Shown in pieces: positions 1 to 64,000 of a DNA stretch of 64,000 nt. Position 1 is the stretch's first letter. Every line of letters begins with the position of its first letter. The notes under the pieces were generated by a model. The model was not told the DNA's origin, did not search any database, and was given only the letters and a program-made list of their open reading frames with translations. This stretch comes from Deltaproteobacteria bacterium (GTDB taxonomy: Bacteria; Desulfobacterota; Binatia; HRBIN30; JACQVA1), in NCBI GenBank assembly GCA_016178705.1, contig JACOST010000014.1, forward strand, positions 496,001-560,000. Direction: 5' to 3'. Made by a program: the position numbers and the translations under genes.

Positions 1-118
1 CTTTACTCGCGACCTCCGTTTCTGCCAGACCGCGCGCTGCCATCCGCGCTATTGCTTGGTATGTCTCGCCGTCGAGCAGTACGAGGCGGCAACCTTCATT
101 CGTCGCATGCTGCGCCAT
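1..118 (-). CDS. N-terminal part of an unidentified protein, runs off the window edge
   Basis: Reading the minus strand from an ATG at 118 gives 39 codons without a stop to the window edge, beginning MAQHATNEGCRLVLLDGETY and continuing with QAIARMAARG. The composition looks like genuine protein rather than an antisense shadow. No domain is recognisable in so short a piece and there is no strong ribosome-binding site. Between this start and the transhydrogenase gene (119-385) nothing else convincing is seen. Confidence 0.35.
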   Translation of the reverse strand, partial: MAQHATNEGCRLVLLDGETYQAIARMAARGLAETEVASK

Positions 119-385
119 CGCAGGCTCAACACACGCCGGCGGCGGATGGGTACTGTCGTCCGAGTGACCCACACGGGCCTGCGCGTGTGGCGACGTTCGG
201 GTGATGAGGAAGTGTTGTCGTGGTGAGTGCCGACATCGCCCGCCTGCGTGAGACGCGCGCCGACGGACCGGTGCGTCCTCGCCTGCTAGTTGTCTGGCTG
301 CACGATTCGCCCACCAACTAAGGACTGGCACTCCCCCGCGAACCAGCCGCTGCATTCCTTCCCCGCTGTTGCTACACTGCGCGCG

Positions 386-1777
386 ATGCAAACTCGCTAC
401 GACCTCGTTGTCATTGGCAGCGGACCCGGTGGGGAAGGCGCGGCGATGCGCGCGACCAAGGAGGGCAAGTCGGTCTTGGTGATTGATCGGCAAGCCGAGG
501 TCGGCGGCAGCTGCACGCATTGGAGCACGATCCCGAGCAAGGCGCTGCGCTACGCGGTGCGGCAAGTGATGGATCTCACCCACGCGCCGTTGTTTCATGA
601 GCTGCTCAAACCGGCGCGACTGACGTTCGCGCAGCTGCTGCAGAGCGCCAGCTCGGTCATCAGCAAGCAGGTCAACCTCCGTCAAGGATTCTACGAGCGC
701 AACGGTGTCCGACTCGTGCAAGGGCGCGCATCGTTCATCGATCCGCACATCATCGACGTCGAAGAGGACAAAAGCGCGCACGAACGCTTTGAAGGGGACG
801 CATTCGTGATCGCCGCCGGTTCGCGACCGTATCGTCCGCCCGACGTCGATTTCCACCATCCGCGCATCTTCGACAGCGAGACCATCCTGCGGCTTGAAGA
901 TACGCCGCAGTCGATCACCATCTACGGCGCCGGTGTCGTCGGTTGCGAGTACGCCTCGATCTTCCGCACCCTGGGCGTGAAACTCAATCTGGTCAATACG
1001 CGCAAGAAGCTGCTCGAGTTCCTCGACGACGAAATCATCGACGCGCTCTCGTATCACTTGCGTGAACAAGGCGCGTTGATCCGCCACAACGAGGAGTACG
1101 AACGCGTCGAAGGCGAAGACGACGGCGTCGTGCTGCATCTCAAGTCGGGCAAGAAGCTCAAGACCGACATCCTGCTGTGGGCCAACGGTCGCACCGGAAA
1201 TTCCGACGGCCTGGGCCTCGATCGGCTCGGCATCATACCTGACTCGCGCGGCAACATTCCGGTGAACCACGACTACCAGACCGCCCTGCCGCACATCTAT
1301 GCTGTCGGTGACATCATCGGATTTCCCGCCCTCGCCAGCGCGGCGTACGACCAGGGACGCTTCGCCGTCTCGCATCTGCTCACCGGCACCTGTGAGCACC
1401 TGATCGATCTGATTCCGACCGGCATCTACACCACGCCCGAGATCAGCTCAGTCGGTCGCAGCGAGCGCGAGCTCACCGAACGCTCGGTGCCGTACGAAGT
1501 CGGCCACGCGTTTTTCAAGAGTCTGGCGCGCGCGCAGATCACCGGGCAGACCGTCGGCATGCTGAAGATTCTGTTCCATCGCGAGACGCTGCAGATCCTC
1601 GGCCTGCACTGCTTCGGCGATCAGGCGTCGGAGATCATTCACATTGGCCAGGCCATCATGTCGCAGAAGGGCGAGGCGAACACGATCCGGTACTTCGTCA
1701 ATACCACCTTCAACTACCCGACCATGGCCGAAGCCTACCGCGTCGCCGCGCTCAACGGATTGAATCGTCTCTTCTGA
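386..1777 (+). CDS. sthA: Soluble pyridine nucleotide transhydrogenase (SthA-like)
   Basis: Flavoprotein of 463 aa, close to the 466 aa of the E. coli enzyme, which moves hydride between NADPH and NAD in the cytoplasm. The N-terminus carries the FAD dinucleotide-binding motif [10 protein letters not shown]. The SthA hallmark [13 protein letters not shown] follows, where the second redox cysteine of ordinary disulfide reductases is absent. A second Rossmann motif ([10 protein letters not shown]) binds NAD(P), and [12 protein letters not shown] is the second FAD contact. A C-terminal dimerisation domain holds the conserved [13 protein letters not shown]. The ATG at 386 puts the FAD motif at the usual distance; the frame is open to 290, but those 32 codons do not resemble the family. 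Confidence 0.92.
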
Positions 1778-1824
1778 CGTGCCTGAATCGCGTCGCTGCG
1801 ACGCTTCGTGCTAGGGTCGCCGGC

Positions 1825-2418
1825 ATGCGGGTTCCGCTCCTTCGCACCGCGCGACTCGTCATTCGCCCGTTCGAGCCCGACGACTTGGACGCCATTCATC
1901 GCATCCTCGACCGCGAACTGAGCGACGCCGACTTCGGCACCGAAGGAGTGCAAACCCGCGACGAGCGGCGAGAGTGGTTGACATGGTCGATCATGAACTA
2001 CGAGCAACTCGGTCAACTCAATCAGCCGCCGTATGGTGATCGGGCGGTTGTGGTGAAGGATACGAACGAGTTGGTCGGTGCGTGCGGGTTTGTGCCCTGC
2101 CTGGCGCCGTTCGGCCAACTGCCATCGTGGCGAGTCGCCGAAGAGACGCGACGATCGTTTCGCGCCGAGTTCGGTTTGTACTACGCGATCTCGCCGGCGC
2201 ACCAACGCCGTGGCTACGCCACCGAAGCGACCCGCGCCTTGATCGAATACGCGCTGAATGATCTGTGCCTGCATCGCATCGTGGCGACCACGACGCACGA
2301 CAACGCTGCGTCGATGGCGGTCATGCGCAAGTTGGGAATGCGGATCGAGCGCAATCCCGATCCCGATCCGCCGTGGTTCCAAGTCGTGGGTGTTTTGGAG
2401 AGCGGTGGTCGGACATGA
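1825..2418 (+). CDS. GNAT family N-acetyltransferase (RimJ/RimL type)
   Basis: Protein of 197 aa that opens with the RimJ/RimL-like phrase LRTARLVIRPFEPDDLDAIH. It holds the acetyl-CoA pyrophosphate-binding segment around PAHQRRGYATEATRALIEYA and the typical late strand HRIVATTTHDNAASMAVMRK. Such enzymes acetylate protein N-termini, amino acids or small molecules, and the substrate cannot be told from sequence. It lies 47 bp after the transhydrogenase gene on the same strand and converges on the small gene at 2444-2689. Confidence 0.85.
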   Translation: MRVPLLRTARLVIRPFEPDDLDAIHRILDRELSDADFGTEGVQTRDERREWLTWSIMNYEQLGQLNQPPYGDRAVVVKDTNELVGACGFVPCLAPFGQLPSWRVAEETRRSFRAEFGLYYAISPAHQRRGYATEATRALIEYALNDLCLHRIVATTTHDNAASMAVMRKLGMRIERNPDPDPPWFQVVGVLESGGRT

Positions 2419-2443
2419 AGCGCCACTTCCGAGCCGCACGCTC

Positions 2444-2689
2444 CTATCGCTCGTCGGGCTTCTTCAAGCCTTGCAAGCCTTGGCCAACGCTGTCGAACAT
2501 CGCCTTCGGGCCGATCCCTCCCGGTGGCGGCAGCGCGTTTTCGCGGGCCATCATGTCGCTGGGCTCACGCTCTACCTGACGCACCGGGCCACCCGACGGC
2601 GAGTGCGTCTCTTGGATCGGCGAGTGACGCCACCGGGTCCATGCGATGAGTGCGATGACGACGAGCAGCAACAGCACGAGGTTCCTCAT
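2444..2689 (-). CDS. Small single-pass membrane protein of unknown function
   Basis: An 81-aa product with one N-terminal hydrophobic segment (MRNLVLLLLVVIALIAW), then a polar, proline-rich tail of about 60 residues. The start is supported by a GGAGG about ten bases upstream on the minus strand. It converges with the GNAT gene with only 25 bp between stops. No family was recognised; it could be an inner-membrane-anchored periplasmic peptide. The 146 bp between it and the next plus-strand gene hold nothing else visible. Confidence 0.55.
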   Translation of the reverse strand: MRNLVLLLLVVIALIAWTRWRHSPIQETHSPSGGPVRQVEREPSDMMARENALPPPGGIGPKAMFDSVGQGLQGLKKPDER

Positions 2690-2835
2690 GTCGCTGATTC
2701 CTCCAGGTCAGATGGTACACGGCCGGGCGGCTCTACACTAGTTTCGAGTGCATACGAAACACGTGTCTGCCCCAAGAGATGTCTTGCACTAGACGCACAA
2801 TCAGCATACGAGCGGTGGCCGATGCAGGGGGACCG

Positions 2836-4314
2836 ATGAATCGCGCAAGAACAATGGCCATTGCCGCCTTGGTTGCGGCGGGATGCGTCGCTGTCAGCGG
2901 CTGTGGCAGTAGCGACGACACCCCGCTCGTGCCGACCGCGACCAGCCTTCCCACACAAACCCGCACGCTGTCGCCACGCCCCACTGTGTCGCTCACGCCG
3001 ACCTTGACCACTACACCGTCATCGACGGCCACCCTCACGTCGACCGCCACCGCAACTTCTTCGAGCACGGTGACGCTCACCGCCACTGCGACGGCTACCT
3101 CAACATCCTCGAACACGGCGACAACCACGCCCACCGCGACTGACACCGCCACCGCCACGCCGACGTTCACCACTACCGACACCCCAACCGTTACGCTGAC
3201 GCCGACCGAAACCCTCACACCGACCGTCACTCCCACTCCGACGGAGACCCTCACCCCGACGGACACCGCGTCGCCCACGGTCACACCGACGGTCACCGCC
3301 ACGCCGACGGCGACCAACACGCTGGGCGTGCTGGGTGTGCGCCACTTCGTCCTCGATCCGGCCAAGAGTATTTTCAAGGTAAAGATCGCCGGCGGGCTGT
3401 CGATTGACTTGGGAAGTTTCCAAGGCCAAACCAACGGCCAGACCGAACCGGCATTCCTCGATCTTGAAGCCGGCCAGCCCGATGCTCAGGGAGTTACCCG
3501 GATCAACGTCCTCCGCGCCTCGGATTACATCTTTGTAAATTCCGACTTGGCTCAGATTGTCTTTTGCATCAAACCGATTGTGCCGGTGATGTCGGCGGGC
3601 GTGCTGGGCTGCAACGGCGGTATGGACATCGGCATTTCACTGAACGTAGACCATCATCTCGGACAAGTCGGCGTCGATGGCTTCACCCTCGCGCAGTGCA
3701 CGGCGCAGCGTGGGACCGTCGAACTTCCATACGCGCTGTGTAGCGCCGGCGCCGTCGGGCAAGCGTGTGATGTCGATACCGACTGCAATACATCGGGGAC
3801 CACCAACGATGGCGTGTGCACCCATGCGCCGTCGACGTGCACCGCCGGCAAGGTCGGCGCCGTGTGCGAGCACGATATCGACTGCGATGTCGATGGCGGC
3901 GACGGCCATTGCGGGAGGCCGCATCCAGGGGTTTGCAACGGCTCGTTGGTTCCCGGATTCGGCACTGGCGACACGGGGCCCGGCGAACTGTTCATCGTCC
4001 CCAATCCCGATCCAGCCGTGCAGCTGAACGGATTGCCAATTGAGTTCACTTTCGAGCAGGCGCTGCCCTGCGGTGACGAAGGTCCTCCGGCCATGCGCCT
4101 TCCCTTTGCGTTGACCACGGGCCATTCGCGATCGTTGGTGTTGAACGCCAACAACGAACTCGGGCACACTTTGAACTTCGACGTTCAGGGCGAGAATTTC
4201 TCGTGCACGGACTGGCAGGACAGCAAGCGCGGCCGTCTGGTGCTCAGTGCTCCGGCGATCGACCAAATGCTGGTTGGTGACATCGCCACCATCTTCAATT
4301 TCTCGGCGCACTGA
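2836..4314 (+). CDS. Thr/Pro-rich surface lipoprotein with Cys-rich C-terminal domain
   Basis: A 492-aa protein. A signal peptide ends in lipobox VSGC near residue 22, so it should be lipid-anchored. Residues about 30-165 form a low-complexity linker of Thr, Pro, Ser and Ala of the TPT/TAT kind. A globular region follows, then two copies of a Cys-rich phrase resembling GQACDVDTDC and GAVCEHDIDC, the pattern of Cys-rich repeats in myxobacterial-type surface proteins. The ATG at 2836 follows a GGGGGACC purine stretch; 19 further upstream codons are open but would bury the signal peptide. Function unknown. It is the first of a group of Thr/Pro proteins in this window. Confidence 0.8.
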   Translation: MNRARTMAIAALVAAGCVAVSGCGSSDDTPLVPTATSLPTQTRTLSPRPTVSLTPTLTTTPSSTATLTSTATATSSSTVTLTATATATSTSSNTATTTPTATDTATATPTFTTTDTPTVTLTPTETLTPTVTPTPTETLTPTDTASPTVTPTVTATPTATNTLGVLGVRHFVLDPAKSIFKVKIAGGLSIDLGSFQGQTNGQTEPAFLDLEAGQPDAQGVTRINVLRASDYIFVNSDLAQIVFCIKPIVPVMSAGVLGCNGGMDIGISLNVDHHLGQVGVDGFTLAQCTAQRGTVELPYALCSAGAVGQACDVDTDCNTSGTTNDGVCTHAPSTCTAGKVGAVCEHDIDCDVDGGDGHCGRPHPGVCNGSLVPGFGTGDTGPGELFIVPNPDPAVQLNGLPIEFTFEQALPCGDEGPPAMRLPFALTTGHSRSLVLNANNELGHTLNFDVQGENFSCTDWQDSKRGRLVLSAPAIDQMLVGDIATIFNFSAH

Positions 4315-4379
4315 AATCGCGCGCGGTGAGGGCGAACGCGGGCCGCGCGGGATCGCTGCGGGCGGGACGCGGAATCATC

Positions 4380-4408
4380 GCAAATCTTGGCAAATCTTGG
4401 CAAATTGA
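4380..4408 (+). repeat. Three tandem copies of a 10-base unit
   Basis: GCAAATCTTG is followed at once by a second GCAAATCTTG and by GCAAATTGAT, in the 169-bp gap before the gene at 4484. It is AT-rich for this window. It could be a binding-site cluster or slippage; nothing proves a role. Confidence 0.5.
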
Positions 4409-4483
4409 TGGATTGACAGTCTCGCACCCGTTCCATACAAGTTGCGCCTGCGGTTGGAGAAACCTGCCCCCACCTGAGCCCGA

Positions 4484-5497
4484 ATGCGTTCGATTCGCAC
4501 ACTGTCCTGGCCGCGCCGGCCGCGCCGCATCGTTGCGTCACGATGGTTCCTCGCGCTGCTCGCATGCATCTGCGCCGCGGTGTTGGCCGGCGCCGCTCTC
4601 GCGGCTACTGTAGGTCAAGAGACCCTGATTGATGTGATCTTCGGCAGCCAGCCCGATCCCGGTGGATTGGACGCCAACGGCGATGGCGTCCTCACCGTCG
4701 CCGACGTTCTTCTGCTCCCGCGCGAAATTCCGCCGACACCCGCCGACACTCCGACCAGTACAGCGACGCGAACGATCACCTCGACCCCGTCGCCGACGGA
4801 AACCCCAACGCCGACACCGACCGTCACGCTCTCCCCGACACCATCACCGACGGCCACCGAAACGCCAACCGCGACCCCCGTGGGGTTGCTGTTCGACGGG
4901 ACCGTGGCGGAGTTCGTGCCCCACGGGGTGGGCGATCAGCTCGTGTACAAGATCACTGATCCGGCGGGCAAGATGACCATCGAGACGACGATAGTAACCA
5001 GCTTGGATACCCTAGGTAATTTCGTGCTCGACGACCAGCAGCTCGATGGTCAGAAGGTCGTGAAACATGAAACGCAGTCCTACTCCGATGCGATCACGCA
5101 GCTATTCTTTGTGGGTGGGAGCGACGTACTGCGGGGGCTGAGTACGACATGCAATCCCCTCCTCTTGCGCCTGAGGATGCCCCTCATCGCTCAGGAGATG
5201 TTCTCCACGGTCAGCCGCTGTACCGTCCGGAGGGACAACACGCCGATCGGCTTCATCGATCGAACCGACACCTTTACTCCCATCGAGATCGTCGACTCCA
5301 TCACCGTAGCGGCTGGCACCTATACGCAGGTCGTGCATCTCGGCGGCAGCACGAACCTCAATGGCGACATGGAGACCGACGAGATTTACTTCGCACCCGG
5401 CATCGGCGCCATCCTGCGGCTGGAGAAGCACGGCACCTTCACCACTAGACACGAATTGTCCGGCGGCACGATCGGCGGCGTGCCGGTGGCGCGGTGA
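4484..5497 (+). CDS. Secreted protein with dockerin-like repeat and Thr/Pro linker
   Basis: A 337-aa protein with an Arg-rich N-terminus and a hydrophobic signal segment (FLALLACICAAVLAGAALAA). One dockerin/EF-hand-like calcium loop follows (GGLDANGDGVLTVADVLLL), then about 40 residues of TPT/SPT linker and a C-terminal domain of about 200 residues of unknown fold. A single calcium loop, rather than the paired loops of true dockerins, suggests a structural repeat. Its TGA overlaps the GTG start of the next gene by four bases, so the two are probably translated together. Confidence 0.8.
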   Translation: MRSIRTLSWPRRPRRIVASRWFLALLACICAAVLAGAALAATVGQETLIDVIFGSQPDPGGLDANGDGVLTVADVLLLPREIPPTPADTPTSTATRTITSTPSPTETPTPTPTVTLSPTPSPTATETPTATPVGLLFDGTVAEFVPHGVGDQLVYKITDPAGKMTIETTIVTSLDTLGNFVLDDQQLDGQKVVKHETQSYSDAITQLFFVGGSDVLRGLSTTCNPLLLRLRMPLIAQEMFSTVSRCTVRRDNTPIGFIDRTDTFTPIEIVDSITVAAGTYTQVVHLGGSTNLNGDMETDEIYFAPGIGAILRLEKHGTFTTRHELSGGTIGGVPVAR

Positions 5498-6825
5498 TCG
5501 AGCCGGTGTGCGCCCAATCCATCAGCACCTTGAGGAACCGAGGATGGCGCGCCGCCATCGCTCTCGCCGTGACAATCGGGTCGCTGGCGCTCGGCATCCG
5601 TTCCGTCGTCGCGGCGGCACCGACGCTGAACGGACACGTTGAGTACGACACCTTCGGTTACCCGGACTCCGCGACGCTCGGGCAGCGCTGGGAGAATTTG
5701 TTCGCCGCCACGGCGCGCGGCACCGGCCAATTCGGTTCCACCCTCACCTGGCAATTTGAAGGACGCGCGGTGGCCGACGATGCGGACTACACCGCGGGCG
5801 CTTATTCACTGCGCAATGCGACTCGCCGCCGCCCGTACCTTTCATTGATTACTGCTCTGCTCGACTATCGGCCGATGCCCGAGGTGCGCGTCAGCGTCGG
5901 CAAGCAGCTCGTCAACTGGAGCGTCTTCGACGAACTCGGGCCGGCGAACTTGATGACGCCGCATGACGAGTCGGACGCGTTCCATCGCGTCGAGCAAGGT
6001 GTCAACGGCATCTCCGTTCACTACAGCGTCGGCAGTGCGTTTGCCGAACTCGTCGTGGTCCCACTGGCCAGCACGCCATCGCGATTGCCGCAGGGACGGT
6101 GGAACATCATCCAAGGCAGCGACGTTGTCGAAGTGCAGAACCAGCCGCCGGTGCGGCTCAACGAAACCCAAGCGGGCGCGCGCGTCGGCACACACATCGG
6201 TTCGCTCGAAGCGAGCCTGATCGGCTACGTTGGGCGCGACACGGAAGCGATATTCGTTCCCGGCCCCCTGATCGTCATCATCGAAAACGGGGTGCCGACA
6301 TTCAAAGCACAGATCATCGATACCTTTCCAACCATGCGCGCCGGCGGCGTGAGCGCATCCTATCCGTGGGGCGATCGGCTGCTGTTTCGGAGAGAGGCGG
6401 TGTACTTCAATAGCCCCGACCCGAATCGCGACGACTTCCTCCACAACGCCTGGGGGGTCGAGTACGCGCTCGACGACTGGCGTTTCGTGCTGAACTACTT
6501 GCGCGACGATCAGATCATCGCGGCCCGCGAAGAAGTCACCAACAAAGGCGAGCGCCGCTTCTTTCAAAGCTTCATATCCGGCGAAGCGCGCTACGACGCC
6601 GGAGGAAGATTTCGCGGACGCCTGCGCGGCGGCTACGATGCCAACGGCGAGTTTGCGTTGATGGAGCCCGAGGTTTCGTACCGGCTCTGGCAAACGCTGT
6701 GGGTGACGTTGCTCGGGCAGGTGACCGGCGTGGGCAAGGCGTCGTACACCAACAACAAGGATTCCTATTTCACCAGCATCCGACACGAGGATCGGCTCGG
6801 GACCCGGATCGAATATGACTTCTGA
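5494..6825 (+). CDS. Outer-membrane beta-barrel protein, DUF1302/porin-like
   Basis: Protein of 443 aa starting at a GTG that overlaps the preceding stop. After a signal peptide ending near VVAAAP, the chain alternates aromatic and polar strands throughout and ends in RIEYDF, the terminal phenylalanine signature for outer-membrane assembly. The segment SVGKQLVNWSVFDELGPANL resembles the conserved part of DUF1302-type barrels, which often sit in catabolic or export clusters. Coupling to the Thr/Pro dockerin-like protein suggests that the two form a surface unit. Cargo unknown. Confidence 0.7.
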   Translation: MIEPVCAQSISTLRNRGWRAAIALAVTIGSLALGIRSVVAAAPTLNGHVEYDTFGYPDSATLGQRWENLFAATARGTGQFGSTLTWQFEGRAVADDADYTAGAYSLRNATRRRPYLSLITALLDYRPMPEVRVSVGKQLVNWSVFDELGPANLMTPHDESDAFHRVEQGVNGISVHYSVGSAFAELVVVPLASTPSRLPQGRWNIIQGSDVVEVQNQPPVRLNETQAGARVGTHIGSLEASLIGYVGRDTEAIFVPGPLIVIIENGVPTFKAQIIDTFPTMRAGGVSASYPWGDRLLFRREAVYFNSPDPNRDDFLHNAWGVEYALDDWRFVLNYLRDDQIIAAREEVTNKGERRFFQSFISGEARYDAGGRFRGRLRGGYDANGEFALMEPEVSYRLWQTLWVTLLGQVTGVGKASYTNNKDSYFTSIRHEDRLGTRIEYDF

Positions 6826-6872
6826 TCGCGTCGCGCCGGGGCGTTGCGGCCAAGTGAGATATCGGCTCGTTC

Positions 6873-8036
6873 ATGTCGTCTTCATCTGAGACGATCCTGC
6901 TGACTGGTGTCAGTGGTTTCTTGGGTCGTCACGTGCTCTGGAATCTGCTGCGGCGCACGGAGGTCGCGACAAAGATCTATTGCCTGCTGCGTCCCGAGAA
7001 CGGCGTGCCGGTCGATCAGCGTCTGCAAACGCTCCTTACGCCGGAACGCGGACCACTGCCCGCCGACGCGCTTGAACGCTGCCATGCGGTTTCCGGCGAC
7101 ATCGTTGATGACAAATTGCTACTCGAACCGGCGATGCGCGACCGGCTTCTCGGCGAAGTCGACCGGATCATTCACTGTGCGGCTACGGTCAAGTTCGATA
7201 CGCCGTTGTCCGAGGCGCGGCGCATCAACGTCGAGGGCACGCGCCACATGCTGCGCTTCGCCGAGGCGCTGCAGGCTCGCGGTCGCTTGCGCCGCGTCGA
7301 TCACTTCAGCACCGCGTTCGTCGCGGGTACCACCGCCGGCCGCGCGTATGAGGACCGGCTCGATCGCACGCAGTTCAACAACACCTACGAACAAACGAAG
7401 TGGGAAGCCGAGCAGATCGTCCGCGAGGCGCAAGGTCGGTTGCCGATCACGATCTACCGGCCCAGCGTTGTCGTCGGTGACTCGAAGACCGGCTACACAT
7501 CGAACTTCCGCGTCTTGTATTGGCCGCTGAAGATTCTGGCCAGTGGCCTGGTGGTCGTGGTACCCGCCGACCGGCAGGGGATCGTCGATGTCGTGCCGAT
7601 CGACTATGTCGTAGAGGCGTTCGAAGCCCTCAGCAGAAGCGAGCAGTCGGTGGGAAAATGTTATCACCTCGCGGCCGGTCCTGAGCAGCACAGTTCGATC
7701 GGTGAGCTGTTGGAGATGGGCGCGGCGTTCTTTGGCGTCCGCCACCCGTGGATGATTCCGCCGCAGATCTCCTACCGCATCGCCCGGCCGCTGTTGTACA
7801 CGATGTTTTGGGGCAAGCGGCGGGCGCTGCTACGGACCGGCGAGCAATACTTCCCGTATTTTTCGTACCGCGCGTCGTTCGATACCGCGGCGGCCGGGAC
7901 CGACTTGGCCGCGACCGGCATCGCCGCGCCGTCGGTGAAGCACTACTTCGGCAACATCATGAAGTTCTGCGTGGACACGAATTGGGGACGAACGCCGAAG
8001 CCTCCGCACTCTTGCGCGCCCGGTGCGGCCGGTTGA
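6873..8036 (+). CDS. Extended short-chain dehydrogenase, thioester-reductase / fatty acyl-CoA reductase type
   Basis: A 387-aa NAD(P)-binding protein of the male-sterility/thioester-reductase group (NAD_binding_4). Visible are the glycine motif TGVSGFLGRHV, the strand IIHCAATVKF, and the catalytic YEQTKWEAE (YxxxK). A C-terminal substrate region of about 120 residues follows. Relatives reduce acyl-CoA or acyl-carrier thioesters to aldehydes or alcohols, or act on sterol-like alcohols. It is followed after 11 bp by a methyltransferase gene on the same strand, probably in one operon that modifies a lipid. Confidence 0.8.
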   Translation: MSSSSETILLTGVSGFLGRHVLWNLLRRTEVATKIYCLLRPENGVPVDQRLQTLLTPERGPLPADALERCHAVSGDIVDDKLLLEPAMRDRLLGEVDRIIHCAATVKFDTPLSEARRINVEGTRHMLRFAEALQARGRLRRVDHFSTAFVAGTTAGRAYEDRLDRTQFNNTYEQTKWEAEQIVREAQGRLPITIYRPSVVVGDSKTGYTSNFRVLYWPLKILASGLVVVVPADRQGIVDVVPIDYVVEAFEALSRSEQSVGKCYHLAAGPEQHSSIGELLEMGAAFFGVRHPWMIPPQISYRIARPLLYTMFWGKRRALLRTGEQYFPYFSYRASFDTAAAGTDLAATGIAAPSVKHYFGNIMKFCVDTNWGRTPKPPHSCAPGAAG

Positions 8037-8047
8037 AAGGCCCAGAC

Positions 8048-8995
8048 GTGTCAGAAGAAATCGGTCACGCGCACTCGGTGAACCGGACAGTATCCGAACC
8101 GGCAATCGGCACCGCGTACAACGCGTCGAACGTGACCTTCCGGGTTCTTCGCGCCTTTGGGTGGGGTCCGTTGCTCAATCTCGGCTACTACCCGTTCGGC
8201 AAGCCGCTCACGCTGCTCAACTTCCTGGTGACGCCGCTGATCCTGACGCCGTTCTTTCGCCTGCCGGCCGCGCAGATGAACCTGGTCAAGAAGAGCGTTG
8301 CACTGCTGGATCTCCGCGGCGGTCGCCGCGTGCTCGATGTCGCCTGTGGCCGCGGAACCAGCTCGTACATGATGGCGAACGCGTCTCCGCACACGCACGT
8401 CACCGGCATCGACCTGCTGGCGGAAAACATGGCCGTCGCGCGTACCCTCTACGGCAATACGCCGAATCTGAGTTACCGCGAGGGCGACGCGATGAACCTC
8501 GACTTCCCCGAGCGGTCGTTCGATCGCGTCCTCTGCCTCGAGGCTGCGTTCCACTTCCCCGATCGCGCCCGCTTCCTGAGCCAGCTTAATCGGGTGGTGG
8601 ATGCGGGAACACGCGTCGTGATCGTCGACTTCATGTGGAAGAACGACGAGGCGCGCCACCACTGCAGCGAGGCGACCCGCCGTTTGGTGGGCAGCACGTG
8701 GCAGTGGGACAATTTCGATTCGGTCCAAGCGTATCAGCACAATGCGCGGACGAATGGTTTCAACGTCGAAGCCTGTCTCGATTGGTCATCGCATGTCACG
8801 GCGCCGCTGCGCACGATCTTCAAGTGCGTCGCCGGACTCGCCCAGCGGACCTGGGGTCGCGCCCTGCTGCTGCAGCAGAATCCACTACTGCGCGCGCTCA
8901 CCGACGAAGACTGGCGAGAGTTCGCCCGCTCGGCGCGCGCGCATTCGGATGTTCAGCGGCACTCGCAATACGTCGCGTTGGTGCTGAGCCGTTGA
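8048..8995 (+). CDS. Class I SAM-dependent methyltransferase, lipid/sterol-type
   Basis: A 315-aa methyltransferase with motif I VLDVACGRGTSSYM, an acidic residue after strand 2 (GIDLLAENM) and motif FDRVLCLEAAFHF. This is the arrangement of the UbiE/sterol C-methyltransferase-like group. The GTG at 8048 is chosen because AAAGG lies just upstream and because it avoids overlap with the reductase gene; an open frame extends back to 7748 but reads as antisense-type Arg/His-rich filler. A hydrophobic N-terminal stretch (GYYPFGKPLTLLNFLVTPLI) suggests membrane association. Substrate unknown. Confidence 0.8.
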   Translation: MSEEIGHAHSVNRTVSEPAIGTAYNASNVTFRVLRAFGWGPLLNLGYYPFGKPLTLLNFLVTPLILTPFFRLPAAQMNLVKKSVALLDLRGGRRVLDVACGRGTSSYMMANASPHTHVTGIDLLAENMAVARTLYGNTPNLSYREGDAMNLDFPERSFDRVLCLEAAFHFPDRARFLSQLNRVVDAGTRVVIVDFMWKNDEARHHCSEATRRLVGSTWQWDNFDSVQAYQHNARTNGFNVEACLDWSSHVTAPLRTIFKCVAGLAQRTWGRALLLQQNPLLRALTDEDWREFARSARAHSDVQRHSQYVALVLSR

Positions 8996-9027
8996 GTCGG
9001 TGCTCCGCGGCTTTGCTTTCGAACTGA

Positions 9028-9061
9028 GTGTCGTGACTCGTGTTCGTGATTCGTGCTCGTC
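9028..9061 (+). repeat. GTGACTCGTG/GTGATTCGTG repeat
   Basis: Short imperfect iterations of the type CGTGACTCGTG, CGTGATTCGTG sit between the methyltransferase gene and the pseudogene. The same word set recurs, partly in reverse orientation, at 31030-31110 between two divergent genes. This suggests a dispersed intergenic repeat family. Confidence 0.45.
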
Positions 9062-9286
9062 AAGAGAGATCATCAAGTAGTCGCTTCGCGTCCTGCAAGT
9101 CGCTTGTATCGAAGCCTTCCGTGAACCAGGCGTAGAGCGGGGCGAGCAGCGCGCGGGCGGCGTCGCGTTTGCCCTGGCGCTGCCAGAGGCGCGCCAGGCT
9201 GGTGGCGGCGCGCAGCTCGAACGTCTTGGCCTCCTGCGCACGCGCGATATCGAGCGCGCGCTGGAAACACTGCTCCGCTTCCTGTT

Positions 9287-9384
9287 CCACCCCCTCTCCC
9301 TCTGGGAGAGGGCTGGGGTGAAGGCTCCTGCGCACCGCCGCCGCAACGGAGCCCTCATCCACCCCCTCTCCCAGGGGGCGAAGG
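9287..9384. repeat. CCCTCTCC-type palindromic repeat inside the pseudogene
   Basis: CCCCCTCTCCCTCTGGGAGA, GGGCTGGGGTGAAGG and, 50 bp later, CCCTCATCCACCCCCTCTCC and CAGGGGGCGAAGG form imperfect inverted arms. In the minus frame this encodes PLGEGVDE and [14 protein letters not shown] in the middle of a TPR segment, so it is an insertion. The same family occurs at 15763-15821 in the carboxylase gene. Confidence 0.75.
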
Positions 9385-9598
9385 AACCTATTCGCGATCG
9401 GTGTGATCTGCGCAATCAAAATCTCTCCCCGCAGCCGGTGGATCTCCGCATCAAAGAAAGTGCTGTCCCAGTTGCTCGGCGAGCGCGACCCCGAGTGCCA
9501 GCGCGCCCAAGGCCATCGCAGAATTTCGCCGCTGCCGGGTTCTCCCGCCCACACGCTGCGCAGCGCACAGCACCTTTCTGCCATTTTCTTCCGAACAC

Positions 9599-9632
9599 CC
9601 TAACAGCGTAACATCCTAACAACCTGTCCCGC
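9599..9632. repeat. Short CTAACA-type direct repeat
   Basis: ACACCCTAACAGCGTAACAT followed by CCTAACAACC gives two near-copies of (A)CCCTAACA with GTAACA between. It lies exactly between the two zinc-ribbon fragments of the pseudogene and introduces stops there, so it looks like a small insertion that helped break the gene. Confidence 0.4.
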
Positions 9633-9770
9633 GCCGCATTCCGCGCAGAAGCGGCGCTCGGCGCGGTTGTCGTGATTGCATGACGGACAGTTCATCGCGG
9701 GCTCTCGCACGCGGTGACTACCGCACCCGGCGCGAACTTCGGAAGGAGCTGACTATGTACGGAGCCGACG

Positions 9771-10499
9771 CTAGACGCCGGCCACGGCGGCAAGGCTCGG
9801 CGTGCTCTCGCGCAGGATGCGCCCGTCTTGCAGTTCCACGATTCGATGCCCGTAACTGGCCGCCACCGAGCTGTGAGTGACCAGCACGATGCTCAGATGT
9901 TCTTCCTTGTTGAGGAAGCGCAAGAGATCGAGGATAGATTGGCCGGTGCGGGAGTCGAGATTGCCGGTGGGCTCGTCGGCCACCAGCAGGCGCGGCTTGG
10001 TCACCAGCGCCCGCGCGATGGCGACGCGTTGCTGTTCGCCGCCGGAGAGCTGGGCCGGGCGCCGCTTGCGGGTCCCGTTCTCCAAACCAACTTCCGCCAG
10101 CGTGGCGTCGGCTCGTTCGCGCGCTTCCCGCCAGTGGACGCCGAGGAATTCGAGCGGCCACGTGACGTTCTCTTCGGCGGTGAAGGTGGGAAACAGATTG
10201 AAACTCTGAAACACGAATCCAATGCGCTGCAAGCGCAAGTCGCTGCGCGCGTCGTCGGACAGTTTCGCCAACTCGTGGCCCGCCACCCAGACGCGACCGC
10301 TGGTCGGGGTATCGATCCCTGCGATCAGATTGAGCAGCGTGCTCTTGCCGCAGCCGCTCGGGCCAATGATGGAGAGAAACTCCTCAGGGGCCACCCGCAG
10401 GCTCACGTCGCTCAACGCCTCGACGGCTTGTGGACCGGTGCCGTAGCGTTTGCACACTCGTTCGAGCAGGATGGCGGAGGTCTGCGGCATGATGGTCAC
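9771..10499 (-). CDS. ABC transporter ATP-binding protein, LolD/MacB type
   Basis: A 242-aa ATPase with Walker [11 protein letters not shown]-loop region [12 protein letters not shown], signature [15 protein letters not shown], Walker [15 protein letters not shown] and H-loop VLVTHSS. The DEPTGNLDS form is typical of the MacB/LolD/FtsE branch that powers FtsX-like permeases. It is the last gene of a three-gene minus-strand operon and overlaps the permease stop by four bases. It should energise removal or movement of a lipidated or hydrophobic substrate at the inner membrane. Confidence 0.92.
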
Positions 10500-13060
10500 T
10501 CGTATCGCAGCGCCACCGCTGGCTCAAGCGCGGCGGCCCGGCGCGCCGGCGCCAACGCCGCGAGCACGCAGACGGCGACGGTGAGCAGTATGACCACGCC
10601 GGCCTGTTCATACGGCACATGGAGTTCGAGCACCCAGCCGAGCAGTGCCGGGAACGTGGCATCCACCCACAGGGTACCGAGCGCGAGCCCCGCGACGGCG
10701 GCGAGCGCCAGCCCGACAATCCCGAGCACGAGCCCTTCCATCAGCACCATGCGGCGGACGTAGCGTCGGCGCACGCCGACGACACGCACCGCGCCGATCT
10801 CGCGCGTGCGCTCGATCACACCCGCCGCCAGCGTATCCGCCATGCCGACGAGGACGACCGAGAGGACGAGCACAGCGAGGATGTACACGCCGGCAAACCC
10901 GCGGCGGACTTGCGACGCGAAGTACTCGACGATCTCCGCGGCCGACAGAATCCGCAGGTTGTACGTGCGGCCCAAGCGCTGTGCGATGGCCGCCCGCACC
11001 GCCGCCATGTCGGCCTTCGGGTCGGTGCGCACAAACGCCCGCGTGATCTTGCCGTCGCGCCACATCCGCTTGTACACATCGCGACTCATTTCGACGGTGC
11101 CGCGCGGCGACGCGAAGTGCGTGACCACTCCGACCACTTGCAGCGCCAGCGGACCGCTGGGGCTGTCGAGCGTGATCGTATCGCCGACTTGCACGTGCAA
11201 GTTGCGGGCGAAGTTGCTCGACACTACCGCGCCCTCTCCACGCGCCACGATCTGCCAGAGATCGGGCAGGCCGCGTCCCATCAGAGGCCACTGGCCGAAC
11301 TCTGGACTCGTGAAGTAGGCCGGGTCGTAGGCGTCGATGGTGATCGGCCCACCGCCGAACTGCCAATCGGCGCCGCGTTCGCCGACGGCTTCGATGGTCC
11401 CGGCGATCTGCTTGAGCTCGCTGACGAGTTCATCCGAAACTGGTGCTTCGAGGAACCCCGATTCGATATGCGAGGAACTGACGACGAGGTCGGCGCGCAT
11501 CGCCCCGCTGACGGCGTCGACCACCGAGGACTGGAAACTGTGCGCCACCATCCACAGCCAGAAGACGACCGCGAGCCCGACGCCGAGCATCGCTACCGTC
11601 AATGCGGCGCGACGCGGATTCTGCGTGATGTTCTTGATCGCCAGTTCGCCGGTCGGTCCTGCCAGCAACCGAAATCCGGTCAGCAATGGACGGCGAATGA
11701 GATCGAGGAGCGGTCGCGCCGCCAGCGACGTGCCCACCGCGATCAATCCGGTGGCGATCAGTCCCCAAATCGCGACGCCGGTGGCGGACTGCAGGAGGAC
11801 GGTCACACCGATGGCGACGGCCACGGCCGCGCGGATGGCCCAGCGCGACGTCGCGCTGATCCCTTGTTGCTCGACGCCGCGCCCGCGCATCGTCTGCGCC
11901 ATCCCGACTCGGGTCGCGCGCCACGCCGGCAGCGCCGCCGCCAACAACGCGGCGCCGAGCCCCAGCCCCGCGGCGAGTGCGAGCGATGCGGGCTGGACTA
12001 TCAACTGTGCGTGGGGCGTGGCGAGCTTTGAGTTCAACGCCGCGGCGGTGGTGATCATGGGCAGGAGCATCACCGCCAATCCGATCCCTAACGGAATGCC
12101 GACGACCACGCCCGCCGCGCCCAGCAGCACGCTCTCCTTCAACAGCTCCTGCCACATCACGCGCGGCCGCACGCCAATCGCGCGCAGCACACCGAGTTGC
12201 CACGCTCGCCCTTCGAACAAGGTGGCCAGACTATTGAAGGCGATCAGAAACGATCCGACAAGACCCAACAAGCCCAACGCCCACAGCAGCACTTGGAAGG
12301 CGCGCATGACGGTTTGCAGATCGGCCTTGCGCTGACTCGGTCGTTCCACATGCAGTCCTTGCGGAAGCACGGCCGCAATCGCATCGGCCACGCGTTGCAC
12401 GTCGCCATCGCGCTCGACCACAACGTCGACGCGATTGACGAATCCCGCGCGACCGAACATGTCTTGGGCGTTACCCAAATCCATCAGCAACAGATTGCCG
12501 CCGTATACGCGCGCCAGACCGTGGGGATCGAGCATGCCGCGCACGCTGACGTGGTGCTGGCCGCCGGGTGTGTCAATGTTGAACGAGTCGCCGAGCTTGA
12601 TGCCGCGGCGATCGGCAAATGCGTGCGGGATGACGATGGCATCGGCGAGAAAGAGCTTCGGGTCATCGAGCCCGCGCTCCTCGTCGCTGAGCTCGTAGAC
12701 CGCCGCAGCCTTCTTGTTGGCGATGTCCATCCCCTGCACGGTGAGCAGCTCGCCACTGCCGTCCGCCATGAACGCGGTGCTGCTGACGACCGGCACGACG
12801 AGTTCGACACCCGGAACCGCGGCGATGGTCTTGGCGACGTCTTCCGCGAACAGCGCGCCCTCACCTGCACTCACTTGCAAAGCGGCGCGTCCGGCCACGG
12901 TATCGATGATCTCGACGAACGCGCGCAAGGTCTCGCGGCCGGCCAAGTCGTCGGCCGTGACCTGCGCGACGCCACACGCAAGGGCGAGGACCGTCAGAGT
13001 CAGCCGTGCATAGCTGCCGCGCAAGAAACGACGCGGCATGCGAAAGAAACGCCCAAACAC
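10496..13060 (-). CDS. FtsX-like ABC transporter permease, two-domain
   Basis: A permease of 854 aa with one N-terminal membrane helix, a periplasmic domain of about 220 residues, then three-helix FtsX/MacB-type membrane blocks near residues 265-400 and again near the C-terminus. A second periplasmic domain lies between. The C-terminal block contains IERTREIGAVRVVGVRRRYV, the typical cytoplasmic coupling segment, which also occurs in the first block as GRAWQLGVLRAIGVRPRV. Duplicated FtsX domains in one chain fit the larger export permeases. It lies between a LolA-like gene (36 bp upstream) and its ATPase, suggesting lipoprotein or lipid trafficking. Confidence 0.88.
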   Translation of the reverse strand: MFGRFFRMPRRFLRGSYARLTLTVLALACGVAQVTADDLAGRETLRAFVEIIDTVAGRAALQVSAGEGALFAEDVAKTIAAVPGVELVVPVVSSTAFMADGSGELLTVQGMDIANKKAAAVYELSDEERGLDDPKLFLADAIVIPHAFADRRGIKLGDSFNIDTPGGQHHVSVRGMLDPHGLARVYGGNLLLMDLGNAQDMFGRAGFVNRVDVVVERDGDVQRVADAIAAVLPQGLHVERPSQRKADLQTVMRAFQVLLWALGLLGLVGSFLIAFNSLATLFEGRAWQLGVLRAIGVRPRVMWQELLKESVLLGAAGVVVGIPLGIGLAVMLLPMITTAAALNSKLATPHAQLIVQPASLALAAGLGLGAALLAAALPAWRATRVGMAQTMRGRGVEQQGISATSRWAIRAAVAVAIGVTVLLQSATGVAIWGLIATGLIAVGTSLAARPLLDLIRRPLLTGFRLLAGPTGELAIKNITQNPRRAALTVAMLGVGLAVVFWLWMVAHSFQSSVVDAVSGAMRADLVVSSSHIESGFLEAPVSDELVSELKQIAGTIEAVGERGADWQFGGGPITIDAYDPAYFTSPEFGQWPLMGRGLPDLWQIVARGEGAVVSSNFARNLHVQVGDTITLDSPSGPLALQVVGVVTHFASPRGTVEMSRDVYKRMWRDGKITRAFVRTDPKADMAAVRAAIAQRLGRTYNLRILSAAEIVEYFASQVRRGFAGVYILAVLVLSVVLVGMADTLAAGVIERTREIGAVRVVGVRRRYVRRMVLMEGLVLGIVGLALAAVAGLALGTLWVDATFPALLGWVLELHVPYEQAGVVILLTVAVCVLAALAPARRAAALEPAVALRYE

Positions 13061-13096
13061 GCTCGCAGTCCTTTACAGGTTCGATTGTAGATTCGA

Positions 13097-13975
13097 TCAG
13101 TCGGCGCCGGGATGTACCAAGTAGTCCTCGGTGAAGACCTGGGCCGGGATTTCGCTGCCAACACTCCGCTTGGTCACCAGCAACAGCGTGCACTCGTTGA
13201 GCTGCACGTCGCGCATCTCGGCCAAATCCGCGCGGCGGACGCCTGGGGCTACTTCATTGACCTCGGTGTTGCGCAACACTTTCCACAACTTTCCGGCGGC
13301 GTCGTAGAACTCCACTTTGAGCGGAAAGAGCCACTCCTTGTCGATCCAGACCTTCCGGCTGCCGTAGGCGCTCTCAGTGTCCGCCTTCGGTGTGGCAACA
13401 ACCATGTCCGCGGTGCGACCGTCAACCGGCTCGGTGCCAACGGTCTTGTAGACGAACCGATCGGTCCGTTCGCCGGCCAACTCGCGCACGTCTTCGTAGA
13501 GCAGATCCGTGCCCGCCAGCCGTTGTTTGCTGCTGACCGGGACGCGCCGCACAGCGCGGTAGCCGGGCATGAACAGCCACATGTCGTCGGGAGTGTTGTC
13601 GGTCTGGCGCCAGACCAGAAAGCCGAGGCCGGCGTCATCGGCAGGCAGCGAGAACAGTAGATGGATCTTGTCGTGGTGGTCAGGGGCGTACAACACGTGC
13701 CGGACGGCGCGCTTGTGAATCACCCCGGCGCGGGCATCCCGAACCATGGCGTCGGTCTCGGCGCGCGAGAAACCGGCGGCCTGCGGCGCGCTGACGATGA
13801 GGATCTCGCTTTCCTCTCGCTCGGTCTTCACACTGCGATAACGCGCCCAGGTGTCGGTGACCAGCGCCAAGCCGTCCGACTCGGCGTGCACAACGGAGCT
13901 GGCGCACGACCAGACGGCGACGAATGCTAGCAGCAGATGGCGGAGACGGACCATGGGAATCAATCGGAAGAGCAA
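13097..13975 (-). CDS. LolA-like outer-membrane lipoprotein-sorting protein
   Basis: Secreted protein of 292 aa (285 if the ATG at 13954 is used) with signal peptide LLLAFVAVWSCASSVVHAES. The mature part resembles the LolA_like family (outer membrane lipoprotein-sorting protein, about 250 aa). It has the phrase DDMWLFMPGYRAVRRVP, then SSKQRLAGTDLLYEDV and the late KVWIDKEWLFPLKVEFYDAAG. These periplasmic proteins have a half-barrel that binds lipid and are usually encoded beside RND or ABC permeases, as here. First gene of the minus-strand operon that continues with the FtsX-like permease and ATPase. Confidence 0.85.
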   Translation of the reverse strand: MLFRLIPMVRLRHLLLAFVAVWSCASSVVHAESDGLALVTDTWARYRSVKTEREESEILIVSAPQAAGFSRAETDAMVRDARAGVIHKRAVRHVLYAPDHHDKIHLLFSLPADDAGLGFLVWRQTDNTPDDMWLFMPGYRAVRRVPVSSKQRLAGTDLLYEDVRELAGERTDRFVYKTVGTEPVDGRTADMVVATPKADTESAYGSRKVWIDKEWLFPLKVEFYDAAGKLWKVLRNTEVNEVAPGVRRADLAEMRDVQLNECTLLLVTKRSVGSEIPAQVFTEDYLVHPGAD

Positions 13976-14067
13976 CTAGGCGCAGCCACGTAGCAAAGGC
14001 CGTCGGCGAATACAAACAATGTGACGGTGAGAGAGCGGTCAATTTGAAGTCCCCACCTCGGGGCTCC

Positions 14068-14199
14068 GCACAAAAAATGGAGCGGCCTCCCCACTCGTCA
14101 TTCCTGCGAACTTAGGGAATCCATGGTCACGCCCCACGCCCCGTCTCGATGCGGCTTTCGCCGGTATGACGGACCCATTGCTGCGGGCGTTTTGCAGAG
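14068..14199 (+). repeat. About 130-bp MITE-like repeat, copy 1
   Basis: Begins GCACAAAAAATGGAGCGGCC and ends with CCCATTGCTGCGGGCGTTTTG. The interior has CGTCATTCCTGCGAACTTAG and GGCTTTCGCCGGTATGAC. It aligns along its length with 28326-28455, which is better preserved. It lies between the divergent LolA-like and carboxylase genes and ends about 50 bp before the carboxylase start, so it may have displaced or supplied promoter sequence. Confidence 0.75.
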
Positions 14200-14247
14200 C
14201 CGCGTGCGGGTGTTCTCTTTTCCCGACGTTTGTGAAAGCAAATTGCC

Positions 14248-17200
14248 ATGAAGAACCTTCTGGTGGCCAACCGCGGCGAGATTGCGGTGCGCATCATGCA
14301 CGCTGCGGCGGAGCTCGGTGTCCGTACGGTCGCGATTTTCTCGGAGGACGACGCACGCTCGCTGCACGCGCAGCGAGCCGACGAAGCGCGTCCGTTGAGC
14401 GGCGTCGGTGTCGCCGCCTATCTCGACGGTGAACAAATCCTTGCCATCGCCCAGCAGTGCGGCTGCGACGCGATCCACCCGGGGTATGGTTTTCTGAGTG
14501 AGAACGCCGCATTCGCGCGACGGGCGGCGTCGGTGGGAATCACGTTCGTCGGGCCGCGTCCGGAGACGCTGGAGATCTTCGGCGACAAGACGCAAGCGCG
14601 GGCGCTGGCCGAGCGCTGCGGAGTTCCCGTATTGCGCGGCACAGCGGGCGCGGTCACGCGCGACGAAGCGAAGCGGTTTCTCGCGTCGCTGGGCGCGGGG
14701 GGCGCGATGATGATCAAGGCGGTCGCCGGTGGCGGCGGCCGTGGCATGCGGGTGGTGCGAAGCGGCGAAGAAGTCGACAATGCATACACCCGCTGCCAAT
14801 CGGAAGCGCGCCAGGCATTCGGCAACGGCGATGTCTACGTCGAGCGGTTCATGCCGAGTACGCGCCACATTGAGGTGCAGATTGTCGGCGATGGTTCCGG
14901 CACGATCAGCCACTTGGGCGAACGCGACTGCAGCATTCAGCGGCGGCACCAAAAGCTCGTCGAAATCGCGCCGTGCCCGAGCCTGTCGCTCGATTTGCGC
15001 GCACGCCTCACCGCCGACGCCGTGCGCATGGCCGCATCGGTGAGTTACCTCAACGCCGGCACGTTCGAGTTCCTCGTCGATGCCGGCGCGCCGGACACCT
15101 CGGCATACGCCTTCATCGAGGCCAACCCGCGATTGCAGGTCGAACACACAGTGACCGAAGAAGTATTCGGCCTCGACCTCGTTCGCATGCAGTTGCAGAT
15201 CGCCGCCGGCCAGTCGCTTGTCGAACTCGGTCTCCGCCAATCGGACATTCCCGCGCCGCGCGGCTTCGCGGTGCAAGTGCGCATCAACACCGAGACGTTC
15301 ACGACCGACGGCGTCTCGCGGCCGGCGAGCGGGACGTTGGTGGAGTTCGAGTTGCCGTCGGGTCACGGCGTCCGCACCGACACCTGCGGCTACGTTGGCT
15401 ATCAAACCAATCCCAACTTCGACTCGCTGCTCGCTAAGTTGATCGGGCACTCGACCTCGCCGCACTTTGCCGACACCGTTACGCGCACTGCCCGCGCGCT
15501 CGGTGAGCTGCGTATCGAGGGCGTCCGTACCAACATCTCATTCTTGCAACGGCTGCTGGCGCACCCTGACTTCGTCGCCAACCGCATTCATACGCGATTC
15601 GTCGAAGACCAGATCGCCGAACTGGCGGCGAGCGAGGAAGATGGAGGGCGCCGCTCCATCGGCGCCGCACTCACCGGTGCCAAAGTCGACGCAAACGATC
15701 CACTCGCGGTTCTCGCATACGGAAAGACTCCAGGTTCAGCGAGTGGCGCCACATCATCAGGTCCCCTCTCCCGGAGGGGAGAGGCCTGCCCTGAGCCGGG
15801 TCGAAGGGGACAGGGTGAGGGTGATCTCAGAAAATACGACACGACGGGCCTCGATGACTGCGTGGGAATCCACGCCCCGATGCAGGGCACCATTGTGAGT
15901 CTCGAGATCCGCGAAGGCGATGCGGTGCAGCGAGGGCAGGCGCTCCTCATCATGAATGCGATGAAGATGGAGCACGTCGTTCAGGCACCGGCGAGCGGCG
16001 TGGTGCGGCGGCTCACCGTCGCGGCAGGCGACACGGTGCCGGAGGGACATCCGTTGGTGTTCATCGAAGCGCGCGAACTCGAAATGGACTCGTCCGTCGT
16101 CGAGGGCGCCATCGATCTCGATCACATTCGTCCCGATCTTGCCGAAGTGCGGCAGCGCCATGCGATCACGCTCGACGGAGCGCGCGCCGATGCGGTCGCC
16201 CGCCGGCGCAAGACCGGCCAGCGCACGGCGCGCGAGAACATCACTGACCTCTGTGATCCCGAGACGTTCGTCGAGTACGGCGCCTTGCAAGTTGCGGCGC
16301 AGCGGCAACGGCGGTCGCTCGAAGATCTAATCGAGCGCACGCCGGCGGATGGACTGGTCGCCGGCGTCGGCCGCGTGAACGGCGATCTCTTCGATGAGGC
16401 CAAGACGCAGTGCGCCGTGCTGTCGTACGACTACACCGTGCTGGCCGGCACGCAGGGTTTTCAGAACCACCGCAAGAAGGACCGGATGTTCGAGCTCGCC
16501 GAGCGCTTGCGCATTCCGGTGGTGTTCTTCACCGAGGGCGGTGGCGGGCGACCCGGCGACACCGATGCACCCGGCGTGGCGGGCCTCGATTGCATGGCCT
16601 TTCATCTCTTCGGAAGACTCAGCGGTCTGGTGCCGCTCGTCGGCATCAATTCGGGCCGATGCTTCGCTGGCAACGCGGCGCTGCTCGGCTGTTGCGACGT
16701 GGTGATCGCGACCGCGAACTCCAACATCGGCATGGGCGGCCCGGCGATGATCGAAGGCGGTGGCCTCGGCGTGTTTCGTCCCGATGAAATCGGCCCGATG
16801 TCAGTGCAAGTGCCCAACGGTGTCGTCGACATCGCGGTGAAGGACGAAGCGGAGGCAGTGCGTGTGGCGAAGCAGTATCTCTCCTACTTCCAAGGATCGC
16901 TGAAGCAATCGGAGTGCGCCGATCAGCGACTTCTCCGCGGCGTCATTCCGGAAAATCGCCTGCGCATCTACGATGTGCGGCAGGTGATCGAGACGCTGGC
17001 GGACACCGGCTCGATGCTGGAACTGCGCCCGCACTTCGGTCTCGGCATGATCACCGCGTTGATTCGGATCGAGGGCCGGCCGGTGGGCGTGATCGCGAAC
17101 AATCCGAAGCACCTCTCCGGCGCGATCGACAGTCCTGGTGCGGACAAAGCCGCGCGTTTCATGCAGCTCTGCGATGCGTTCGACATTCCGATTCTGTCCT

Positions 17201-17682
17201 TGTGCGACACGCCCGGCATCATGGTTGGCCCCGAGGTCGAGAAGACCGCGCTGGTGCGGCACGCCTGTCGAATGTTCGTGACCGGAGCGAGCGTCAGCGT
17301 GCCGTTCTGCACGATCATCCTGCGCAAAGGGTATGGCCTCGGCGCGCAAGCGATGGCCGGTGGCAGCTTCAAAGCACCGCTCTTCACCGTGGCATGGCCC
17401 ACCGGCGAGTTCGGCGGCATGGGCCTCGAAGGCGCAGTGAAGTTGGGTTTCCGCAAAGAGCTCGCCGCGGTCGAAGATCCCGAAGAGCGCAAGCAACTCT
17501 TCGATCACATGGTCGCCCGCGCCTACGAACACGGCAAAGGGCTGAACATGGCCACGCACTTCGAGATCGACGATGTGATCGATCCGGCGGAGTCGCGGCG
17601 GTGGGTGACGAACGCCCTGCGCTCAGCACCTGCGCGAGAGCGATGGACGCGGAAGAAACGTCCTTGCGTTGACACATGGTGA
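14248..17682 (+). CDS. Fused acyl-CoA carboxylase: biotin carboxylase, carrier and carboxyltransferase in one chain
   Basis: Of 1144 aa. Residues 1-450 are biotin carboxylase (NRGEIAVRIMHAAAELGVR, the ATP-grasp glycine loop GGGGRGMRVV, and FIEANPRLQVEHTVTE). Residues about 545-610 are the biotinyl carrier, with target lysine 573 in NAMKMEH (most carriers have EAMKM). Residues about 640-1144 hold both carboxyltransferase halves (GFQNHRKKDRMFELAERLR, EGGGGRPGDTD; later SLCDTPGIMVGPE and GSFKAPLFTVAWPTGEFGGM). The chain should carboxylate acetyl-, propionyl- or longer acyl-CoA. Residues about 506-526 in the linker are encoded by a palindromic repeat (see separate entry). RBS is weak; the ATG gives the family N-terminus. 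Confidence 0.9.
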   Translation: MKNLLVANRGEIAVRIMHAAAELGVRTVAIFSEDDARSLHAQRADEARPLSGVGVAAYLDGEQILAIAQQCGCDAIHPGYGFLSENAAFARRAASVGITFVGPRPETLEIFGDKTQARALAERCGVPVLRGTAGAVTRDEAKRFLASLGAGGAMMIKAVAGGGGRGMRVVRSGEEVDNAYTRCQSEARQAFGNGDVYVERFMPSTRHIEVQIVGDGSGTISHLGERDCSIQRRHQKLVEIAPCPSLSLDLRARLTADAVRMAASVSYLNAGTFEFLVDAGAPDTSAYAFIEANPRLQVEHTVTEEVFGLDLVRMQLQIAAGQSLVELGLRQSDIPAPRGFAVQVRINTETFTTDGVSRPASGTLVEFELPSGHGVRTDTCGYVGYQTNPNFDSLLAKLIGHSTSPHFADTVTRTARALGELRIEGVRTNISFLQRLLAHPDFVANRIHTRFVEDQIAELAASEEDGGRRSIGAALTGAKVDANDPLAVLAYGKTPGSASGATSSGPLSRRGEACPEPGRRGQGEGDLRKYDTTGLDDCVGIHAPMQGTIVSLEIREGDAVQRGQALLIMNAMKMEHVVQAPASGVVRRLTVAAGDTVPEGHPLVFIEARELEMDSSVVEGAIDLDHIRPDLAEVRQRHAITLDGARADAVARRRKTGQRTARENITDLCDPETFVEYGALQVAAQRQRRSLEDLIERTPADGLVAGVGRVNGDLFDEAKTQCAVLSYDYTVLAGTQGFQNHRKKDRMFELAERLRIPVVFFTEGGGGRPGDTDAPGVAGLDCMAFHLFGRLSGLVPLVGINSGRCFAGNAALLGCCDVVIATANSNIGMGGPAMIEGGGLGVFRPDEIGPMSVQVPNGVVDIAVKDEAEAVRVAKQYLSYFQGSLKQSECADQRLLRGVIPENRLRIYDVRQVIETLADTGSMLELRPHFGLGMITALIRIEGRPVGVIANNPKHLSGAIDSPGADKAARFMQLCDAFDIPILSLCDTPGIMVGPEVEKTALVRHACRMFVTGASVSVPFCTIILRKGYGLGAQAMAGGSFKAPLFTVAWPTGEFGGMGLEGAVKLGFRKELAAVEDPEERKQLFDHMVARAYEHGKGLNMATHFEIDDVIDPAESRRWVTNALRSAPARERWTRKKRPCVDTW
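15763..15821. repeat. Palindromic CCCCTCTCC repeat translated inside the carboxylase
   Basis: CCCCTCTCCCGGAGGGGAGA starts the element, followed by CTGAGCCGGGTCGAAGGGGA and CAGGGTGAGGG. It is read in frame as PLSRRGEACPEPGRRGQGEG between the biotin carboxylase and carrier domains, where length is tolerated. It is the same kind of unit as at 9287-9384. Confidence 0.75.
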
Positions 17683-17797
17683 CAAGTGCCGCGCGTCGCT
17701 GTGTGGAAGTTTAGAAGTCACGCCCTTGGGTCCGATCACTTGACAACGTTCTCTGGACTCGGAGATAGAAGCACCTCCATCTGGGAGGTCTTCCAGG

Positions 17798-19807
17798 ATG
17801 TCGAGCCTTGAGCGCCGATTGGCGCGCTTTGTACGGATTGCTGCTCCGCTGGCGGGTGTTGGCATCCTTGTCCTGACCCTTCCATACCTTTCGAGCCCTC
17901 GAGAATCGCTCCTGCCCAGCGGTTTTCATCTTCCGGGGATGGCGCTCGAGTTTGCGGAGACTAGCCATGATGTCGGCGTCGCCCTGAGCCCGGCCAGACA
18001 GCCGATCGGCAGAGCACGCATCTCCTTGATCCTGGACACGTACTTCGTCATCCCACTCTACGTCTCATTGCTTGTCGCGCTAGGGTTCGTGGCAGGAAGC
18101 ACTACCACTCGGTGGAGCCGGGTTCTGAGTGTCCTCATCCTCGGGGCTTCAGTCGGCGCCGGTGCCTTTGACTGGTTGGAGAACCAGCACATCAAGATGG
18201 TCTTCACCGCCTTGGACTCCGGGACGTTCAATGAGACGGTGCTAGCAGGGCTCAGTCTCGCCGCGTCATGCAAGTGGTTTCTGATCGGCATCGCGCTGGT
18301 TCTTATCGCGGGGCGTCTCTTCGTGGTTAGCGGCTCCGCAATTGTCGCCGCAGCATTTGCGTTGGCTGGATTGCTACTCGCCGGTGGCGCGCTTGCATCT
18401 CGCCCCCTCGTTGAGTGGGGCTTCGTAGGAATGGGCGTTGCGCTTCTGCTGGCGCTCACAGGCGTTCACCGGCCACCCGCTGACGCGTCGTCCGCCGACA
18501 ACGCGCTAGCCCCGGAACGTGCGACCGCGGCGAAAGAGCAGAAGGGTTGGCTGGCTCTCGTGTCCAGCGTCGGCGAGGCGATCTTCAACGTTGCGCGGGC
18601 CGCGACGGCGCTGATCATCTTCGTCATCCTCTGTTGGTTCGTCGGGGTAGAAGCCCGCAGGCCCGTTGTCTTGATCGAGCCACTCGCCGTTCCCGAAGAT
18701 CTCGAGAAGCTGGGTTATTCCGGCGAAGTCCTGGCACGTTGGCTGGCCGAGCGGGTGCAGGAGATCAACCGTAAGGCCAGTACCCCTATGCGAAGGCGCG
18801 AATTTGTCCTCCATGAAGACGATGGGACGGCAAGCGTACCGATTCCGGGGATCGGTACAACCGTGCAGTCGGTCTTGTCACCGCTTCGGAGTCTGTTCGG
18901 TACGCCGCAGGATCGTGTAACCGGAGACATCGTCGTTACGGAGAAGAAGGGAGAGGTAGTGAAGGTCCGCCTTCAAATGCACGTCCGTGGCAAGCCACGC
19001 GTGACCGTCGACGGTGATGCGAAGGAGTTACCGAAACTCTTCGAGGAGGCGGGCGAGGTGGTGGTCCGCCGGATGCAGCCGTACGTACTGGCTTCGTACC
19101 TCTGCCCCGAGGGGGGTTCCGACGAGTGCCAACAGATCCTCGACGAGGCGCTCAATGCCGGAGACGCGGAGGAGCAGGTTCGTGCACTTAGTCTGCGAGG
19201 ACTCATCTTTGCCTATCAGGGGCAGCCAAGCAAAGCCACCGAGTTATATCAACACGCGACCGAGCTCGATCCGACATTCGCATTTCCCTGGTATGGGCGG
19301 GGCAACGACCTTTTCGATCTACGGCGAGACGAAGAAGCGATTGCGAAGTACCAGCACGCTATCGAGCTCGACCCGAAATTCGCACCTCCCTGGACTGGGT
19401 GGGGCAACGCCCTGTTACATCTACAGCGAGACGAAGAAGCGATTGCGAAGTACCAGCACGCCATTGAGCTCGACCCGAAGGACGCAATTCCCTGGAGCAA
19501 CTGGGGCATCGCCCTCGTACATCTGCAGCGAGACGACGAAGCGATCCCGAAGTCCGAGCACGCCGCCGAGCTCGATCCGAAATTGCCAAATCCCTGGTTT
19601 TGGTGGGGCGAGGCGCTGGTAGATCTCCACCGAGACAAAGAAGCGAGTGCGAAGTATCAGCACGCCACCGAGCTCGATCCGAAATTCGCCCCGGCGTGGC
19701 ACGCTCAGGTTCGCGTCCTCGAAAGGCTTGGCCGCCGGGAGAAAGCCGAACACGTGCGAGCCCGCGCCGCGGAGTCAGGTGTGCAAGTCCCGACCGACTC
19801 AGAGTGA
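17798..19807 (+). CDS. Multi-pass membrane protein with C-terminal tandem TPR repeats
   Basis: A 669-aa protein. The first 230 residues hold about six hydrophobic helices with short loops (one loop reads DWLENQHIKMVF), and another helix lies near residue 265 (ATALIIFVILCWFVGV). A soluble region of about 160 residues follows, then about six TPR units from residue 450, of the form AIAKYQHAIELDPKFAPPW. Three to five of these are almost identical at the DNA level. TPR arrays bind protein partners, so this may scaffold a membrane complex. No catalytic motif is seen and the N-terminal membrane domain is not recognised. Confidence 0.75.
   Translation: MSSLERRLARFVRIAAPLAGVGILVLTLPYLSSPRESLLPSGFHLPGMALEFAETSHDVGVALSPARQPIGRARISLILDTYFVIPLYVSLLVALGFVAGSTTTRWSRVLSVLILGASVGAGAFDWLENQHIKMVFTALDSGTFNETVLAGLSLAASCKWFLIGIALVLIAGRLFVVSGSAIVAAAFALAGLLLAGGALASRPLVEWGFVGMGVALLLALTGVHRPPADASSADNALAPERATAAKEQKGWLALVSSVGEAIFNVARAATALIIFVILCWFVGVEARRPVVLIEPLAVPEDLEKLGYSGEVLARWLAERVQEINRKASTPMRRREFVLHEDDGTASVPIPGIGTTVQSVLSPLRSLFGTPQDRVTGDIVVTEKKGEVVKVRLQMHVRGKPRVTVDGDAKELPKLFEEAGEVVVRRMQPYVLASYLCPEGGSDECQQILDEALNAGDAEEQVRALSLRGLIFAYQGQPSKATELYQHATELDPTFAFPWYGRGNDLFDLRRDEEAIAKYQHAIELDPKFAPPWTGWGNALLHLQRDEEAIAKYQHAIELDPKDAIPWSNWGIALVHLQRDDEAIPKSEHAAELDPKLPNPWFWWGEALVDLHRDKEASAKYQHATELDPKFAPAWHAQVRVLERLGRREKAEHVRARAAESGVQVPTDSE
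19219..19700 (+). repeat. Near-identical 102-bp coding tandem repeat (TPR units)
   Basis: The word GCGAAGTACCAGCACGC recurs at 102-bp steps (near 19342 and 19444, and in variant form near 19546 and 19648), each time followed by GAGCTCGA(C/T)CCGAA. Each unit is 34 codons, one TPR. Such low divergence between units suggests recent expansion by slippage or recombination. Confidence 0.8.
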
Positions 19808-20053
19808 CGACGAGAGTCGCGGGGGGTTCTGAGCCTTTGCGATCGGCACCGCCGCAGCGACGCGAACGCGCAAGAAGCGCCCGGGACATTCACAGTCCTT
19901 GGCTGGCTCCATACTGGCCAGCGACGAGGGTATCCTGCAGCCGTCAGAGCCTCGTGGTCGCTACTCCTCGCCGACTCCGCGAACTCCGTGGCTGGATACA
20001 GTCTTTAGTCACACCGCTACGACTAACCGACGCCACGCTGCCGCTGGAGCATT

Positions 20054-21031
20054 CTATTGAGAAAACGAGTATCCCAACTCTAGCGCAAGCCAAGGCTTGT
20101 TGTTGTACTGAAAGCCCTGGTTACTGCCAACGCTGTCGAACCCAAGTACCGCACCTGCCTGGAACCCCCCTTTGACTTCAAGCATACACGCCCCGCCATA
20201 GCCGAATCCGGCAATCTGTTGCGTTGACGTGGAGGTCATCATCGTAGCCGGATCTGTTGTGGTTTTCGCGACCGAGATGTTGGATATCCCGCCGAAAACC
20301 GCCAGCGTCGTCGCCAAGCCATAGTTCTCAGCATCAAACCGATACCCCAAGTAGGGTCCTAGCGTGGCCGAACCAGTCAACTGATGCGCGCCGGTCAATT
20401 GGAACTTGAATGGAACCACTAAGGTGCCGTATGCGAAGCCATACCTATTCGGTAGCTTCTTTGCGACCTCTGAAAGCTGAATTTGAATGGTAGATCCAGT
20501 CGGCAAGTCGTTTTGGGGGTTCGGCGCGCCGTTGGGATGAGTGGCGTCGGGAGGAAGATCCTTCTCATCGCAGAGGACATTGCAGTCGTGCGGAATTGGT
20601 TTGCACGGGATGCCGAGCCACCACGTACCGTCGGTATTGCCGGGTTCGCAAGCCATGAAGCCCAAAGTGGGACTACAGGAGGTGACGACGAAGTACACTG
20701 TTGAATCCTGTTTTCCGACACCTCGGAGGGTAGTACCCGCCTTTAGGCAACGGGACGTAAGGACCCCGTCTCCCTTTGCGTCTACCTTAACTTGCATTTG
20801 GACAGGGAACGTCACCCTATCGCCCTGAAAGTTGTCTTGCGAATTGCCAATGATGACTGCGGGCACGGGGCCTGTAGCAGTAGGCGTGACGCTAGGCGTG
20901 AGAGTGGGCGTGAGGGTAGGCGTGGGGGTTGCAGCCGCAGCGTGAGGTGGAACTCCCATCCAGCTCGCGGCTAGAACAGCACAGATCAAGAGCCGGTTGT
21001 GCACCAATCGAGTTGCCTTCCAGTTCTGCAT
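20054..21031 (-). CDS. Outer-membrane barrel-like protein with Thr/Pro segment after the signal peptide
   Basis: Of 325 aa when started at the ATG at 21031, which has GGGAG upstream. Signal peptide: LLICAVLAASWMGVPPHAAA. The mature N-terminus is a TPTPTLTPTLTPSVTPTAT linker. A long region with several cysteines follows (CKPIPHDCNVLC), and a C-terminal part rich in short amphipathic strands (GPYLGYRFDAENYGLATTL) ends in LGYSFSQ. The 73 codons before 21031 are open but read as filler. Function unknown. It belongs to the same class of Thr/Pro surface proteins as those at 2836 and 4484. Confidence 0.7.
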   Translation of the reverse strand: MQNWKATRLVHNRLLICAVLAASWMGVPPHAAAATPTPTLTPTLTPSVTPTATGPVPAVIIGNSQDNFQGDRVTFPVQMQVKVDAKGDGVLTSRCLKAGTTLRGVGKQDSTVYFVVTSCSPTLGFMACEPGNTDGTWWLGIPCKPIPHDCNVLCDEKDLPPDATHPNGAPNPQNDLPTGSTIQIQLSEVAKKLPNRYGFAYGTLVVPFKFQLTGAHQLTGSATLGPYLGYRFDAENYGLATTLAVFGGISNISVAKTTTDPATMMTSTSTQQIAGFGYGGACMLEVKGGFQAGAVLGFDSVGSNQGFQYNNKPWLALELGYSFSQ

Positions 21032-21275
21032 AGCCTTGTTCTCCCTTCCGTCCCAAGTGCATCCGCTCCTCGCCTCGGAAATCGGTCTTGTTGATGACCT
21101 TTCGATCTTCGAGGTTCGCCAGCGGCCCGACGTCGCGCGCGGCCCATCCTGGCGGGGCAGGAACGAAACCGCCGTCACTTTGCAACGCAGATCCCCCACG
21201 TGCATTTGCGCCGCAGCTTGGACCACTCGTCCGGAGCCGTCATCACCCAAATGGGTGAGGCTTCGGCGGAAAAAC

Positions 21276-21956
21276 TTACGGTCGCTCTTTGCTGACTCTA
21301 GGAGCCGTAAGTGTCGGGGCCGTCAGCAGCAGGCGAACCAGTTCTGCTTGGCGCTTCGTTCCTGTCTTGCCGAAGATCGCCTTGAGCTGGGTGCGCGCGG
21401 TGTTGACGCCGACGCCGAGGCGATCGAGACCCTCGGCGAGGCTGTGCCCCTGCGCCAAAACGACCGCCAGCCGCGCCTCCGCTGGCGTGAGACCAAACCA
21501 CTGGCGCAGCATGCCGACATCGATAGCGGGAGAATGTTCCGGGTCACTGACGAACACGGCCGCGACGGCGTGACCGTTCGGTGGGGACCCCAGAGAGGTG
21601 AGCGGCGTCACCAAGGCTGTGAGCGGCCAGCGGCGCGATGGCCGCTCAAGCCGCAGGCCGACGCCGGCCGCACATCCATTGGTGGGCTCGCTGTGCACGG
21701 ATTCCCCGATGAGTCGGTGGAGCGCCGCCGTGTCCGTTGGGCGCACTCCTCGGAGCACGCCGTGCTGAATCAAGAGGCCGTCGCCCTGCGCAACGATCTC
21801 GGCGGCGCGCTGGTTCATGCGCACGACGCGTCCTCGCTCGTCGACGAGGATCACCGCGTGACCCAACCGATGCAGTAAATCGTCCACCACTCCGTCATCC
21901 GGCGCGCGCCCCAGTCTTGGCAGCGCGTCTCGGTCCTTGGCGTCATGAATTTTCAA
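21276..21956 (-). CDS. LuxR-family transcriptional regulator with partial PAS-like sensor region
   Basis: A 226-aa protein. The C-terminal 65 residues form a LuxR-type helix-turn-helix (GLTPAEARLAVVLAQGHSLA, then the recognition region GVNTARTQLKAIFGKTGTKR). Upstream, LGHAVILVDERGRVVRMNQRAAEIV is the conserved start of a PAS-like sensor. Related regulators are usually about 370 aa with a further N-terminal domain, so this one is short. A stop lies three codons upstream of the start, so any loss is at the N-terminus. No partner gene is adjacent; the target is unknown. Confidence 0.8.
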   Translation of the reverse strand: MKIHDAKDRDALPRLGRAPDDGVVDDLLHRLGHAVILVDERGRVVRMNQRAAEIVAQGDGLLIQHGVLRGVRPTDTAALHRLIGESVHSEPTNGCAAGVGLRLERPSRRWPLTALVTPLTSLGSPPNGHAVAAVFVSDPEHSPAIDVGMLRQWFGLTPAEARLAVVLAQGHSLAEGLDRLGVGVNTARTQLKAIFGKTGTKRQAELVRLLLTAPTLTAPRVSKERP

Positions 21957-22256
21957 GGGAGCCCTTCGCTCGAAATGCTTCGGTTGTGCGTGTTACTCCA
22001 GTCGCACCTAACCACCCGAGCCGTTGTGAAGTGCGGCCGTCTGTAGGCGCCGCTGAATCTGGCTGACTTCGCTTTCCTGCGATCCGCGCTGGTCCAGTGC
22101 CATTCGAATCCCTCCGGGCTTCGATCGCCTCACCGTCCGCATGTACGACTGCATCAGAAACGCGTGGACTCCCAAATCACATGCGACTTCAGCGCGTCAA
22201 GATCTTAAGACCCCCGGGGCGCCGCGCTGCGTAGCCGCTTCGCGGGTTCCTGCGTC
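21957..22256. other. Gene-free stretch
   Basis: About 300 bases between the regulator start and the enoyl-CoA hydratase fossil. No frame with protein character and no clear palindrome were seen. It may hold the regulator's promoter and eroded remains of the fossil's surroundings. Confidence 0.4.
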
Positions 22257-22523
22257 TCAGCGTCCCGCAAACACCGCCGGGCGCTTCTCGAGGAATGACG
22301 CGATGCCTTCCTGAAGGTCGTGCGAGCGAAACAGCAACAGCAGCTGCATCAACACGTGGTGGGAGCCGACCGGGCGGGGCAGATACCAGGTCCCGCCGCT
22401 CTCCGGGATGATACCGCGCTTGGCGAATCCTGAGATCAGTTTTGCGCCACTGCTGATGAGTCGGATGTCGCAACCAAGGCGAGGTCGAGTGGGCGCCGGT
22501 CGCTGATCGCATATGGTCTCCAC
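22257..22523 (-). pseudogene. Enoyl-CoA hydratase fragment with internal deletion
   Basis: The minus frame reads GCDIRLISSGAKLISGFAKR, GIIPESGGTWYLPRPVGSHH, then directly RSHDLQEGIASFLEKRPAVF and AGR-stop. The first part matches the middle of crotonase-fold enzymes (the oxyanion/active-site region ending in a GGTWYLPR-type motif), and the second part is their extreme C-terminus. Roughly 90 intervening residues and the entire N-terminal half are absent. A start codon exists upstream in this frame (22523), but the upstream codons do not match the family. A gene fossil. Confidence 0.8.
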
Positions 22524-22537
22524 GGAGGCGATATGGC

Positions 22538-23332
22538 ATGGGCTTCATCATGCCGGAGCGTTTGCTCTACCGGGCGAAACAAGTCTGTGACGCGGCGATT
22601 CTGTTCTTGTCGCACGATTCGACGCGTCACCGCACGCTGGCAAAATTGCTCACCGCCGTGAGCGCGCAGTTGCTACCGTTCGTCACCGATCGCCATTTGC
22701 GCCGCATCGACCCGCTCATCGCCGGCCGATACTATCGCGCGCTCCAACTCGTGGACACGGTCCTGACCGCGCACGACATCGCCTACTGGATGGAAGGGGG
22801 TACACTGCTCGGCGCCGTGCGTCATGCCGGATTGATTCCGTGGGACGATGACGCCGACGTCCAGTTTTTCCAGCGGGACGTGCAGCGGTTGCTCGCGCTT
22901 GGCAGCGTGTTCGATGCCTACGGGTACACGTTGATCGAGTCGAGCGCCGGCGGTTACAAGTTGTTCCCCAATAGCGGCATCGCGATCGCCGGACGCCACT
23001 GGCGCTATCCCTTTGTCGACCTGTTCGCGATGGCCACCGAGGCGGAGACGGAATTCATTCACTACGTCGATCGCAGCCTGCGGCAAAAGTGGGCGGCCGG
23101 CTACTTTCTTCAGGGCGAGTTGTTGCCGTTGGTCCGCCGGCCTTTCGGGCCGCTGCAACTTCCGGCGCCGAGAGAATGTAGATCCTATCTGAAACGCCTG
23201 TTCGGGAATGATTGGAACGACGTGGCTTACGTCGACTGGGATCATCGTCGCGAGGTTCGGATTCGACCCGTTCGAGTCCGGCTGGTCGATCGATCGCCGG
23301 CGGCGTACGTACTTCCGGGTCCCCAACCGTAA
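22538..23332 (+). CDS. LicD-family phosphotransferase-like protein
   Basis: Protein of 264 aa (or 260 from a second ATG at 22550). It has the LicD signature EGGTLLGAVRHAGLIPWDDD, whose DDD triad coordinates metal in nucleotidyltransferase-fold enzymes of the LicD/fukutin group. Family members transfer phosphocholine or similar phospho-groups to cell-surface glycans. The N-terminal 90 residues are helical and basic. It starts divergently and close to the hydratase fossil and is followed by a sigma factor gene after 36 bp. Confidence 0.82.
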   Translation: MGFIMPERLLYRAKQVCDAAILFLSHDSTRHRTLAKLLTAVSAQLLPFVTDRHLRRIDPLIAGRYYRALQLVDTVLTAHDIAYWMEGGTLLGAVRHAGLIPWDDDADVQFFQRDVQRLLALGSVFDAYGYTLIESSAGGYKLFPNSGIAIAGRHWRYPFVDLFAMATEAETEFIHYVDRSLRQKWAAGYFLQGELLPLVRRPFGPLQLPAPRECRSYLKRLFGNDWNDVAYVDWDHRREVRIRPVRVRLVDRSPAAYVLPGPQP

Positions 23333-23368
23333 CCTTCTTGCCCCTCGCCGGTTGTATAGGTTGTGGAG

Positions 23369-23929
23369 ATGGCCCGTCGTGCGTCCGTTGTGAAGGATGT
23401 CGGAAGCGAAACCGCCGAGCGGTTGCTGATCGAGGCGGCGCAGCGCGATCCCGGTTGCTTCGCCGAGCTGTACGAACTCCACTTTGAACGGGTGTACGCG
23501 TTTGTCGTGCGCCGAGTCCGCGACCGCGATGAAGCGCAGGACCTCACCGCCGACGTCTTTCACCAAGCGCTGGCGAATCTGGCGCGCTTCGAATGGCGCG
23601 GCGTGCCGTTCGCCGCATGGCTCTTCCGGATCGCCGCGAACGCGATTGCCGATCATTTTGCGCGTGCGCAACGTGCTGCCAGGGAGCGCGAGCTGCCCCG
23701 TCTCGATGATCCTGAGCCGATCAGCCTGGAGGACATCGAGCACCGTGCGCGGCTCTTCCGCCTGGTCGACGGGCTGCCATCGGATCAGCGCCGCGTCATC
23801 GTCATGCGGTTCGCCGAGCAGAAAACGATCCGCGAGATTGCCGCCGACCTCGGGCGCACCGAGGGTGCAGTCAAGCAGCTGCAATTTCGTGGGCTGCAGA
23901 ATCTGCGGACCAAGTTGGGCGATGGGTGA
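23369..23929 (+). CDS. ECF-type RNA polymerase sigma factor
   Basis: Of 186 aa. Region 2 is FAELYELHFERVYAFVVRRV with DEAQDLTADVFHQAL (core binding and -10 recognition). Region 4 ends with the helix-turn-helix QKTIREIAADLGRTEGAVKQ. A GTG two codons earlier (23363) is an alternative start. The stop overlaps a GTG of the next gene (GTGA), which fits a sigma/anti-sigma pair under translational coupling. It should direct polymerase to promoters for stress or envelope functions; its own target motif cannot be read here. Confidence 0.9.
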   Translation: MARRASVVKDVGSETAERLLIEAAQRDPGCFAELYELHFERVYAFVVRRVRDRDEAQDLTADVFHQALANLARFEWRGVPFAAWLFRIAANAIADHFARAQRAARERELPRLDDPEPISLEDIEHRARLFRLVDGLPSDQRRVIVMRFAEQKTIREIAADLGRTEGAVKQLQFRGLQNLRTKLGDG

Positions 23930-23946
23930 GAAGTTGGGTGATACGA

Positions 23947-25014
23947 ATGGCTAAACGGAGCTTGTCCGAACAACTCGATGACGCGGTGACGGCGACTATG
24001 GCCAACCAAAGCGATACATCGCTCGCCGCGGTGACTCCGCGAATCGCGTCGCTGCTGCGCATCGCGGGCGAGCTGCACGATCTCCCCCGCGAGACGTTCA
24101 AGGCGCGTCTCAAGGCGGAGCTGCTGTCGACGGTGCACGGCACGGGCGAAGGTGCCGCGGCGGTGCCGAGTTACGGCAAACCTTTGGTGACCGAGGACGA
24201 CATCTACGCCCGGCTAGAAGAACTGGCCGCCGCACCAAAGTTCGTGGCGCATGATGTCGCTGCCGCACTAAGCGATCTGCCCGAGATGACGATGCGGTTT
24301 CTGGCGCAGTTGAACCAGTGCACGATCGGCGTGTCGCGCGGCTCGACGCCCTCGCATTGGGAGCGTCATCCCGGCGGCGACGAACTCCTATACTTTCTCG
24401 CCGGCGAGGCCGACGTGGTCACACTGGCCGACGGCGGGCCGATTCATTCGACCGTGCGCGCCGGCTCGGTTTTCATCTGTCCTCAGGGCTTGTGGCACCA
24501 GTTGCGCCCGCGCTCGCCGGTGTCGATGCTCTTCGCGACGCCGGGGGAAGGCACACAGGCTTCCGCGGCAGAAGACCCACGGCTCGAACCTGGGGGCAAG
24601 GGCCGCGTTCGGGCGCCGCGGCAAAGCGCCGGAAGGGGCCGACGCGCGAAAGATCCAACGTTGGTCGCTCACGACGTCGACGGTGCGCTGAGCGATCTAC
24701 CCGAGCGAGCGTGGCGAGAGCTCGCGTCGTTGAACCAGTGTGTCGTCGGTCTGTTTCGCTTCTCGGGACAATCGCCGTGGGAACGCCATCCCGGCGGCGA
24801 CGAGTTGCTCCACGCGCTCGACGGCGAGGTTGATGTCACTGTCCTGACCAACGATGGGCCGGTTCACACTTCCGTGCGTGCAGGTTCCGTCTTCGTTTGC
24901 CCCAAGGGTCTGTGGCACCGGCAGAACGCGCCGCGCGGTGTGACGCATCTCTACGCCACACCGCGGCAGGGAAATGAGCATTCGTGGGCACAAGACCCAC
25001 GACATGAAAGCTGA
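23947..25014 (+). CDS. Tandem-cupin protein, probable anti-sigma factor (ChrR-like)
   Basis: Protein of 355 aa. The N-terminal 60 residues (RSLSEQLDDAV, then LLRIAGELHDLPRETFKARL) resemble the beginning of cupin-containing partners of ECF factors. Two cupin domains of about 95 residues follow, each with the matching motif pair WERHPGGDELL and GSVF(I/V)CP(Q/K)GLWH, joined by a basic Gly/Arg linker near residue 225. No zf-HC2 cysteines are present, unlike classical ChrR. The adjacent sigma gene ends four bases inside an alternative GTG start at 23926. Cupins could sense a metal or small ligand and release the sigma factor; this is inference. Confidence 0.75.
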   Translation: MAKRSLSEQLDDAVTATMANQSDTSLAAVTPRIASLLRIAGELHDLPRETFKARLKAELLSTVHGTGEGAAAVPSYGKPLVTEDDIYARLEELAAAPKFVAHDVAAALSDLPEMTMRFLAQLNQCTIGVSRGSTPSHWERHPGGDELLYFLAGEADVVTLADGGPIHSTVRAGSVFICPQGLWHQLRPRSPVSMLFATPGEGTQASAAEDPRLEPGGKGRVRAPRQSAGRGRRAKDPTLVAHDVDGALSDLPERAWRELASLNQCVVGLFRFSGQSPWERHPGGDELLHALDGEVDVTVLTNDGPVHTSVRAGSVFVCPKGLWHRQNAPRGVTHLYATPRQGNEHSWAQDPRHES

Positions 25015-25085
25015 GAGACCGAACGCAACGGATGAAGGCACAGAGGCAACGACGGGCTGCGCGACCGCGCAATACCTCGGGACCT

Positions 25086-25499
25086 ATGACTGACGATCCG
25101 TTACCCAGGCTCAGAAGGATCTGTCTCGCCCTTCCGGAATCGACCGAGAAGGAAGCGTGGGGAGATCCCACGTTCAGAGTGCGTGACAAGATCTTCGCGA
25201 TGATGAAGTACGGTGACGGACGGATCTCGATGTGGTGCAAAGCCCCGCCAGGTGTGCAGAGCATTCTTGTCGGAGCCGACCCGAAGCGATTCTTCGTGCC
25301 GCCCTACGTCGGCCATAAGGGGTGGATCGGCGTGCGCCTCGACATCACGATCGACTGGGACGAAGTTGCCACGCATGCGCAGGAGAGCTACCGGATGACC
25401 GCTCCGAGGCGACGCCGTGCGCGGCTCGACCACACGCAACCAACGACGAGAACCGGAGCGGACTCGGCGCGAACGCAGACGAAAGGGAAAATACGATGA
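25086..25499 (+). CDS. MmcQ/YjbR-family protein
   Basis: A 137-aa protein beginning MTDDPLPRLRRICLALPEST, with the family phrase EKEAWGDPTFRVRDKIFAMM and WIGVRLDITIDWDEVATHAQ. This is the double-wing fold of MmcQ/YjbR proteins, thought to contact DNA. The C-terminal 25 residues are polar and unstructured. The ATG at 25086 matches the usual N-terminus of the family. Its TGA overlaps the ATG of the next gene (ATGA), so they are coupled. Confidence 0.85.
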   Translation: MTDDPLPRLRRICLALPESTEKEAWGDPTFRVRDKIFAMMKYGDGRISMWCKAPPGVQSILVGADPKRFFVPPYVGHKGWIGVRLDITIDWDEVATHAQESYRMTAPRRRRARLDHTQPTTRTGADSARTQTKGKIR

Positions 25500-25834
25500 C
25501 TGGTGATCTCGGCTACTTCACAATCCCGGTTACCGACGTGGCGCGCGGCAAGCGCTTCTACGGCGGATTGTTCGGCTGGCAGTTCGCGCCGGATGCGGAC
25601 GACCGCTACGCCCATATCAGCAACACCACGCCGCCGGGCGGGCTGAATGCCGCCGCAGCAACGAGTCCGCAAGTGTGGTTCAAGGTGACCGACATTCAGG
25701 CGGCGGTTGCGCGCGTGCGCGAACTCGGCGGCCATGCCGATGATCCACAGGAGAGCCCGAGTGGGTGGAGCGCGGCCTGCGGAGACGATCAGGGCACGCA
25801 CTTCAATCTCTGGCAGCCGGCACCGGGGTACTGA
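25496..25834 (+). CDS. VOC-family (glyoxalase/bleomycin-resistance-like) protein
   Basis: Of 112 aa: one vicinal-oxygen-chelate module starting GDLGYFTIPVTDVARGKRFY, with GLFGWQF and the closing GTHFNLWQPAPGY. Small VOC proteins dimerise to make a metal site. It is translationally coupled to the MmcQ/YjbR gene and lies in the run that starts with the ECF sigma factor, so it may belong to that stress response. An upstream open frame to 25322 overlaps the YjbR gene and is not used. Confidence 0.85.
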   Translation: MTGDLGYFTIPVTDVARGKRFYGGLFGWQFAPDADDRYAHISNTTPPGGLNAAAATSPQVWFKVTDIQAAVARVRELGGHADDPQESPSGWSAACGDDQGTHFNLWQPAPGY

Positions 25835-25898
25835 TGCCGTGTCGATCAAGGAGCTGACAGGTCTCGCACAAGCCCGTTACCCCAAAGCGAAAATAGAT

Positions 25899-26050
25899 GG
25901 AAACCGCCGATGGACGCCGATACACGCCGATCAAAGCTATCCGCAAGAACCGGAGAGATCCGCAAACGTCATCGCAATGCATTTGGTGATCAGGCGATGA
26001 ATCGCGCTGAAGTCCGGGTCGGCGTTCATCGGCGTGCATCGGCGGTTTCC
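25899..26050. repeat. Inverted-repeat element with CGCCGAT arms, copy 1
   Basis: Left arm GGAAACCGCCGATGGACGCC with GATACACGCCGAT, right arm ATCGGCGTTCATCGGCGTGC with ATCGGCGGTTTCC. The two arms are reverse complements around a roughly 90-bp interior. A related, shorter element is at 34963-35095. No transposase gene is inside. Confidence 0.8.
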
Positions 26051-26082
26051 ATTCTTTCTTCGGATTGAGGTTAGGAGCCAGC

Positions 26083-26565
26083 ATGAGCGATTTCAAAGCG
26101 ACCGTCTCTGCAGAAGCCAGACTCCGTGAGTTGGGCATCGAGCTGCCATCGATCCCGCCACCAGCGGGAACCTTCGTGCACGCGGTCCGAACCGGTGATC
26201 TTCTGTTTCTCACCGGTCATCCACCCATTCGCGCCGACGGTTCAGTGATACTTGGGAGGCTCGGTCAGGATCTCGACGCGGACGCCGGCTACGAAGCGGC
26301 GCGAGTTGCTGGCCTCGGGATGTTAGCCACGCTGCGGCACGAGTTGGGTAGCTTGGACAAGGTTCGGCGCATCGTGAAGGTCAACGGTGTTGTGAACGCG
26401 ACACCGGATTTCCTCGAACACACCAAGACCATCAATGGCGCCTCTGATCTGCTGGTGCAAGTCTTCGGCGATGCCGGACAGCACGCACGCCTCGCGGTTG
26501 GTTACTCCTCACTGCCGTGGAATATCTGTCTCGAAGTCGAACTCATCGCAGAGGTCGGTGATTGA
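26083..26565 (+). CDS. RidA/YjgF-family protein
   Basis: A 160-aa protein of the RidA-like group with the longer N-terminus (RLRELGIELPSIPPPAGTFV). It holds GDLLFLTGHPPIRADGSVIL and RIVKVNGVVNATPDF and ends VGYSSLPWNICLEVELIAEV. RidA enzymes hydrolyse reactive enamines/imines made by PLP enzymes, but the catalytic arginine near RVEV(E/D) in true RidA is not obvious here, so this is probably an atypical subgroup. TAGGAGCC sits seven bases before the ATG at 26083. Confidence 0.85.
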   Translation: MSDFKATVSAEARLRELGIELPSIPPPAGTFVHAVRTGDLLFLTGHPPIRADGSVILGRLGQDLDADAGYEAARVAGLGMLATLRHELGSLDKVRRIVKVNGVVNATPDFLEHTKTINGASDLLVQVFGDAGQHARLAVGYSSLPWNICLEVELIAEVGD

Positions 26566-26737
26566 TTCGTTCCGGATTCGCCTACGCCATCGATCGCGCC
26601 GGCCGCCTCGAGCTGAGAAGTGATAGGACGCCTCTTCGAGGCACCGCTCGGCAACTGCCTGCTTTTTTCCTTGACGAGCAACCCTCGGTCCGTCGATACT
26701 GTCTGGAGCCATTAGCTTTCTACGAAAGGGAGGGGTT

Positions 26738-28264
26738 ATGAGATTGCGATCGATCGTTCTATCGACGCTGATCGCCGTGGCAACGGCAACAGTGGCCCGT
26801 GCCGAAGGCTTCGGCTTTCGTGACGCGAGCACCGGCCTGTGGACGGACATCGCTGCGAAGGGCGATCTATTTCCAGGCGGAAGTTTTTTCGCGGGCAAGA
26901 CCTTCGCGGCCATTGGCACCAAGGCGAAGGCTTCGATTGCGGGATACGCAGGCCTCTCGGGTTGCGGTCCAGCTAGAAGTCTGGTCGCGTTCGCCGCCAA
27001 GGCCGTAACGGCCGCGCCGCCCAACACGGGCATCTTCATGTACGACTCGCTCACCGGCACGATCACCGATGTCGCGATCGAGAGTCTCTTCAATCCCGTC
27101 ACCGGCGGCACTTGGGACAAGTTCGACACCACGAAGGCCAACCCGGCGATCACCATCGACGACGGTGGCCCGGGCAGTTGCTACATCCATATCTATTTTC
27201 GGTACAAGGCCCTCGGAGGACCGCCGGCGACTTCGGACACCGGGATCTTTGACATGGTGTTGGGATCACTGCCGGGCATCGCGCCGGTCGGTGGGGCCAT
27301 CCGGGCGCAAGAGGGGATCGGCGGCGGCATGACCGCGCCGCCGTCACCGTTCCCGGCCGGCGCGAAGTTCAAAGAATTCGACGCCAAGACGACCATCTCG
27401 GCCTACTCCGCCGCCACCGCGTTGGGCATCTCCATCATCGCGTTTCCGGGCGTCGTGGCTACCGACTCGAGCCTCGTACCTCCGGTCACGACATCGAACG
27501 ATACCGGGATATTCGTCACCTCGTCGCTCTTGGCTTCCAGAACTGCCGTGCGCGAAGGCGACGCTACCTGTGGTGCCCCACCATGGCCCGGCGCCGGCGC
27601 TACCTATGCAAACTTCCCTGTCGATACCCGACTCAGTATCGGCGCGGGCGTGACTCCACCGGGATACACCGCTTCGCTCTACAGCTACCTGGTTTTTCCC
27701 GCCAAGTCGGGCGCCGTATCAGCTACGGATACCGCACTGGTTGTACAGGCATCATCGCTCTCGTTGGCGGCAGCCTGTGGTAACAACTCGTCCCCGCCCG
27801 GGCCTCCTATCCCCCCCCCATATCCCGCTCCGTTTGTCGCCGCAGCGGAATCCGGCGTCACGCCGGTCGGTGGGACATATGGTGGTTTTGGTGCGAACAC
27901 CACTCAAGTCGCGGCGCACGGCAGTTGTGGCGCTGCGTTCGAAGCGCCGGTCGTGGGCCTGTTCGCAAGCCCGGCCAAGTCGGTGATCGTCGGCGGTACG
28001 GGCGCTTGTCCGACCACCGCGATCGCGACGCAGAAGTTGCCCAGCGGCACGCTGATCGCTGCGGCGATTGTGTCGAGCTTGCCCTCCGACATGAGTCCGG
28101 CCGTCAATCCCACTACCTTCGACGTCGTGTACAACGCCAAACCAAAGGACTTCGGTGCTGGTCTGTTCAAATCGGTTGGACTCGCGCCGGGGCCGCTGGT
28201 GACGTTCTTGGGCAGCAACCCGCAAGTCGACAAGAACGGCAACATGGCAGCACGCTTCCCGTAA
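26738..28264 (+). CDS. Secreted repeat protein with NDTGIF-type repeats
   Basis: Protein of 508 aa with a strong RBS (AAAGGGAGGGG) and signal peptide LSTLIAVATATVARAEG. About four units of roughly 110-125 residues repeat the pattern PGGxxFxxF ... FxA/FPG ... (N/S)DTGIFxxxSL (PNTGIFMYDSL, SDTGIFDMVLG, NDTGIFVTSSL, TDTALVVQASS). The last unit ends KNGNMAARFP. This resembles secreted repeat proteins with NDSGIF blocks that probably form a beta-propeller or solenoid, but the units here are degenerate. Exported; function unknown. Confidence 0.65.
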   Translation: MRLRSIVLSTLIAVATATVARAEGFGFRDASTGLWTDIAAKGDLFPGGSFFAGKTFAAIGTKAKASIAGYAGLSGCGPARSLVAFAAKAVTAAPPNTGIFMYDSLTGTITDVAIESLFNPVTGGTWDKFDTTKANPAITIDDGGPGSCYIHIYFRYKALGGPPATSDTGIFDMVLGSLPGIAPVGGAIRAQEGIGGGMTAPPSPFPAGAKFKEFDAKTTISAYSAATALGISIIAFPGVVATDSSLVPPVTTSNDTGIFVTSSLLASRTAVREGDATCGAPPWPGAGATYANFPVDTRLSIGAGVTPPGYTASLYSYLVFPAKSGAVSATDTALVVQASSLSLAAACGNNSSPPGPPIPPPYPAPFVAAAESGVTPVGGTYGGFGANTTQVAAHGSCGAAFEAPVVGLFASPAKSVIVGGTGACPTTAIATQKLPSGTLIAAAIVSSLPSDMSPAVNPTTFDVVYNAKPKDFGAGLFKSVGLAPGPLVTFLGSNPQVDKNGNMAARFP

Positions 28265-28325
28265 ACCGCTACGCACGGTCTTCGCAACGAAGGGGGCGGG
28301 CGCGAGTTCCACTCCCTTTGGTTTT

Positions 28326-28455
28326 GCACAAGGGAGCGGCCTCCCCATTCGCCATTCCGGCGAAAGCCGGAATCCAGAATCGCGCCTCACACTCCGCCTG
28401 GATACCGGCCTTCGCCGGTATGACAGGCCCACTGTTGCGGGCCCTTTGTGCAAGG
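28326..28455 (+). repeat. About 130-bp MITE-like repeat, copy 2
   Basis: Starts GCACAAGGGAGCGGCCTCCC and ends GCGGGCCCTTTGTGCAAGGC, so the tips GCACAA and TTGTGC are inverted. Inside are the stem CATTCCGGCGAAAGCCGGAA and the stem ATACCGGCCTTCGCCGGTAT. It aligns with 14068-14199. It lies between the secreted repeat protein and the MFS gene. Confidence 0.8.
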
Positions 28456-28525
28456 CACCGCGCCACCGTACCCTTTTGGCCGCTTCGTCGGTTATGGTTG
28501 ATGAGCGACTGATCGAGATGGTCCG

Positions 28526-29755
28526 GTGAGCGACGACGAAGCCAGCAGGCCGGCCAGTGCGCGCAAGGCGGCGCTGGCGTTCATCTTCGTTACCGTCGTG
28601 CTCGACATGCTGGCGCTGGGCATCATCGTGCCGGTGTTGCCAAAACTGGTGCTGGCGTTCGAAGGCGGCGACAGTGCCAGCGCCGCGACGATCTTTGGTG
28701 TGTTCGCTACGGCGTTCGCGGCGATGCAGTTCCTCTTCTCGCCGCTGTTGGGCGCGCTCTCCGATCGCTTCGGACGGCGGCCGGTGATCCTCATCTCCAA
28801 TCTCGGGTTGGGTCTCGACTACATCGTGATGGCGCTGGCGCCCTCGGTGAGCTGGTTGCTCGTCGGCCGCGTGATCTCCGGCATTTGCGCGGCGACCTTC
28901 AGTACCGCCGGCGCGTACATCGCGGATACCACGCCGCCGGAAAAACGCGCGGCCGGATTCGGCATGCTCAGCGCCGCCTTCGGGTTGGGCTTCGTAGTGG
29001 GGCCAGCTGTCGGCGGACTGCTCGGCAGCATCGAGACGCGTTTGCCGTTCTGGGTCGCCGCGGCGTTGAGTCTGACCAATGCGGCGTACGGCTTCTTCAT
29101 CTTGCCCGAGTCGCTGCCCGCGGAGCGACGCGCGCGCTTCCAATGGCGACGCGCGAATCCGGTCGGCGCGTTGACGATGTTGCGCCAGCACGCATCCGTG
29201 TTCGGGCTGGCCGGCGTGGTGTTTCTTTCCGGCGTCGCGCACGAGGTGCAGCCGACGATGTGGGTGCTCTACACCGACTATCGCTACGGTTGGGACGCGC
29301 GCACGGTCGGGTTGACGTTGGCCGTGGTCGGCGTGTTCAGTGCCGTCGTCGGTGCCGGGCTGGTGCGCCCGGTCGTTGCGCGGCTGGGAGAACGAAGCAG
29401 TTTACTGGCGGGTCTGGCGTGCGGCGTCGTTGGCTTTACCATCTACGCGCTCGCCCCCACCGGTGCGCTGTTCTGCGTGGCGATACCGCTGGTTTCGTTG
29501 TGGGGTCTCGCCGGCCCGGCGACTCAGTCACTGATGACGCGTCACGTCGACAGCTCAGAGCAAGGGCGTCTGCAAGGCGCGCTCTCGGGCCTGCAAGGCG
29601 TGGCGTTCATGATCGGCCCGGGATTGTTCACCACCAGCTTCGCCGCTGCGATCAGCCACCGCGAGTGGCACTTACCCGGCGCGCCCTTCCTGCTCGCCGC
29701 CCTGCTGCTGGCGAGTGCGATGGTGGTGGCGGGACGGGTTACGCGCCCGCGCTAA
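28526..29755 (+). CDS. MFS transporter, TetA/multidrug type
   Basis: Twelve hydrophobic segments in 409 aa, started from a GTG at 28526. The conserved MFS motif after helix 2 is GALSDRFGRRPVILIS, and helix 1 reads FIFVTVVLDMLALGIIVPVL, as in TCR/Tet-type drug/proton antiporters. Helix 5 is YIADTTPPEKRAAGFGMLSA. It stands alone, with repeat elements on both sides, so neighbours do not hint at a substrate. Confidence 0.9.
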   Translation: MSDDEASRPASARKAALAFIFVTVVLDMLALGIIVPVLPKLVLAFEGGDSASAATIFGVFATAFAAMQFLFSPLLGALSDRFGRRPVILISNLGLGLDYIVMALAPSVSWLLVGRVISGICAATFSTAGAYIADTTPPEKRAAGFGMLSAAFGLGFVVGPAVGGLLGSIETRLPFWVAAALSLTNAAYGFFILPESLPAERRARFQWRRANPVGALTMLRQHASVFGLAGVVFLSGVAHEVQPTMWVLYTDYRYGWDARTVGLTLAVVGVFSAVVGAGLVRPVVARLGERSSLLAGLACGVVGFTIYALAPTGALFCVAIPLVSLWGLAGPATQSLMTRHVDSSEQGRLQGALSGLQGVAFMIGPGLFTTSFAAAISHREWHLPGAPFLLAALLLASAMVVAGRVTRPR

Positions 29756-29756
29756 A

Positions 29757-29844
29757 GGCGGAGCACCGCTCCGCCCTCAAGACGTGAAGACGTGTGGCGC
29801 GCTTGGCGCGGCTTGGATCTTGAGGGGTGGAGCGTGCTCCACCC
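29757..29844. repeat. Two adjacent perfect or near-perfect hairpins
   Basis: GGCGGAGCACCGCTCCGCC at 29757-29775 directly follows the MFS stop, and GGGTGGAGCGTGCTCCACCC lies at 29825-29844 before the acyl-CoA dehydrogenase stop. Placed between convergent genes, they could act as terminators for both, although no U-tract follows. Their GGAGCNNGCTCC core is also the form of dispersed intergenic repeats. Confidence 0.6.
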
Positions 29845-29847
29845 AGC

Positions 29848-31026
29848 CTACCCGCTGCGCGGCAAGCCCAGCATCCGCTGCGCGATGGTGTTGCGCTGCA
29901 CCTCCGACGTGCCCGACGCGATGGTGAGGGCGCGCGCCATCAGCCAGCCATGTTGCCAATCGCCGTCGTCGATGACGCGCGGCGCGCCTTTCCATAACTG
30001 CGCGTACGGACCTTGCACGGCGAGCGCGAAGTCGTCGAGGCGCTGCGCCAACTCGCTGCCGAACAGCTTCAGAATCGACACGTCAGTCGGCGGCCGGCCT
30101 TGTTCGAGATCGCTCATCACTCGCACGCAATGGAGCCGCATGATCTCGACTTCGGTGTAGTACTGCGCGACCTGTTGCCGCATCGTACGATCCGAACCGT
30201 GGGCGACGCGGCGTACCAGCTGCAGGAGCCGCTCGATCTGCCGGCGCATGCGGACGCGATCCACCAGCAGCAGCGTGCCACGCTCGTGCCCGAGCGCGGT
30301 CATGATCACCTGCATGCCTTTGTCGACCTCGCCGACAATGTTGCTCGCGGGCACACGCACGTTGTCGAGAAACACTTCGTTGAAATCGTTGTCGCCGGTC
30401 ATCTCGCGCAGCGGGCGGATGGTGAGGCCGTCGCTACGCAGCGGCACGATCAGGCAACTGAGGCCCTTGTGGTTCGGCGCGCTCGGATCGGTACGGACGA
30501 GGAACAGGCCGAAGTCGGATTGATTGGCGTACGTCGTCCACACTTTCTGCCCGTTGAGGACCCAATGATCGCCGTCGCGCACGGCGCGCGTCCGCAGCGA
30601 CGCGAGGTCGGAGCCGGCGTTGGGTTCGGAAAATCCCAGACACCAAATCTCATCGCCGCTGAGCAGCGTGGGGAGATAGCGCGCCTTCTGCGCGGACGTG
30701 CCGAAGGTCAGGAGGGTCGGACCCGAGATGCTGATCGAATGGGCGTTGATCAGCGGCGGGGCTTCGGCTTTGAGCAGCTCCTCGGTCACCACGAGATGAT
30801 CGAGCAGCGTGGCGTCGCGCCCGCCGTGCGCCGACGGCCAATGCACTGCTACCCAGCGCGCCTCGTAGACGCGCCGCTGCCATGCCTTCAAGAAGGCGAT
30901 GCGCGCCGCGGTGTCGTCACTCGCTTCGATCCGTTGCCACGCGCGACGGTCCGGCAGGTTGTCGTCCAACCACGCGCGAAACTCCGCGCGTGTGCGTTCG
31001 AGGGTGGGAGAGGGCGTGAAGTCCAT
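29848..31026 (-). CDS. Acyl-CoA dehydrogenase
   Basis: A 392-aa flavoenzyme. The N-terminal helical domain starts MDFTPSPTLERTRAEFRAWL. The FAD/substrate-binding strand region reads WCLGFSEPNAGSDLASLRTR and GDHWVLNGQKVWTTYA. The C-terminal domain holds HERGTLLLVDRVRM and ends MARALTIASGTSEVQRNTIA. This is the arrangement of the acyl-CoA dehydrogenases often paired in sterol or branched-chain degradation, which desaturate acyl-CoA at alpha-beta. The ATG at 31026 removes 21 unsupported codons. Divergent from the SDR gene of the same module. Confidence 0.9.
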   Translation of the reverse strand: MDFTPSPTLERTRAEFRAWLDDNLPDRRAWQRIEASDDTAARIAFLKAWQRRVYEARWVAVHWPSAHGGRDATLLDHLVVTEELLKAEAPPLINAHSISISGPTLLTFGTSAQKARYLPTLLSGDEIWCLGFSEPNAGSDLASLRTRAVRDGDHWVLNGQKVWTTYANQSDFGLFLVRTDPSAPNHKGLSCLIVPLRSDGLTIRPLREMTGDNDFNEVFLDNVRVPASNIVGEVDKGMQVIMTALGHERGTLLLVDRVRMRRQIERLLQLVRRVAHGSDRTMRQQVAQYYTEVEIMRLHCVRVMSDLEQGRPPTDVSILKLFGSELAQRLDDFALAVQGPYAQLWKGAPRVIDDGDWQHGWLMARALTIASGTSEVQRNTIAQRMLGLPRSG

Positions 31027-31224
31027 GGGCGTGAGTCGTGATTCGTGAATCGTGAATCGAGTTCGTACTCGGAACGTCCGCCAAGTCACGAGTCACGAGC
31101 ACGACTCACGACATTTCAATCACTTGATTGACTCGAATATGGCGAAGTGGTACCGCAAGTCAACTTTCATCCGGGCATCATTTCATCATCATCGAGAATT
31201 TACGCTCAACGGGAGGACGCTTCG
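31027..31224. promoter_or_regulatory. Divergent intergenic region with CGTGATTCGTG/CACGAGTCACG repeats
   Basis: It holds both promoters of the CoA-thioester module. At 31030-31110 the words GAGTCGTGATTCGTGAATCG and CACGAGTCACGAGCACGACT form a loose inverted repeat, which could be a regulator site or a member of the dispersed family also seen at 9028. A GGGAGG at 31211 serves the SDR gene. Confidence 0.4.
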
Positions 31225-32121
31225 ATGTTGCTTCAGGGCAAGGTTGCCGTGGTTACTGGTTCCGGGCGCGGGATCGGCAGAGCGATCGCGCTGGAACTGG
31301 CGCGCGAAGGCGCGAAGGTGGTCGTCAACGACGTCGGCTGTGAGATCGACGGTCGCGGCGGCGCCGAAGATCCGGCCGCGCAGGTGGTCAAGGAAATCAA
31401 AGCGCTCGGTAGCGACGCGGCGCCGAACTACGACTCGGTGTCCGACTTCAATGGCGCCGCCAACATCATCAAGACCGCGGTCGACACGTTCGGGCGCATC
31501 GACATCTTGGTCAACAACGCCGGCATCGTGCGCGATCGTTCGATCGCCAAGATGACCGAGGACGACTTCGACGCGGTGATCGCGGTGCATCTGAAAGGCA
31601 CCTTCAATTGCGGCCGCCACGCGCTGCCACTGATGAAAGAGCAGAACTACGGCCGCGTGATCAACATCACATCGAGCGCTGGGCTGCGCGGCAATTTCGG
31701 CCAGTCCAACTACGGTGCCGCCAAGGCCGGCATCATGGGCCTCACGTTGGTGTGGGCGATCGAGATGGAGAAGTACGGCGTGACGGTCAACGCGATGGCG
31801 CCGGCGGGCATGACCCGTATGACCGGCACCATCCCCGGCATCGACAAGGACAACCCGCCGCCCGAGATGAACGTCGCGCTGAATGCGCCGATGATCGCGT
31901 ATCTGGCGTCCGAGAAGGCCGCACACGTCAACGGCCAGATCTTCGGCCGCCGCGGCTACGCCTTCACGCTGTTTCAGCAACCGCGGCCGCTGGCAATGAT
32001 GTACAAGCCGGGCGGCCTGAGCGCGAGCGAAGTCGCCGCCAACTTCGACGGCGTGTTCCTCGAACATCTGCAACCGATCGGCATCCCGCAGATGCGCGCG
32101 CGGGCGGAGCAGAAGAAATAG
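31225..32121 (+). CDS. SDR, (3R)-hydroxyacyl-CoA dehydrogenase-like
   Basis: A short-chain dehydrogenase of 298 aa with cofactor motif TGSGRGIGRAIALELAREGA, NNAGIVRDRSI, catalytic Ser in NITSSAGLRG and YGAAK. The insertion VNDVGCEIDGRGGAEDPAAQ after strand 2 is typical of the dehydrogenase domain of multifunctional enzyme type 2. These oxidise (3R)-hydroxyacyl-CoA in beta-oxidation of steroids or branched chains. GGGAGG lies nine bases before the ATG. The C-terminal 60 residues extend past the usual SDR core. Confidence 0.88.
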   Translation: MLLQGKVAVVTGSGRGIGRAIALELAREGAKVVVNDVGCEIDGRGGAEDPAAQVVKEIKALGSDAAPNYDSVSDFNGAANIIKTAVDTFGRIDILVNNAGIVRDRSIAKMTEDDFDAVIAVHLKGTFNCGRHALPLMKEQNYGRVINITSSAGLRGNFGQSNYGAAKAGIMGLTLVWAIEMEKYGVTVNAMAPAGMTRMTGTIPGIDKDNPPPEMNVALNAPMIAYLASEKAAHVNGQIFGRRGYAFTLFQQPRPLAMMYKPGGLSASEVAANFDGVFLEHLQPIGIPQMRARAEQKK

Positions 32122-32122
32122 G

Positions 32123-32227
32123 ACTTCACCACCGAGGCACAGAGGACACCGAGGCGGACTAGAAATGTGCTGGAATTCGCACGGCTCAGTGTCTTCCCTC
32201 TGTGAACCCGGTGCCTCGGTGGTAAGT
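32123..32227. repeat. Inverted repeat of the CACCGAGGCACAGAG family
   Basis: Left arm ACTTCACCACCGAGGCACAG, right arm CTCTGTGAACCCGGTGCCTC with GGTGGTAAGT, around a 45-bp centre. It fills nearly the whole gap between the SDR and HMG-CoA-synthase-like genes. A shorter relative lies at 55522-55560. Confidence 0.75.
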
Positions 32228-32244
32228 CGTTCTTAGGGGATCAA

Positions 32245-33666
32245 ATGGTCGGGATCATTTCATACGGAGCGTACGTGCCGATGCTGCGTTTGCAGCTCGG
32301 GGCGATTGGTGGTGGTGGGCGCAAGGCTGGGCCGGGCGGCGGCGAGCGCGCGGTCGCGAACTTCGACGAAGATTGCGTCACCATGGCGGTCGCGGCGGCG
32401 ATGAACTGCCTCGACGGCATCGATCGCGCCTCGGTCGACGGTGTGTTGTTCGCATCGACATCGTATCCATACAAGGAGAAGCAAGCCGCGAGCGTCATCG
32501 CCAAGGCGCTCGACCTGCGCCGCGATGTGGCCACCGCCGACCTGACCGACTCGCTGCGCGCCGGCACGAGTGCGCTGCGCGCGGCGATCGATTCGGTGAA
32601 GGCGGGCTCCGCGCGCACGGTGCTGGTGATCGCCAGCGATTGCCGTGTGGCTGCCCCCCGTTCGGCATTGGAGAAGAGTTTCGGCGACGGCGCCGGCGCC
32701 TTCTTGATCGGCACCGGCGATGTGGCCGCGACGGTCGAGCATCACCACGTCATCTCCGACGAGATCATCGACGTCTGGCGGACCGAGAGCGATCGCTTCG
32801 TGAAGTCGTGGGAAGATCGCTTCGTGGTCGAGCACGGCTACACCACGAACATGGTCGATGCCATCAACGGCCTGCTGCAGAAGAGCGGACTCGCGGCGAA
32901 GGACTTCTCCAAGGCGGTGCTCTACAGCCCCGACGCTCGCAGTTGTGCCGGCGTCGCGCGCGCGACCGGCTTCGAGGCTAAGACGCAAGTGCAGGACCTG
33001 CTGTTCGGCAAGCTCGGCAACACCGGTGCGGCGTTCGCGCCAATGCTGTTGGTTGCGGCGCTGGAACAATCCAAACCCGGCAGTCGCCTGTTGCTCGCGA
33101 ACTACGGCGACGGGGCCGAAGCGCTGGCGATCAACGTCACCGAGCACGTCGCGCGCTTGTGGACTAAACGCGGGATGAAGTGGCACATGGAACGCCGCGC
33201 TGAGTTGAGCGACTACGATACGTATCTCAACTTCCGCAATCTGCAGACCTCGGATGTCGATCGCCGCGGCGGCCAGGGCATGTCCGCCACGGTGCATTTT
33301 CGGGATCGCGACGAGGACATCAGCTTTCGCGGCCACAAGTGCCGGCGCTGCGGTACCATGCAGTTCCCGTTTCAGCGGGTTTGCTTCCAGTGCTTCGCCA
33401 AGGACGACTTCGAGCAAGTCCGGCTGTCGGACAAACACGGCAAGCTGCTGTCGTTCACCTTCGATTTCTTCGCCGGCAGCCCCAATCCGCCGCTGATCGT
33501 CACCATGACCGAGGTCGACGGCGGGGCGCGCGTCTACTTGCAGATGACCGACGCGTCGCCGAAGGAAGTGAAGTTGGAGTTGCCCGTGGAGTTCGCCTTC
33601 CGTAAGATCCACGAGTATGGCGGCACGCCCAACTACTTTTGGAAGTGCACGCCGCTGCGATCGTGA
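32245..33666 (+). CDS. HMG-CoA synthase-like thiolase fold fused to DUF35 zinc ribbon/OB domain
   Basis: Of 473 aa. Residues 1-320 follow the HMG-CoA synthase fold (DEDCVTMAVAAAM, LRAGTSALRAAI, SFGDGAGAFLIGTGDVAATV). Residues about 365-473 are DUF35: the zinc ribbon CRRCGTMQFPFQRVCFQCF, then the OB fold. The nucleophilic Cys of HMG-CoA synthases (ACKAGT in archaeal enzymes) aligns with Leu104 in DSLRAGT, and the conserved His in their HQPN motif aligns with LYSPDARS, so catalysis looks lost. In archaea separate HMGCS, DUF35 and thiolase proteins form a channelling complex. Here two are fused and a thiolase follows, so a scaffold/acyl-CoA-holding role is likely. Confidence 0.8.
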   Translation: MVGIISYGAYVPMLRLQLGAIGGGGRKAGPGGGERAVANFDEDCVTMAVAAAMNCLDGIDRASVDGVLFASTSYPYKEKQAASVIAKALDLRRDVATADLTDSLRAGTSALRAAIDSVKAGSARTVLVIASDCRVAAPRSALEKSFGDGAGAFLIGTGDVAATVEHHHVISDEIIDVWRTESDRFVKSWEDRFVVEHGYTTNMVDAINGLLQKSGLAAKDFSKAVLYSPDARSCAGVARATGFEAKTQVQDLLFGKLGNTGAAFAPMLLVAALEQSKPGSRLLLANYGDGAEALAINVTEHVARLWTKRGMKWHMERRAELSDYDTYLNFRNLQTSDVDRRGGQGMSATVHFRDRDEDISFRGHKCRRCGTMQFPFQRVCFQCFAKDDFEQVRLSDKHGKLLSFTFDFFAGSPNPPLIVTMTEVDGGARVYLQMTDASPKEVKLELPVEFAFRKIHEYGGTPNYFWKCTPLRS

Positions 33667-33674
33667 CGGAGGGT

Positions 33675-33771
33675 TTACAACGGATTGAACGGATTAAACG
33701 GATTGGGAAAAAAGTGAGGAACGTGCTTTGGGCTAGATCGGAATCCGTTCAATCCGTTTAATCCGTTGTAA
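33675..33771. repeat. Inverted repeat of the AACGGATTAAACGG family
   Basis: Left arm TTACAACGGATTGAACGGAT plus TAAACGGATT, right arm AATCCGTTCAATCCGTTTAA plus TCCGTTGTAA. The 30-base arms are perfect reverse complements with a 37-bp loop. It occupies the whole gap between the HMGCS-like gene and the thiolase gene; the RNA hairpin could reduce or set thiolase expression. Confidence 0.85.
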
Positions 33772-33791
33772 GCTGTTCCGGAGGAGAAACC

Positions 33792-34949
33792 ATGAATCCC
33801 GAAGCGATCCGAGACAAAGTTGCCATCGTCGGCATGGGCTGTTGCAAGTTCGGCGAGAACTGGGACAAGTCGCCGGAGGACATGATTGTCGAAGCCGCCT
33901 TCGAAGCCTACGAAGACGCCGGCATCGAGAATCCGCAAGAACAGATCGAAGCGGTCTTCTGCGGTGCGGTGTATCCGAACAAAGGCACGGCCGAAGTGGC
34001 CGACGCGTTGAAGCTGTTCGGACGCCCGGTCAGCATGGTGACGAACTACTGCGCCACCGGCACCGACGCGTTCCGCTACGGCGTCTTCTCGGTCGCCTGC
34101 GGCATGTACGACACCGTGTTGGTGGTCGGCTTCGACAAACCGAAGGACCGTGGCGTGTCGGGCCCCAGCGCGGTGACCACCGGCGTCCGCGGCTTGCCGA
34201 TGACGCCGGCCGGTTGGTTTTCACTGTGCGCCGCGAAGTACTTCGAAACCTATGGCGCCGGCCGCGAAGACCTCGCCAAGATCGCCGTGAAGAACCACCA
34301 CAATGGCACGCTCGCGCCGAAGTCGATGCTCAAGCGCGAGATCACGGTCGAGGACGCGTTGAAGGCGCCGATCATTTCGTGGCCGTTCGGGTTGTACGAC
34401 TGCTGCGCGCAGTCCGACGGCGCGGCTGTCGCGGTGATCACCAAGCGCGAGCTGGCCAAGCGTTTCCGTGACGACTACGTGTTGGTGAAAGCCGTTGCCA
34501 TTGCGCTCGCGCCCAATCCACAAAGCGATCCGTCGTTCGATTTCCTGCGCTGGAAGCCGACCGTCTACGCGGCGCAGCAAGCGTACGCGCAGGCCGGCAT
34601 CGCCAATCCGTTCAAGGAGATCGACATCGCCCAGGTGCACGACTGCTTCACCCTCACAGAGTTACTGACTTATGAAGATCTCGGGCTGTGCGAGAAGGGT
34701 TCGGCGAAGGATCACATCGCCAGCGGCACCTTCGCGCTCGATGGCGAGTTGCCGGTTAACACCGACGGCGGCCTGAAGACCTTCGGCCATCCGACCGGAG
34801 CCACCGGCGTGCGCATGCTGTACGAGAACTACAAGCAACTCCAAGGCAAGGCCGACAAGCGGCAGGTGAAGAACGCGACCGTTGCACTCAGCCACAACAT
34901 CGGTGGCGCACCGCAGACCTGCGGCATGACCATCATCGGAATGCCGTGA
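33792..34949 (+). CDS. SCP2-type thiolase
   Basis: A 385-aa thiolase of the SCP2/SCPx group. The nucleophile is Cys87 in TNYCATGTDAF. The later active-site segments are VHDCFTLTELL and GGLKTFGHPTGATGVR, with the conserved His. The C-terminal segment is LSHNIGGAPQTCG. A GGAGGAG lies ahead of the ATG. Group members cleave 3-oxoacyl-CoA in sterol side-chain or branched-chain breakdown, or act as aldolases when complexed with DUF35 proteins. The neighbouring DUF35 fusion is the obvious partner. Confidence 0.88.
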   Translation: MNPEAIRDKVAIVGMGCCKFGENWDKSPEDMIVEAAFEAYEDAGIENPQEQIEAVFCGAVYPNKGTAEVADALKLFGRPVSMVTNYCATGTDAFRYGVFSVACGMYDTVLVVGFDKPKDRGVSGPSAVTTGVRGLPMTPAGWFSLCAAKYFETYGAGREDLAKIAVKNHHNGTLAPKSMLKREITVEDALKAPIISWPFGLYDCCAQSDGAAVAVITKRELAKRFRDDYVLVKAVAIALAPNPQSDPSFDFLRWKPTVYAAQQAYAQAGIANPFKEIDIAQVHDCFTLTELLTYEDLGLCEKGSAKDHIASGTFALDGELPVNTDGGLKTFGHPTGATGVRMLYENYKQLQGKADKRQVKNATVALSHNIGGAPQTCGMTIIGMP

Positions 34950-34962
34950 AGGGTTGGCGCCA

Positions 34963-35095
34963 GGAACCGCCGATCGACGCCGATAGCAGCGGCAGAAGTA
35001 GGGTGGGCACTGCCCACCGTCCGGTCCTGGTGGGCAGTGCCCACCCTACGGATTGAATTCTATCCAAATCCCCATCGGCGTGAATCGGCGGTTTC
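34963..35095. repeat. Nested inverted repeats: CGCCGAT arms around a GTAGGGTGGGC hairpin
   Basis: Outer arms GGAACCGCCGATCGACGCCG and ATCGGCGTGAATCGGCGGTT match the element at 25899. Inside, 34998-35018 (GTAGGGTGGGCACTGCCCAC) and 35029-35049 (GTGGGCAGTGCCCACCCTAC) form a second, unrelated inverted pair. It looks as if one repeat inserted into another. Confidence 0.8.
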
Positions 35096-35157
35096 GTTCT
35101 TCCTCGCGCTGGCGGAGCGCAGATGATTCCGCTAGCAGAGAACGCGCGGAGTTGGTG

Positions 35158-37005
35158 ATGTTTTGGACCGAGGAAGTGGCGCGCCGGGTCAGCGGACCCC
35201 AGATCGTCAATGATTCGAAGACGCCGTCGGGGCGTGTGCATGTCGGCGCCTTACGCGGCGTGATCATTCACGACGCGGTGTTTCGCGCCCTGCAAGAGCA
35301 TGGCGTCCCCGCGCGCTACTTGTTCGGTGTCGACGACTACGATCCACTCGATGAGATTCCCGCCGGGCAGGCCGAGCACTTCACGCCCTTCCTCGGCGCA
35401 CCGTTGTGCAACGTGCCCGCACCGCCGGGTTCGCACGCCAGCGATGTGGCGGAGCACTTCATCGGAGAATTCTTCGCGGTCTTCGCGGAACTCGGCGTAC
35501 GGACCGAGCAGTACCGCATGCGCGATGTCTACCGCTCGGGCCGATTCAATGAAGCCATCGACACGATCCTGCAGCACGCCGCGGTCGTGCGCCGCATTTA
35601 TCGCGAAGTGAGCGGCTCCAAGCGCGCGGAGAATTGGTATCCGTTCCAAGTCATCTGCGAACGCTGCGGCCGCGTTGGCACCACCGAAGTGACCGCCTAC
35701 GAAGGCGGCGAAGTCGTCTACACGTGCAGACCGGATCTGGTCACCTGGGCGCGTGGATGTGAATACCGCGGAAAGGTGTCGCCGTTCGACGGACGCGGCA
35801 AGCTGCCGTGGAAGTTGGAGTGGACGGCGAAGTGGAAGGTGCTCGGTGTCACCATCGAGGGGGCGGGGAAGGACCACAACACCAAGGGCGGCTCACGCGA
35901 TGTCGGCGCCGCGTGCTTGCGCGAAATCTTCGGGCAGGCGCCGCCGACGAACATTCCGTACGAGTTCTTTTTGGTGGGTGGCGCCAAGATGAGTTCGTCG
36001 CGCGGGGTCGGCGTGTCCGCACGAGAGGTCGCGACGCTGCTTCCCGCCGAGGTGTTGCGTTTCCTGATGATCCGCACGAAACCCAACCAGCCGGTGAATT
36101 TCGCCGCAGACGAAAAGAACATCACGAAACTGTTCAGCGACTTCGACCGCACGCACTGGCGCTCGTACCACGATCCGAAAGTGACCGAGGACGAGAAGCA
36201 CGCGTACCTCCTCTCGGAGGTGCAACCGGAAGGCGACTTCTATGAAGCGAACTTCCAATTGGTGCTGGCCCTGCTTCAGCTCCCGCACCTCCTCGATTTG
36301 GAAGGCGAGGTGGCGAAGCGCAAAGGCGCACCGCTGACGGATGTCGAGCTGCGGCACCTCCAACGGCGCGTGGCAACCGCCGCGCACTGGCTCGAGTTCT
36401 ACGCCAGCGAAGACGAGAAGATCGTCTTGCAGCAGACCTTGCCGTCCGCGGCCCGTGGACTGCGGCCGACGCAAGTCGCGTTCCTCCATCGCTTGGCGTT
36501 GGCGTTGGAGTCGGCCGCGTGGGACGAGGACGCGCTACAGCAATGCATCTTCGCCGTGGCGCGGCTCACGCCCATCGAGCAGCCGCAGGCGTTCCAAGCG
36601 GTCTATCTGGCATTGTTGGCGCGCGACTCCGGCCCCAAGGCGGGCAATCTCTTGGCGTTCCTCGATCGGAACTTCGTGACCACACGTCTTCGCGAGCTGC
36701 CGTACGGGCTCACCGAATTCTGGACGGAGAGCGGAATCACGCGCGAGCAGTTCGAAGCGTGGACCGCGGAGCACAAGAGCGGAATCACCGCGATCGATGC
36801 CGAGCTGGCCCTCGCCGCCGATACGCAAGCCGTTGGCGTCATTGAGTTCAAGGTCACGTTGAACGAGGGCAAGACGCACATGAAGCGCGTACTGTTCGAG
36901 ACGTTCGACGGAGTTGGGGATTTCCAGGAGCGCGCGGCTGCGTACATCCAAGCGCTGGTGAAGGACGGCCTTCCAATCGCGGCAGTGCCACCGCTCAAGC
37001 CGTAG
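35158..37005 (+). CDS. lysK: Class I lysyl-tRNA synthetase (LysK)
   Basis: A 615-aa class I LysRS, which charges tRNA-Lys in archaea and a minority of bacteria instead of the usual class II enzyme. The HIGH-like motif is SGRVHVGALRG, the KMSKS-like motif is GGAKMSSSRGVG, and the insert has the zinc-type CERCGRVGTTEV. The catalytic domain reads GVDDYDPLDEIP and DVYRSGRFNEAID. The C-terminal 200 residues form the helical anticodon-binding part. Bacterial class I enzymes are often nearer 520-600 aa, so it is slightly long. The ATG at 35158 gives the family start (MFWTEEVARR). Confidence 0.92.
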   Translation: MFWTEEVARRVSGPQIVNDSKTPSGRVHVGALRGVIIHDAVFRALQEHGVPARYLFGVDDYDPLDEIPAGQAEHFTPFLGAPLCNVPAPPGSHASDVAEHFIGEFFAVFAELGVRTEQYRMRDVYRSGRFNEAIDTILQHAAVVRRIYREVSGSKRAENWYPFQVICERCGRVGTTEVTAYEGGEVVYTCRPDLVTWARGCEYRGKVSPFDGRGKLPWKLEWTAKWKVLGVTIEGAGKDHNTKGGSRDVGAACLREIFGQAPPTNIPYEFFLVGGAKMSSSRGVGVSAREVATLLPAEVLRFLMIRTKPNQPVNFAADEKNITKLFSDFDRTHWRSYHDPKVTEDEKHAYLLSEVQPEGDFYEANFQLVLALLQLPHLLDLEGEVAKRKGAPLTDVELRHLQRRVATAAHWLEFYASEDEKIVLQQTLPSAARGLRPTQVAFLHRLALALESAAWDEDALQQCIFAVARLTPIEQPQAFQAVYLALLARDSGPKAGNLLAFLDRNFVTTRLRELPYGLTEFWTESGITREQFEAWTAEHKSGITAIDAELALAADTQAVGVIEFKVTLNEGKTHMKRVLFETFDGVGDFQERAAAYIQALVKDGLPIAAVPPLKP

Positions 37006-37070
37006 CCGCAGGCTTTAGCCTGCGCCTTGTTCCGGCGCCGTTTCGGACGCAGGCTGAAGCCTGCGGCTAC
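37002..37070. repeat. Hairpin GTAGCCGCAGGCT family overlapping the lysK stop
   Basis: Arms GTAGCCGCAGGCTTTAGCCT and AGGCTGAAGCCTGCGGCTAC, each itself partly palindromic (AGGCTNNAGCCT). The left arm supplies the TAG stop of the LysRS gene. It sits between the convergent lysK and hemW genes and could terminate both. Confidence 0.75.
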
Positions 37071-37086
37071 GAATGATTCCGAGCTA

Positions 37087-38268
37087 CTACAGAAACGTCG
37101 CGAAGACGCTGTCGGCGAGCATCAGGCCGCGCTCGCTGAGGTGCCAGCGCGACGCGTTCGCTTCCAGCAATCCGTCGCGTCGCAGTTCGGCGGCGTGCGG
37201 GAATGCCAAAACAAAATCGACGCCGAAGCGGTCGGCGAACGCGCTTGCTGCGAAGCCGTCGCGCAGGCGCAAGTTGAGAAACACAAATTCGCCTTGCGCT
37301 TGCGAGTCCGCGAGTGCTTCTGCGTAGACCCGCGCGTGACCGTGCGTGTTCACCTTCTGGATGTACCCGGTCGGGCTCTTCTCATCGCTCCACCGCCGTC
37401 CCGGAACCGGGACGTGGCAGAACGAATGCGCACCGGCGCCGACGCCGAGGTAGGCACCGCCGCGCCAGTAGTTGAGATTGTGGCGGCACTCGCGCGCAGC
37501 GCGTGCGTAGTTCGAGATTTCGTAGTGCGCGTAACCGGCGGCGCCGAGCAGCTCTTCGGTTCGCATGAACATCGCCACCTCGATCTCCTCCGGCGCTTGA
37601 GTGAGCTGCTTCTTGGCGCGCATGGTGTAGAAGGCGGTGCCTTCTTCGAAGGTCAGGTTGTAGGCCGAGATGTGATCGGGCGCGAGGGCGATCGCCGTAC
37701 GCAAGTCGCTTTCCCACTCTTCCAGTGTTTGGCCCGGGACGGCGAAGATCAGATCGAGATTGAGGTTGTCGAAGCCCGCCGCGTGGGCGAGATGAATCGC
37801 GGCGATGGCTTCCTGATCGTCGTGAATGCGGCCGAGCGTTTTGAGATGCCGCGGGTTGAACGACTGCACACCGAAGCTGATGCGATTAACGCCTGCATCG
37901 CGAAAGCCGCGCAGCTTGTCGAGCGTGATGGTGCCGGGATTGGCTTCGAGCGTGATCTCGGGACAGTCGGCAGTCGGCAGGGGGCAGTCGGCAGACCCAG
38001 GGAACTCGGCGGGCCATATTCTCCGCACGGCGGCCAGGACGCGTGCGATTGATTCGGGCGCAAACAACGACGGCGTGCCGCCGCCGAAGAAGATCGTTCC
38101 GACTTCCCCCTGCCAATCCGGCTGCGCCGCGTAGTGGTCCAGCTCGCAAATCAACGCATCAGTGTACTCGGCTTCAGGCCAACGGGTCGCCGCGTGCGAG
38201 TTGAAGTCGCAGTACGGACACTTCGCGTGGCAGTACGGAATGTGGAGATAGAGCGAGAAGCGATTCAT
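37087..38268 (-). CDS. hemW: HemW-like radical SAM protein
   Basis: Protein of 393 aa with the HemW N-terminus LYLHIPYCHAKCPYCDFNSH: the CxxxCxxC cluster with the following F characteristic of HemW and HemN. GTIFFGGGTPSLF and RISFGVQSFNPRHLKTLGR follow. HemW is a radical SAM heme chaperone that hands heme to respiratory proteins. It is often annotated as coproporphyrinogen oxidase-like. Residues about 92-104 (SADCPLPTADCP) are an in-frame repeat insertion, see separate entry. The ATG at 38268 gives the family start; it is 11 bp after the esterase stop, so it is probably in one transcript. Confidence 0.92.
   Translation of the reverse strand: MNRFSLYLHIPYCHAKCPYCDFNSHAATRWPEAEYTDALICELDHYAAQPDWQGEVGTIFFGGGTPSLFAPESIARVLAAVRRIWPAEFPGSADCPLPTADCPEITLEANPGTITLDKLRGFRDAGVNRISFGVQSFNPRHLKTLGRIHDDQEAIAAIHLAHAAGFDNLNLDLIFAVPGQTLEEWESDLRTAIALAPDHISAYNLTFEEGTAFYTMRAKKQLTQAPEEIEVAMFMRTEELLGAAGYAHYEISNYARAARECRHNLNYWRGGAYLGVGAGAHSFCHVPVPGRRWSDEKSPTGYIQKVNTHGHARVYAEALADSQAQGEFVFLNLRLRDGFAASAFADRFGVDFVLAFPHAAELRRDGLLEANASRWHLSERGLMLADSVFATFL
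37961..37994. repeat. CAGTCGGCAG tandem repeat inserted within hemW
   Basis: Three copies of CAGTCGGCAG with a GGGG spacer (37961-37994). In the minus frame they give SADCPLPTADCP before EITLEANPGT, a position where HemW relatives have no such Cys-Pro run. It is apparently a slippage-prone dispersed repeat that stayed in frame. Confidence 0.7.
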
Positions 38269-38279
38269 GCTGCTCGGGC

Positions 38280-40148
38280 TCAGCTCTCCCACGGATACGC
38301 GTCGAACGGGAACTCCTTGCAGCCGCGCTGGCCAGCGGTGGGATAGTCTTTCTTGGTGAAGCCGCGCGACCAATTCGCCAGCTCGCGGAAGATGCCGCAC
38401 TTGTCCTTCTGTGTCGGCAGGCGCGGATCGCTATCGACGGCGGCGAGCACACTCGCTTGCGTGACAAAATCCGACGACATGTGAATGCCGCCGCCCGCTG
38501 GCGTATCGAGGACGATGAACTTGGCGCTCGTCGCGCTGCCGTCGTCCCACGCGGCCCACGACGGCTGCTGACCGTCACGCCCACGCCCCGGCGCGCCGCG
38601 GTAAGCAAACTCAGCCCAGTACGACATCATCTGCGCGCTGAGCGTGTGGCGACCGGGCTCGTTGTCCGTGGTGAAGAGTCGGTTGCCTTCGCGGCCGAGA
38701 TTGAAATGGCCAAAGACGAACGGAATCTCGAAGCCATGCGCGGCCCCGAGCATCACCGAGAGGTCGGCGCCGAGCAGGTGCGGCTCTTCGTCCCAATCGA
38801 AACGATAGGCGAACACGCTCGGCCCTTGCGTGTTGCGCATCTGCCACGCGGGCTCGTCGGCGCCCGTCGCCTTCCACATTTTGGCGAGATACTCGGCGGT
38901 CAGGACGTAGTGCTGCTCGTCACGCAGGCGCGGGATGAGCCACAAGATCCGTCGCACGCGCGCCGGATCGCCGAACATGAACAGCTTGTTTTCATCGCGA
39001 TTGGTGCCGAGGATCACGGGTACTTGGTTGTAGCCACTCGGGCGCGCGAAGCGCTGCATTGGATCGTCGGCCGGCAGCACGACGCCGTCGCGAAAGACTT
39101 TGGGCATATCGATCATACCCATGCCCCGCGCCGGCGTATACGCTTTGAGAACGCTGAGGCTCGTTTGTCCGCGCAGGTAGTGTTCGACGTCGGCGCCGCT
39201 CATTCCGGCCAGACGGGCCTTGGCCGACGCGCGATCGGTGGCCTGGCCGCCGGCGATCAGCAGCCGCAGCAGCGCTTCGTTGGAACTGTTCGCGGAGCCC
39301 GGCTCGGGATCGTCGCTGAAGTGCTCGGCCTCGATCACATCACTCAGGCCCAAGCCGCCGCTTTCGACGATGGCACGTTGAAACAAACCGTTCGCTTGTG
39401 GTGACAGCAGCAGCGTGAAGACGTTGGTGCCGCCCGCCGATTCGCCGAAGATGGTCACGTTGTGCGGATCGCCGCCGAACGCCGCCACGTTGTCGCGCGT
39501 CCATTGCAGCGCGCGCACGAGATCGAGCGTGCCGAAGTTGCCCGAGTGATCGAGATCGCTGGTGCCGGTGCCGCGCAGCGCCGGGTGACGGAACCAGCCG
39601 AACGGGCCGAGGCGATAGTTGATGGTGACGACGACCAGCTTGTGGGTCGCCGCGAGGTTACCGCCGTTGTAGAAGCCGCCCTCGCCGATCGAATTGCCGC
39701 CGCCGTGAATCCACACCATCACCGGCAGGCGCGCGTCGTTCTTCGGCACGTTAGTCTCCGCCATCTTCGGCGCGTACACGTTGAGATAGAGACAGTCCTC
39801 ACTGCCGACCGGCTCACCGGCGCGCCCCTTGACGCCGCCGAGCGGGCTGGCGAACTGGGTACACGGCGAGCCGAACTCGATCGCCTCGCGCGTCCCCGTC
39901 CACGCCGGCGGTGGCTGCGGCGCGCGCCAACGCAGCGCACCAACCGGCGGCGCGGCAAACGGAATCCCGAGCCAGGCGTGATTGCCGTATTGGCCGACGT
40001 AGCCCACGACCGTTCCTGACGACGTCATCCGCTGGGCAGCGGGATCGAGCGTCCGCGCCTCGTGCTCCTCGGGAGCGCAGCCTGCGCTCATCATCACGGC
40101 GATCAGAGCTGTAGCTAGCAGTGGACCGCAACCAGTTTTCCGCGCCAT
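38280..40148 (-). CDS. Carboxylesterase type B lipoprotein
   Basis: Of 622 aa with a GGAGGGA RBS. The signal peptide ends in the lipobox MSAGC (Cys24), so it should be anchored in the outer or inner membrane facing the periplasm. The alpha/beta-hydrolase body has the oxyanion region MVWIHGGGNSIGEGG, the nucleophile Ser in TIFGESAGGTNVF, and a C-terminal catalytic His in a GAAHGFEIPFVFG segment. It is somewhat longer than the 500-550 aa usual for type B enzymes because of extra surface loops. Natural ester unknown. Upstream is a 307-bp divergent region. Confidence 0.88.
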   Translation of the reverse strand: MARKTGCGPLLATALIAVMMSAGCAPEEHEARTLDPAAQRMTSSGTVVGYVGQYGNHAWLGIPFAAPPVGALRWRAPQPPPAWTGTREAIEFGSPCTQFASPLGGVKGRAGEPVGSEDCLYLNVYAPKMAETNVPKNDARLPVMVWIHGGGNSIGEGGFYNGGNLAATHKLVVVTINYRLGPFGWFRHPALRGTGTSDLDHSGNFGTLDLVRALQWTRDNVAAFGGDPHNVTIFGESAGGTNVFTLLLSPQANGLFQRAIVESGGLGLSDVIEAEHFSDDPEPGSANSSNEALLRLLIAGGQATDRASAKARLAGMSGADVEHYLRGQTSLSVLKAYTPARGMGMIDMPKVFRDGVVLPADDPMQRFARPSGYNQVPVILGTNRDENKLFMFGDPARVRRILWLIPRLRDEQHYVLTAEYLAKMWKATGADEPAWQMRNTQGPSVFAYRFDWDEEPHLLGADLSVMLGAAHGFEIPFVFGHFNLGREGNRLFTTDNEPGRHTLSAQMMSYWAEFAYRGAPGRGRDGQQPSWAAWDDGSATSAKFIVLDTPAGGGIHMSSDFVTQASVLAAVDSDPRLPTQKDKCGIFRELANWSRGFTKKDYPTAGQRGCKEFPFDAYPWES

Positions 40149-40455
40149 CGTCCCTCCGTTTCCGAATCGTTGCGTACCATATCGCTGTCGCACGCTGGTT
40201 TGGAAGTGCCGAGCGACGATTGTTGACGTTGATGGATGGTCGGGCATTCGCCGGGCAACTCATGTCGTGTCTCGCCAGTGTTTGTAACACGCGATCTTCT
40301 CTGAGTAGGGGCGACGCATGCGTCGCCCCTACAGGGAACAGGGAAGCTCATGGAACCCCAGTTGACGATAGCGTCAGCTCCAAGTACGTTTCGTGTCTGG
40401 CAATGGAGGCGTAACCAATTTTGGCCGCACCGATTTCGGCCACGAAGGACTGCCT
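40149..40455. other. Divergent intergenic region with a perfect palindrome
   Basis: 307 bp between the esterase and diiron genes. It contains the palindrome at 40305-40332 and no coding frame of merit. Both promoters should lie here. Confidence 0.5.
40305..40332. repeat. 28-base perfect palindrome GTAGGGGCGACGCA / TGCGTCGCCCCTAC
   Basis: Two 14-base halves are exact reverse complements. A second copy of the core GCGACGCATGCGTCGC lies at 41571-41586, so the two flank the diiron protein gene. Confidence 0.85.
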
Positions 40456-41544
40456 ATGATCAACGATGAAACCGTGGAAACCCCCGACGCCCGGCAGATC
40501 GACGGCTTCAAAGCGCCGATGGAAGTGTGCTGGCAGTTCGACTACGCGATCTCGCAAGAGAAGCTCGACAACCTTTACCGCAAGGCTAAACAGGCGCAGT
40601 GGGACGCCGAGCAGCAGCTCGACTGGAGTATCGAGATCGATCCGTCGAAGCCGATCATCGACGAAGAGCGCAACTTCTTCCTGCGCATGCCCTTCTTCCA
40701 GCGGCTATCGAAGACGCAACGCGAGACCTTCGCGGCCCACGCCACCGCGCAGCTCCTCTCGCAATTCCTTCACGGTGAGCAAGGCGCGCTGATGACAGCG
40801 TCGGCTCTCACTCATGCCGTGCCCGACTATGACGCCAAGCTCTACTGCGCAACGCAGACCATGGACGAGGCGCGCCACGTCGAGGTCTACCACCGCTACA
40901 TCAACAAGCTCGCGCTCGTGTATCCGATGTCGCCATGGCTCAAGGAACTGATCGACGCGACGCTGGCGGCGAATCACTACGCCAAGATCATGGTCGGTAT
41001 GAACATGGTCGTCGAGGGCCTGGCGCTCGCCGCGTTCCATAACATGCGCCGGGACACGTCGTGCGAGCTGCTGCGCAGCCTGACCGAAAACGTGCTCCGC
41101 GACGAGTCGCGCCACGTCGCGTTCGGCAACGTCTACCTCAAGCAGACGCTCGCCGACATGCATGCCGACGATCGCGAAGACGTCGCGGAGTTCGCATTCG
41201 CGGCGGTCAAGGGCATGGTCGACGCCCAAGGTGGCGTTGACGGTAGTGGGCAACGCAAAGCCGATCCCGGCTTCCTCAAAGTGCTCGAACGCAGCGGCAT
41301 CGACTTGCAGGATTTCATCGCCGCCTTGCATGAGGCCGGCGCCGCCGGCATCCGAATGAAGATTCCTCCCGGCCATCTCCACTCCTTCCGCGACCTGATG
41401 ATGCCGGCGCTCGTCCGCGTCGGCGCGGTCACCGAGCGTTCACGCGAACTCTACCAACGCGAAGGCATTCCCATCTGGGACGACACGTCGGTGCTCGAGT
41501 CGATGGAAGACGCCAACACCGGCGACATCGTCTTTCCTGACTGA
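40456..41544 (+). CDS. R2-like ferritin-fold diiron protein
   Basis: A 362-aa four-helix diiron protein. The ligand pattern is Glu108 in HGEQGA, Glu138 and His141 in MDEARHVEVY, Glu187 in VEGLALAAF, and Glu217 with His220 in RDESRHVAFG: the ExxH pairs of ribonucleotide-reductase-R2-like and N-oxygenase ferritin-fold enzymes. No radical tyrosine position can be assigned with confidence. It could be an oxidase or oxygenase acting on a lipid or amino substrate. The ATG at 40456 is preceded by GAAGGA; upstream in-frame codons to 40393 look like filler. Confidence 0.82.
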   Translation: MINDETVETPDARQIDGFKAPMEVCWQFDYAISQEKLDNLYRKAKQAQWDAEQQLDWSIEIDPSKPIIDEERNFFLRMPFFQRLSKTQRETFAAHATAQLLSQFLHGEQGALMTASALTHAVPDYDAKLYCATQTMDEARHVEVYHRYINKLALVYPMSPWLKELIDATLAANHYAKIMVGMNMVVEGLALAAFHNMRRDTSCELLRSLTENVLRDESRHVAFGNVYLKQTLADMHADDREDVAEFAFAAVKGMVDAQGGVDGSGQRKADPGFLKVLERSGIDLQDFIAALHEAGAAGIRMKIPPGHLHSFRDLMMPALVRVGAVTERSRELYQREGIPIWDDTSVLESMEDANTGDIVFPD

Positions 41545-41564
41545 AGGTTTGTTTCTTGCGACCT

Positions 41565-41590
41565 GTAGCGGCGACGCATGCGTCGCCCGC
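41565..41590. repeat. Second copy of the GCGACGCATGCGTCGC palindrome
   Basis: GTAGCGGCGACGCATGCGTC with GCCCGC; the core 41571-41586 is a perfect palindrome as at 40305. It lies just after the diiron gene and could act as a terminator hairpin, although no U-tract follows. Confidence 0.75.
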
Positions 41591-41687
41591 AAATCAAGCG
41601 GCTGTCTGAGCGAAAGCCGATCCCGCCTCACGTATGGATTCCGTCGGCGTCCACACATATAGAAAGAGCGGACGGAGGGGCCAATCG

Positions 41688-42497
41688 ATGAAAAGGTTTG
41701 CGGCGACGATTGGGATGGCGCTGGTGGCGCTGTCGGTTGTGTCCGGATGCCATCACGAGACATCCAAGGTGGACGGCATTCCCACCGACCTGCGCGTCGG
41801 CATCGCGCCTGTCTATCCACCGCTCGCGTTCAAGGACCACGGGGAGCTCAAGGGCGTGGAAGCCGATTTCGCGCACATGTTGGCGCCGGATCTCAAGATC
41901 AAGGTGACGTTGGTTGAGCTGACTTGGGATGAGCTGATTCCCGCCCTCGTCGATGGTCGCATTGATGTGATCATGTCCGGCATGTCGATTACCGAAGAGC
42001 GCAGCAAACTGGTCACCTTCACGCAACCGTACTTGCGCGTCGGACAGATGGCGCTGATTCGTCGCGCCGATTACAACCGCTACCGCGACTACGCTACGTT
42101 CGATCTACCGGCCACCCGCGTGGGTTACCACACCGACACCACTGGCGAGCTGTACGTGCGGCGCAAGCTCGCGCACGCCACGCTGCGTGGATTCGATTCA
42201 CCCGAGGCCGGCATCGCCGCCTTGCGCGCGGGTGACATCGACGTCTTCATCCACGACGCGCCGACGATCTGGCGCGTCACCGGCGGTTTCGAGAAGAAGG
42301 ATCCTGAACTGATTGGCCGTTACCGAATGTTGACGGAGGAGTATCTCGCCTGGGCAGTGCGCAAGGGCGACGAGCCGCTGCGCGAGCGTCTCAACTCCAC
42401 GCTGTTGCATTGGCAGAACACCGACCAGGTCGAAACAGAGCTGGACAAGTGGATCCCGGTGCGCAAAGTCAGCCTCGATCTGAAGGCACCGAAGTAA
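41688..42497 (+). CDS. Extracellular solute-binding lipoprotein, family 3 (amino-acid type)
   Basis: Of 269 aa. A signal peptide ends with the lipobox VVSGC at about residue 20, then the family 3 fold: LRVGIAPVYPPLAFKD, GVEADFAHMLAP, DVIMSGMSITEERSKLVTFT and DVFIHDAPTIW. Such proteins bind amino acids or opines for ABC importers, or act as sensor modules. No permease or ATPase gene is beside it, so it may work with distant components or as a sensor. GGAGGGG precedes the ATG. It converges on the DUF4105 gene with 8 bp between the stops. Confidence 0.9.
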   Translation: MKRFAATIGMALVALSVVSGCHHETSKVDGIPTDLRVGIAPVYPPLAFKDHGELKGVEADFAHMLAPDLKIKVTLVELTWDELIPALVDGRIDVIMSGMSITEERSKLVTFTQPYLRVGQMALIRRADYNRYRDYATFDLPATRVGYHTDTTGELYVRRKLAHATLRGFDSPEAGIAALRAGDIDVFIHDAPTIWRVTGGFEKKDPELIGRYRMLTEEYLAWAVRKGDEPLRERLNSTLLHWQNTDQVETELDKWIPVRKVSLDLKAPK

Positions 42498-42505
42498 GTC
42501 GCCGG

Positions 42506-44422
42506 CTACGGCGGATCGCGTAGTGCGATCTCGGCGACGGTTGCGGGCTCGTCGAGTGCCGGGCGGTACTCGCGGCGGACGTAGTCGAACGAGCCCTTCC
42601 GTACGTTGAAGAACGCCAGCTCGGGGAGACTGAAGAGGACGCCGCGCAGTCCCGCGCCCAGCGTGTGCCCGTGGTCGAACGGCGCCATTACTACGCCCGC
42701 GACGCTCGCGGCCACGCCGGTGGCGAGATTCAGGGCACCGAATATGGGGCGCGTGGCGACCGCGTCGTCAGTGAAGAACAAGAAGATCGAGTCTTCCGGG
42801 CGTTGGCGATAGACGGTCGACGTGAGTGTGGTCGATTCGCGCAGGTAAACCGCGAGTCCATTCTCGTGCCGGTACATCTCGGCGAGGCGCGTCCCCCGGT
42901 ACGACGCAATCTCGCCGCGTTCCGCAACGCGGTACGCGCTGTTCACCGCGGCCGCCGATACGAACGGAATGAAATTGAGCGACGCGTGGGTGTCAACGTA
43001 GCCGCCGAGACGCTGCGCGGATTCGCTTGGTTCCAATGTGCGGTTCACGACCCGGAAAATCTCCGAGACGCAATTCCTCGTGACGAGGTTGTAGCCGTAG
43101 ATCTGTGCGAGCTGGGCGCGGTAGCCCTGCTCGCGGGCGTTCGCTCGCTCCAGGCTTGCACGCAACTCCGCCTCGCTCGAGTGCGGATGAGTGAGGTCGG
43201 ACCACCTGACGGTGCGCGACGGCAGGAGGAGACCCGGATGCACGCGCAGATCCTGCCCCTCGTTGATCGCTTCGTGCAGTGCGAGAAAGCGATTGGCGGC
43301 GGCTTCTAGTGTGTTGAACTCGGCTTCGCCGATCCGGCTCGGTGCGACCAGCGGTGTGCGCGCGCGCTGCAACTGTTCACGCGCTTCGGCGAGCAGGTCC
43401 GGCAAGATGTCGCGGCGTGACGCGAGCGCCGAGTGCGTGATCACAGTCGCCTCGCGTGGAAAGGCGTCGAGGAAGACCAAGCGCCCACGCTGCTCGGACT
43501 CGTGCAGTGCCGCCAGACGCGCCATGCCGACGAGTAACGCGAACCCCCAATCGGGACGCTGCGAGCGCAGCAGCCGAGTCACTTCAGTCGCCAGTTGTGC
43601 TGAGAAGACATGCAGCGCTTCCACCTCTCGCGCATCGAGGCGGAACTCCGGCTGCGCCGGTGCGTAGTACGCATTCTGTTGCAGCGGCAGGGCTTGGTCG
43701 AGCGCGCGCAGCGCCAACCATCCAGTCATCAAATCGCGGTAGTGCGACGAGAACGCGTACGCGCTGCTCGGATAGGCTTCCGAGAGAGGGGCGGTCGGTT
43801 CGTCGCGCTCGTCCGGTGTGAGCTGCGCGATTTCATCCCGCACTTCTCGCATCCGTTGCTCAATGAAGTGCGCGCCGTATTCCTGCAGCACGCGTTTCCG
43901 CAGCGCAGCCAATGGAGATGACGCCTCTCTCGGAATGGCGGGCGTCGCAGCCATCACTGGCTCAGCGAAGAAAAACCCCGCGCCCGGCAGTCGCACGCCG
44001 GTGCCGTCGGGCTCACCGCGGTCGCGCGCGAGCAGTGTCTGCAACAACTCGCGATCGCTGCCGGCGTCGTCGAGCAAATCGAGTTGCCGGCTTTGGATCA
44101 GATGGTAGGTGCTGAAGCGATCGCGCAGCAGCGCGCAGGTGTCCGCCGCCGCGGCGATGCGGCTGACATGCACGGCGCGATTCTCCAGCATCGCATATGC
44201 GTAGAGAAAGTCCGCCCATGCATCGCGATGCAGGCGCAACACACTGGAAGGGTCGTGTTGGAAGTGGAAGGTCTCTTCGCCGAAGCGAATCGCCGCGTGC
44301 CCGCCGCTCGATCCGCCTTCGTTGCCCTCGACGTACACGTAGTCGACGAAGCACGCCGCCGTGTCCGCCCCGGTCGACAGCGGTGTCAGCACCAACGCGA
44401 GCAGCGTGCCGAGGGCGATCAT
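42506..44422 (-). CDS. DUF4105-family envelope protein
   Basis: Protein of 638 aa with N-terminal signal segment LGTLLALVLTPLSTGADTAA. The early region (GGHAAIRFGEETFHFQHD) and the Cys-containing motif RNCVSEIF near residue 440 match DUF4105-type proteins, which may have a papain-like His/Cys arrangement. That activity is not established from this sequence. The long middle part is helical. The next gene upstream on the same strand is a small lipoprotein, 19 bp before the start, suggesting an operon. Confidence 0.72.
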   Translation of the reverse strand: MIALGTLLALVLTPLSTGADTAACFVDYVYVEGNEGGSSGGHAAIRFGEETFHFQHDPSSVLRLHRDAWADFLYAYAMLENRAVHVSRIAAAADTCALLRDRFSTYHLIQSRQLDLLDDAGSDRELLQTLLARDRGEPDGTGVRLPGAGFFFAEPVMAATPAIPREASSPLAALRKRVLQEYGAHFIEQRMREVRDEIAQLTPDERDEPTAPLSEAYPSSAYAFSSHYRDLMTGWLALRALDQALPLQQNAYYAPAQPEFRLDAREVEALHVFSAQLATEVTRLLRSQRPDWGFALLVGMARLAALHESEQRGRLVFLDAFPREATVITHSALASRRDILPDLLAEAREQLQRARTPLVAPSRIGEAEFNTLEAAANRFLALHEAINEGQDLRVHPGLLLPSRTVRWSDLTHPHSSEAELRASLERANAREQGYRAQLAQIYGYNLVTRNCVSEIFRVVNRTLEPSESAQRLGGYVDTHASLNFIPFVSAAAVNSAYRVAERGEIASYRGTRLAEMYRHENGLAVYLRESTTLTSTVYRQRPEDSIFLFFTDDAVATRPIFGALNLATGVAASVAGVVMAPFDHGHTLGAGLRGVLFSLPELAFFNVRKGSFDYVRREYRPALDEPATVAEIALRDPP

Positions 44423-44441
44423 CGCGCGCTGCTCTCGGTCC

Positions 44442-44855
44442 CTAGTGCGTGGAATCGTACCCCTGCTGGATCGCGTCCATCTTGCGCTGGTCGGAGCCAC
44501 CGAGGTTGCGCTGGTAGGCTTTCAGCTGCGACGGATTGACCTTGGCCTTTCCGAGCCCTTCGCCGATACCCACGTAGGTGGACATGTTCTCTTCCCAGTT
44601 GGTAACGCCGTGCTTCTTGGCGAGCTGCCCGAGATCGGATTGGAAGTTGCGGACGTCGCCACCGGAGGTGACGAAGGCCTGCGTGTAGTCACGCACGTCG
44701 ACCTGATAGGAGCGCTCCGCCCCGCCTGGCGACGAACTGGACGAGCTCGTGATCGGGCTCGAAATCGATTGCGATAGGCTGTTCGAACTGTCCGAGAACG
44801 AACAGGCGAGTGGCGTGATCATCAGCAACGTGATGAGAATTGGTGTGCGCGACAT
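44442..44855 (-). CDS. Small lipoprotein with Ser-rich linker
   Basis: Of 137 aa. Lipobox TPLAC gives a lipid-anchored Cys at residue 18. A run of serines (SSPITSSSSSSPGGAE) forms a flexible tether. The mature domain (YTQAFVTSGGDVRNFQSDLG, WEENMSTYVGIGEGLGKAKV) is not assigned to a family with confidence. It is the first gene before DUF4105 and probably in one transcript with it. Envelope location is likely; function unknown. Confidence 0.72.
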   Translation of the reverse strand: MSRTPILITLLMITPLACSFSDSSNSLSQSISSPITSSSSSSPGGAERSYQVDVRDYTQAFVTSGGDVRNFQSDLGQLAKKHGVTNWEENMSTYVGIGEGLGKAKVNPSQLKAYQRNLGGSDQRKMDAIQQGYDSTH

Positions 44856-45004
44856 CAGCGAGTCCTTTCGTCGTGAGATAGCTGTCGATCCACTGCGACG
44901 CTTGATCTACCCGAAACCGGCGTGGCCGGCCAGTATCGGCGGATGATCGTGGCCCTGGGTCCGCGCGTAGGGTCGACAATCGAACTGTGCTAAGTCGTCG
45001 CGCG

Positions 45005-48000
45005 ATGAGTCGCTGGAAGACACTGGCGGTAATCGTCGCCAGTGGCCTCACGCTACTGCTGGCGGCGGCGCTGCTCGTACCGTACTTCGTTTCCCTTACT
45101 TCGGTGCAGGCTCGGATCGTGACCGAGCTGTCGCAACGGCTCGGTGGCGTGGTGAAGATCGAGGCGCTGCGCCTGTCGCTCTTGCCGTTGCCGCATGTGG
45201 TCTTGACTGACGCGAGCGTGGCGATCCCGGATTCCTTCGGCGCCACGTTCGAGTCGGTGTCGGTGTATCCGCGCCTTGCTGCTCTCGTGCGGGGCGAGTT
45301 TCAGCCCGTGCGTGCCTCGCTCACGGCCCGCGACGTCACGATACGGCTGCCGCGGGCGAACGGAACCGACGGAGCATCGATAGCGGCTTCTCCCGCGATG
45401 ACGGATTCTCCCGCGCAACTGCAAGCGGCCGCCGCGGGTGCCCTGGCCGCGCTCTCGTCGGCTGCGGCCGCGCGGGCGCCGGGGCTGGTTGTTGTCGTCG
45501 AGAGCGGCTCGGTTCATCTCTTCGATAGCCACGCGCGCGCCGTGCTCTTCACCGATGTCGCGCTGCAGATGCAGCTACCGCCTGAGCGGCTGCGCCTCGA
45601 TCTGACCTGCCGCTCGAGTCTGTGGGATCATCTGACGCTGCACGCCGAAATGGAGCCGGCACATTTCGAGGGTGACGCGAACATCGAAATGAGTCACTTG
45701 CGGCCGCACCTACTCGTCGCGCAATTTCTGCCCGAGCTAGGTCTGCAGGTAGAAGACTCCGACGCAAGTCTCAGCGCCCGCGTCACCTTTGACGAGAGTG
45801 CGGTGCTGCAGGCGGAGATCGATGGCTCGCTTCCACTGCTGACACTGCGCCGCGGCGACGAGAGTCTGGTGATCAACGGCGAGACTGTGAACGCCTCGCT
45901 ACTGATCGATGACAGCACCACCACGTTCTCGTTGCACACCCTGCAACTCGCGCAGCCTCGACTGCAGCTGTCAGGTGAGGTTTCGTTCGATCCCGGGGCT
46001 CCGCTGGCCCGCGTGCAATTGGAAGCCCGCGATGTGGACGTGGCGGCGGCGCGCACCGTCACAACTTTTTTCGCGGCGGGGGCAGAAGTTCCGCGCGAAA
46101 TCTTCGGTGTGCTGAGCGGCGGGCAAGTTCCGCGTGTCCAGTTGCAGGCGCAGGGCCCGTCATTCGCCGACTTGATGAATTTGAACGCGCTGACGATCGA
46201 TGGGTCGCTGGTCGACGGCCAAGTCCGTGTCCCGCAGGCCGAGAACCCGAAAGCGGCGCTCGAACTCACCGATGTGTCCGGCGATGTCGCGCTTGCCGAT
46301 GGCGTCCTGCGTGGCGAGCGGTTGATCGCGCGGTACGGCAAGGCGCGCGTGCACGACGGAACGCTGCGCCTCGGTCTGGTCGGACCGACACCCGAGCTTC
46401 ACGTTGAGGCGACGGTCGAGGCCGATGCGGCGGAAGTTCCGGATCTGCTCAAGCGGTTCGTCGCCAATGCGGCGCTTACGAGCGAGTTGGATCGGCTGAG
46501 CAACGTCGAGGGCACGGCCACGGCGAAGTTGGCCTTGAACGGCACCACGCGCGACGTGGCGGTAACTGTGGATGTGGCGCCACTCAGCCTCTCGGCTCGC
46601 CTGGAAGGAATGAAGGAGCCACTGCGCATCGAGGGGGGTAACGTCGCGTATGCATCCGGCGGCCTTGCCGCGACAGACCTTCAGGTGACCACTGGCGGGT
46701 CGACCCTGTCACACGTCTCCGCACACCTCGATTGGAGCAACGCCCGCACATCGATTGCCGCGACGGTCGGCCCGTCGCGCGTTGTGTTGGCAGAGGCCTT
46801 CTCGTTCGCCAGCCGATGGTTGCGCGACGTGCCGTGGAATCCCGAAGCGATCAGCGGCACCGTCGTGGCGGATTCGCTCAGCATCGCCGGGCCGGCCGAC
46901 GAACCCAGTGATTGGCGCGTCGATTTGATCGGCGCCGTGGAACAACTCGCGATCGACTCGGCGCCGTTGCGCGAACGCCTCGCGCTGCGCTATCCGATTT
47001 CGCTGTCCGCGCTCCGCTTCATGCGCGAGGGGACCGCGAGCATATCCGCCTCGGGAAAATTCGCTGCGCAACGCGGACTCAGCGGCGAGGTCGACCTGAT
47101 GTCGAGCGCCGATGCGCTGCACATCAAGCGCCTCGTCGTTCATGACGCCGAGTCGGATGCCTCGGTCGCGCTGCTGCTCACGGCGCATGAGGCGAACTTC
47201 GAGTTCAAAGGTAAGGTGACCAAAGCGACGCTCGACTCATTGGTGCCGGATCATCATCTACTCGGCGGCTGGCTGGGTGGCGACTTTCGCGCCCGCATCC
47301 TCATCGACGACCCGATGCGCTCGACGGTGGCGGGCAAGCTCGAGGCGAGCGATGTGTCTGGCCCCGGTGCGGACGACGTGCGGCTGGCGCATCTCGCGCT
47401 CACTGGTAGTGCCGGCACCATCGCAATCGATGCAACGCTCGTCACCCCGGTGACGAGCCATCTCGACGTTCACGGCAGCGTGATGCCATCGCCGCGAGAC
47501 TTCGTCGTCGATCTTGATGTGACCGGCGATCGGCTCGATTGGAATCAGCTCACGCCGCTGCTGCCGCACGACGGTGACGGAGAGAGCGCCGCGTCACGGC
47601 TACCAGTGCCGCCATTGCGCGGACGGGTCCGCGTGGCCGCCGACTCCTTCACCTACAGCGGCTTCACCTGGGATGCTCTGCGAGCCACGGTCACGCTCGC
47701 CGCGAGCGGGCCGACCATCCGAATCTCGGAAGGGAAGCTGTGCGGCATCGCGACGCCGGGCACCATTGCGATCGCGGCGTCTGAATTGAGCGTGGCGTTC
47801 CAACCCGCGGCGAAGGGCCAGGAGTTGGATTCGACCGTGACCTGTCTCGGCGGTCAGAAGGGAGCCCTCACGGGCCGCTTCGATCTCAGTGCGAAGATCA
47901 GCGGGCGCGGCACGCTGGCCGAAGTCGGCGCGCTCGGTCGCGCGCTCAATGGACACGTCGAGTTCACCGCCCGCAACGGACGCGTTGCGCGCGTCGGGCG

Positions 48001-48460
48001 TGGGGCGCAGCTGCTCTCTGCCCTCAGCGTCGCCACCGGATCGTTTGGCGAGGTAGCAGGGTTGACGAAAGAAGACTTGCCCTACGCGTCCATCAAGGCG
48101 ATCGGTGATCTCGCGGGTGGTAGCTTGGTGCTGCGGGAAGCGATCATCGATGGTCCGACGGTGCAGATGGTGGGCCAAGGCTCCATCAACGTCATCGACC
48201 AGACTCTCAATGTCACGCTGCTGGTGGCGCCGCTGAGAAAGATCGACTCGGTCGTGAGCCAGATCCCAGTCATTCGCAACATCCTAGGTGACCGGTTGGT
48301 CTCGATCCCGGTGGCGGTGAGCGGATCAATCAACAACCCGGTGGTGACGCCACTGTCGCCCTCGGCCGTGGGTCGCGAGTTGTTGAGCCTCATGGAGCGA
48401 ACGCTATCGTTGCCGTTCCAATTGGTCGCCCCGCTGTGGCCAGGTGGCGAGAAAAAGTAA
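45005..48460 (+). CDS. AsmA-family envelope protein
   Basis: A 1151-aa protein with one N-terminal transmembrane helix (LAVIVASGLTLLLAAALLVP). A very long periplasmic chain of repeated beta-strand segments follows, such as VKIEALRLSLLPLPHVVLTD near the start and TARNGRVARVGRGAQLLSAL near the end, the AsmA pattern. AsmA-like proteins form a groove that moves phospholipid between membranes. The tail RLVSIPVAVSGSINNPVVTP occurs again at 51616-51825. The ATG at 45005 is chosen because it places the helix at the N-terminus; a GTG at 44987 is an alternative. Confidence 0.88.
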   Translation: MSRWKTLAVIVASGLTLLLAAALLVPYFVSLTSVQARIVTELSQRLGGVVKIEALRLSLLPLPHVVLTDASVAIPDSFGATFESVSVYPRLAALVRGEFQPVRASLTARDVTIRLPRANGTDGASIAASPAMTDSPAQLQAAAAGALAALSSAAAARAPGLVVVVESGSVHLFDSHARAVLFTDVALQMQLPPERLRLDLTCRSSLWDHLTLHAEMEPAHFEGDANIEMSHLRPHLLVAQFLPELGLQVEDSDASLSARVTFDESAVLQAEIDGSLPLLTLRRGDESLVINGETVNASLLIDDSTTTFSLHTLQLAQPRLQLSGEVSFDPGAPLARVQLEARDVDVAAARTVTTFFAAGAEVPREIFGVLSGGQVPRVQLQAQGPSFADLMNLNALTIDGSLVDGQVRVPQAENPKAALELTDVSGDVALADGVLRGERLIARYGKARVHDGTLRLGLVGPTPELHVEATVEADAAEVPDLLKRFVANAALTSELDRLSNVEGTATAKLALNGTTRDVAVTVDVAPLSLSARLEGMKEPLRIEGGNVAYASGGLAATDLQVTTGGSTLSHVSAHLDWSNARTSIAATVGPSRVVLAEAFSFASRWLRDVPWNPEAISGTVVADSLSIAGPADEPSDWRVDLIGAVEQLAIDSAPLRERLALRYPISLSALRFMREGTASISASGKFAAQRGLSGEVDLMSSADALHIKRLVVHDAESDASVALLLTAHEANFEFKGKVTKATLDSLVPDHHLLGGWLGGDFRARILIDDPMRSTVAGKLEASDVSGPGADDVRLAHLALTGSAGTIAIDATLVTPVTSHLDVHGSVMPSPRDFVVDLDVTGDRLDWNQLTPLLPHDGDGESAASRLPVPPLRGRVRVAADSFTYSGFTWDALRATVTLAASGPTIRISEGKLCGIATPGTIAIAASELSVAFQPAAKGQELDSTVTCLGGQKGALTGRFDLSAKISGRGTLAEVGALGRALNGHVEFTARNGRVARVGRGAQLLSALSVATGSFGEVAGLTKEDLPYASIKAIGDLAGGSLVLREAIIDGPTVQMVGQGSINVIDQTLNVTLLVAPLRKIDSVVSQIPVIRNILGDRLVSIPVAVSGSINNPVVTPLSPSAVGRELLSLMERTLSLPFQLVAPLWPGGEKK

Positions 48461-48468
48461 TGCCGGGG

Positions 48469-49299
48469 CTACAGCACCGCACACACGAGGTTGGTTCGCT
48501 TCGGTACTGGAAGATCCTTTGGGCGCTGCCGAAAGTAGCGCGCCTCAGCCTCCGCTGGCGAAAGGAACTCCACGTTGGAAAAGCCAGCGTCGCGTAGTTT
48601 GGCTTCGATCGCATCAGGCTCGAAGTAGCTCACCCAGGGCTCGCCAAGGTCGGTGGCGCGCTGGTCCAGTGGTGAAGGGGAGTCGCCTGGCGGCGCGAAT
48701 GTCAGCACGATCTCGCTGCCTGCCGGAAACGTCGCGACAGACCGGAGCACCGCGTCAACGGCGTCTTCTTTGAGATACATCGTCACACCGAGCCAGGAGA
48801 AGAAGGTCGGCTCGTCTAGCGAGACGCGATACCGGAGGAGGCCATCGCGCAACGACTCGTGTTCAAAGTCGATGTCGGCGAAGTCTGCGTTCTCCGGCAT
48901 GGCGAGGCCGGCTGCAGCGAGCTGCGAGCGCTTCATGTCTTGGGTTCCTAGATGATCGACTTCGAGAATCTTCAATGATCGCGCCCATGCGGGCTGCCTG
49001 AGTGCGAAGGTATCGAAGCCCGCACCGAGGACGACGTATTGCGTCACGCCGCGGAGAACCGCGGCGGCGAGGCGGTCCTCGGCGAACCGAGAACGCAGCA
49101 CGACATGCGCGCGCAATGCGCGCCGTTGGGGAGTTTGGTAGCTATTCGCCGCATTGGTGATCCGCTCCAAGGCGGCCGGTCCGAGCAGCAACACCGCGAG
49201 CGGATCTTCGAGTATCTGCGGCGGTGCATCAAGCAACTGATGCGCGGCCCGCATGTATGCGGTTCCGAGCGCCGTGCGACTCGCATTTCGATCGGACAT
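48469..49299 (-). CDS. SAM-dependent methyltransferase, TIGR00027 class
   Basis: A 276-aa enzyme resembling the leucine carboxyl methyltransferase-like group often found near polyketide genes. It has RTALGTAYMRAAHQLLDAPP, RSRFAEDRLAAAV, the SAM motif YVVLGAGFDTFALRQP, EVDHLGTQDMKR, and FFSWLGVTMYLKEDAV. It methylates a carboxyl or hydroxyl of an unknown small molecule. It is the first of five minus-strand genes after the AsmA gene and starts the accessory stretch. Confidence 0.88.
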   Translation of the reverse strand: MSDRNASRTALGTAYMRAAHQLLDAPPQILEDPLAVLLLGPAALERITNAANSYQTPQRRALRAHVVLRSRFAEDRLAAAVLRGVTQYVVLGAGFDTFALRQPAWARSLKILEVDHLGTQDMKRSQLAAAGLAMPENADFADIDFEHESLRDGLLRYRVSLDEPTFFSWLGVTMYLKEDAVDAVLRSVATFPAGSEIVLTFAPPGDSPSPLDQRATDLGEPWVSYFEPDAIEAKLRDAGFSNVEFLSPAEAEARYFRQRPKDLPVPKRTNLVCAVL

Positions 49300-49328
49300 T
49301 GGGTGAAGGTCCCTTCGTGGGTAGTGTC

Positions 49329-49985
49329 TCAGTTTGGCCGTGACGGAAATCGTCGTTGCGAGGAATCGGCCAAGATGCCAACGCGAGCCAAGTCAGCTTC
49401 GAGGGCATGCGCGTTGGTGAAGAGAAAGGAAGTGATGCCAATGGCTCTGGCTGCATCCACGTTCGCTTGGACATCGTCGATGAACAACACCTCCTCGGGC
49501 TTTGACTCGGCGCGCACGAGCGCTGTTCGGAAGATGATCGGGTCGGGCTTGAGGCTTCGAAGCTCGCAGGAAAAGCCGAGGTAGTCGAAAGCAAGTCCGA
49601 CTTCCCTGAGTTCATGCCCGAGGGCGTCTTTGATCACAGGGGGATTGTCGGTGAGTAGGCCAGTCTTGCGATGCCGCCGGAGACCATTGACCAAGGCCAG
49701 CACGCGTGAATCTGGCTCGAACGCGGCTGCCCAGACGCGTCGGAGCTCGGCGTAGTCGGCCGTCCACCCAAGGATCTCGCACGCTCGCTGGTGCATCTCC
49801 GCGGCGCTGAGATCGCCTCGATCGCAGCGCCTCGAGAAGCCGGAATCCCAGAGCAGCTCTCGGATCAGCGTGGCCGGCTTCCTCGACACCAACGAGAGCT
49901 GCTCCAGTCGGCGTTCCGGGAGGAACTTGCATACAACTCCGCCCAGGTCGAAGAGAACCAGCGATGTCTCGCTCGAATTGAACAC
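49329..49985 (-). CDS. HAD-superfamily hydrolase (subfamily IA)
   Basis: Protein of 218 aa when started at the GTG 49985, which has GGAGG seven bases upstream; an ATG at 50045 in frame would overlap the LysE gene. The usual motif I (DxDGTL) appears as LVLFDLGGVVCKF, so the second Asp of the nucleophile motif is replaced by Gly. This is the FDLGGV form known in HAD-IA phosphatases. Motif II is TGLLTDNPP, motif III is SLKPDPIIF and motif IV VLFIDDVQANVDAA. Probably a small-molecule phosphatase. Confidence 0.82.
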   Translation of the reverse strand: MFNSSETSLVLFDLGGVVCKFLPERRLEQLSLVSRKPATLIRELLWDSGFSRRCDRGDLSAAEMHQRACEILGWTADYAELRRVWAAAFEPDSRVLALVNGLRRHRKTGLLTDNPPVIKDALGHELREVGLAFDYLGFSCELRSLKPDPIIFRTALVRAESKPEEVLFIDDVQANVDAARAIGITSFLFTNAHALEADLARVGILADSSQRRFPSRPN

Positions 49986-50007
49986 GCGGCCTCCGCGAGA
50001 GATCCGG

Positions 50008-50637
50008 CTACCGCCTCGCAAACGCGAGGCGAAGGCCGAAGCCAAGCAGTGCGACTCCGGCGATGAAGTCCATTGCTCGCGATACCTGCGTGTTCCGCAG
50101 AAGCCGTTGGCCGCGGTGGGCGGCCGCAGCCAGGAGAGTGAGCCAGGCGAACGCGATGACGAAATGGACGCCAGCCAACGCGAGCGAATCGACCAGCACG
50201 CTGTCTGGGAACACCGCGAACTGCGGGAGCAGTGCCAGATAGAACGCGGCAGTCCTTGGATTGAGAGCGTTGGAGAGGAACCCCTGGCGTGCGGCGACGC
50301 TGGTAGAGATGTCGCCTCTATCGGCGGCGATCACGTCGCCCGAGCGGGTCGGTTGTCGAACTCGCACCAACGACTGAAGGCCGAGCCAGATGAGGTATGT
50401 GGCTCCGAGGAACTTTACCGCCGAAAAGACCTCGGCCGAACTCATGATGATCGCTGAGAGTCCGAGAGCGGAGAGCGTGGCATGGAGGAAGAGCCCTGAG
50501 CAGACACCGGCGGTCGTACCGATGCCCGCAGCGAAGCCTCCCAGTGTCGCGTTGCGAAGGACGAGGAAGGTGTCTTGACCCGGGCTGATTGTGAGGATGG
50601 TCGCTACCAATGCGAAGCCGGTGACGTCGAGACTCAC
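50008..50637 (-). CDS. LysE/RhtB-family exporter
   Basis: Membrane protein of 209 aa, with GTG start at 50637, six hydrophobic helices and family phrases LTISPGQDTFLVLRNATLGG and KFLGATYLIWLGLQSL, then GFLSNALNPRTAAFYLALLP. It exports amino acids or related small molecules. Upstream on the minus strand a short stop-ended run (WLAVRLSGRNWYER) may be the C-terminus of a lost gene. Confidence 0.9.
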   Translation of the reverse strand: MSLDVTGFALVATILTISPGQDTFLVLRNATLGGFAAGIGTTAGVCSGLFLHATLSALGLSAIIMSSAEVFSAVKFLGATYLIWLGLQSLVRVRQPTRSGDVIAADRGDISTSVAARQGFLSNALNPRTAAFYLALLPQFAVFPDSVLVDSLALAGVHFVIAFAWLTLLAAAAHRGQRLLRNTQVSRAMDFIAGVALLGFGLRLAFARR

Positions 50638-50808
50638 GCCTCACCTCTCGTACCAGTTCCGCCCGCTCAATCTGACGGCGAGCCACTCGGGCGCGGCTTG
50701 CCGTTGGCAGTCGCTGAGGACGTTGCCATTCCAACTAATCGCACAGCTCTGGCCAGCGACATGAAGTGGCGACGGGCTGGCAACGCGGGGCATCAAGCGC
50801 TGGCGTCC

Positions 50809-51051
50809 TTAAGCGCGTCGAGTGGAAGCTTTGAGTCGACCTCGCCGTTGATTGCGCATCTCCACAACACGACCGACCGCGCGAAGGGCTTCGTTGACGG
50901 ACTCCCGGTCGGGAAACATCTTGGCCACGTCCGCATCCAGCACGACGACGTTTGTTCCCTCGGCGTACCGCCGCACGTACTTGCCGCGGACCCCGCCACA
51001 AAAGTCGTAGTGCTCGCGCATCTCATCCTTTTCGAGGGCGGCCTTCTTCAT
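50809..51051 (-). CDS. BrnA-like antitoxin
   Basis: Of 80 aa, beginning MKKAALEKDEMREHYDFCGG, with VRGKYVRRYAEGTNVVVLDA and ESVNEALRAV, the form of small antitoxins that pair with BrnT. A GGAGGG precedes the ATG at 51051. It overlaps the end of the toxin gene by 29 bp, in the usual toxin-first order. Expected to bind BrnT and the shared promoter. Confidence 0.82.
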   Translation of the reverse strand: MKKAALEKDEMREHYDFCGGVRGKYVRRYAEGTNVVVLDADVAKMFPDRESVNEALRAVGRVVEMRNQRRGRLKASTRRA

Positions 51052-51322
51052 ATTCCCTCCGCTCGCCCGAGTCCGCCGGACGCGCGCTGATGATTCGGAC
51101 GATCTGTTGTTCATCGTCTTCCATGTGTACCACGACGAGCAGGCGCTGGCGATGCGAGACGCCCATGATCACCCAACGCTCCTCGTCGTCCGAATGCTCC
51201 GGGTCGGGGATCGTGATCGACAGCGTGTCGACAAACACGGTGCTCGCTTCGTCGAAGCCGATCCCATGCCTCTCTAGATTGCGCCGTTCCTTCCGCGGAT
51301 CCCATTCGAACCGAATCGGCAT
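51023..51322 (-). CDS. BrnT-family toxin
   Basis: Of 99 aa with the BrnT pattern FEWDPRKERRNLERHGIGFD, STVFVDTLSITIPDPEHSDD, EERWVIMGVSHRQRLLVV and IRIISAR. BrnT is a RelE-like ribonuclease that stops translation. Upstream gene of a two-gene unit with the BrnA-like antitoxin. A decayed N-terminal BrnT piece is found 1.5 kb away at 52789-52866. Confidence 0.9.
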   Translation of the reverse strand: MPIRFEWDPRKERRNLERHGIGFDEASTVFVDTLSITIPDPEHSDDEERWVIMGVSHRQRLLVVVHMEDDEQQIVRIISARPADSGERREYEEGRPRKG

Positions 51323-51337
51323 TCGCGCATCGAGGCA

Positions 51338-51547
51338 TTACAGGAGGAGTGCGGACTTGGCGACTTCCAGGACAGCAATCGCATGGTCGCGAGAGACGCT
51401 GGTGAAGTCGTCCAAGAACGCGTCCAAGGAATCGCCGGCTTCAAGGTAGTCGATCAGTGTTTGCACGGGGACTCGCGTACCAGCGAACACGGGAGCTCCG
51501 CTCAATCGCCCCGGCGACGTTGTGATCAGAGGTTTGCGAACCTCCAT
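51338..51547 (-). CDS. DUF433 antitoxin-like protein
   Basis: Of 69 aa with start ATG at 51547 and a GGGAGG upstream. Sequence SGAPVFAGTRVPVQTLIDYL is diagnostic of DUF433, a winged-helix protein that usually neutralises a PIN-like DUF5615 toxin. No DUF5615 gene is adjacent; the next gene is brnT, 15 bp away. So it is an orphan antitoxin or a third member of the BrnT unit. Confidence 0.82.
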   Translation of the reverse strand: MEVRKPLITTSPGRLSGAPVFAGTRVPVQTLIDYLEAGDSLDAFLDDFTSVSRDHAIAVLEVAKSALLL

Positions 51548-51615
51548 GCTTGCCTTCCTCCCGTAGGCCTTTAGCACGGAGCCCCTCGGCCCGGCTAACG
51601 AACTCCGGCGAGGGC

Positions 51616-51825
51616 GTGAGCCGTATCCCGGTCATCAGCGGTATCCTCGGCGGCCAGTTGGTCTCGATCCCGGTCGCGGTGAGCGGATCAATCAACAACC
51701 CAGTGGTGACGCCACTGTCGCCCTCGGCCGTCGGCCGAGAGTTGTTGGGGCTAATGGAGCGAACGCTATCGTTACCGTTTCAATTGATCGCCCCGCTGTG
51801 GCCAGGCAGCGACAAGAAGTGGTGA
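51616..51825 (+). pseudogene. Duplicated C-terminal tail of the AsmA gene
   Basis: VSRIPVISGIL followed by QLVSIPVAVSGSINNPVVTP, then GLMERTLSLPFQLIAPLWPG and SDKKW-stop repeats the last 69 residues of the AsmA gene. At DNA level the last 165 bp or so are nearly identical to 48292-48457. No start or upstream AsmA body is present. Either an abandoned copy or the scar of an insertion/duplication that carried the accessory genes. Confidence 0.85.
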
Positions 51826-51839
51826 CGGACCGGCGACGA

Positions 51840-51890
51840 TTGGAGTTCAGCGGCGCGCAAACGCGCCGCCGCTGCAACGACGGGTTAGTC
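51840..51890 (-). other. attC-like imperfect hairpin at the end of the nuclease gene
   Basis: Minus strand: TAACCCGTCGTTGCAGCGG, GGCGCGTTTGCGCGCC, GCTGAACTCCAATCGTC. The stem CAGCGG(C)GGCGCG/CGCGCCGCTG has unpaired bases like integron attC sites, and the first TAAC contains the stop codon of the nuclease gene, a frequent feature of cassettes. The final core GTTRRRY is missing or degenerate (TCGTCGCC). Confidence 0.45.
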
Positions 51891-52580
51891 CGCTTCCGGC
51901 AATGCCAGATCCACCACGAGGGGGCAATGATCACTGTACTTGATCCATGCCTCGTACGTGCCGACATCGACGGAGTTGATGTGCGCCGTCCACGACTTCG
52001 GGACAAAGCAGTAGTCGATGTGATAGCGTCGCCCGCGGTTCTTTAGCATGTGCAGCGTGGGACGCGACTCTGCTCCCTGCTCCTCGCCGTGGAAGTGATG
52101 ATACGCACTAACAAGCCCCAGTGCGGCAAGATTTCGCACCAGGCCGGAATGGTTCAAATGGCTAGGACGCTTGTAGTCCCATTTCTTGTTGGAGTTGAAG
52201 TCACCAGCGATGACCGTCGGTTGCGCCGCGATCAAGTCGGCGTAGCATTCGACGCCACGAATGATTCCCTTGACGTAGCGAAAGTTAAGGTCGGTCTTTG
52301 CCCAGACCGCCAGAAGCAGGAAGGACGTTGGGCCGGTGACTTGTATCGGGACAGTATATCGGGGCACTTCGCGGACCGGAACAGTGGAAATACGGTAGCC
52401 GGAGGACGCCGAGACCGCGATGCCCTGCCGGGGGTTATCGCCGAACCACAGTGTGCACGGATCGTCTTCTTTCGGCCGAGGACATTCCTGGAGGACGCTG
52501 ATCGTCGGCTTCAGCGGGGCAATGAGCGGGAGCTTCATGGCCGCAGGACCCCGATTACAGTTCCAGGTCAAGATTCGCAT
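51885..52580 (-). CDS. Endonuclease/exonuclease/phosphatase-family protein
   Basis: A 231-aa enzyme of the EEP fold: MRILTWNCNRGPAAMKLPL, LQECPRP, TVIAGDFNSNKKW, RYHIDYCFVPKSW and YSDHCPLVVDL supply the usual Asn, Glu, Asp/Asn and Asp/His metal site. It could cut DNA or hydrolyse a phosphodiester/phospholipid. On the minus strand GTTAGGC lies about 22 bases before the ATG, and an attC-like hairpin begins at its stop codon, so it may be a captured gene cassette. Confidence 0.85.
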   Translation of the reverse strand: MRILTWNCNRGPAAMKLPLIAPLKPTISVLQECPRPKEDDPCTLWFGDNPRQGIAVSASSGYRISTVPVREVPRYTVPIQVTGPTSFLLLAVWAKTDLNFRYVKGIIRGVECYADLIAAQPTVIAGDFNSNKKWDYKRPSHLNHSGLVRNLAALGLVSAYHHFHGEEQGAESRPTLHMLKNRGRRYHIDYCFVPKSWTAHINSVDVGTYEAWIKYSDHCPLVVDLALPEAD

Positions 52581-52788
52581 CTGATTGGACCTGCGTCGAG
52601 CAGCCTAACGTATTCGGCCGGTCGGCCTATTGCTCCAAACGCTGCATGCCCGGTCATCCTAACACCGGCGATTCGCCGGCTGCAATGAACGTGATGTGCT
52701 TGTGCGGCCGCCTTGGGCGGATAGCTCGACGGAGCGTCGATCTTCCCGCGACAAGTTTCCAGCACTCCTTGCCTCGTGAGTTTCAAAG

Positions 52789-52866
52789 TCAGCTCCCCGA
52801 CAGCGGATCGTAGAATACGGTGGAGGTTTCGTCGAACGAGACACCATGCTTGGCGAGATTGCTTCG
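52789..52866 (-). pseudogene. BrnT toxin fragment
   Basis: NLAKHGVSFDETSTVFYDPL then SGS-stop is the N-terminal third of a BrnT toxin. The preceding bases (minus strand) are a GCTTCGTCGCTCCGCTCCTC-like repeat (plus-strand 52860-52890) that has replaced the beginning of the gene. No antitoxin is nearby. Confidence 0.75.
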
Positions 52867-52890
52867 TCGCTCCGCTCCTCGCAATGACGA
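52860..52890. repeat. GCTTCGTCGCTCCGCTCCTC dispersed repeat
   Basis: GCTTCGTCGCTCCGCTCCTC GCAATGACG is a word seen in many intergenic repeats; here it abuts the BrnT fragment. The rest of 52581-52916 shows a CCGGCGAATCGCCGG hairpin (52664-52678) followed on the minus strand by GTTAGGA, and nothing coding. Confidence 0.45.
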
Positions 52891-52916
52891 CTTCCGATGC
52901 ATTCTTGCTTGAGGAG

Positions 52917-53333
52917 TCAGCGTGCGCGCGTTTCGGCCAGCCATCCCTCCGCGGCGAGCAGTGCAAGGACGCGGACCCGAATCTCGTCGCGAATCTCGCG
53001 CACGCGCTCGATGGGTTGATCCTTCGGATCCGGGAGAGTCCAATCGTCGCGACGAAGCCCGGGGACAAGGGGGCAGGCTTCGCCGCAGCCCATGGTGATG
53101 AGCCGTTGCGCGCCCGCGGCGATCTCATCGGTCAGTTGTGTTGGCACAGCGTCCGACAGATCGATGCCGACCTCGCGCATGGCGTGAACGACTTGCGGAT
53201 GCACGTGCGCCGCCGGCTCGGTGCCGGCGGACAGGGCGCGGACTTGCGACGTGTCAGCCAACGCGTTGAAGAACGCCGCCGCCATCTGTGATCGCCCGGC
53301 GTTGTGCACGCAAGCAAAGATTATCGTGATCAT
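52917..53333 (-). CDS. arsC: Arsenate reductase, low-molecular-weight phosphatase type
   Basis: Of 138 aa. The N-terminal CVHNAGRSQ is the CX5R phosphatase loop of thioredoxin-linked arsenate reductases, and MGCGEACPLVPG supplies the additional cysteines used to resolve the disulfide. It ends with IRVRVLALLAAEGW, as in ArsC. It reduces arsenate to arsenite for export. It is the third gene of the minus-strand ars run, 203 bp after the exporter gene; that gap contains a repeat. Confidence 0.9.
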   Translation of the reverse strand: MITIIFACVHNAGRSQMAAAFFNALADTSQVRALSAGTEPAAHVHPQVVHAMREVGIDLSDAVPTQLTDEIAAGAQRLITMGCGEACPLVPGLRRDDWTLPDPKDQPIERVREIRDEIRVRVLALLAAEGWLAETRAR

Positions 53334-53383
53334 CGACGACTCAAAGACAGTCCGCCAACTCAGCATGCACAAGAAGGAGCCCC

Positions 53384-53442
53384 TCGATACGCAGCCCTTC
53401 GGTACGAAGCCTTCGGCTTCTACTCGGGGCTGCTACTCGGGG
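53384..53442. repeat. CTCGATACG-type hairpin repeat between acr3 and arsC
   Basis: CTCGATACGCAGCCCTTCGG, TACGAAGCCTTCGGCTTCTA and CTCGGGGCTGCTACTCGGGG contain the stem AGCCTTCGGCT and repeats of CTACTCGGG, a dispersed intergenic form. It could separate arsC expression from arsR-acr3. Confidence 0.55.
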
Positions 53443-53536
53443 AAACGGTTCCTTCTCACACCATTTCAATTTCCGTTTGCCCGAGTAGTCAGCCGAGCGA
53501 ACGCATCGAGGGCCTCCCTGTTCACAGTCCTTGACC

Positions 53537-54643
53537 TCAGCCGACGTCAGTGGGGAACCAATGGCGCGTGCGGTTGCACACCGAACACACCGACAGCATG
53601 ACCGGCACTTCGACCAGAACCCCGACCACGGTTGCGAGTGCCGCGCCTGAACCCGCTCCGAACAGCACGATGGCTGTCGCCACCGCCAACTCGAAGAAGT
53701 TGCTGGCACCGATCAACGCGCCGGGCGCCGCCACCACGTAGGGCACGCGCAGCAGCCGCATCAGTCCGTACGCCAGCGAGGCGTTGAAGTAGACCTGTAG
53801 GAGAATCGGCACGGCGATCAGCGCGACGTGGATGAACTTGGTGGAGAGATTGTCCGCCTGGAACGCGAAGATCAGCACCAACGTCGCCAGCAACGCGATC
53901 ACCGTGACCGGGGCCAGTTGCGGCAACAGCACGGTTTCGAACCAGTCGGCGCCGTGCCGGTGGGTGAACCCGCGGCGCAGCACCATCCCCAGCAGCAACG
54001 GAATGACGATGAACGCCACCACGGAATAGAAGAGTACCTGAAATGGAACGGCGAGCGAGGACGCCCCGCTCACCAAGAAGCGGACGATGGGGGCGAACAG
54101 GAACAGCATGATCAGATCGTTGAGCGATACCTGCACCAGCGTGTAGGCGGGATCGCCGTCGGTGAGATGGCTCCACACGAACACCATGGCGGTGCACGGA
54201 GCCGCCGCCAGAATGATGCAGCCGGCGATGTACTGGGCCGCTTCGGCCGGCGGAATCCACGCCGCAAAGACGTGACGGAAGAATAGCCACGCGATGAACG
54301 CCATCGAGAACGGTTTCACCAACCAGTTCACGAACAACGTCACCAGCAGCCCGCGCGGGCGCTTGCCGACGTTGCGCAGCGCGGTGAAGTCCACCTTCAT
54401 CATCATGGGGACGATCATGAGCCAGATCAGCACCGCGATCGGTACGTTGACCTGGCTGCCGCGGCCGAACTCGAGCTGGCGCAGCGCGCTCACCATCCCC
54501 GGCGCGAATCTCCCTAACGTCACGCCGGCGAGGATACAGAGGGCGACCCAAGCGCTGAGGTAGCGCTCGAACACGTTCAGGCGTTTCGGCAATTGCGCAG
54601 AGACCAATGCGGTCGGCAACGTCGTGGGTTCGATTGCGCTCAC
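53537..54643 (-). CDS. acr3: Arsenite exporter, ACR3 family
   Basis: A membrane protein of 368 aa with ten hydrophobic segments. Family phrases: MIVPMMMKVDFTALRNVGKR and AAPCTAMVFVWSHLTDGDPA, which holds the conserved transport cysteine, then VQVSLNDLIMLFLFAPIVRF. Started at GTG 54643, overlapping the arsR stop by four bases. Extrudes arsenite using the proton gradient. The reading frame continues upstream into arsR but is not needed. Confidence 0.93.
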   Translation of the reverse strand: MSAIEPTTLPTALVSAQLPKRLNVFERYLSAWVALCILAGVTLGRFAPGMVSALRQLEFGRGSQVNVPIAVLIWLMIVPMMMKVDFTALRNVGKRPRGLLVTLFVNWLVKPFSMAFIAWLFFRHVFAAWIPPAEAAQYIAGCIILAAAPCTAMVFVWSHLTDGDPAYTLVQVSLNDLIMLFLFAPIVRFLVSGASSLAVPFQVLFYSVVAFIVIPLLLGMVLRRGFTHRHGADWFETVLLPQLAPVTVIALLATLVLIFAFQADNLSTKFIHVALIAVPILLQVYFNASLAYGLMRLLRVPYVVAAPGALIGASNFFELAVATAIVLFGAGSGAALATVVGVLVEVPVMLSVCSVCNRTRHWFPTDVG

Positions 54644-54993
54644 GCGCGGCTCCGGCGTGCCGGCGGCGCCAGCGCGGCGCGTAACGCCGCCAGCCGCTTC
54701 GAAACGATGCGGTAGTACACCCACGTGCCACGCCGCTCGCGTTCCAACAGGCCGGCCTCGAACAGCACCCGCAAGTGATGGCTCACGGTCGGCTGCGCGA
54801 GGTCGAGCGGCTTGTTGAGATGGCAGACGCAGGCCTCGCCGGACGGTTGCGCGGCAATGAAGCTGAGCAAACGCAATCGCGCCGGGTCAGCGATGGCTTT
54901 GAAGGCCTGCGCCAACTGAGCGGCGTCATCGGCGGCCAACTTCGCGTGAAGAACGGGCGGGCAGCATTGCGTGCTAGCCGATCGATTTTTCAT
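54640..54993 (-). CDS. arsR: ArsR-family metalloregulator
   Basis: A 117-aa winged-helix repressor. Its recognition helix is QPTVSHHLRVLFEAGLLERE with the wing RRGTWVYYRI. The metal-sensing cysteines are in ACVCHLN (the ELCVCDL motif of ArsR), and a CC pair near the N-terminus may add a ligand. First gene of arsR-acr3 and divergent from arsI. The likely operator is the inverted repeat at 55030-55047. Arsenite binding should release it from DNA. Confidence 0.93.
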   Translation of the reverse strand: MKNRSASTQCCPPVLHAKLAADDAAQLAQAFKAIADPARLRLLSFIAAQPSGEACVCHLNKPLDLAQPTVSHHLRVLFEAGLLERERRGTWVYYRIVSKRLAALRAALAPPARRSRA

Positions 54994-55029
54994 GCTGGCT
55001 ATATTGACACGGATCGATGTAAGGCGCAA

Positions 55030-55047
55030 TATCGATGAGTATCGATA
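55030..55047. promoter_or_regulatory. Probable ArsR operator TATCGATGAGTATCGATA
   Basis: Perfect seven-base inverted repeat (TATCGAT / ATCGATA) with a four-base spacer, between the divergent arsR (start 54993) and arsI (start 55080) genes. The related word GGATCGATGTAAG lies 15 bases to the left. The position would let one repressor control both transcripts. Confidence 0.65.
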
Positions 55048-55079
55048 CAAGCAAATCACTTCAGAAGGAGGTCATGGCA

Positions 55080-55493
55080 ATGTCTCGTATGCAATTGGCG
55101 CTCAACGTGAGCAACGTCGATGAAGCGGTCGCGTTCTATCGCCAGCTCTTTGGTGTCGAGCCGGCGAAGCGGCGGCCGCAGTACGCGAACTTCGTGGTCG
55201 CCGATCCACCGCTCAAACTCGTGCTGATCGAAGGTGTGGGCGAACCCGGTACGCTCAATCATGTCGGGGTCGAGGTCGAATCGACGGGCGAAGTCGCCAC
55301 CGAAGCCGCGCGTCTCGGCGGCGCCGGATTCGCGCTACGCCACGAACCAGGCGTCACCTGTTGCTACGCGCTGCAGGACAAGTTCTGGGTCGACGGGCCG
55401 GACAATCGGCCGTGGGAAATCTACACAGTCCTAGCTGATGCCGGTGCGCCGGCGTGTGGACCCGCCTCATCCTGCGCGCCGGCAGGAGGTTGA
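55080..55493 (+). CDS. arsI: ArsI/CadI-like VOC enzyme, carbon-arsenic lyase
   Basis: Of 137 aa: MQLALNVSNVDEAVAFYRQL, VEPAKRRPQYANFVVADPPL, then the vicinal cysteine pair in VTCCYALQDKFWVDGPDN and WEIYTVLAD. That CC pair is the thiol site used by ArsI to cleave organoarsenicals such as methylarsenite. AAGGAGG ends eight bases before the ATG at 55080, which decides this start over the ATG at 55074. It is transcribed away from arsR. Confidence 0.9.
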   Translation: MSRMQLALNVSNVDEAVAFYRQLFGVEPAKRRPQYANFVVADPPLKLVLIEGVGEPGTLNHVGVEVESTGEVATEAARLGGAGFALRHEPGVTCCYALQDKFWVDGPDNRPWEIYTVLADAGAPACGPASSCAPAGG

Positions 55494-55520
55494 GAGGAAT
55501 CGCCGTCGTCTCTTCGCGAG

Positions 55521-57866
55521 TCACCGCCGAGGTGCAGAGCGCGCCTGTGCCTCGGCGGTGCGGCTTGGCGTCGTTGCCGCATCGGGCTTGGCGCGAAACA
55601 AGATCCACAACGCCGCTGGCAAGGCAGTGAAGTCGGCGACCATCGACAGCACGAAGGCGAGAGCGGCGAGTACACCGAACTGGCGCATCGGCGGTAGATC
55701 GGCGAGGCCGAATGCGAGGAAACCGCCGGCGTTGATCATCGTGGCGAAGAAAATCGCGCGGCCGGCAATCAGCAAGGTGTGCTGCAGCGCCTGCTCTACC
55801 GTGCCGTCACGTCGCCGTTCGAGGAAGTGGTAGAAAAAATGAATCTGATCGTTCTCGGAGGTGCCGAGCACGGTCGAGGCGATCAGGATGGTGGCGATGT
55901 TGAGCGTCAGTCCGGTCAGCCGCATGACCAGGAACATCACCAGGATGGCGAAGATCGACGGGATCATCGCCATCAGACGTGCCGCGCCGTTGCGGAACAC
56001 GACGAGGAATGCGGCGAAGATGATCATCACCGTGAGCCCGAAGCTTTCCACCAGCGTCGGCACCAAGCCTTGCGCCATCTTGGCGTGCAACGGCGTTAGC
56101 CCGACCGTCTTCAGCTCCAACTCCTTTAGCGCCGGATTGCGCGCGACCGCGTCGGCCCAGTGTCGTCGGATGGACACGGCGAGACGCTCAAAGCCTTCGT
56201 GCTCCGCCGTGCGCGAGATCACGGTGAGCTGCGCCTGCGACAGTCCATGAGCTTGCACGAAGCGCTGCAGCATCGGTTCGGTTGACGCCATACCCTCGAG
56301 GTCGCCGGCCAACTGATTAAGCTCTTCGGCATTGGTCGGCCAGTCATCGCCGGCACCGCCGATGTAGCGGATGATGCGCAGAATCGTGGTCGGGCCGACG
56401 GCCGCGCCGATGTCCGGATCGTGTTCGAGCGTTTGCTGAAAGTCGTGCAGGCCGTTGAGCACCGCTGGTTCGGACATGCTGCCGACGCCACCCTTCAACC
56501 ACACTTGGGTGATCGACAAGCCGGGGATCACATTGCCGAGCCGGCGAATGTCCCGATACAGCGGCGAGTCGTGGTCCATGTACTCGACCGGATCGGTGAG
56601 GATGCGCAGCGGCGCTACGATCCCGGGCGCTCCGAACAACGCGATGGCGCCGAGCGCGCTCAAGAGCAGCGACGATCCGACCAGCGGCCAGCGCCAACGA
56701 TATGTGAAACGCGGCAACCAGTTCGCCACACGGATGAACCACGCACCGGCGGCGCGCCGCTCCTGCTGCGTCGGCGTCTTGAGCACGGTCTGCAGCGCGG
56801 GAAACAGCGTGAACACGATGATCCAAGTGAACCCGAGTCCCACAGCTACCCAGGCCCCCATCTCGCGAATCGGTCGGATGTCGGAGACCAGCAATGCAGC
56901 GAAGCCAACGGCAGTGGCGAAGATCGATGCGGTGCAGGCGACGAATTTGTTGGTGAGCGCGAACACTTGGTGCGCGGCGACCGAGCGCTCCGCCGGCCGG
57001 TCGACGAAACGCGAGTGCAGGTACACCAGCGTCGCCGTGGCGGTGACGAGAATGGTCATCGGCACCATCGGCGAGACGATCGTCAGCGTGCCGCCGGTGA
57101 TCCCGACGTATCCCAGCGATACGGCCAGACACACGCCGAGCGTGATGAGGAACGCCGCGAGCGTGCGCGGCGAGCGATACGACGAGATGTTGAGCACAAT
57201 GACGAAGGCGACGAAGAGCACGAAGTATTTCCAAGCACCGCGTTGCGTCTCGTCGAGGTAGACGTTGACGTAGGGCTGGCCGAGTTCGTGCAAATCCATC
57301 CCAGCTGGCCCAGCCGGGTTGCGGCCAACGCTCGCAATGGCTCGCTCGATGGCGGCGAGCGTCTGTAAGCGGTCCTCGGCGCTGCTGACTTCGAGCACCA
57401 GCCCGACGGCAAGATAGTGATCGCCGAGCAATCCTTGATGTCGAAAGAGATCCGTGCCGGTCGCGAATTGGCGGAACGCTTCAATCTGTTCGGAGGTGGG
57501 TTGGAACCCGGCCTTGGCGCGGCGGAACACCGAGAGTGCGGAGTTGGCGTGCACGCGCGCGATCGGTTGCAGCGCGTGCTCGATGGCGTCGACTCGGGCG
57601 ATCACCGCGGGCGACAACGGGTCGTCGGCTTCGATGATGAGGAGCGCGAACTCGCCGGAGCCGAAGACCTGCTCGAACTGCCGCGTGGCGATGAAGTCGG
57701 GGTCGGTGGCGACGATGAGTCGGTCGATCGAGTTGTCCTGCCCGACCTGCGCCGCGAAGTACGCGCTCGGCGGCACCAGCACTGCATACAGCGCCAACAC
57801 CCACCAGCGTTTGGCGATGACGAAGGCGAAGAAACGCGACAGCCGGTCGGGTGCGGCTTCGGTCAT
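55521..57866 (-). CDS. RND/MMPL-family transporter
   Basis: A 781-aa permease with two SSD/MMPL halves, each with a large periplasmic loop and six helices. Early FFAFVIAKRWWVLALYAVLV, GYVGITGGTLTIVSPMVPMT and FALTNKFVACTASIFATAVG; late NIATILIASTVLGTSENDQI. No outer-membrane or adaptor gene is close. Members of this HAE3-like group carry hopanoids, lipids or hydrophobic compounds. Started at ATG 57866 with AGGGGA in front; the frame is open further upstream but does not match. Its 3-prime end overlaps the repeat hairpin at 55522. Confidence 0.88.
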   Translation of the reverse strand: MTEAAPDRLSRFFAFVIAKRWWVLALYAVLVPPSAYFAAQVGQDNSIDRLIVATDPDFIATRQFEQVFGSGEFALLIIEADDPLSPAVIARVDAIEHALQPIARVHANSALSVFRRAKAGFQPTSEQIEAFRQFATGTDLFRHQGLLGDHYLAVGLVLEVSSAEDRLQTLAAIERAIASVGRNPAGPAGMDLHELGQPYVNVYLDETQRGAWKYFVLFVAFVIVLNISSYRSPRTLAAFLITLGVCLAVSLGYVGITGGTLTIVSPMVPMTILVTATATLVYLHSRFVDRPAERSVAAHQVFALTNKFVACTASIFATAVGFAALLVSDIRPIREMGAWVAVGLGFTWIIVFTLFPALQTVLKTPTQQERRAAGAWFIRVANWLPRFTYRWRWPLVGSSLLLSALGAIALFGAPGIVAPLRILTDPVEYMDHDSPLYRDIRRLGNVIPGLSITQVWLKGGVGSMSEPAVLNGLHDFQQTLEHDPDIGAAVGPTTILRIIRYIGGAGDDWPTNAEELNQLAGDLEGMASTEPMLQRFVQAHGLSQAQLTVISRTAEHEGFERLAVSIRRHWADAVARNPALKELELKTVGLTPLHAKMAQGLVPTLVESFGLTVMIIFAAFLVVFRNGAARLMAMIPSIFAILVMFLVMRLTGLTLNIATILIASTVLGTSENDQIHFFYHFLERRRDGTVEQALQHTLLIAGRAIFFATMINAGGFLAFGLADLPPMRQFGVLAALAFVLSMVADFTALPAALWILFRAKPDAATTPSRTAEAQARSAPRR
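55522..55560. terminator. CACCGCCGAGG hairpin between arsI and the MMPL gene
   Basis: CACCGCCGAGGTGCAG and CTGTGCCTCGGCGGTG pair around a short loop, giving a 16-base stem with few mismatches. It lies at the meeting point of the convergent arsI and MMPL genes and overlaps the last codons of the latter. It resembles the repeat family at 32123 and could terminate both transcripts. Confidence 0.5.
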
Positions 57867-57989
57867 GGCGTCCCCTGACGAGAGTGACGCAGCGCTGCAA
57901 TCGCGGTGGCGAATCGGGTCACGGCGCAAGGGAGTTAGCACAATGTTGCGCCCGATGCGCAAGCCTCGCGCACCGCGATGAACTCAGCT

Positions 57990-58835
57990 CTACTCGTCGC
58001 GCACGCCGCGATCGCAGCCGCGGATCATTCCCTGGCTCATCCAGCGCGTGAACCATGCCGAGACGGCGGCGGGATCGTGGCCGTGCGCGGCCAGATGCGC
58101 GGTGACGGCGGCGAGCGTGTGGCCGTCCAAGAGCGATTCCAGCGCTGCGGCTTCGGCGCTATCCACGGACTCGCAGCACTCGGCCAGACCCGTGCGGTAC
58201 ACCAGCACGCGATCTGGCCGATCGTGCACATCCAGCGCGATGGCTTCGATCGGGGTTTCGCGCGCTTCCCAGAGTTCACGAATCGGCCACGGCGAGCACA
58301 CCAAGGCGACGGAAGGTTGGAAGCGCAGACGCGCGCCTTCCCAGTCGTCGAGCGTCCATGATGTCAACACGCTGGGGTCTAGCGGCGACTCGTCATGCGC
58401 GTGGAACGCACAAGCGATGTCCCATTCGAGTTCCGCGAGATCCGCCAGGAAGGGAAGTTGTGTCGTCAATTCATCCGCGCGCAGAAACGCCGGCAGCTCG
58501 GCGCCCGCATCGTTGAGATTGTACGATTCCAGCGACAGCGCGCCGAGGTACCGGCGCGTCAGATGCGTCATCGCCCCATGACCGATCATGTGAGCGACTG
58601 CGGGAAACGTCTCGACGAGGGCGTCGTGCAGGCGCGCCGGATAGCCGTCGAGGTAGACGTGCAGGCGCTCAGTGATCGTGCCGCGCGGCACTGCGGCGAG
58701 CGCGAGCGCCGGCGCCTCGTGCTCAAGCCGCTCGGGATGCAAGATCAGCGACGCCATTGATCTCTGCAATTCGCGGAGCGAGGCGCAGCGCCGATCCTCG
58801 TGCAAAGTCGGTGGCGAACTCTCGGTGAGGGTCAT
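57990..58835 (-). CDS. bufC: DUF2063-family partner protein (BufC-like)
   Basis: A 281-aa protein with the DUF2063 N-terminus CASLRELQRSMASLILHPER, helical part LDGYPARLHDALVETFPAVA, LTRRYLGALSLESYNLNDAG and ELEWDIACAFHAHD. DUF2063 proteins are partners of MNIO (DUF692) enzymes in bufferin-type RiPP clusters. They hold the precursor leader near the enzyme. Started at ATG 58835, inside the bufB frame; the overlap of 113 bp is unusual (see findings). Last gene of the operon. Confidence 0.85.
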   Translation of the reverse strand: MTLTESSPPTLHEDRRCASLRELQRSMASLILHPERLEHEAPALALAAVPRGTITERLHVYLDGYPARLHDALVETFPAVAHMIGHGAMTHLTRRYLGALSLESYNLNDAGAELPAFLRADELTTQLPFLADLAELEWDIACAFHAHDESPLDPSVLTSWTLDDWEGARLRFQPSVALVCSPWPIRELWEARETPIEAIALDVHDRPDRVLVYRTGLAECCESVDSAEAAALESLLDGHTLAAVTAHLAAHGHDPAAVSAWFTRWMSQGMIRGCDRGVRDE

Positions 58836-59652
58836 TGGTTGTCTCCGCAATCAGTCGGGCTCGTTCCGCTTCGGCGCGCAAGCGGTCGAACGAAGGAATC
58901 TCGGCATCCCACTCGACCAGCGTCGACACGGCGCCGAAGCGTCGCACGGCATGCGCGTACAGCGCCCACACGTCATCACTCACGGGCGCGCTATGGGTGT
59001 CGAACAGGTACGTGCCCATGTCGGTGAAGCCGGCAAGATGAATCTGCGCAATGCGCTCGGGCGGTAACGCGTCGAGATAGCGCAACGGATCGAAACCGAG
59101 ATTGTAGGCGCTGACGTAGACGTTGTTGACGTCGAGCAAGATGCCGCAATCGGCTTGCTCGGCGAGAGCGGCGAGGAACTCCCACTCGCTGATCGTCGAA
59201 TGGCGATAGGCGATGTACGTCGACGGATTTTCGAGCGCGATGCGGCGGCCGAGCGCATCTTGCACAGCGCTGAGGCGGCGCACGACATGCGCGAGCGCTT
59301 CCTCGGTGTAGGACAGCGGCAGCAAGTCGTAGAGGCTGCGGCCATCGACGCCGGTCCAGCACAAGTGATCGGTCACCAGCGCCGGCTCGATGCGATCGAT
59401 CAACCTGCGCAGGTTACCCAGGTATCGCGCGTCGATCGGATCGGTACCGCCGATGGAGAGCGCGACGCCGTGCAAAGCGACGGGATGATCGCGCCGAACC
59501 TGCTCCAGCACATGCAGCGGGCGGCCGCCGGTATCCATGTAGTTCTCGCTGATCGCCTCGAACCAATCGATGCGGGTGGGACCGCTCAACACGTCGGCGT
59601 AGTGTTCACTCCGGAGGCCGACGCCGAAGCCGAGGTGGGAGAAGTTGGTCAT
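58723..59652 (-). CDS. bufB: MNIO-family (DUF692) multinuclear iron oxidase (BufB-like)
   Basis: Of 309 aa. TIM-barrel phrases of DUF692: GFGVGLRSEHYADVLSGPTR, ENYMD, ALHGVALSIGG (His), TDHLCWTG (His), ALENPSTYIAY (Glu), CGILLDVNNVYVSAYN (Asp, Asn) and IAQIHLAGF (His). These ligate two or three iron ions and convert cysteines of precursor peptides, in bufferins to thiooxazoles that bind copper. Start ATG 59652. The last 37 residues, after about ETTNDP, lie in the overlap with bufC and have no counterpart in the usual family end. Confidence 0.9.
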   Translation of the reverse strand: MTNFSHLGFGVGLRSEHYADVLSGPTRIDWFEAISENYMDTGGRPLHVLEQVRRDHPVALHGVALSIGGTDPIDARYLGNLRRLIDRIEPALVTDHLCWTGVDGRSLYDLLPLSYTEEALAHVVRRLSAVQDALGRRIALENPSTYIAYRHSTISEWEFLAALAEQADCGILLDVNNVYVSAYNLGFDPLRYLDALPPERIAQIHLAGFTDMGTYLFDTHSAPVSDDVWALYAHAVRRFGAVSTLVEWDAEIPSFDRLRAEAERARLIAETTNDPHREFATDFARGSALRLAPRIAEINGVADLASRAA

Positions 59653-59685
59653 TCCCTCACTGGTCGAGGCGCGTGATGACGGAGC

Positions 59686-59741
59686 GACTGGTGTTGGTGA
59701 GTGGCGACACGAAGTGCCCGACCAGTCACCAACCACCAGTC
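59686..59741 (-). promoter_or_regulatory. Imperfect hairpin between bufA and bufB
   Basis: In the minus direction, GACTGGTGGTTGGTGACTGG and CCACTCACCAACACCAGTC pair over about 19 bases around a 17-base loop. It occupies the middle of the 102-bp bufA-bufB gap, so it could end part of the transcripts and keep the precursor more abundant than the enzymes. It may also be a repeat element; no poly-U follows. Confidence 0.5.
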
Positions 59742-59754
59742 ACGCGTCACGACC

Positions 59755-60033
59755 TCAGCCCTTGTCTGGCGTCAGCCGCCCGCCTTCCATCTTGAGACAC
59801 GCGTCCTTGCTCTCGACCTCGGAGAAGCCTTGGCCCTTGCAGGCGTTCTTGCCGGCGCAGGCATGACCGGCGCCGGCGCACCCGCCCTGACCCTTGCACT
59901 TGTTGGCGCCGTAGCATTTCACTTTGGCGCCCTCGCCTTCGGCGGCTTGCACCGTGCCGACGGCGCCCAGCGCCAGAATCCCCGCGACGGCGGAAGCCAA
60001 GAGTACCTTGCCGGTGTTCGAACGTGTTGCCAT
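59755..60033 (-). CDS. bufA: Bufferin-like precursor peptide (BufA-like)
   Basis: A 92-aa exported protein: signal peptide LLASAVAGILALGAVGTVQAA, then a short Cys-rich core with KCYGANKCKGQGGCAGAGHA, CAGKNACKGQG and KDACLK (six cysteines, repeated CxG/NxCKG units). This is the layout of bufferin precursors, in which the Cys are modified by the MNIO enzyme before or during export and then bind copper. AAGGAGA lies upstream of the ATG. First gene of the minus-strand run and divergent from the flavoprotein gene. Confidence 0.88.
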   Translation of the reverse strand: MATRSNTGKVLLASAVAGILALGAVGTVQAAEGEGAKVKCYGANKCKGQGGCAGAGHACAGKNACKGQGFSEVESKDACLKMEGGRLTPDKG

Positions 60034-60129
60034 ATGTAATCTCCTTCTGCGCGTTGTGCGCGTTTGAGTGTCGTTCGCGGGTTGAGATGCCGAGCTTGCG
60101 TGCGCGTTTCATGGGATCGCAGTGAAACC

Positions 60130-60141
60130 TGCCCCTAGGGG
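60130..60141. promoter_or_regulatory. GCCCCTAGGGGC palindrome upstream of bufA
   Basis: A perfect 12-base palindrome about 100 bp upstream of the bufA start and about 120 bp before the flavoprotein gene. It might be an operator for one or both, or the remains of a repeat. Only the symmetry is seen. Confidence 0.3.
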
Positions 60142-60156
60142 CGGCATCGAATCGAC

Positions 60157-60251
60157 ATGGTCCAGAATCGACCCACGCTCGACGCCGATGCCGACCGTTT
60201 GCTGATTGACGCAGTGGACCGCTATCACCTCGTGCTGAAGCGAGGACAACT

Positions 60252-60255
<4 letters not shown>
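60157..60255 (+). CDS. Possible 32-codon leader ORF before the flavoprotein gene
   Basis: ATG at 60157 reads MVQNRPTLDADADRLLIDAV then DRYHLVLKRGQL and stops at TGA 60253-60255, which overlaps the ATG of the next gene (ATGA). The perfect coupling suggests that it is translated, perhaps to control the downstream gene. There is no homology to judge by, and chance cannot be excluded. Confidence 0.3.
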
Positions 60256-61784
<1,529 letters not shown>

Positions 61785-61859
61785 GGGTATCGACGGTGAT
61801 CGAGATGGTAACTACTTGCGCACCGATGCACCTAAGCAGCGTTGCCCTGGAACTGCATC

Positions 61860-62108
61860 ATGACTTGCAAGGAATTAACTGAGCTCATCATCGACTACGT
61901 CGAAGGCGACCTGCCGTCGCCGGTGCTTGCCACCTTCGAAGCGCACCTCGCCGCGTGTCCGGAGTGCGTGGCGTATCTGCAGAGTTATCGTGAGACCATC
62001 GCGCTCGGTCGAGCGGCCGCGACGGCGTCCGACGACTCAGCCAGTGCCGATGTGCCCGAGGAACTGGTGCAAGCGATCGTCGCGGCTCACGCAAAACAGC
62101 GTGGCTGA
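61860..62108 (+). CDS. zf-HC2 anti-sigma-like protein
   Basis: An 82-aa protein beginning MTCKELTELIIDYVEGDLPS, with the zinc motif HLAACPECVAYL (HxxxCxxC) of anti-sigma zinc-finger domains. No transmembrane segment and no sigma factor gene are adjacent, so the partner is elsewhere, perhaps the ECF gene at 23369 or another. It follows the flavoprotein gene by 75 bp on the same strand. Its start is the ATG at 61860; an earlier ATG at 61842 is possible. Confidence 0.8.
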   Translation: MTCKELTELIIDYVEGDLPSPVLATFEAHLAACPECVAYLQSYRETIALGRAAATASDDSASADVPEELVQAIVAAHAKQRG

Positions 62109-62130
62109 CAGTTTGACATTTCAAAGCGCG

Positions 62131-62147
62131 GCAACCATATTGGTTGC
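62131..62147. promoter_or_regulatory. Operator-like inverted repeat GCAACCATATTGGTTGC before vapB
   Basis: Seven-base arms GCAACCA/TGGTTGC with a three-base centre, ending three bases before the vapB ATG. The position fits autoregulation by the ribbon-helix-helix antitoxin, and binding would also hide the ribosome site. Confidence 0.65.
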
Positions 62148-62150
62148 GTT

Positions 62151-62393
62151 ATGGCTGCCATTACACTCAAAGCATTGTCTCCTTCGTTGCATCGCGCCCT
62201 TAAGACCCGCGCCTCGCGGCACAAGCGGAGCCTCAATCAGGAAGTGATCGCGGTGCTGGAGGAAGCCGTCGCACCCTCTCGCCGCGTCGACGTCGAGGCG
62301 ATGTTGGCCAACGCGAAGCGCTTCCGAGATTCCCTCAAGTTCAAAGCCCGGCCCGCCGAGATCGATGCGCTCAAGCGTATAGGTCGCGCGTGA
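62151..62393 (+). CDS. vapB: FitA/VapB-like ribbon-helix-helix antitoxin
   Basis: Of 80 aa: AAITLKALSPSLHRALKTRA followed by RHKRSLNQEVIAVLEEAV, the FitA-like ribbon-helix-helix. The C-terminal tail should wrap the PIN toxin. The gene end overlaps the toxin GTG by four bases. No separate RBS is visible, because the operator-like repeat occupies that place. Confidence 0.88.
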   Translation: MAAITLKALSPSLHRALKTRASRHKRSLNQEVIAVLEEAVAPSRRVDVEAMLANAKRFRDSLKFKARPAEIDALKRIGRA

Positions 62394-62806
62394 TCGTCGT
62401 CGATACCAACGTACTCGCCTACCATTGGCTGCCCGGTCGCAGGGCGAGCGCGACAGAGGCATTGGCCCGACTCGATATGGAGTGGGCGGCACCGCTGCTG
62501 TGGCGATCGGAGTTCCGGAATGTCCTGGCGGGTTATATCCGCTCGGGCCGCCTGTCGGTCGCAGAGGCCGAACGCGCGGTGCGCCATGCCGCGAGCTCCC
62601 TGCTTGGCGGTGAGCACGTAGTGGCCGACGAGGCCGTGCTGGGCTTGGTCACCCGCTCCAAATGCTCCGCCTACGATTGCGAATTTGTGGCGCTGGCCGA
62701 CGCACTCAACACGGTGCTCGTCACCGACGACAAGGCTCTGCTCGCTGCTTTTCCCAAACTCTGCCGCTCCCTCGACGACGCCATCCAAGGTCGCCTCCCC
62801 TCGTGA
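62390..62806 (+). CDS. vapC: VapC PIN-domain toxin
   Basis: A 138-aa PIN nuclease starting at GTG 62390. Acidic residues: Asp5 in VVDTNVLAY, a Glu in WRSEFRNVLAGY, Asp in YDCEFVALAD and Asp in VTDDKALLAAF. These chelate magnesium for RNA cleavage. Coupled to vapB by GTGA. Expected to cut tRNA or rRNA when free. Confidence 0.9.
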   Translation: MIVVDTNVLAYHWLPGRRASATEALARLDMEWAAPLLWRSEFRNVLAGYIRSGRLSVAEAERAVRHAASSLLGGEHVVADEAVLGLVTRSKCSAYDCEFVALADALNTVLVTDDKALLAAFPKLCRSLDDAIQGRLPS

Positions 62807-63030
62807 CCGCTCCTCCTGCCCGCGCAAGCATCCGATCGCGAGACCGTCGCGGCGGACGCGAAAACGAGGAACCAATTGGTGGTGATTGCTGTTGTTGACG
62901 ACCGTGGGCACGTGTTGCTGACGGCAAAGTGATTGGTGCTATTGAGTGAGTGGCAACACGCCGCAAATCGACGAAGACATCGCCCGCGCCGGCGCTGACG
63001 CGTTCAAGTAGATCCCGATCGGTGAAGAAT

Positions 63031-63822
63031 ATGTACTCGGTTCCCATCGCCCGCATGCCCGTTCTGTCGTGGCTGGTCTGCGTCGCATTGGGCGTCGTGC
63101 TGCTTCTCGTTCCGGGTCCCGCCACCGCGGGCTGTATTGGCGACTGCGATGACGACAACGCCGTGACCGTCGACGAATTGATTACCAGCGTTGGCATCGC
63201 GCTCGGTGGTCCGCTCAGCAACTGCCGCAACGCCGACGTTGACGGCGACCAGAGCGTCACGGTCGACGAGTTGATCGCAGCCGTCGACGTCGCGTTGAGT
63301 AGTTGCCCACCGCTGAACGCACCGACACCAACGCCGACATCAACGCGCCCAACGCTGTCGCCCACGACTACTCCAACCGCCACACCGACCGGACCCGACG
63401 ATCTCGTTCCGCCAACCGGCTCGGCCCTGCCGCCGTGGCTGCAGGCCGGAAGGTATCGGCAATGGACGGCGGAGTCGTCGATTCATGCGTCAGGTGGACC
63501 GCACGGGGGATTCGTGCGGACCTTCTTGAACGACATCGTCTTGCAATCCCTCGCCGCAGGGAACGCCGCGCACCCGACGGGCGCAGCGCTGGTCAAGGAA
63601 CTGTACGGATCGAGTGACGATACGCAACCCGAAGGCTGGGCGGTCGAGATCAAGGCGCGGGCCGACAGTGCCGGTGGGTCAGGGTGGTATTGGTACGAGG
63701 GCTACGGCACGTCAGCGTTCGCCAATGGATTGGGCGTGCCGGTGTGTACGGGCTGTCACGGCGCAGACTACCGGGCGTTTGTGAGCAAAGACTTCGTGCT
63801 GAGTCCCTACCCGCTACAGTAA
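63031..63822 (+). CDS. Secreted dockerin-like / Thr-Pro / cytochrome P460-like protein
   Basis: Protein of 263 aa with signal peptide VLSWLVCVALGVVLLLVPGP. Two dockerin/EF-hand-like loops follow (DCDDDNAVTVDELITSVGIA and DVDGDQSVTVDELIAAVDVA), then a TPTPTSTRPT linker and a C-terminal region with IHASGGPHGGFVRTFLND, GAALVKELYG and CTGCHG (CxxCH). The heme motif near the C-terminus, together with the PHxxxVRTFLN and VKELY phrases, resembles the cytochrome P460 type. ATG 63031 starts the hydrophobic segment; the frame is open from 62950. Confidence 0.75.
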   Translation: MYSVPIARMPVLSWLVCVALGVVLLLVPGPATAGCIGDCDDDNAVTVDELITSVGIALGGPLSNCRNADVDGDQSVTVDELIAAVDVALSSCPPLNAPTPTPTSTRPTLSPTTTPTATPTGPDDLVPPTGSALPPWLQAGRYRQWTAESSIHASGGPHGGFVRTFLNDIVLQSLAAGNAAHPTGAALVKELYGSSDDTQPEGWAVEIKARADSAGGSGWYWYEGYGTSAFANGLGVPVCTGCHGADYRAFVSKDFVLSPYPLQ

Positions 63823-63884
63823 CGCCGAGCGCGGGAACTCGCGGACGCGAATGCGTGTTTGCAGGTCATGATCGAATTGGCAGG

Positions 63885-64000
63885 ATGAGCGCAAACGTGT
63901 TCCAGCGAATGGTGGTGATCGCAGCCGTGTTCATGTCGGCGATCATTCCACTTTCCGCCGCCGCGGATGTCGGCATGCCGGCTCCCGAGATTGCGGCGAG
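63885..64000 (+). CDS. Start of an exported protein, cut by the window end
   Basis: ATG 63885 opens 38 codons to the edge: MSANVFQRMVVIAAVFMSAI, IPLSAAADVGMPAPEIAA. The hydrophobic stretch ending SAAAD is a signal peptide. GMPAPEI resembles the opening of redoxin/TlpA-like thioredoxin domains (GxxAPxF), a weak hint only. It follows the P460-like gene by 62 bp. Confidence 0.5.
   Translation, partial: MSANVFQRMVVIAAVFMSAIIPLSAAADVGMPAPEIAA

Follow-up and report, generated by a model that had tools for sequence, protein, structure and literature searches.

A bufferin-2 operon in a genome of the HRBin30 lineage and its neighbourhood

The three adjoining genes on the minus strand at 57990-60033 of the window (the whole stretch of 64,000 nucleotides analysed in this study) carry the precursor, enzyme and partner protein of a bufferin-2 operon, in the order bufA-bufB-bufC. 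The gene content and order, family membership, enzyme residues, invariant cysteines, fold of the partner protein and lineage-wide co-occurrence reported below were all directly observed. Taken as a whole, the operon is very probably the biosynthetic set of a bufferin-2 (BUF_6/12Cys; Cys-Lys captophorin), with 5-thiooxazole modification and periplasmic copper buffering; the modification, the cysteines modified, export, copper binding and a role in copper stress are proposed by analogy with characterised systems. These data document a standard bufferin-2 system, in some genomes present twice, in an uncultured lineage to which HRBin30, an order of Binatota (PMC8262859), belongs; the window itself most likely comes from Binatota. 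The operon type is widespread and already described, and Buf2 precursors are known by thousands, hence the find itself carries little further weight.

The operon and its precursor

The gene order was read from the open reading frames and translations of the window, and the following features were assigned.

59755-60033, minus strand: bufA, six-Cys precursor of the BufA2 family, 92 aa (NF050166; cysteines invariant)
59941-60033, minus strand: predicted signal peptide of the Sec type in BufA, MATRSNTGKVLLASAVAGILALGAVGTVQAA; by eye, the cleavage site follows residue 30 or 31
59797-59916, minus strand: bufferin core, Cys40 to Cys79, spacing 5-5-6-5-13, shared with other six-Cys homologues
58723-59652, minus strand: bufB, MNIO (DUF692) bufferin maturase, 309 aa from ATG 59652 (NF050167, PF05114, iron-site residues)
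57990-58850, minus strand: bufC, DUF2063-RRE partner protein, PME type 1 (PF09836 and AlphaFold fold match)

BufA matched the NCBIfam BufA2 model NF050166 with 67.8 bits (E 6.9e-19), above the curated cutoff of 60. Its N-terminus has clear n, h and c regions when the sequence is read by eye, and the signal peptide is followed by six cysteines in the series KCYG-NKCKG-GGCAG-HACAG-NACKG-DACLK. A Pfam profile search gave no match for BufA, so no DUF2282, and the sequence contains no EGKCG repeat. The AlphaFold model of BufA was poor (pLDDT 60.8) and not usable. Three adjacent genes on the same strand, all scoring over curated cutoffs and arranged in the conserved order of the family, are not a product of chance. 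An earlier note, made from the window's sequence, had described a precursor with a signal peptide and these six cysteines, a DUF692 (MNIO) enzyme and a DUF2063 protein on one strand, and had called the product a bufferin. The profile matches bear out the three family assignments (NF050166 for the precursor, NF050167 and PF05114 for the enzyme, PF09836 for the partner), and the assignment can be sharpened to bufferin type 2, given that the BufA2 and BufB cutoffs were passed and the core has the canonical Buf2 spacing. Repeated sequence of the GTGACTGGTGGTTGGTGACTGGT type lies in the gap between bufA and bufB, at about 59690-59760.

The comparison of core spacing with known subtypes, which the same note had called for, was made with BufA2-like ORFs located at BufB homologues in one scan of a genome collection (80 loci). 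Such an ORF was present at 72 of the 80 independent BufB loci. Among 48 six-Cys precursors the spacing 5-5-6-5-12 occurred in 22 and 5-5-6-5-13 in 17, which makes the window's core the second commonest form and places it within the canonical Buf2 pattern. All six cysteines were invariant in precursor alignments of 31 and 37 sequences, as were residues G42, N44, G48 and N63; six conserved cysteines have been reported for 90% of published Buf2 members (PMC12452194). Of the 48 six-Cys precursors, 41 have a lysine directly after Cys 2 and 45 have one after Cys 5; the window's BufA has both. This Cys-Lys motif is that of the 'Cys-Lys' group of captophorins (PMC12668002).

Of the systems compared, Bufferin 2 (NCBIfam BufA2; PMC12452194, PMC12668002) shares with the window's operon a signal peptide (predicted here), the six conserved cysteines, Cys-Lys at Cys 2 and 5, the bufA-bufB-bufC order, an MNIO with a PME type 1 partner and an operon free of sigma/NrsF genes. 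The window's operon differs in that a DoxX gene was not seen next to it and that its precursor has a tail of the CLKxEGGRLT type, common to its own cluster and to a number of Omnitrophota. Bufferin 1 (DUF2282, Caulobacter) has a Sec-exported precursor, as predicted here for BufA, with a related MNIO and DUF2063 partner, and 5-thiooxazole formation and copper chelation have been reported for it. However, its precursor belongs to another family with four cysteines rather than six, often accompanied by sigma/NrsF genes, and BufA, with six cysteines and no Pfam match, is not a four-Cys DUF2282 precursor. Oxazolin, fontiphorin and gonophorin (EGKCG, Lys-Cys captophorins; HvfABC) likewise pair an MNIO with a DUF2063-RRE partner, and the essential HvfB residues are kept in BufB. 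Those systems differ in that their core repeats EGKCG rather than showing the six-Cys pattern and that their catalytic Asp is followed by Phe, not Ala. BufB fell short of the cutoff of the HvfB model (252.3 vs 360 bits).

The enzyme and its partner

BufB matched NF050167 with 373.7 bits (cutoff 310) and PF05114 with 361 bits. The mechanically called ORF (58723-59736) opens at a far-upstream GTG, and homology begins near ATG 59652. Residues were read off an alignment of BufB to MbnB and to 3BWW, an MNIO of known structure. The enzyme retains the iron-site His, Asp, Glu and Asn residues, the positions checked being H61, D95, H96, E141, D174, N176, H205, D218, H220, E247 and D249, the last of which occupies the catalytic-base position. 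In HvfB, residues N175, D242 and H244 are essential within HvfBC and their replacement abolishes activity (PMC13419390); the equivalents in BufB are N176, D218 and H220.

The residue after the catalytic Asp is Ala in the window's BufB, whereas Asp stands there in the logo published for Cys-Lys MNIOs (PMC12668002). The variant is common in the set gathered here. Across 98 BufB rows, which include three duplicate contigs, the position is D in 46, E in 25, A in 24 and G in 3 (Ala/Gly in 27 of 98), and every scorable locus with an Ala/Gly enzyme (16/16) has a precursor with Cys-Lys motifs. These counts indicate that pairing with Cys-Lys precursors does not depend on the acidic residue, for which a role in reading the Cys-Lys motif has been proposed. 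A distinctive enzyme subtype defined by the Ala was rejected, since the site is variable and the pairing is retained.

A related alternative is that the window carries a diverged buf2 subtype, tied to the Ala and the CLKxEGGRLT-type C-terminal tail, in which fewer or different cysteines are modified than in classical Cys-Lys bufferins. The window's BufB cluster comprises nine loci; at each of them the precursor tail is CL[K/R/E]xxGG[R/H]L, at seven the enzyme has Ala, and exchanges at the corresponding position of FonB altered substrate tolerance (PMC12668002). However, the cluster itself is weakly supported (94/65), Ala or Gly is scattered across the BufB tree, the tail also occurs in Omnitrophota whose enzymes carry an acidic residue, and the precursors paired with Ala/Gly enzymes keep their Cys-Lys motifs without exception. 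A diverged subtype is therefore very unlikely, and a standard bufferin-2 remains the preferred reading.

BufC passed the Pfam cutoff for DUF2063 (PF09836; 51 bits, cutoff 27.2). Its gene and the 3' end of bufB overlap; ATG 58835 is the likelier start of bufC. A search of the BufC sequence against the PDB gave no credible match, so a fold search was used instead. The AlphaFold model (pLDDT 87.9, pTM 0.84) had significant PDB fold matches only to TglI (8hi7, 8hci) and NGO1945 (3dee), both of them MNIO partner folds, and it matched the RREs of lasso peptides more weakly. BufC did not reach the cutoff of the NCBIfam HvfC model (35.8 bits, cutoff 142), though the fold matches. Apparent natural BufB-BufC fusions, as single open frames of ~560-625 codons, were seen at loci L011, L012, L013, L018, L025, L027, L040, L044, L048, L067 and L074, mostly from Omnitrophota and Alphaproteobacteria.

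Proposed modification and copper role

5-Thiooxazole formation and, generally, copper binding are known from characterised MNIO-PME1 clusters (PMC12668002), and a similar course can be proposed for the window's operon. BufA would be made with its signal peptide, and a complex of BufC (DUF2063-RRE) and BufB (a mixed-valent di-iron MNIO) would bind it in the cytoplasm. With O2, BufB would take four hydrogens off each modified cysteine to give 5-thiooxazoles. The modified residues would most likely be the four central cysteines, while Cys40 and Cys79 may form a disulphide like that of bufferin 1. The modified peptide would leave via Sec, and its thiol-bearing heterocycles would capture surplus periplasmic copper.

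No copper regulator or operator was found for the buf operon, and CsoR had no match in the window's genome. A perfect palindrome, GCCCCTAGGGGC, lies at 60131-60142, 109 nt upstream of bufA and between bufA and the divergent flavoprotein gene. It was considered as a CsoR-like operator and rejected: it is the sole copy in the 6.1 Mb genome, the genome lacks a CsoR match, and the palindrome was not found upstream of bufA in relatives (L003 among them). Rfam gave no match in the window, and scans for promoters and terminators gave no signal above chance.

Distribution in the lineage and the second operon

A search of 58 genomes, the window's own and 57 relatives, found BufB over the cutoff in 40 and BufA2 in 37. 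The earlier note had said that homologues of the precursor lacking MNIO genes across the whole lineage would speak against it; instead, each BufA2-positive genome also has a BufB match. G001, the sole relative from the same family, lacks both BufA2 and BufB. The operon is thus dispensable, which is the one point in favour of a decayed or silent operon in the window. Against this, none of the three reading frames is interrupted and all are conserved, the six cysteines and the active-site residues examined are intact, and homologous operons of the same organisation persist in other genera, so that decay is extremely improbable.

A further buf2 operon, not linked to the first, lies on a different contig of the window's genome (L001). 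The two BufB enzymes, 57% identical, occupy separate places in the tree: the window's BufB groups with same-order relatives and L003 (support 98/86 for the three-row clade), and the other lies in another subclade. Given this identity and these separate positions, the two operons look like old separate copies rather than the result of a recent duplication. It is conceivable, but improbable, that the two bufferins divide work in one cell, with the window's buf2 (Ala, CLKxEGGRLT-type tail) modifying another subset of cysteines or preferring another metal than the second, acidic-type buf2.

Variations on the single-precursor arrangement were also seen among the relatives and in the wider collection. 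An orphan BufA2 precursor, 62% identical to that of the window and with no MNIO beside it, lies at about 5830-6135 of locus L161 (G002:C1, about 975.9 kb), flanked by YceI-like and TonB-receptor-like genes. The only BufB of that genome (G002) is on another contig, which suggests modification in trans. A candidate BufA2 fusion in G002, a 951-codon open frame, was rejected as merely a long stop-free frame around the ordinary orphan precursor. In Bradyrhizobium oropedii (L061), a tandem bufA2 pair (5117-5380 and 5565-5822) stands ahead of one BufB.

The metal neighbourhood

The earlier note had also placed the operon in a combined metal-stress region (52.9-61.8 kb), with ars genes on one side and a mercuric-reductase-like flavoprotein on the other. 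The ars genes are real. At 52.9-55.5 kb, about 3-5 kb from buf, profile searches found ACR3 (369.5 bits) and ArsI (175.2 bits), both over their cutoffs, and an ArsR-type regulator; an ArsC-like phosphatase was recognised by eye. An RND/MMPL exporter gene of 813 codons (55521-57962) sits between the ars genes and buf. ACR3 is present in 25 other relatives, 16 of which also have BufB, but in no case (0/16) do ACR3 and bufB come within 15 kb of each other. A conserved ars-buf region was rejected on this count, and a conserved buf-RND operon was rejected on comparison of the relatives' loci. The ars genes beside buf look coincidental to this genome.

The flavoprotein on the other side of the operon was assigned as follows.

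60252-61784, plus strand: FAD-dependent pyridine-nucleotide-disulphide oxidoreductase (PRK06370.1-3), divergent neighbour of bufA, not MerA (NF004991)

It passed NF004991 with 839.5 bits (cutoff 620) and missed the cutoff of the MerA model (396.9 bits, cutoff 454.45). It has six cysteines, with no CC vicinal pair and none in the last 130 residues. By these tests it is not a mercuric reductase, and this part of the claim did not stand. Flavoproteins of the NF004991 type occur in 48 of the 58 genomes, mostly away from buf. Even so, 3 of 34 other genomes have one no more than 15 kb from bufB, where chance would give about 0.29 (P about 0.003), and in L009, a MAG labelled Proteobacteria, the gene is divergent beside bufA. 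The recurring closeness of flavoprotein and buf is real but modest, and it is the only linkage of the combined region seen to recur.

These observations bear on a further alternative, that the same modification machinery serves a thiophilic metal other than copper (arsenite, mercury or gold) within a joint metal-stress region formed with the ars genes and the flavoprotein. The nearby ars genes and the recurrence of the flavoprotein near bufB are consistent with it, as are the MerC-bufferin fusions and gold-induced 'gig' operons on record (PMC12452194). However, ACR3 does not accompany bufB in other relatives, the RND gene separates ars from buf, and the flavoprotein lacks the marks of MerA and is widespread at a distance from buf. 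This alternative is considered unlikely, and copper remains the preferred ligand for the proposed bufferin. The earlier note had rightly recognised an operon of a known type, and its extension to a metal region is mostly unsupported.

Three smaller features were seen around the flavoprotein gene. A small zf-HC2 (anti-sigma-like) gene lies 3' of it in the window (60252-62108), in L151 (11925-13808) and in L165 (2750-5792), and the pair is near buf in each. Further on in the window, a small gene overlaps a PIN-like gene at 62151-62806, with the look of an antitoxin-toxin pair. The gene at 62950-63822 encodes a protein with an EF-hand/dockerin-like stretch and a match to cytochrome P460 below the Pfam cutoff.
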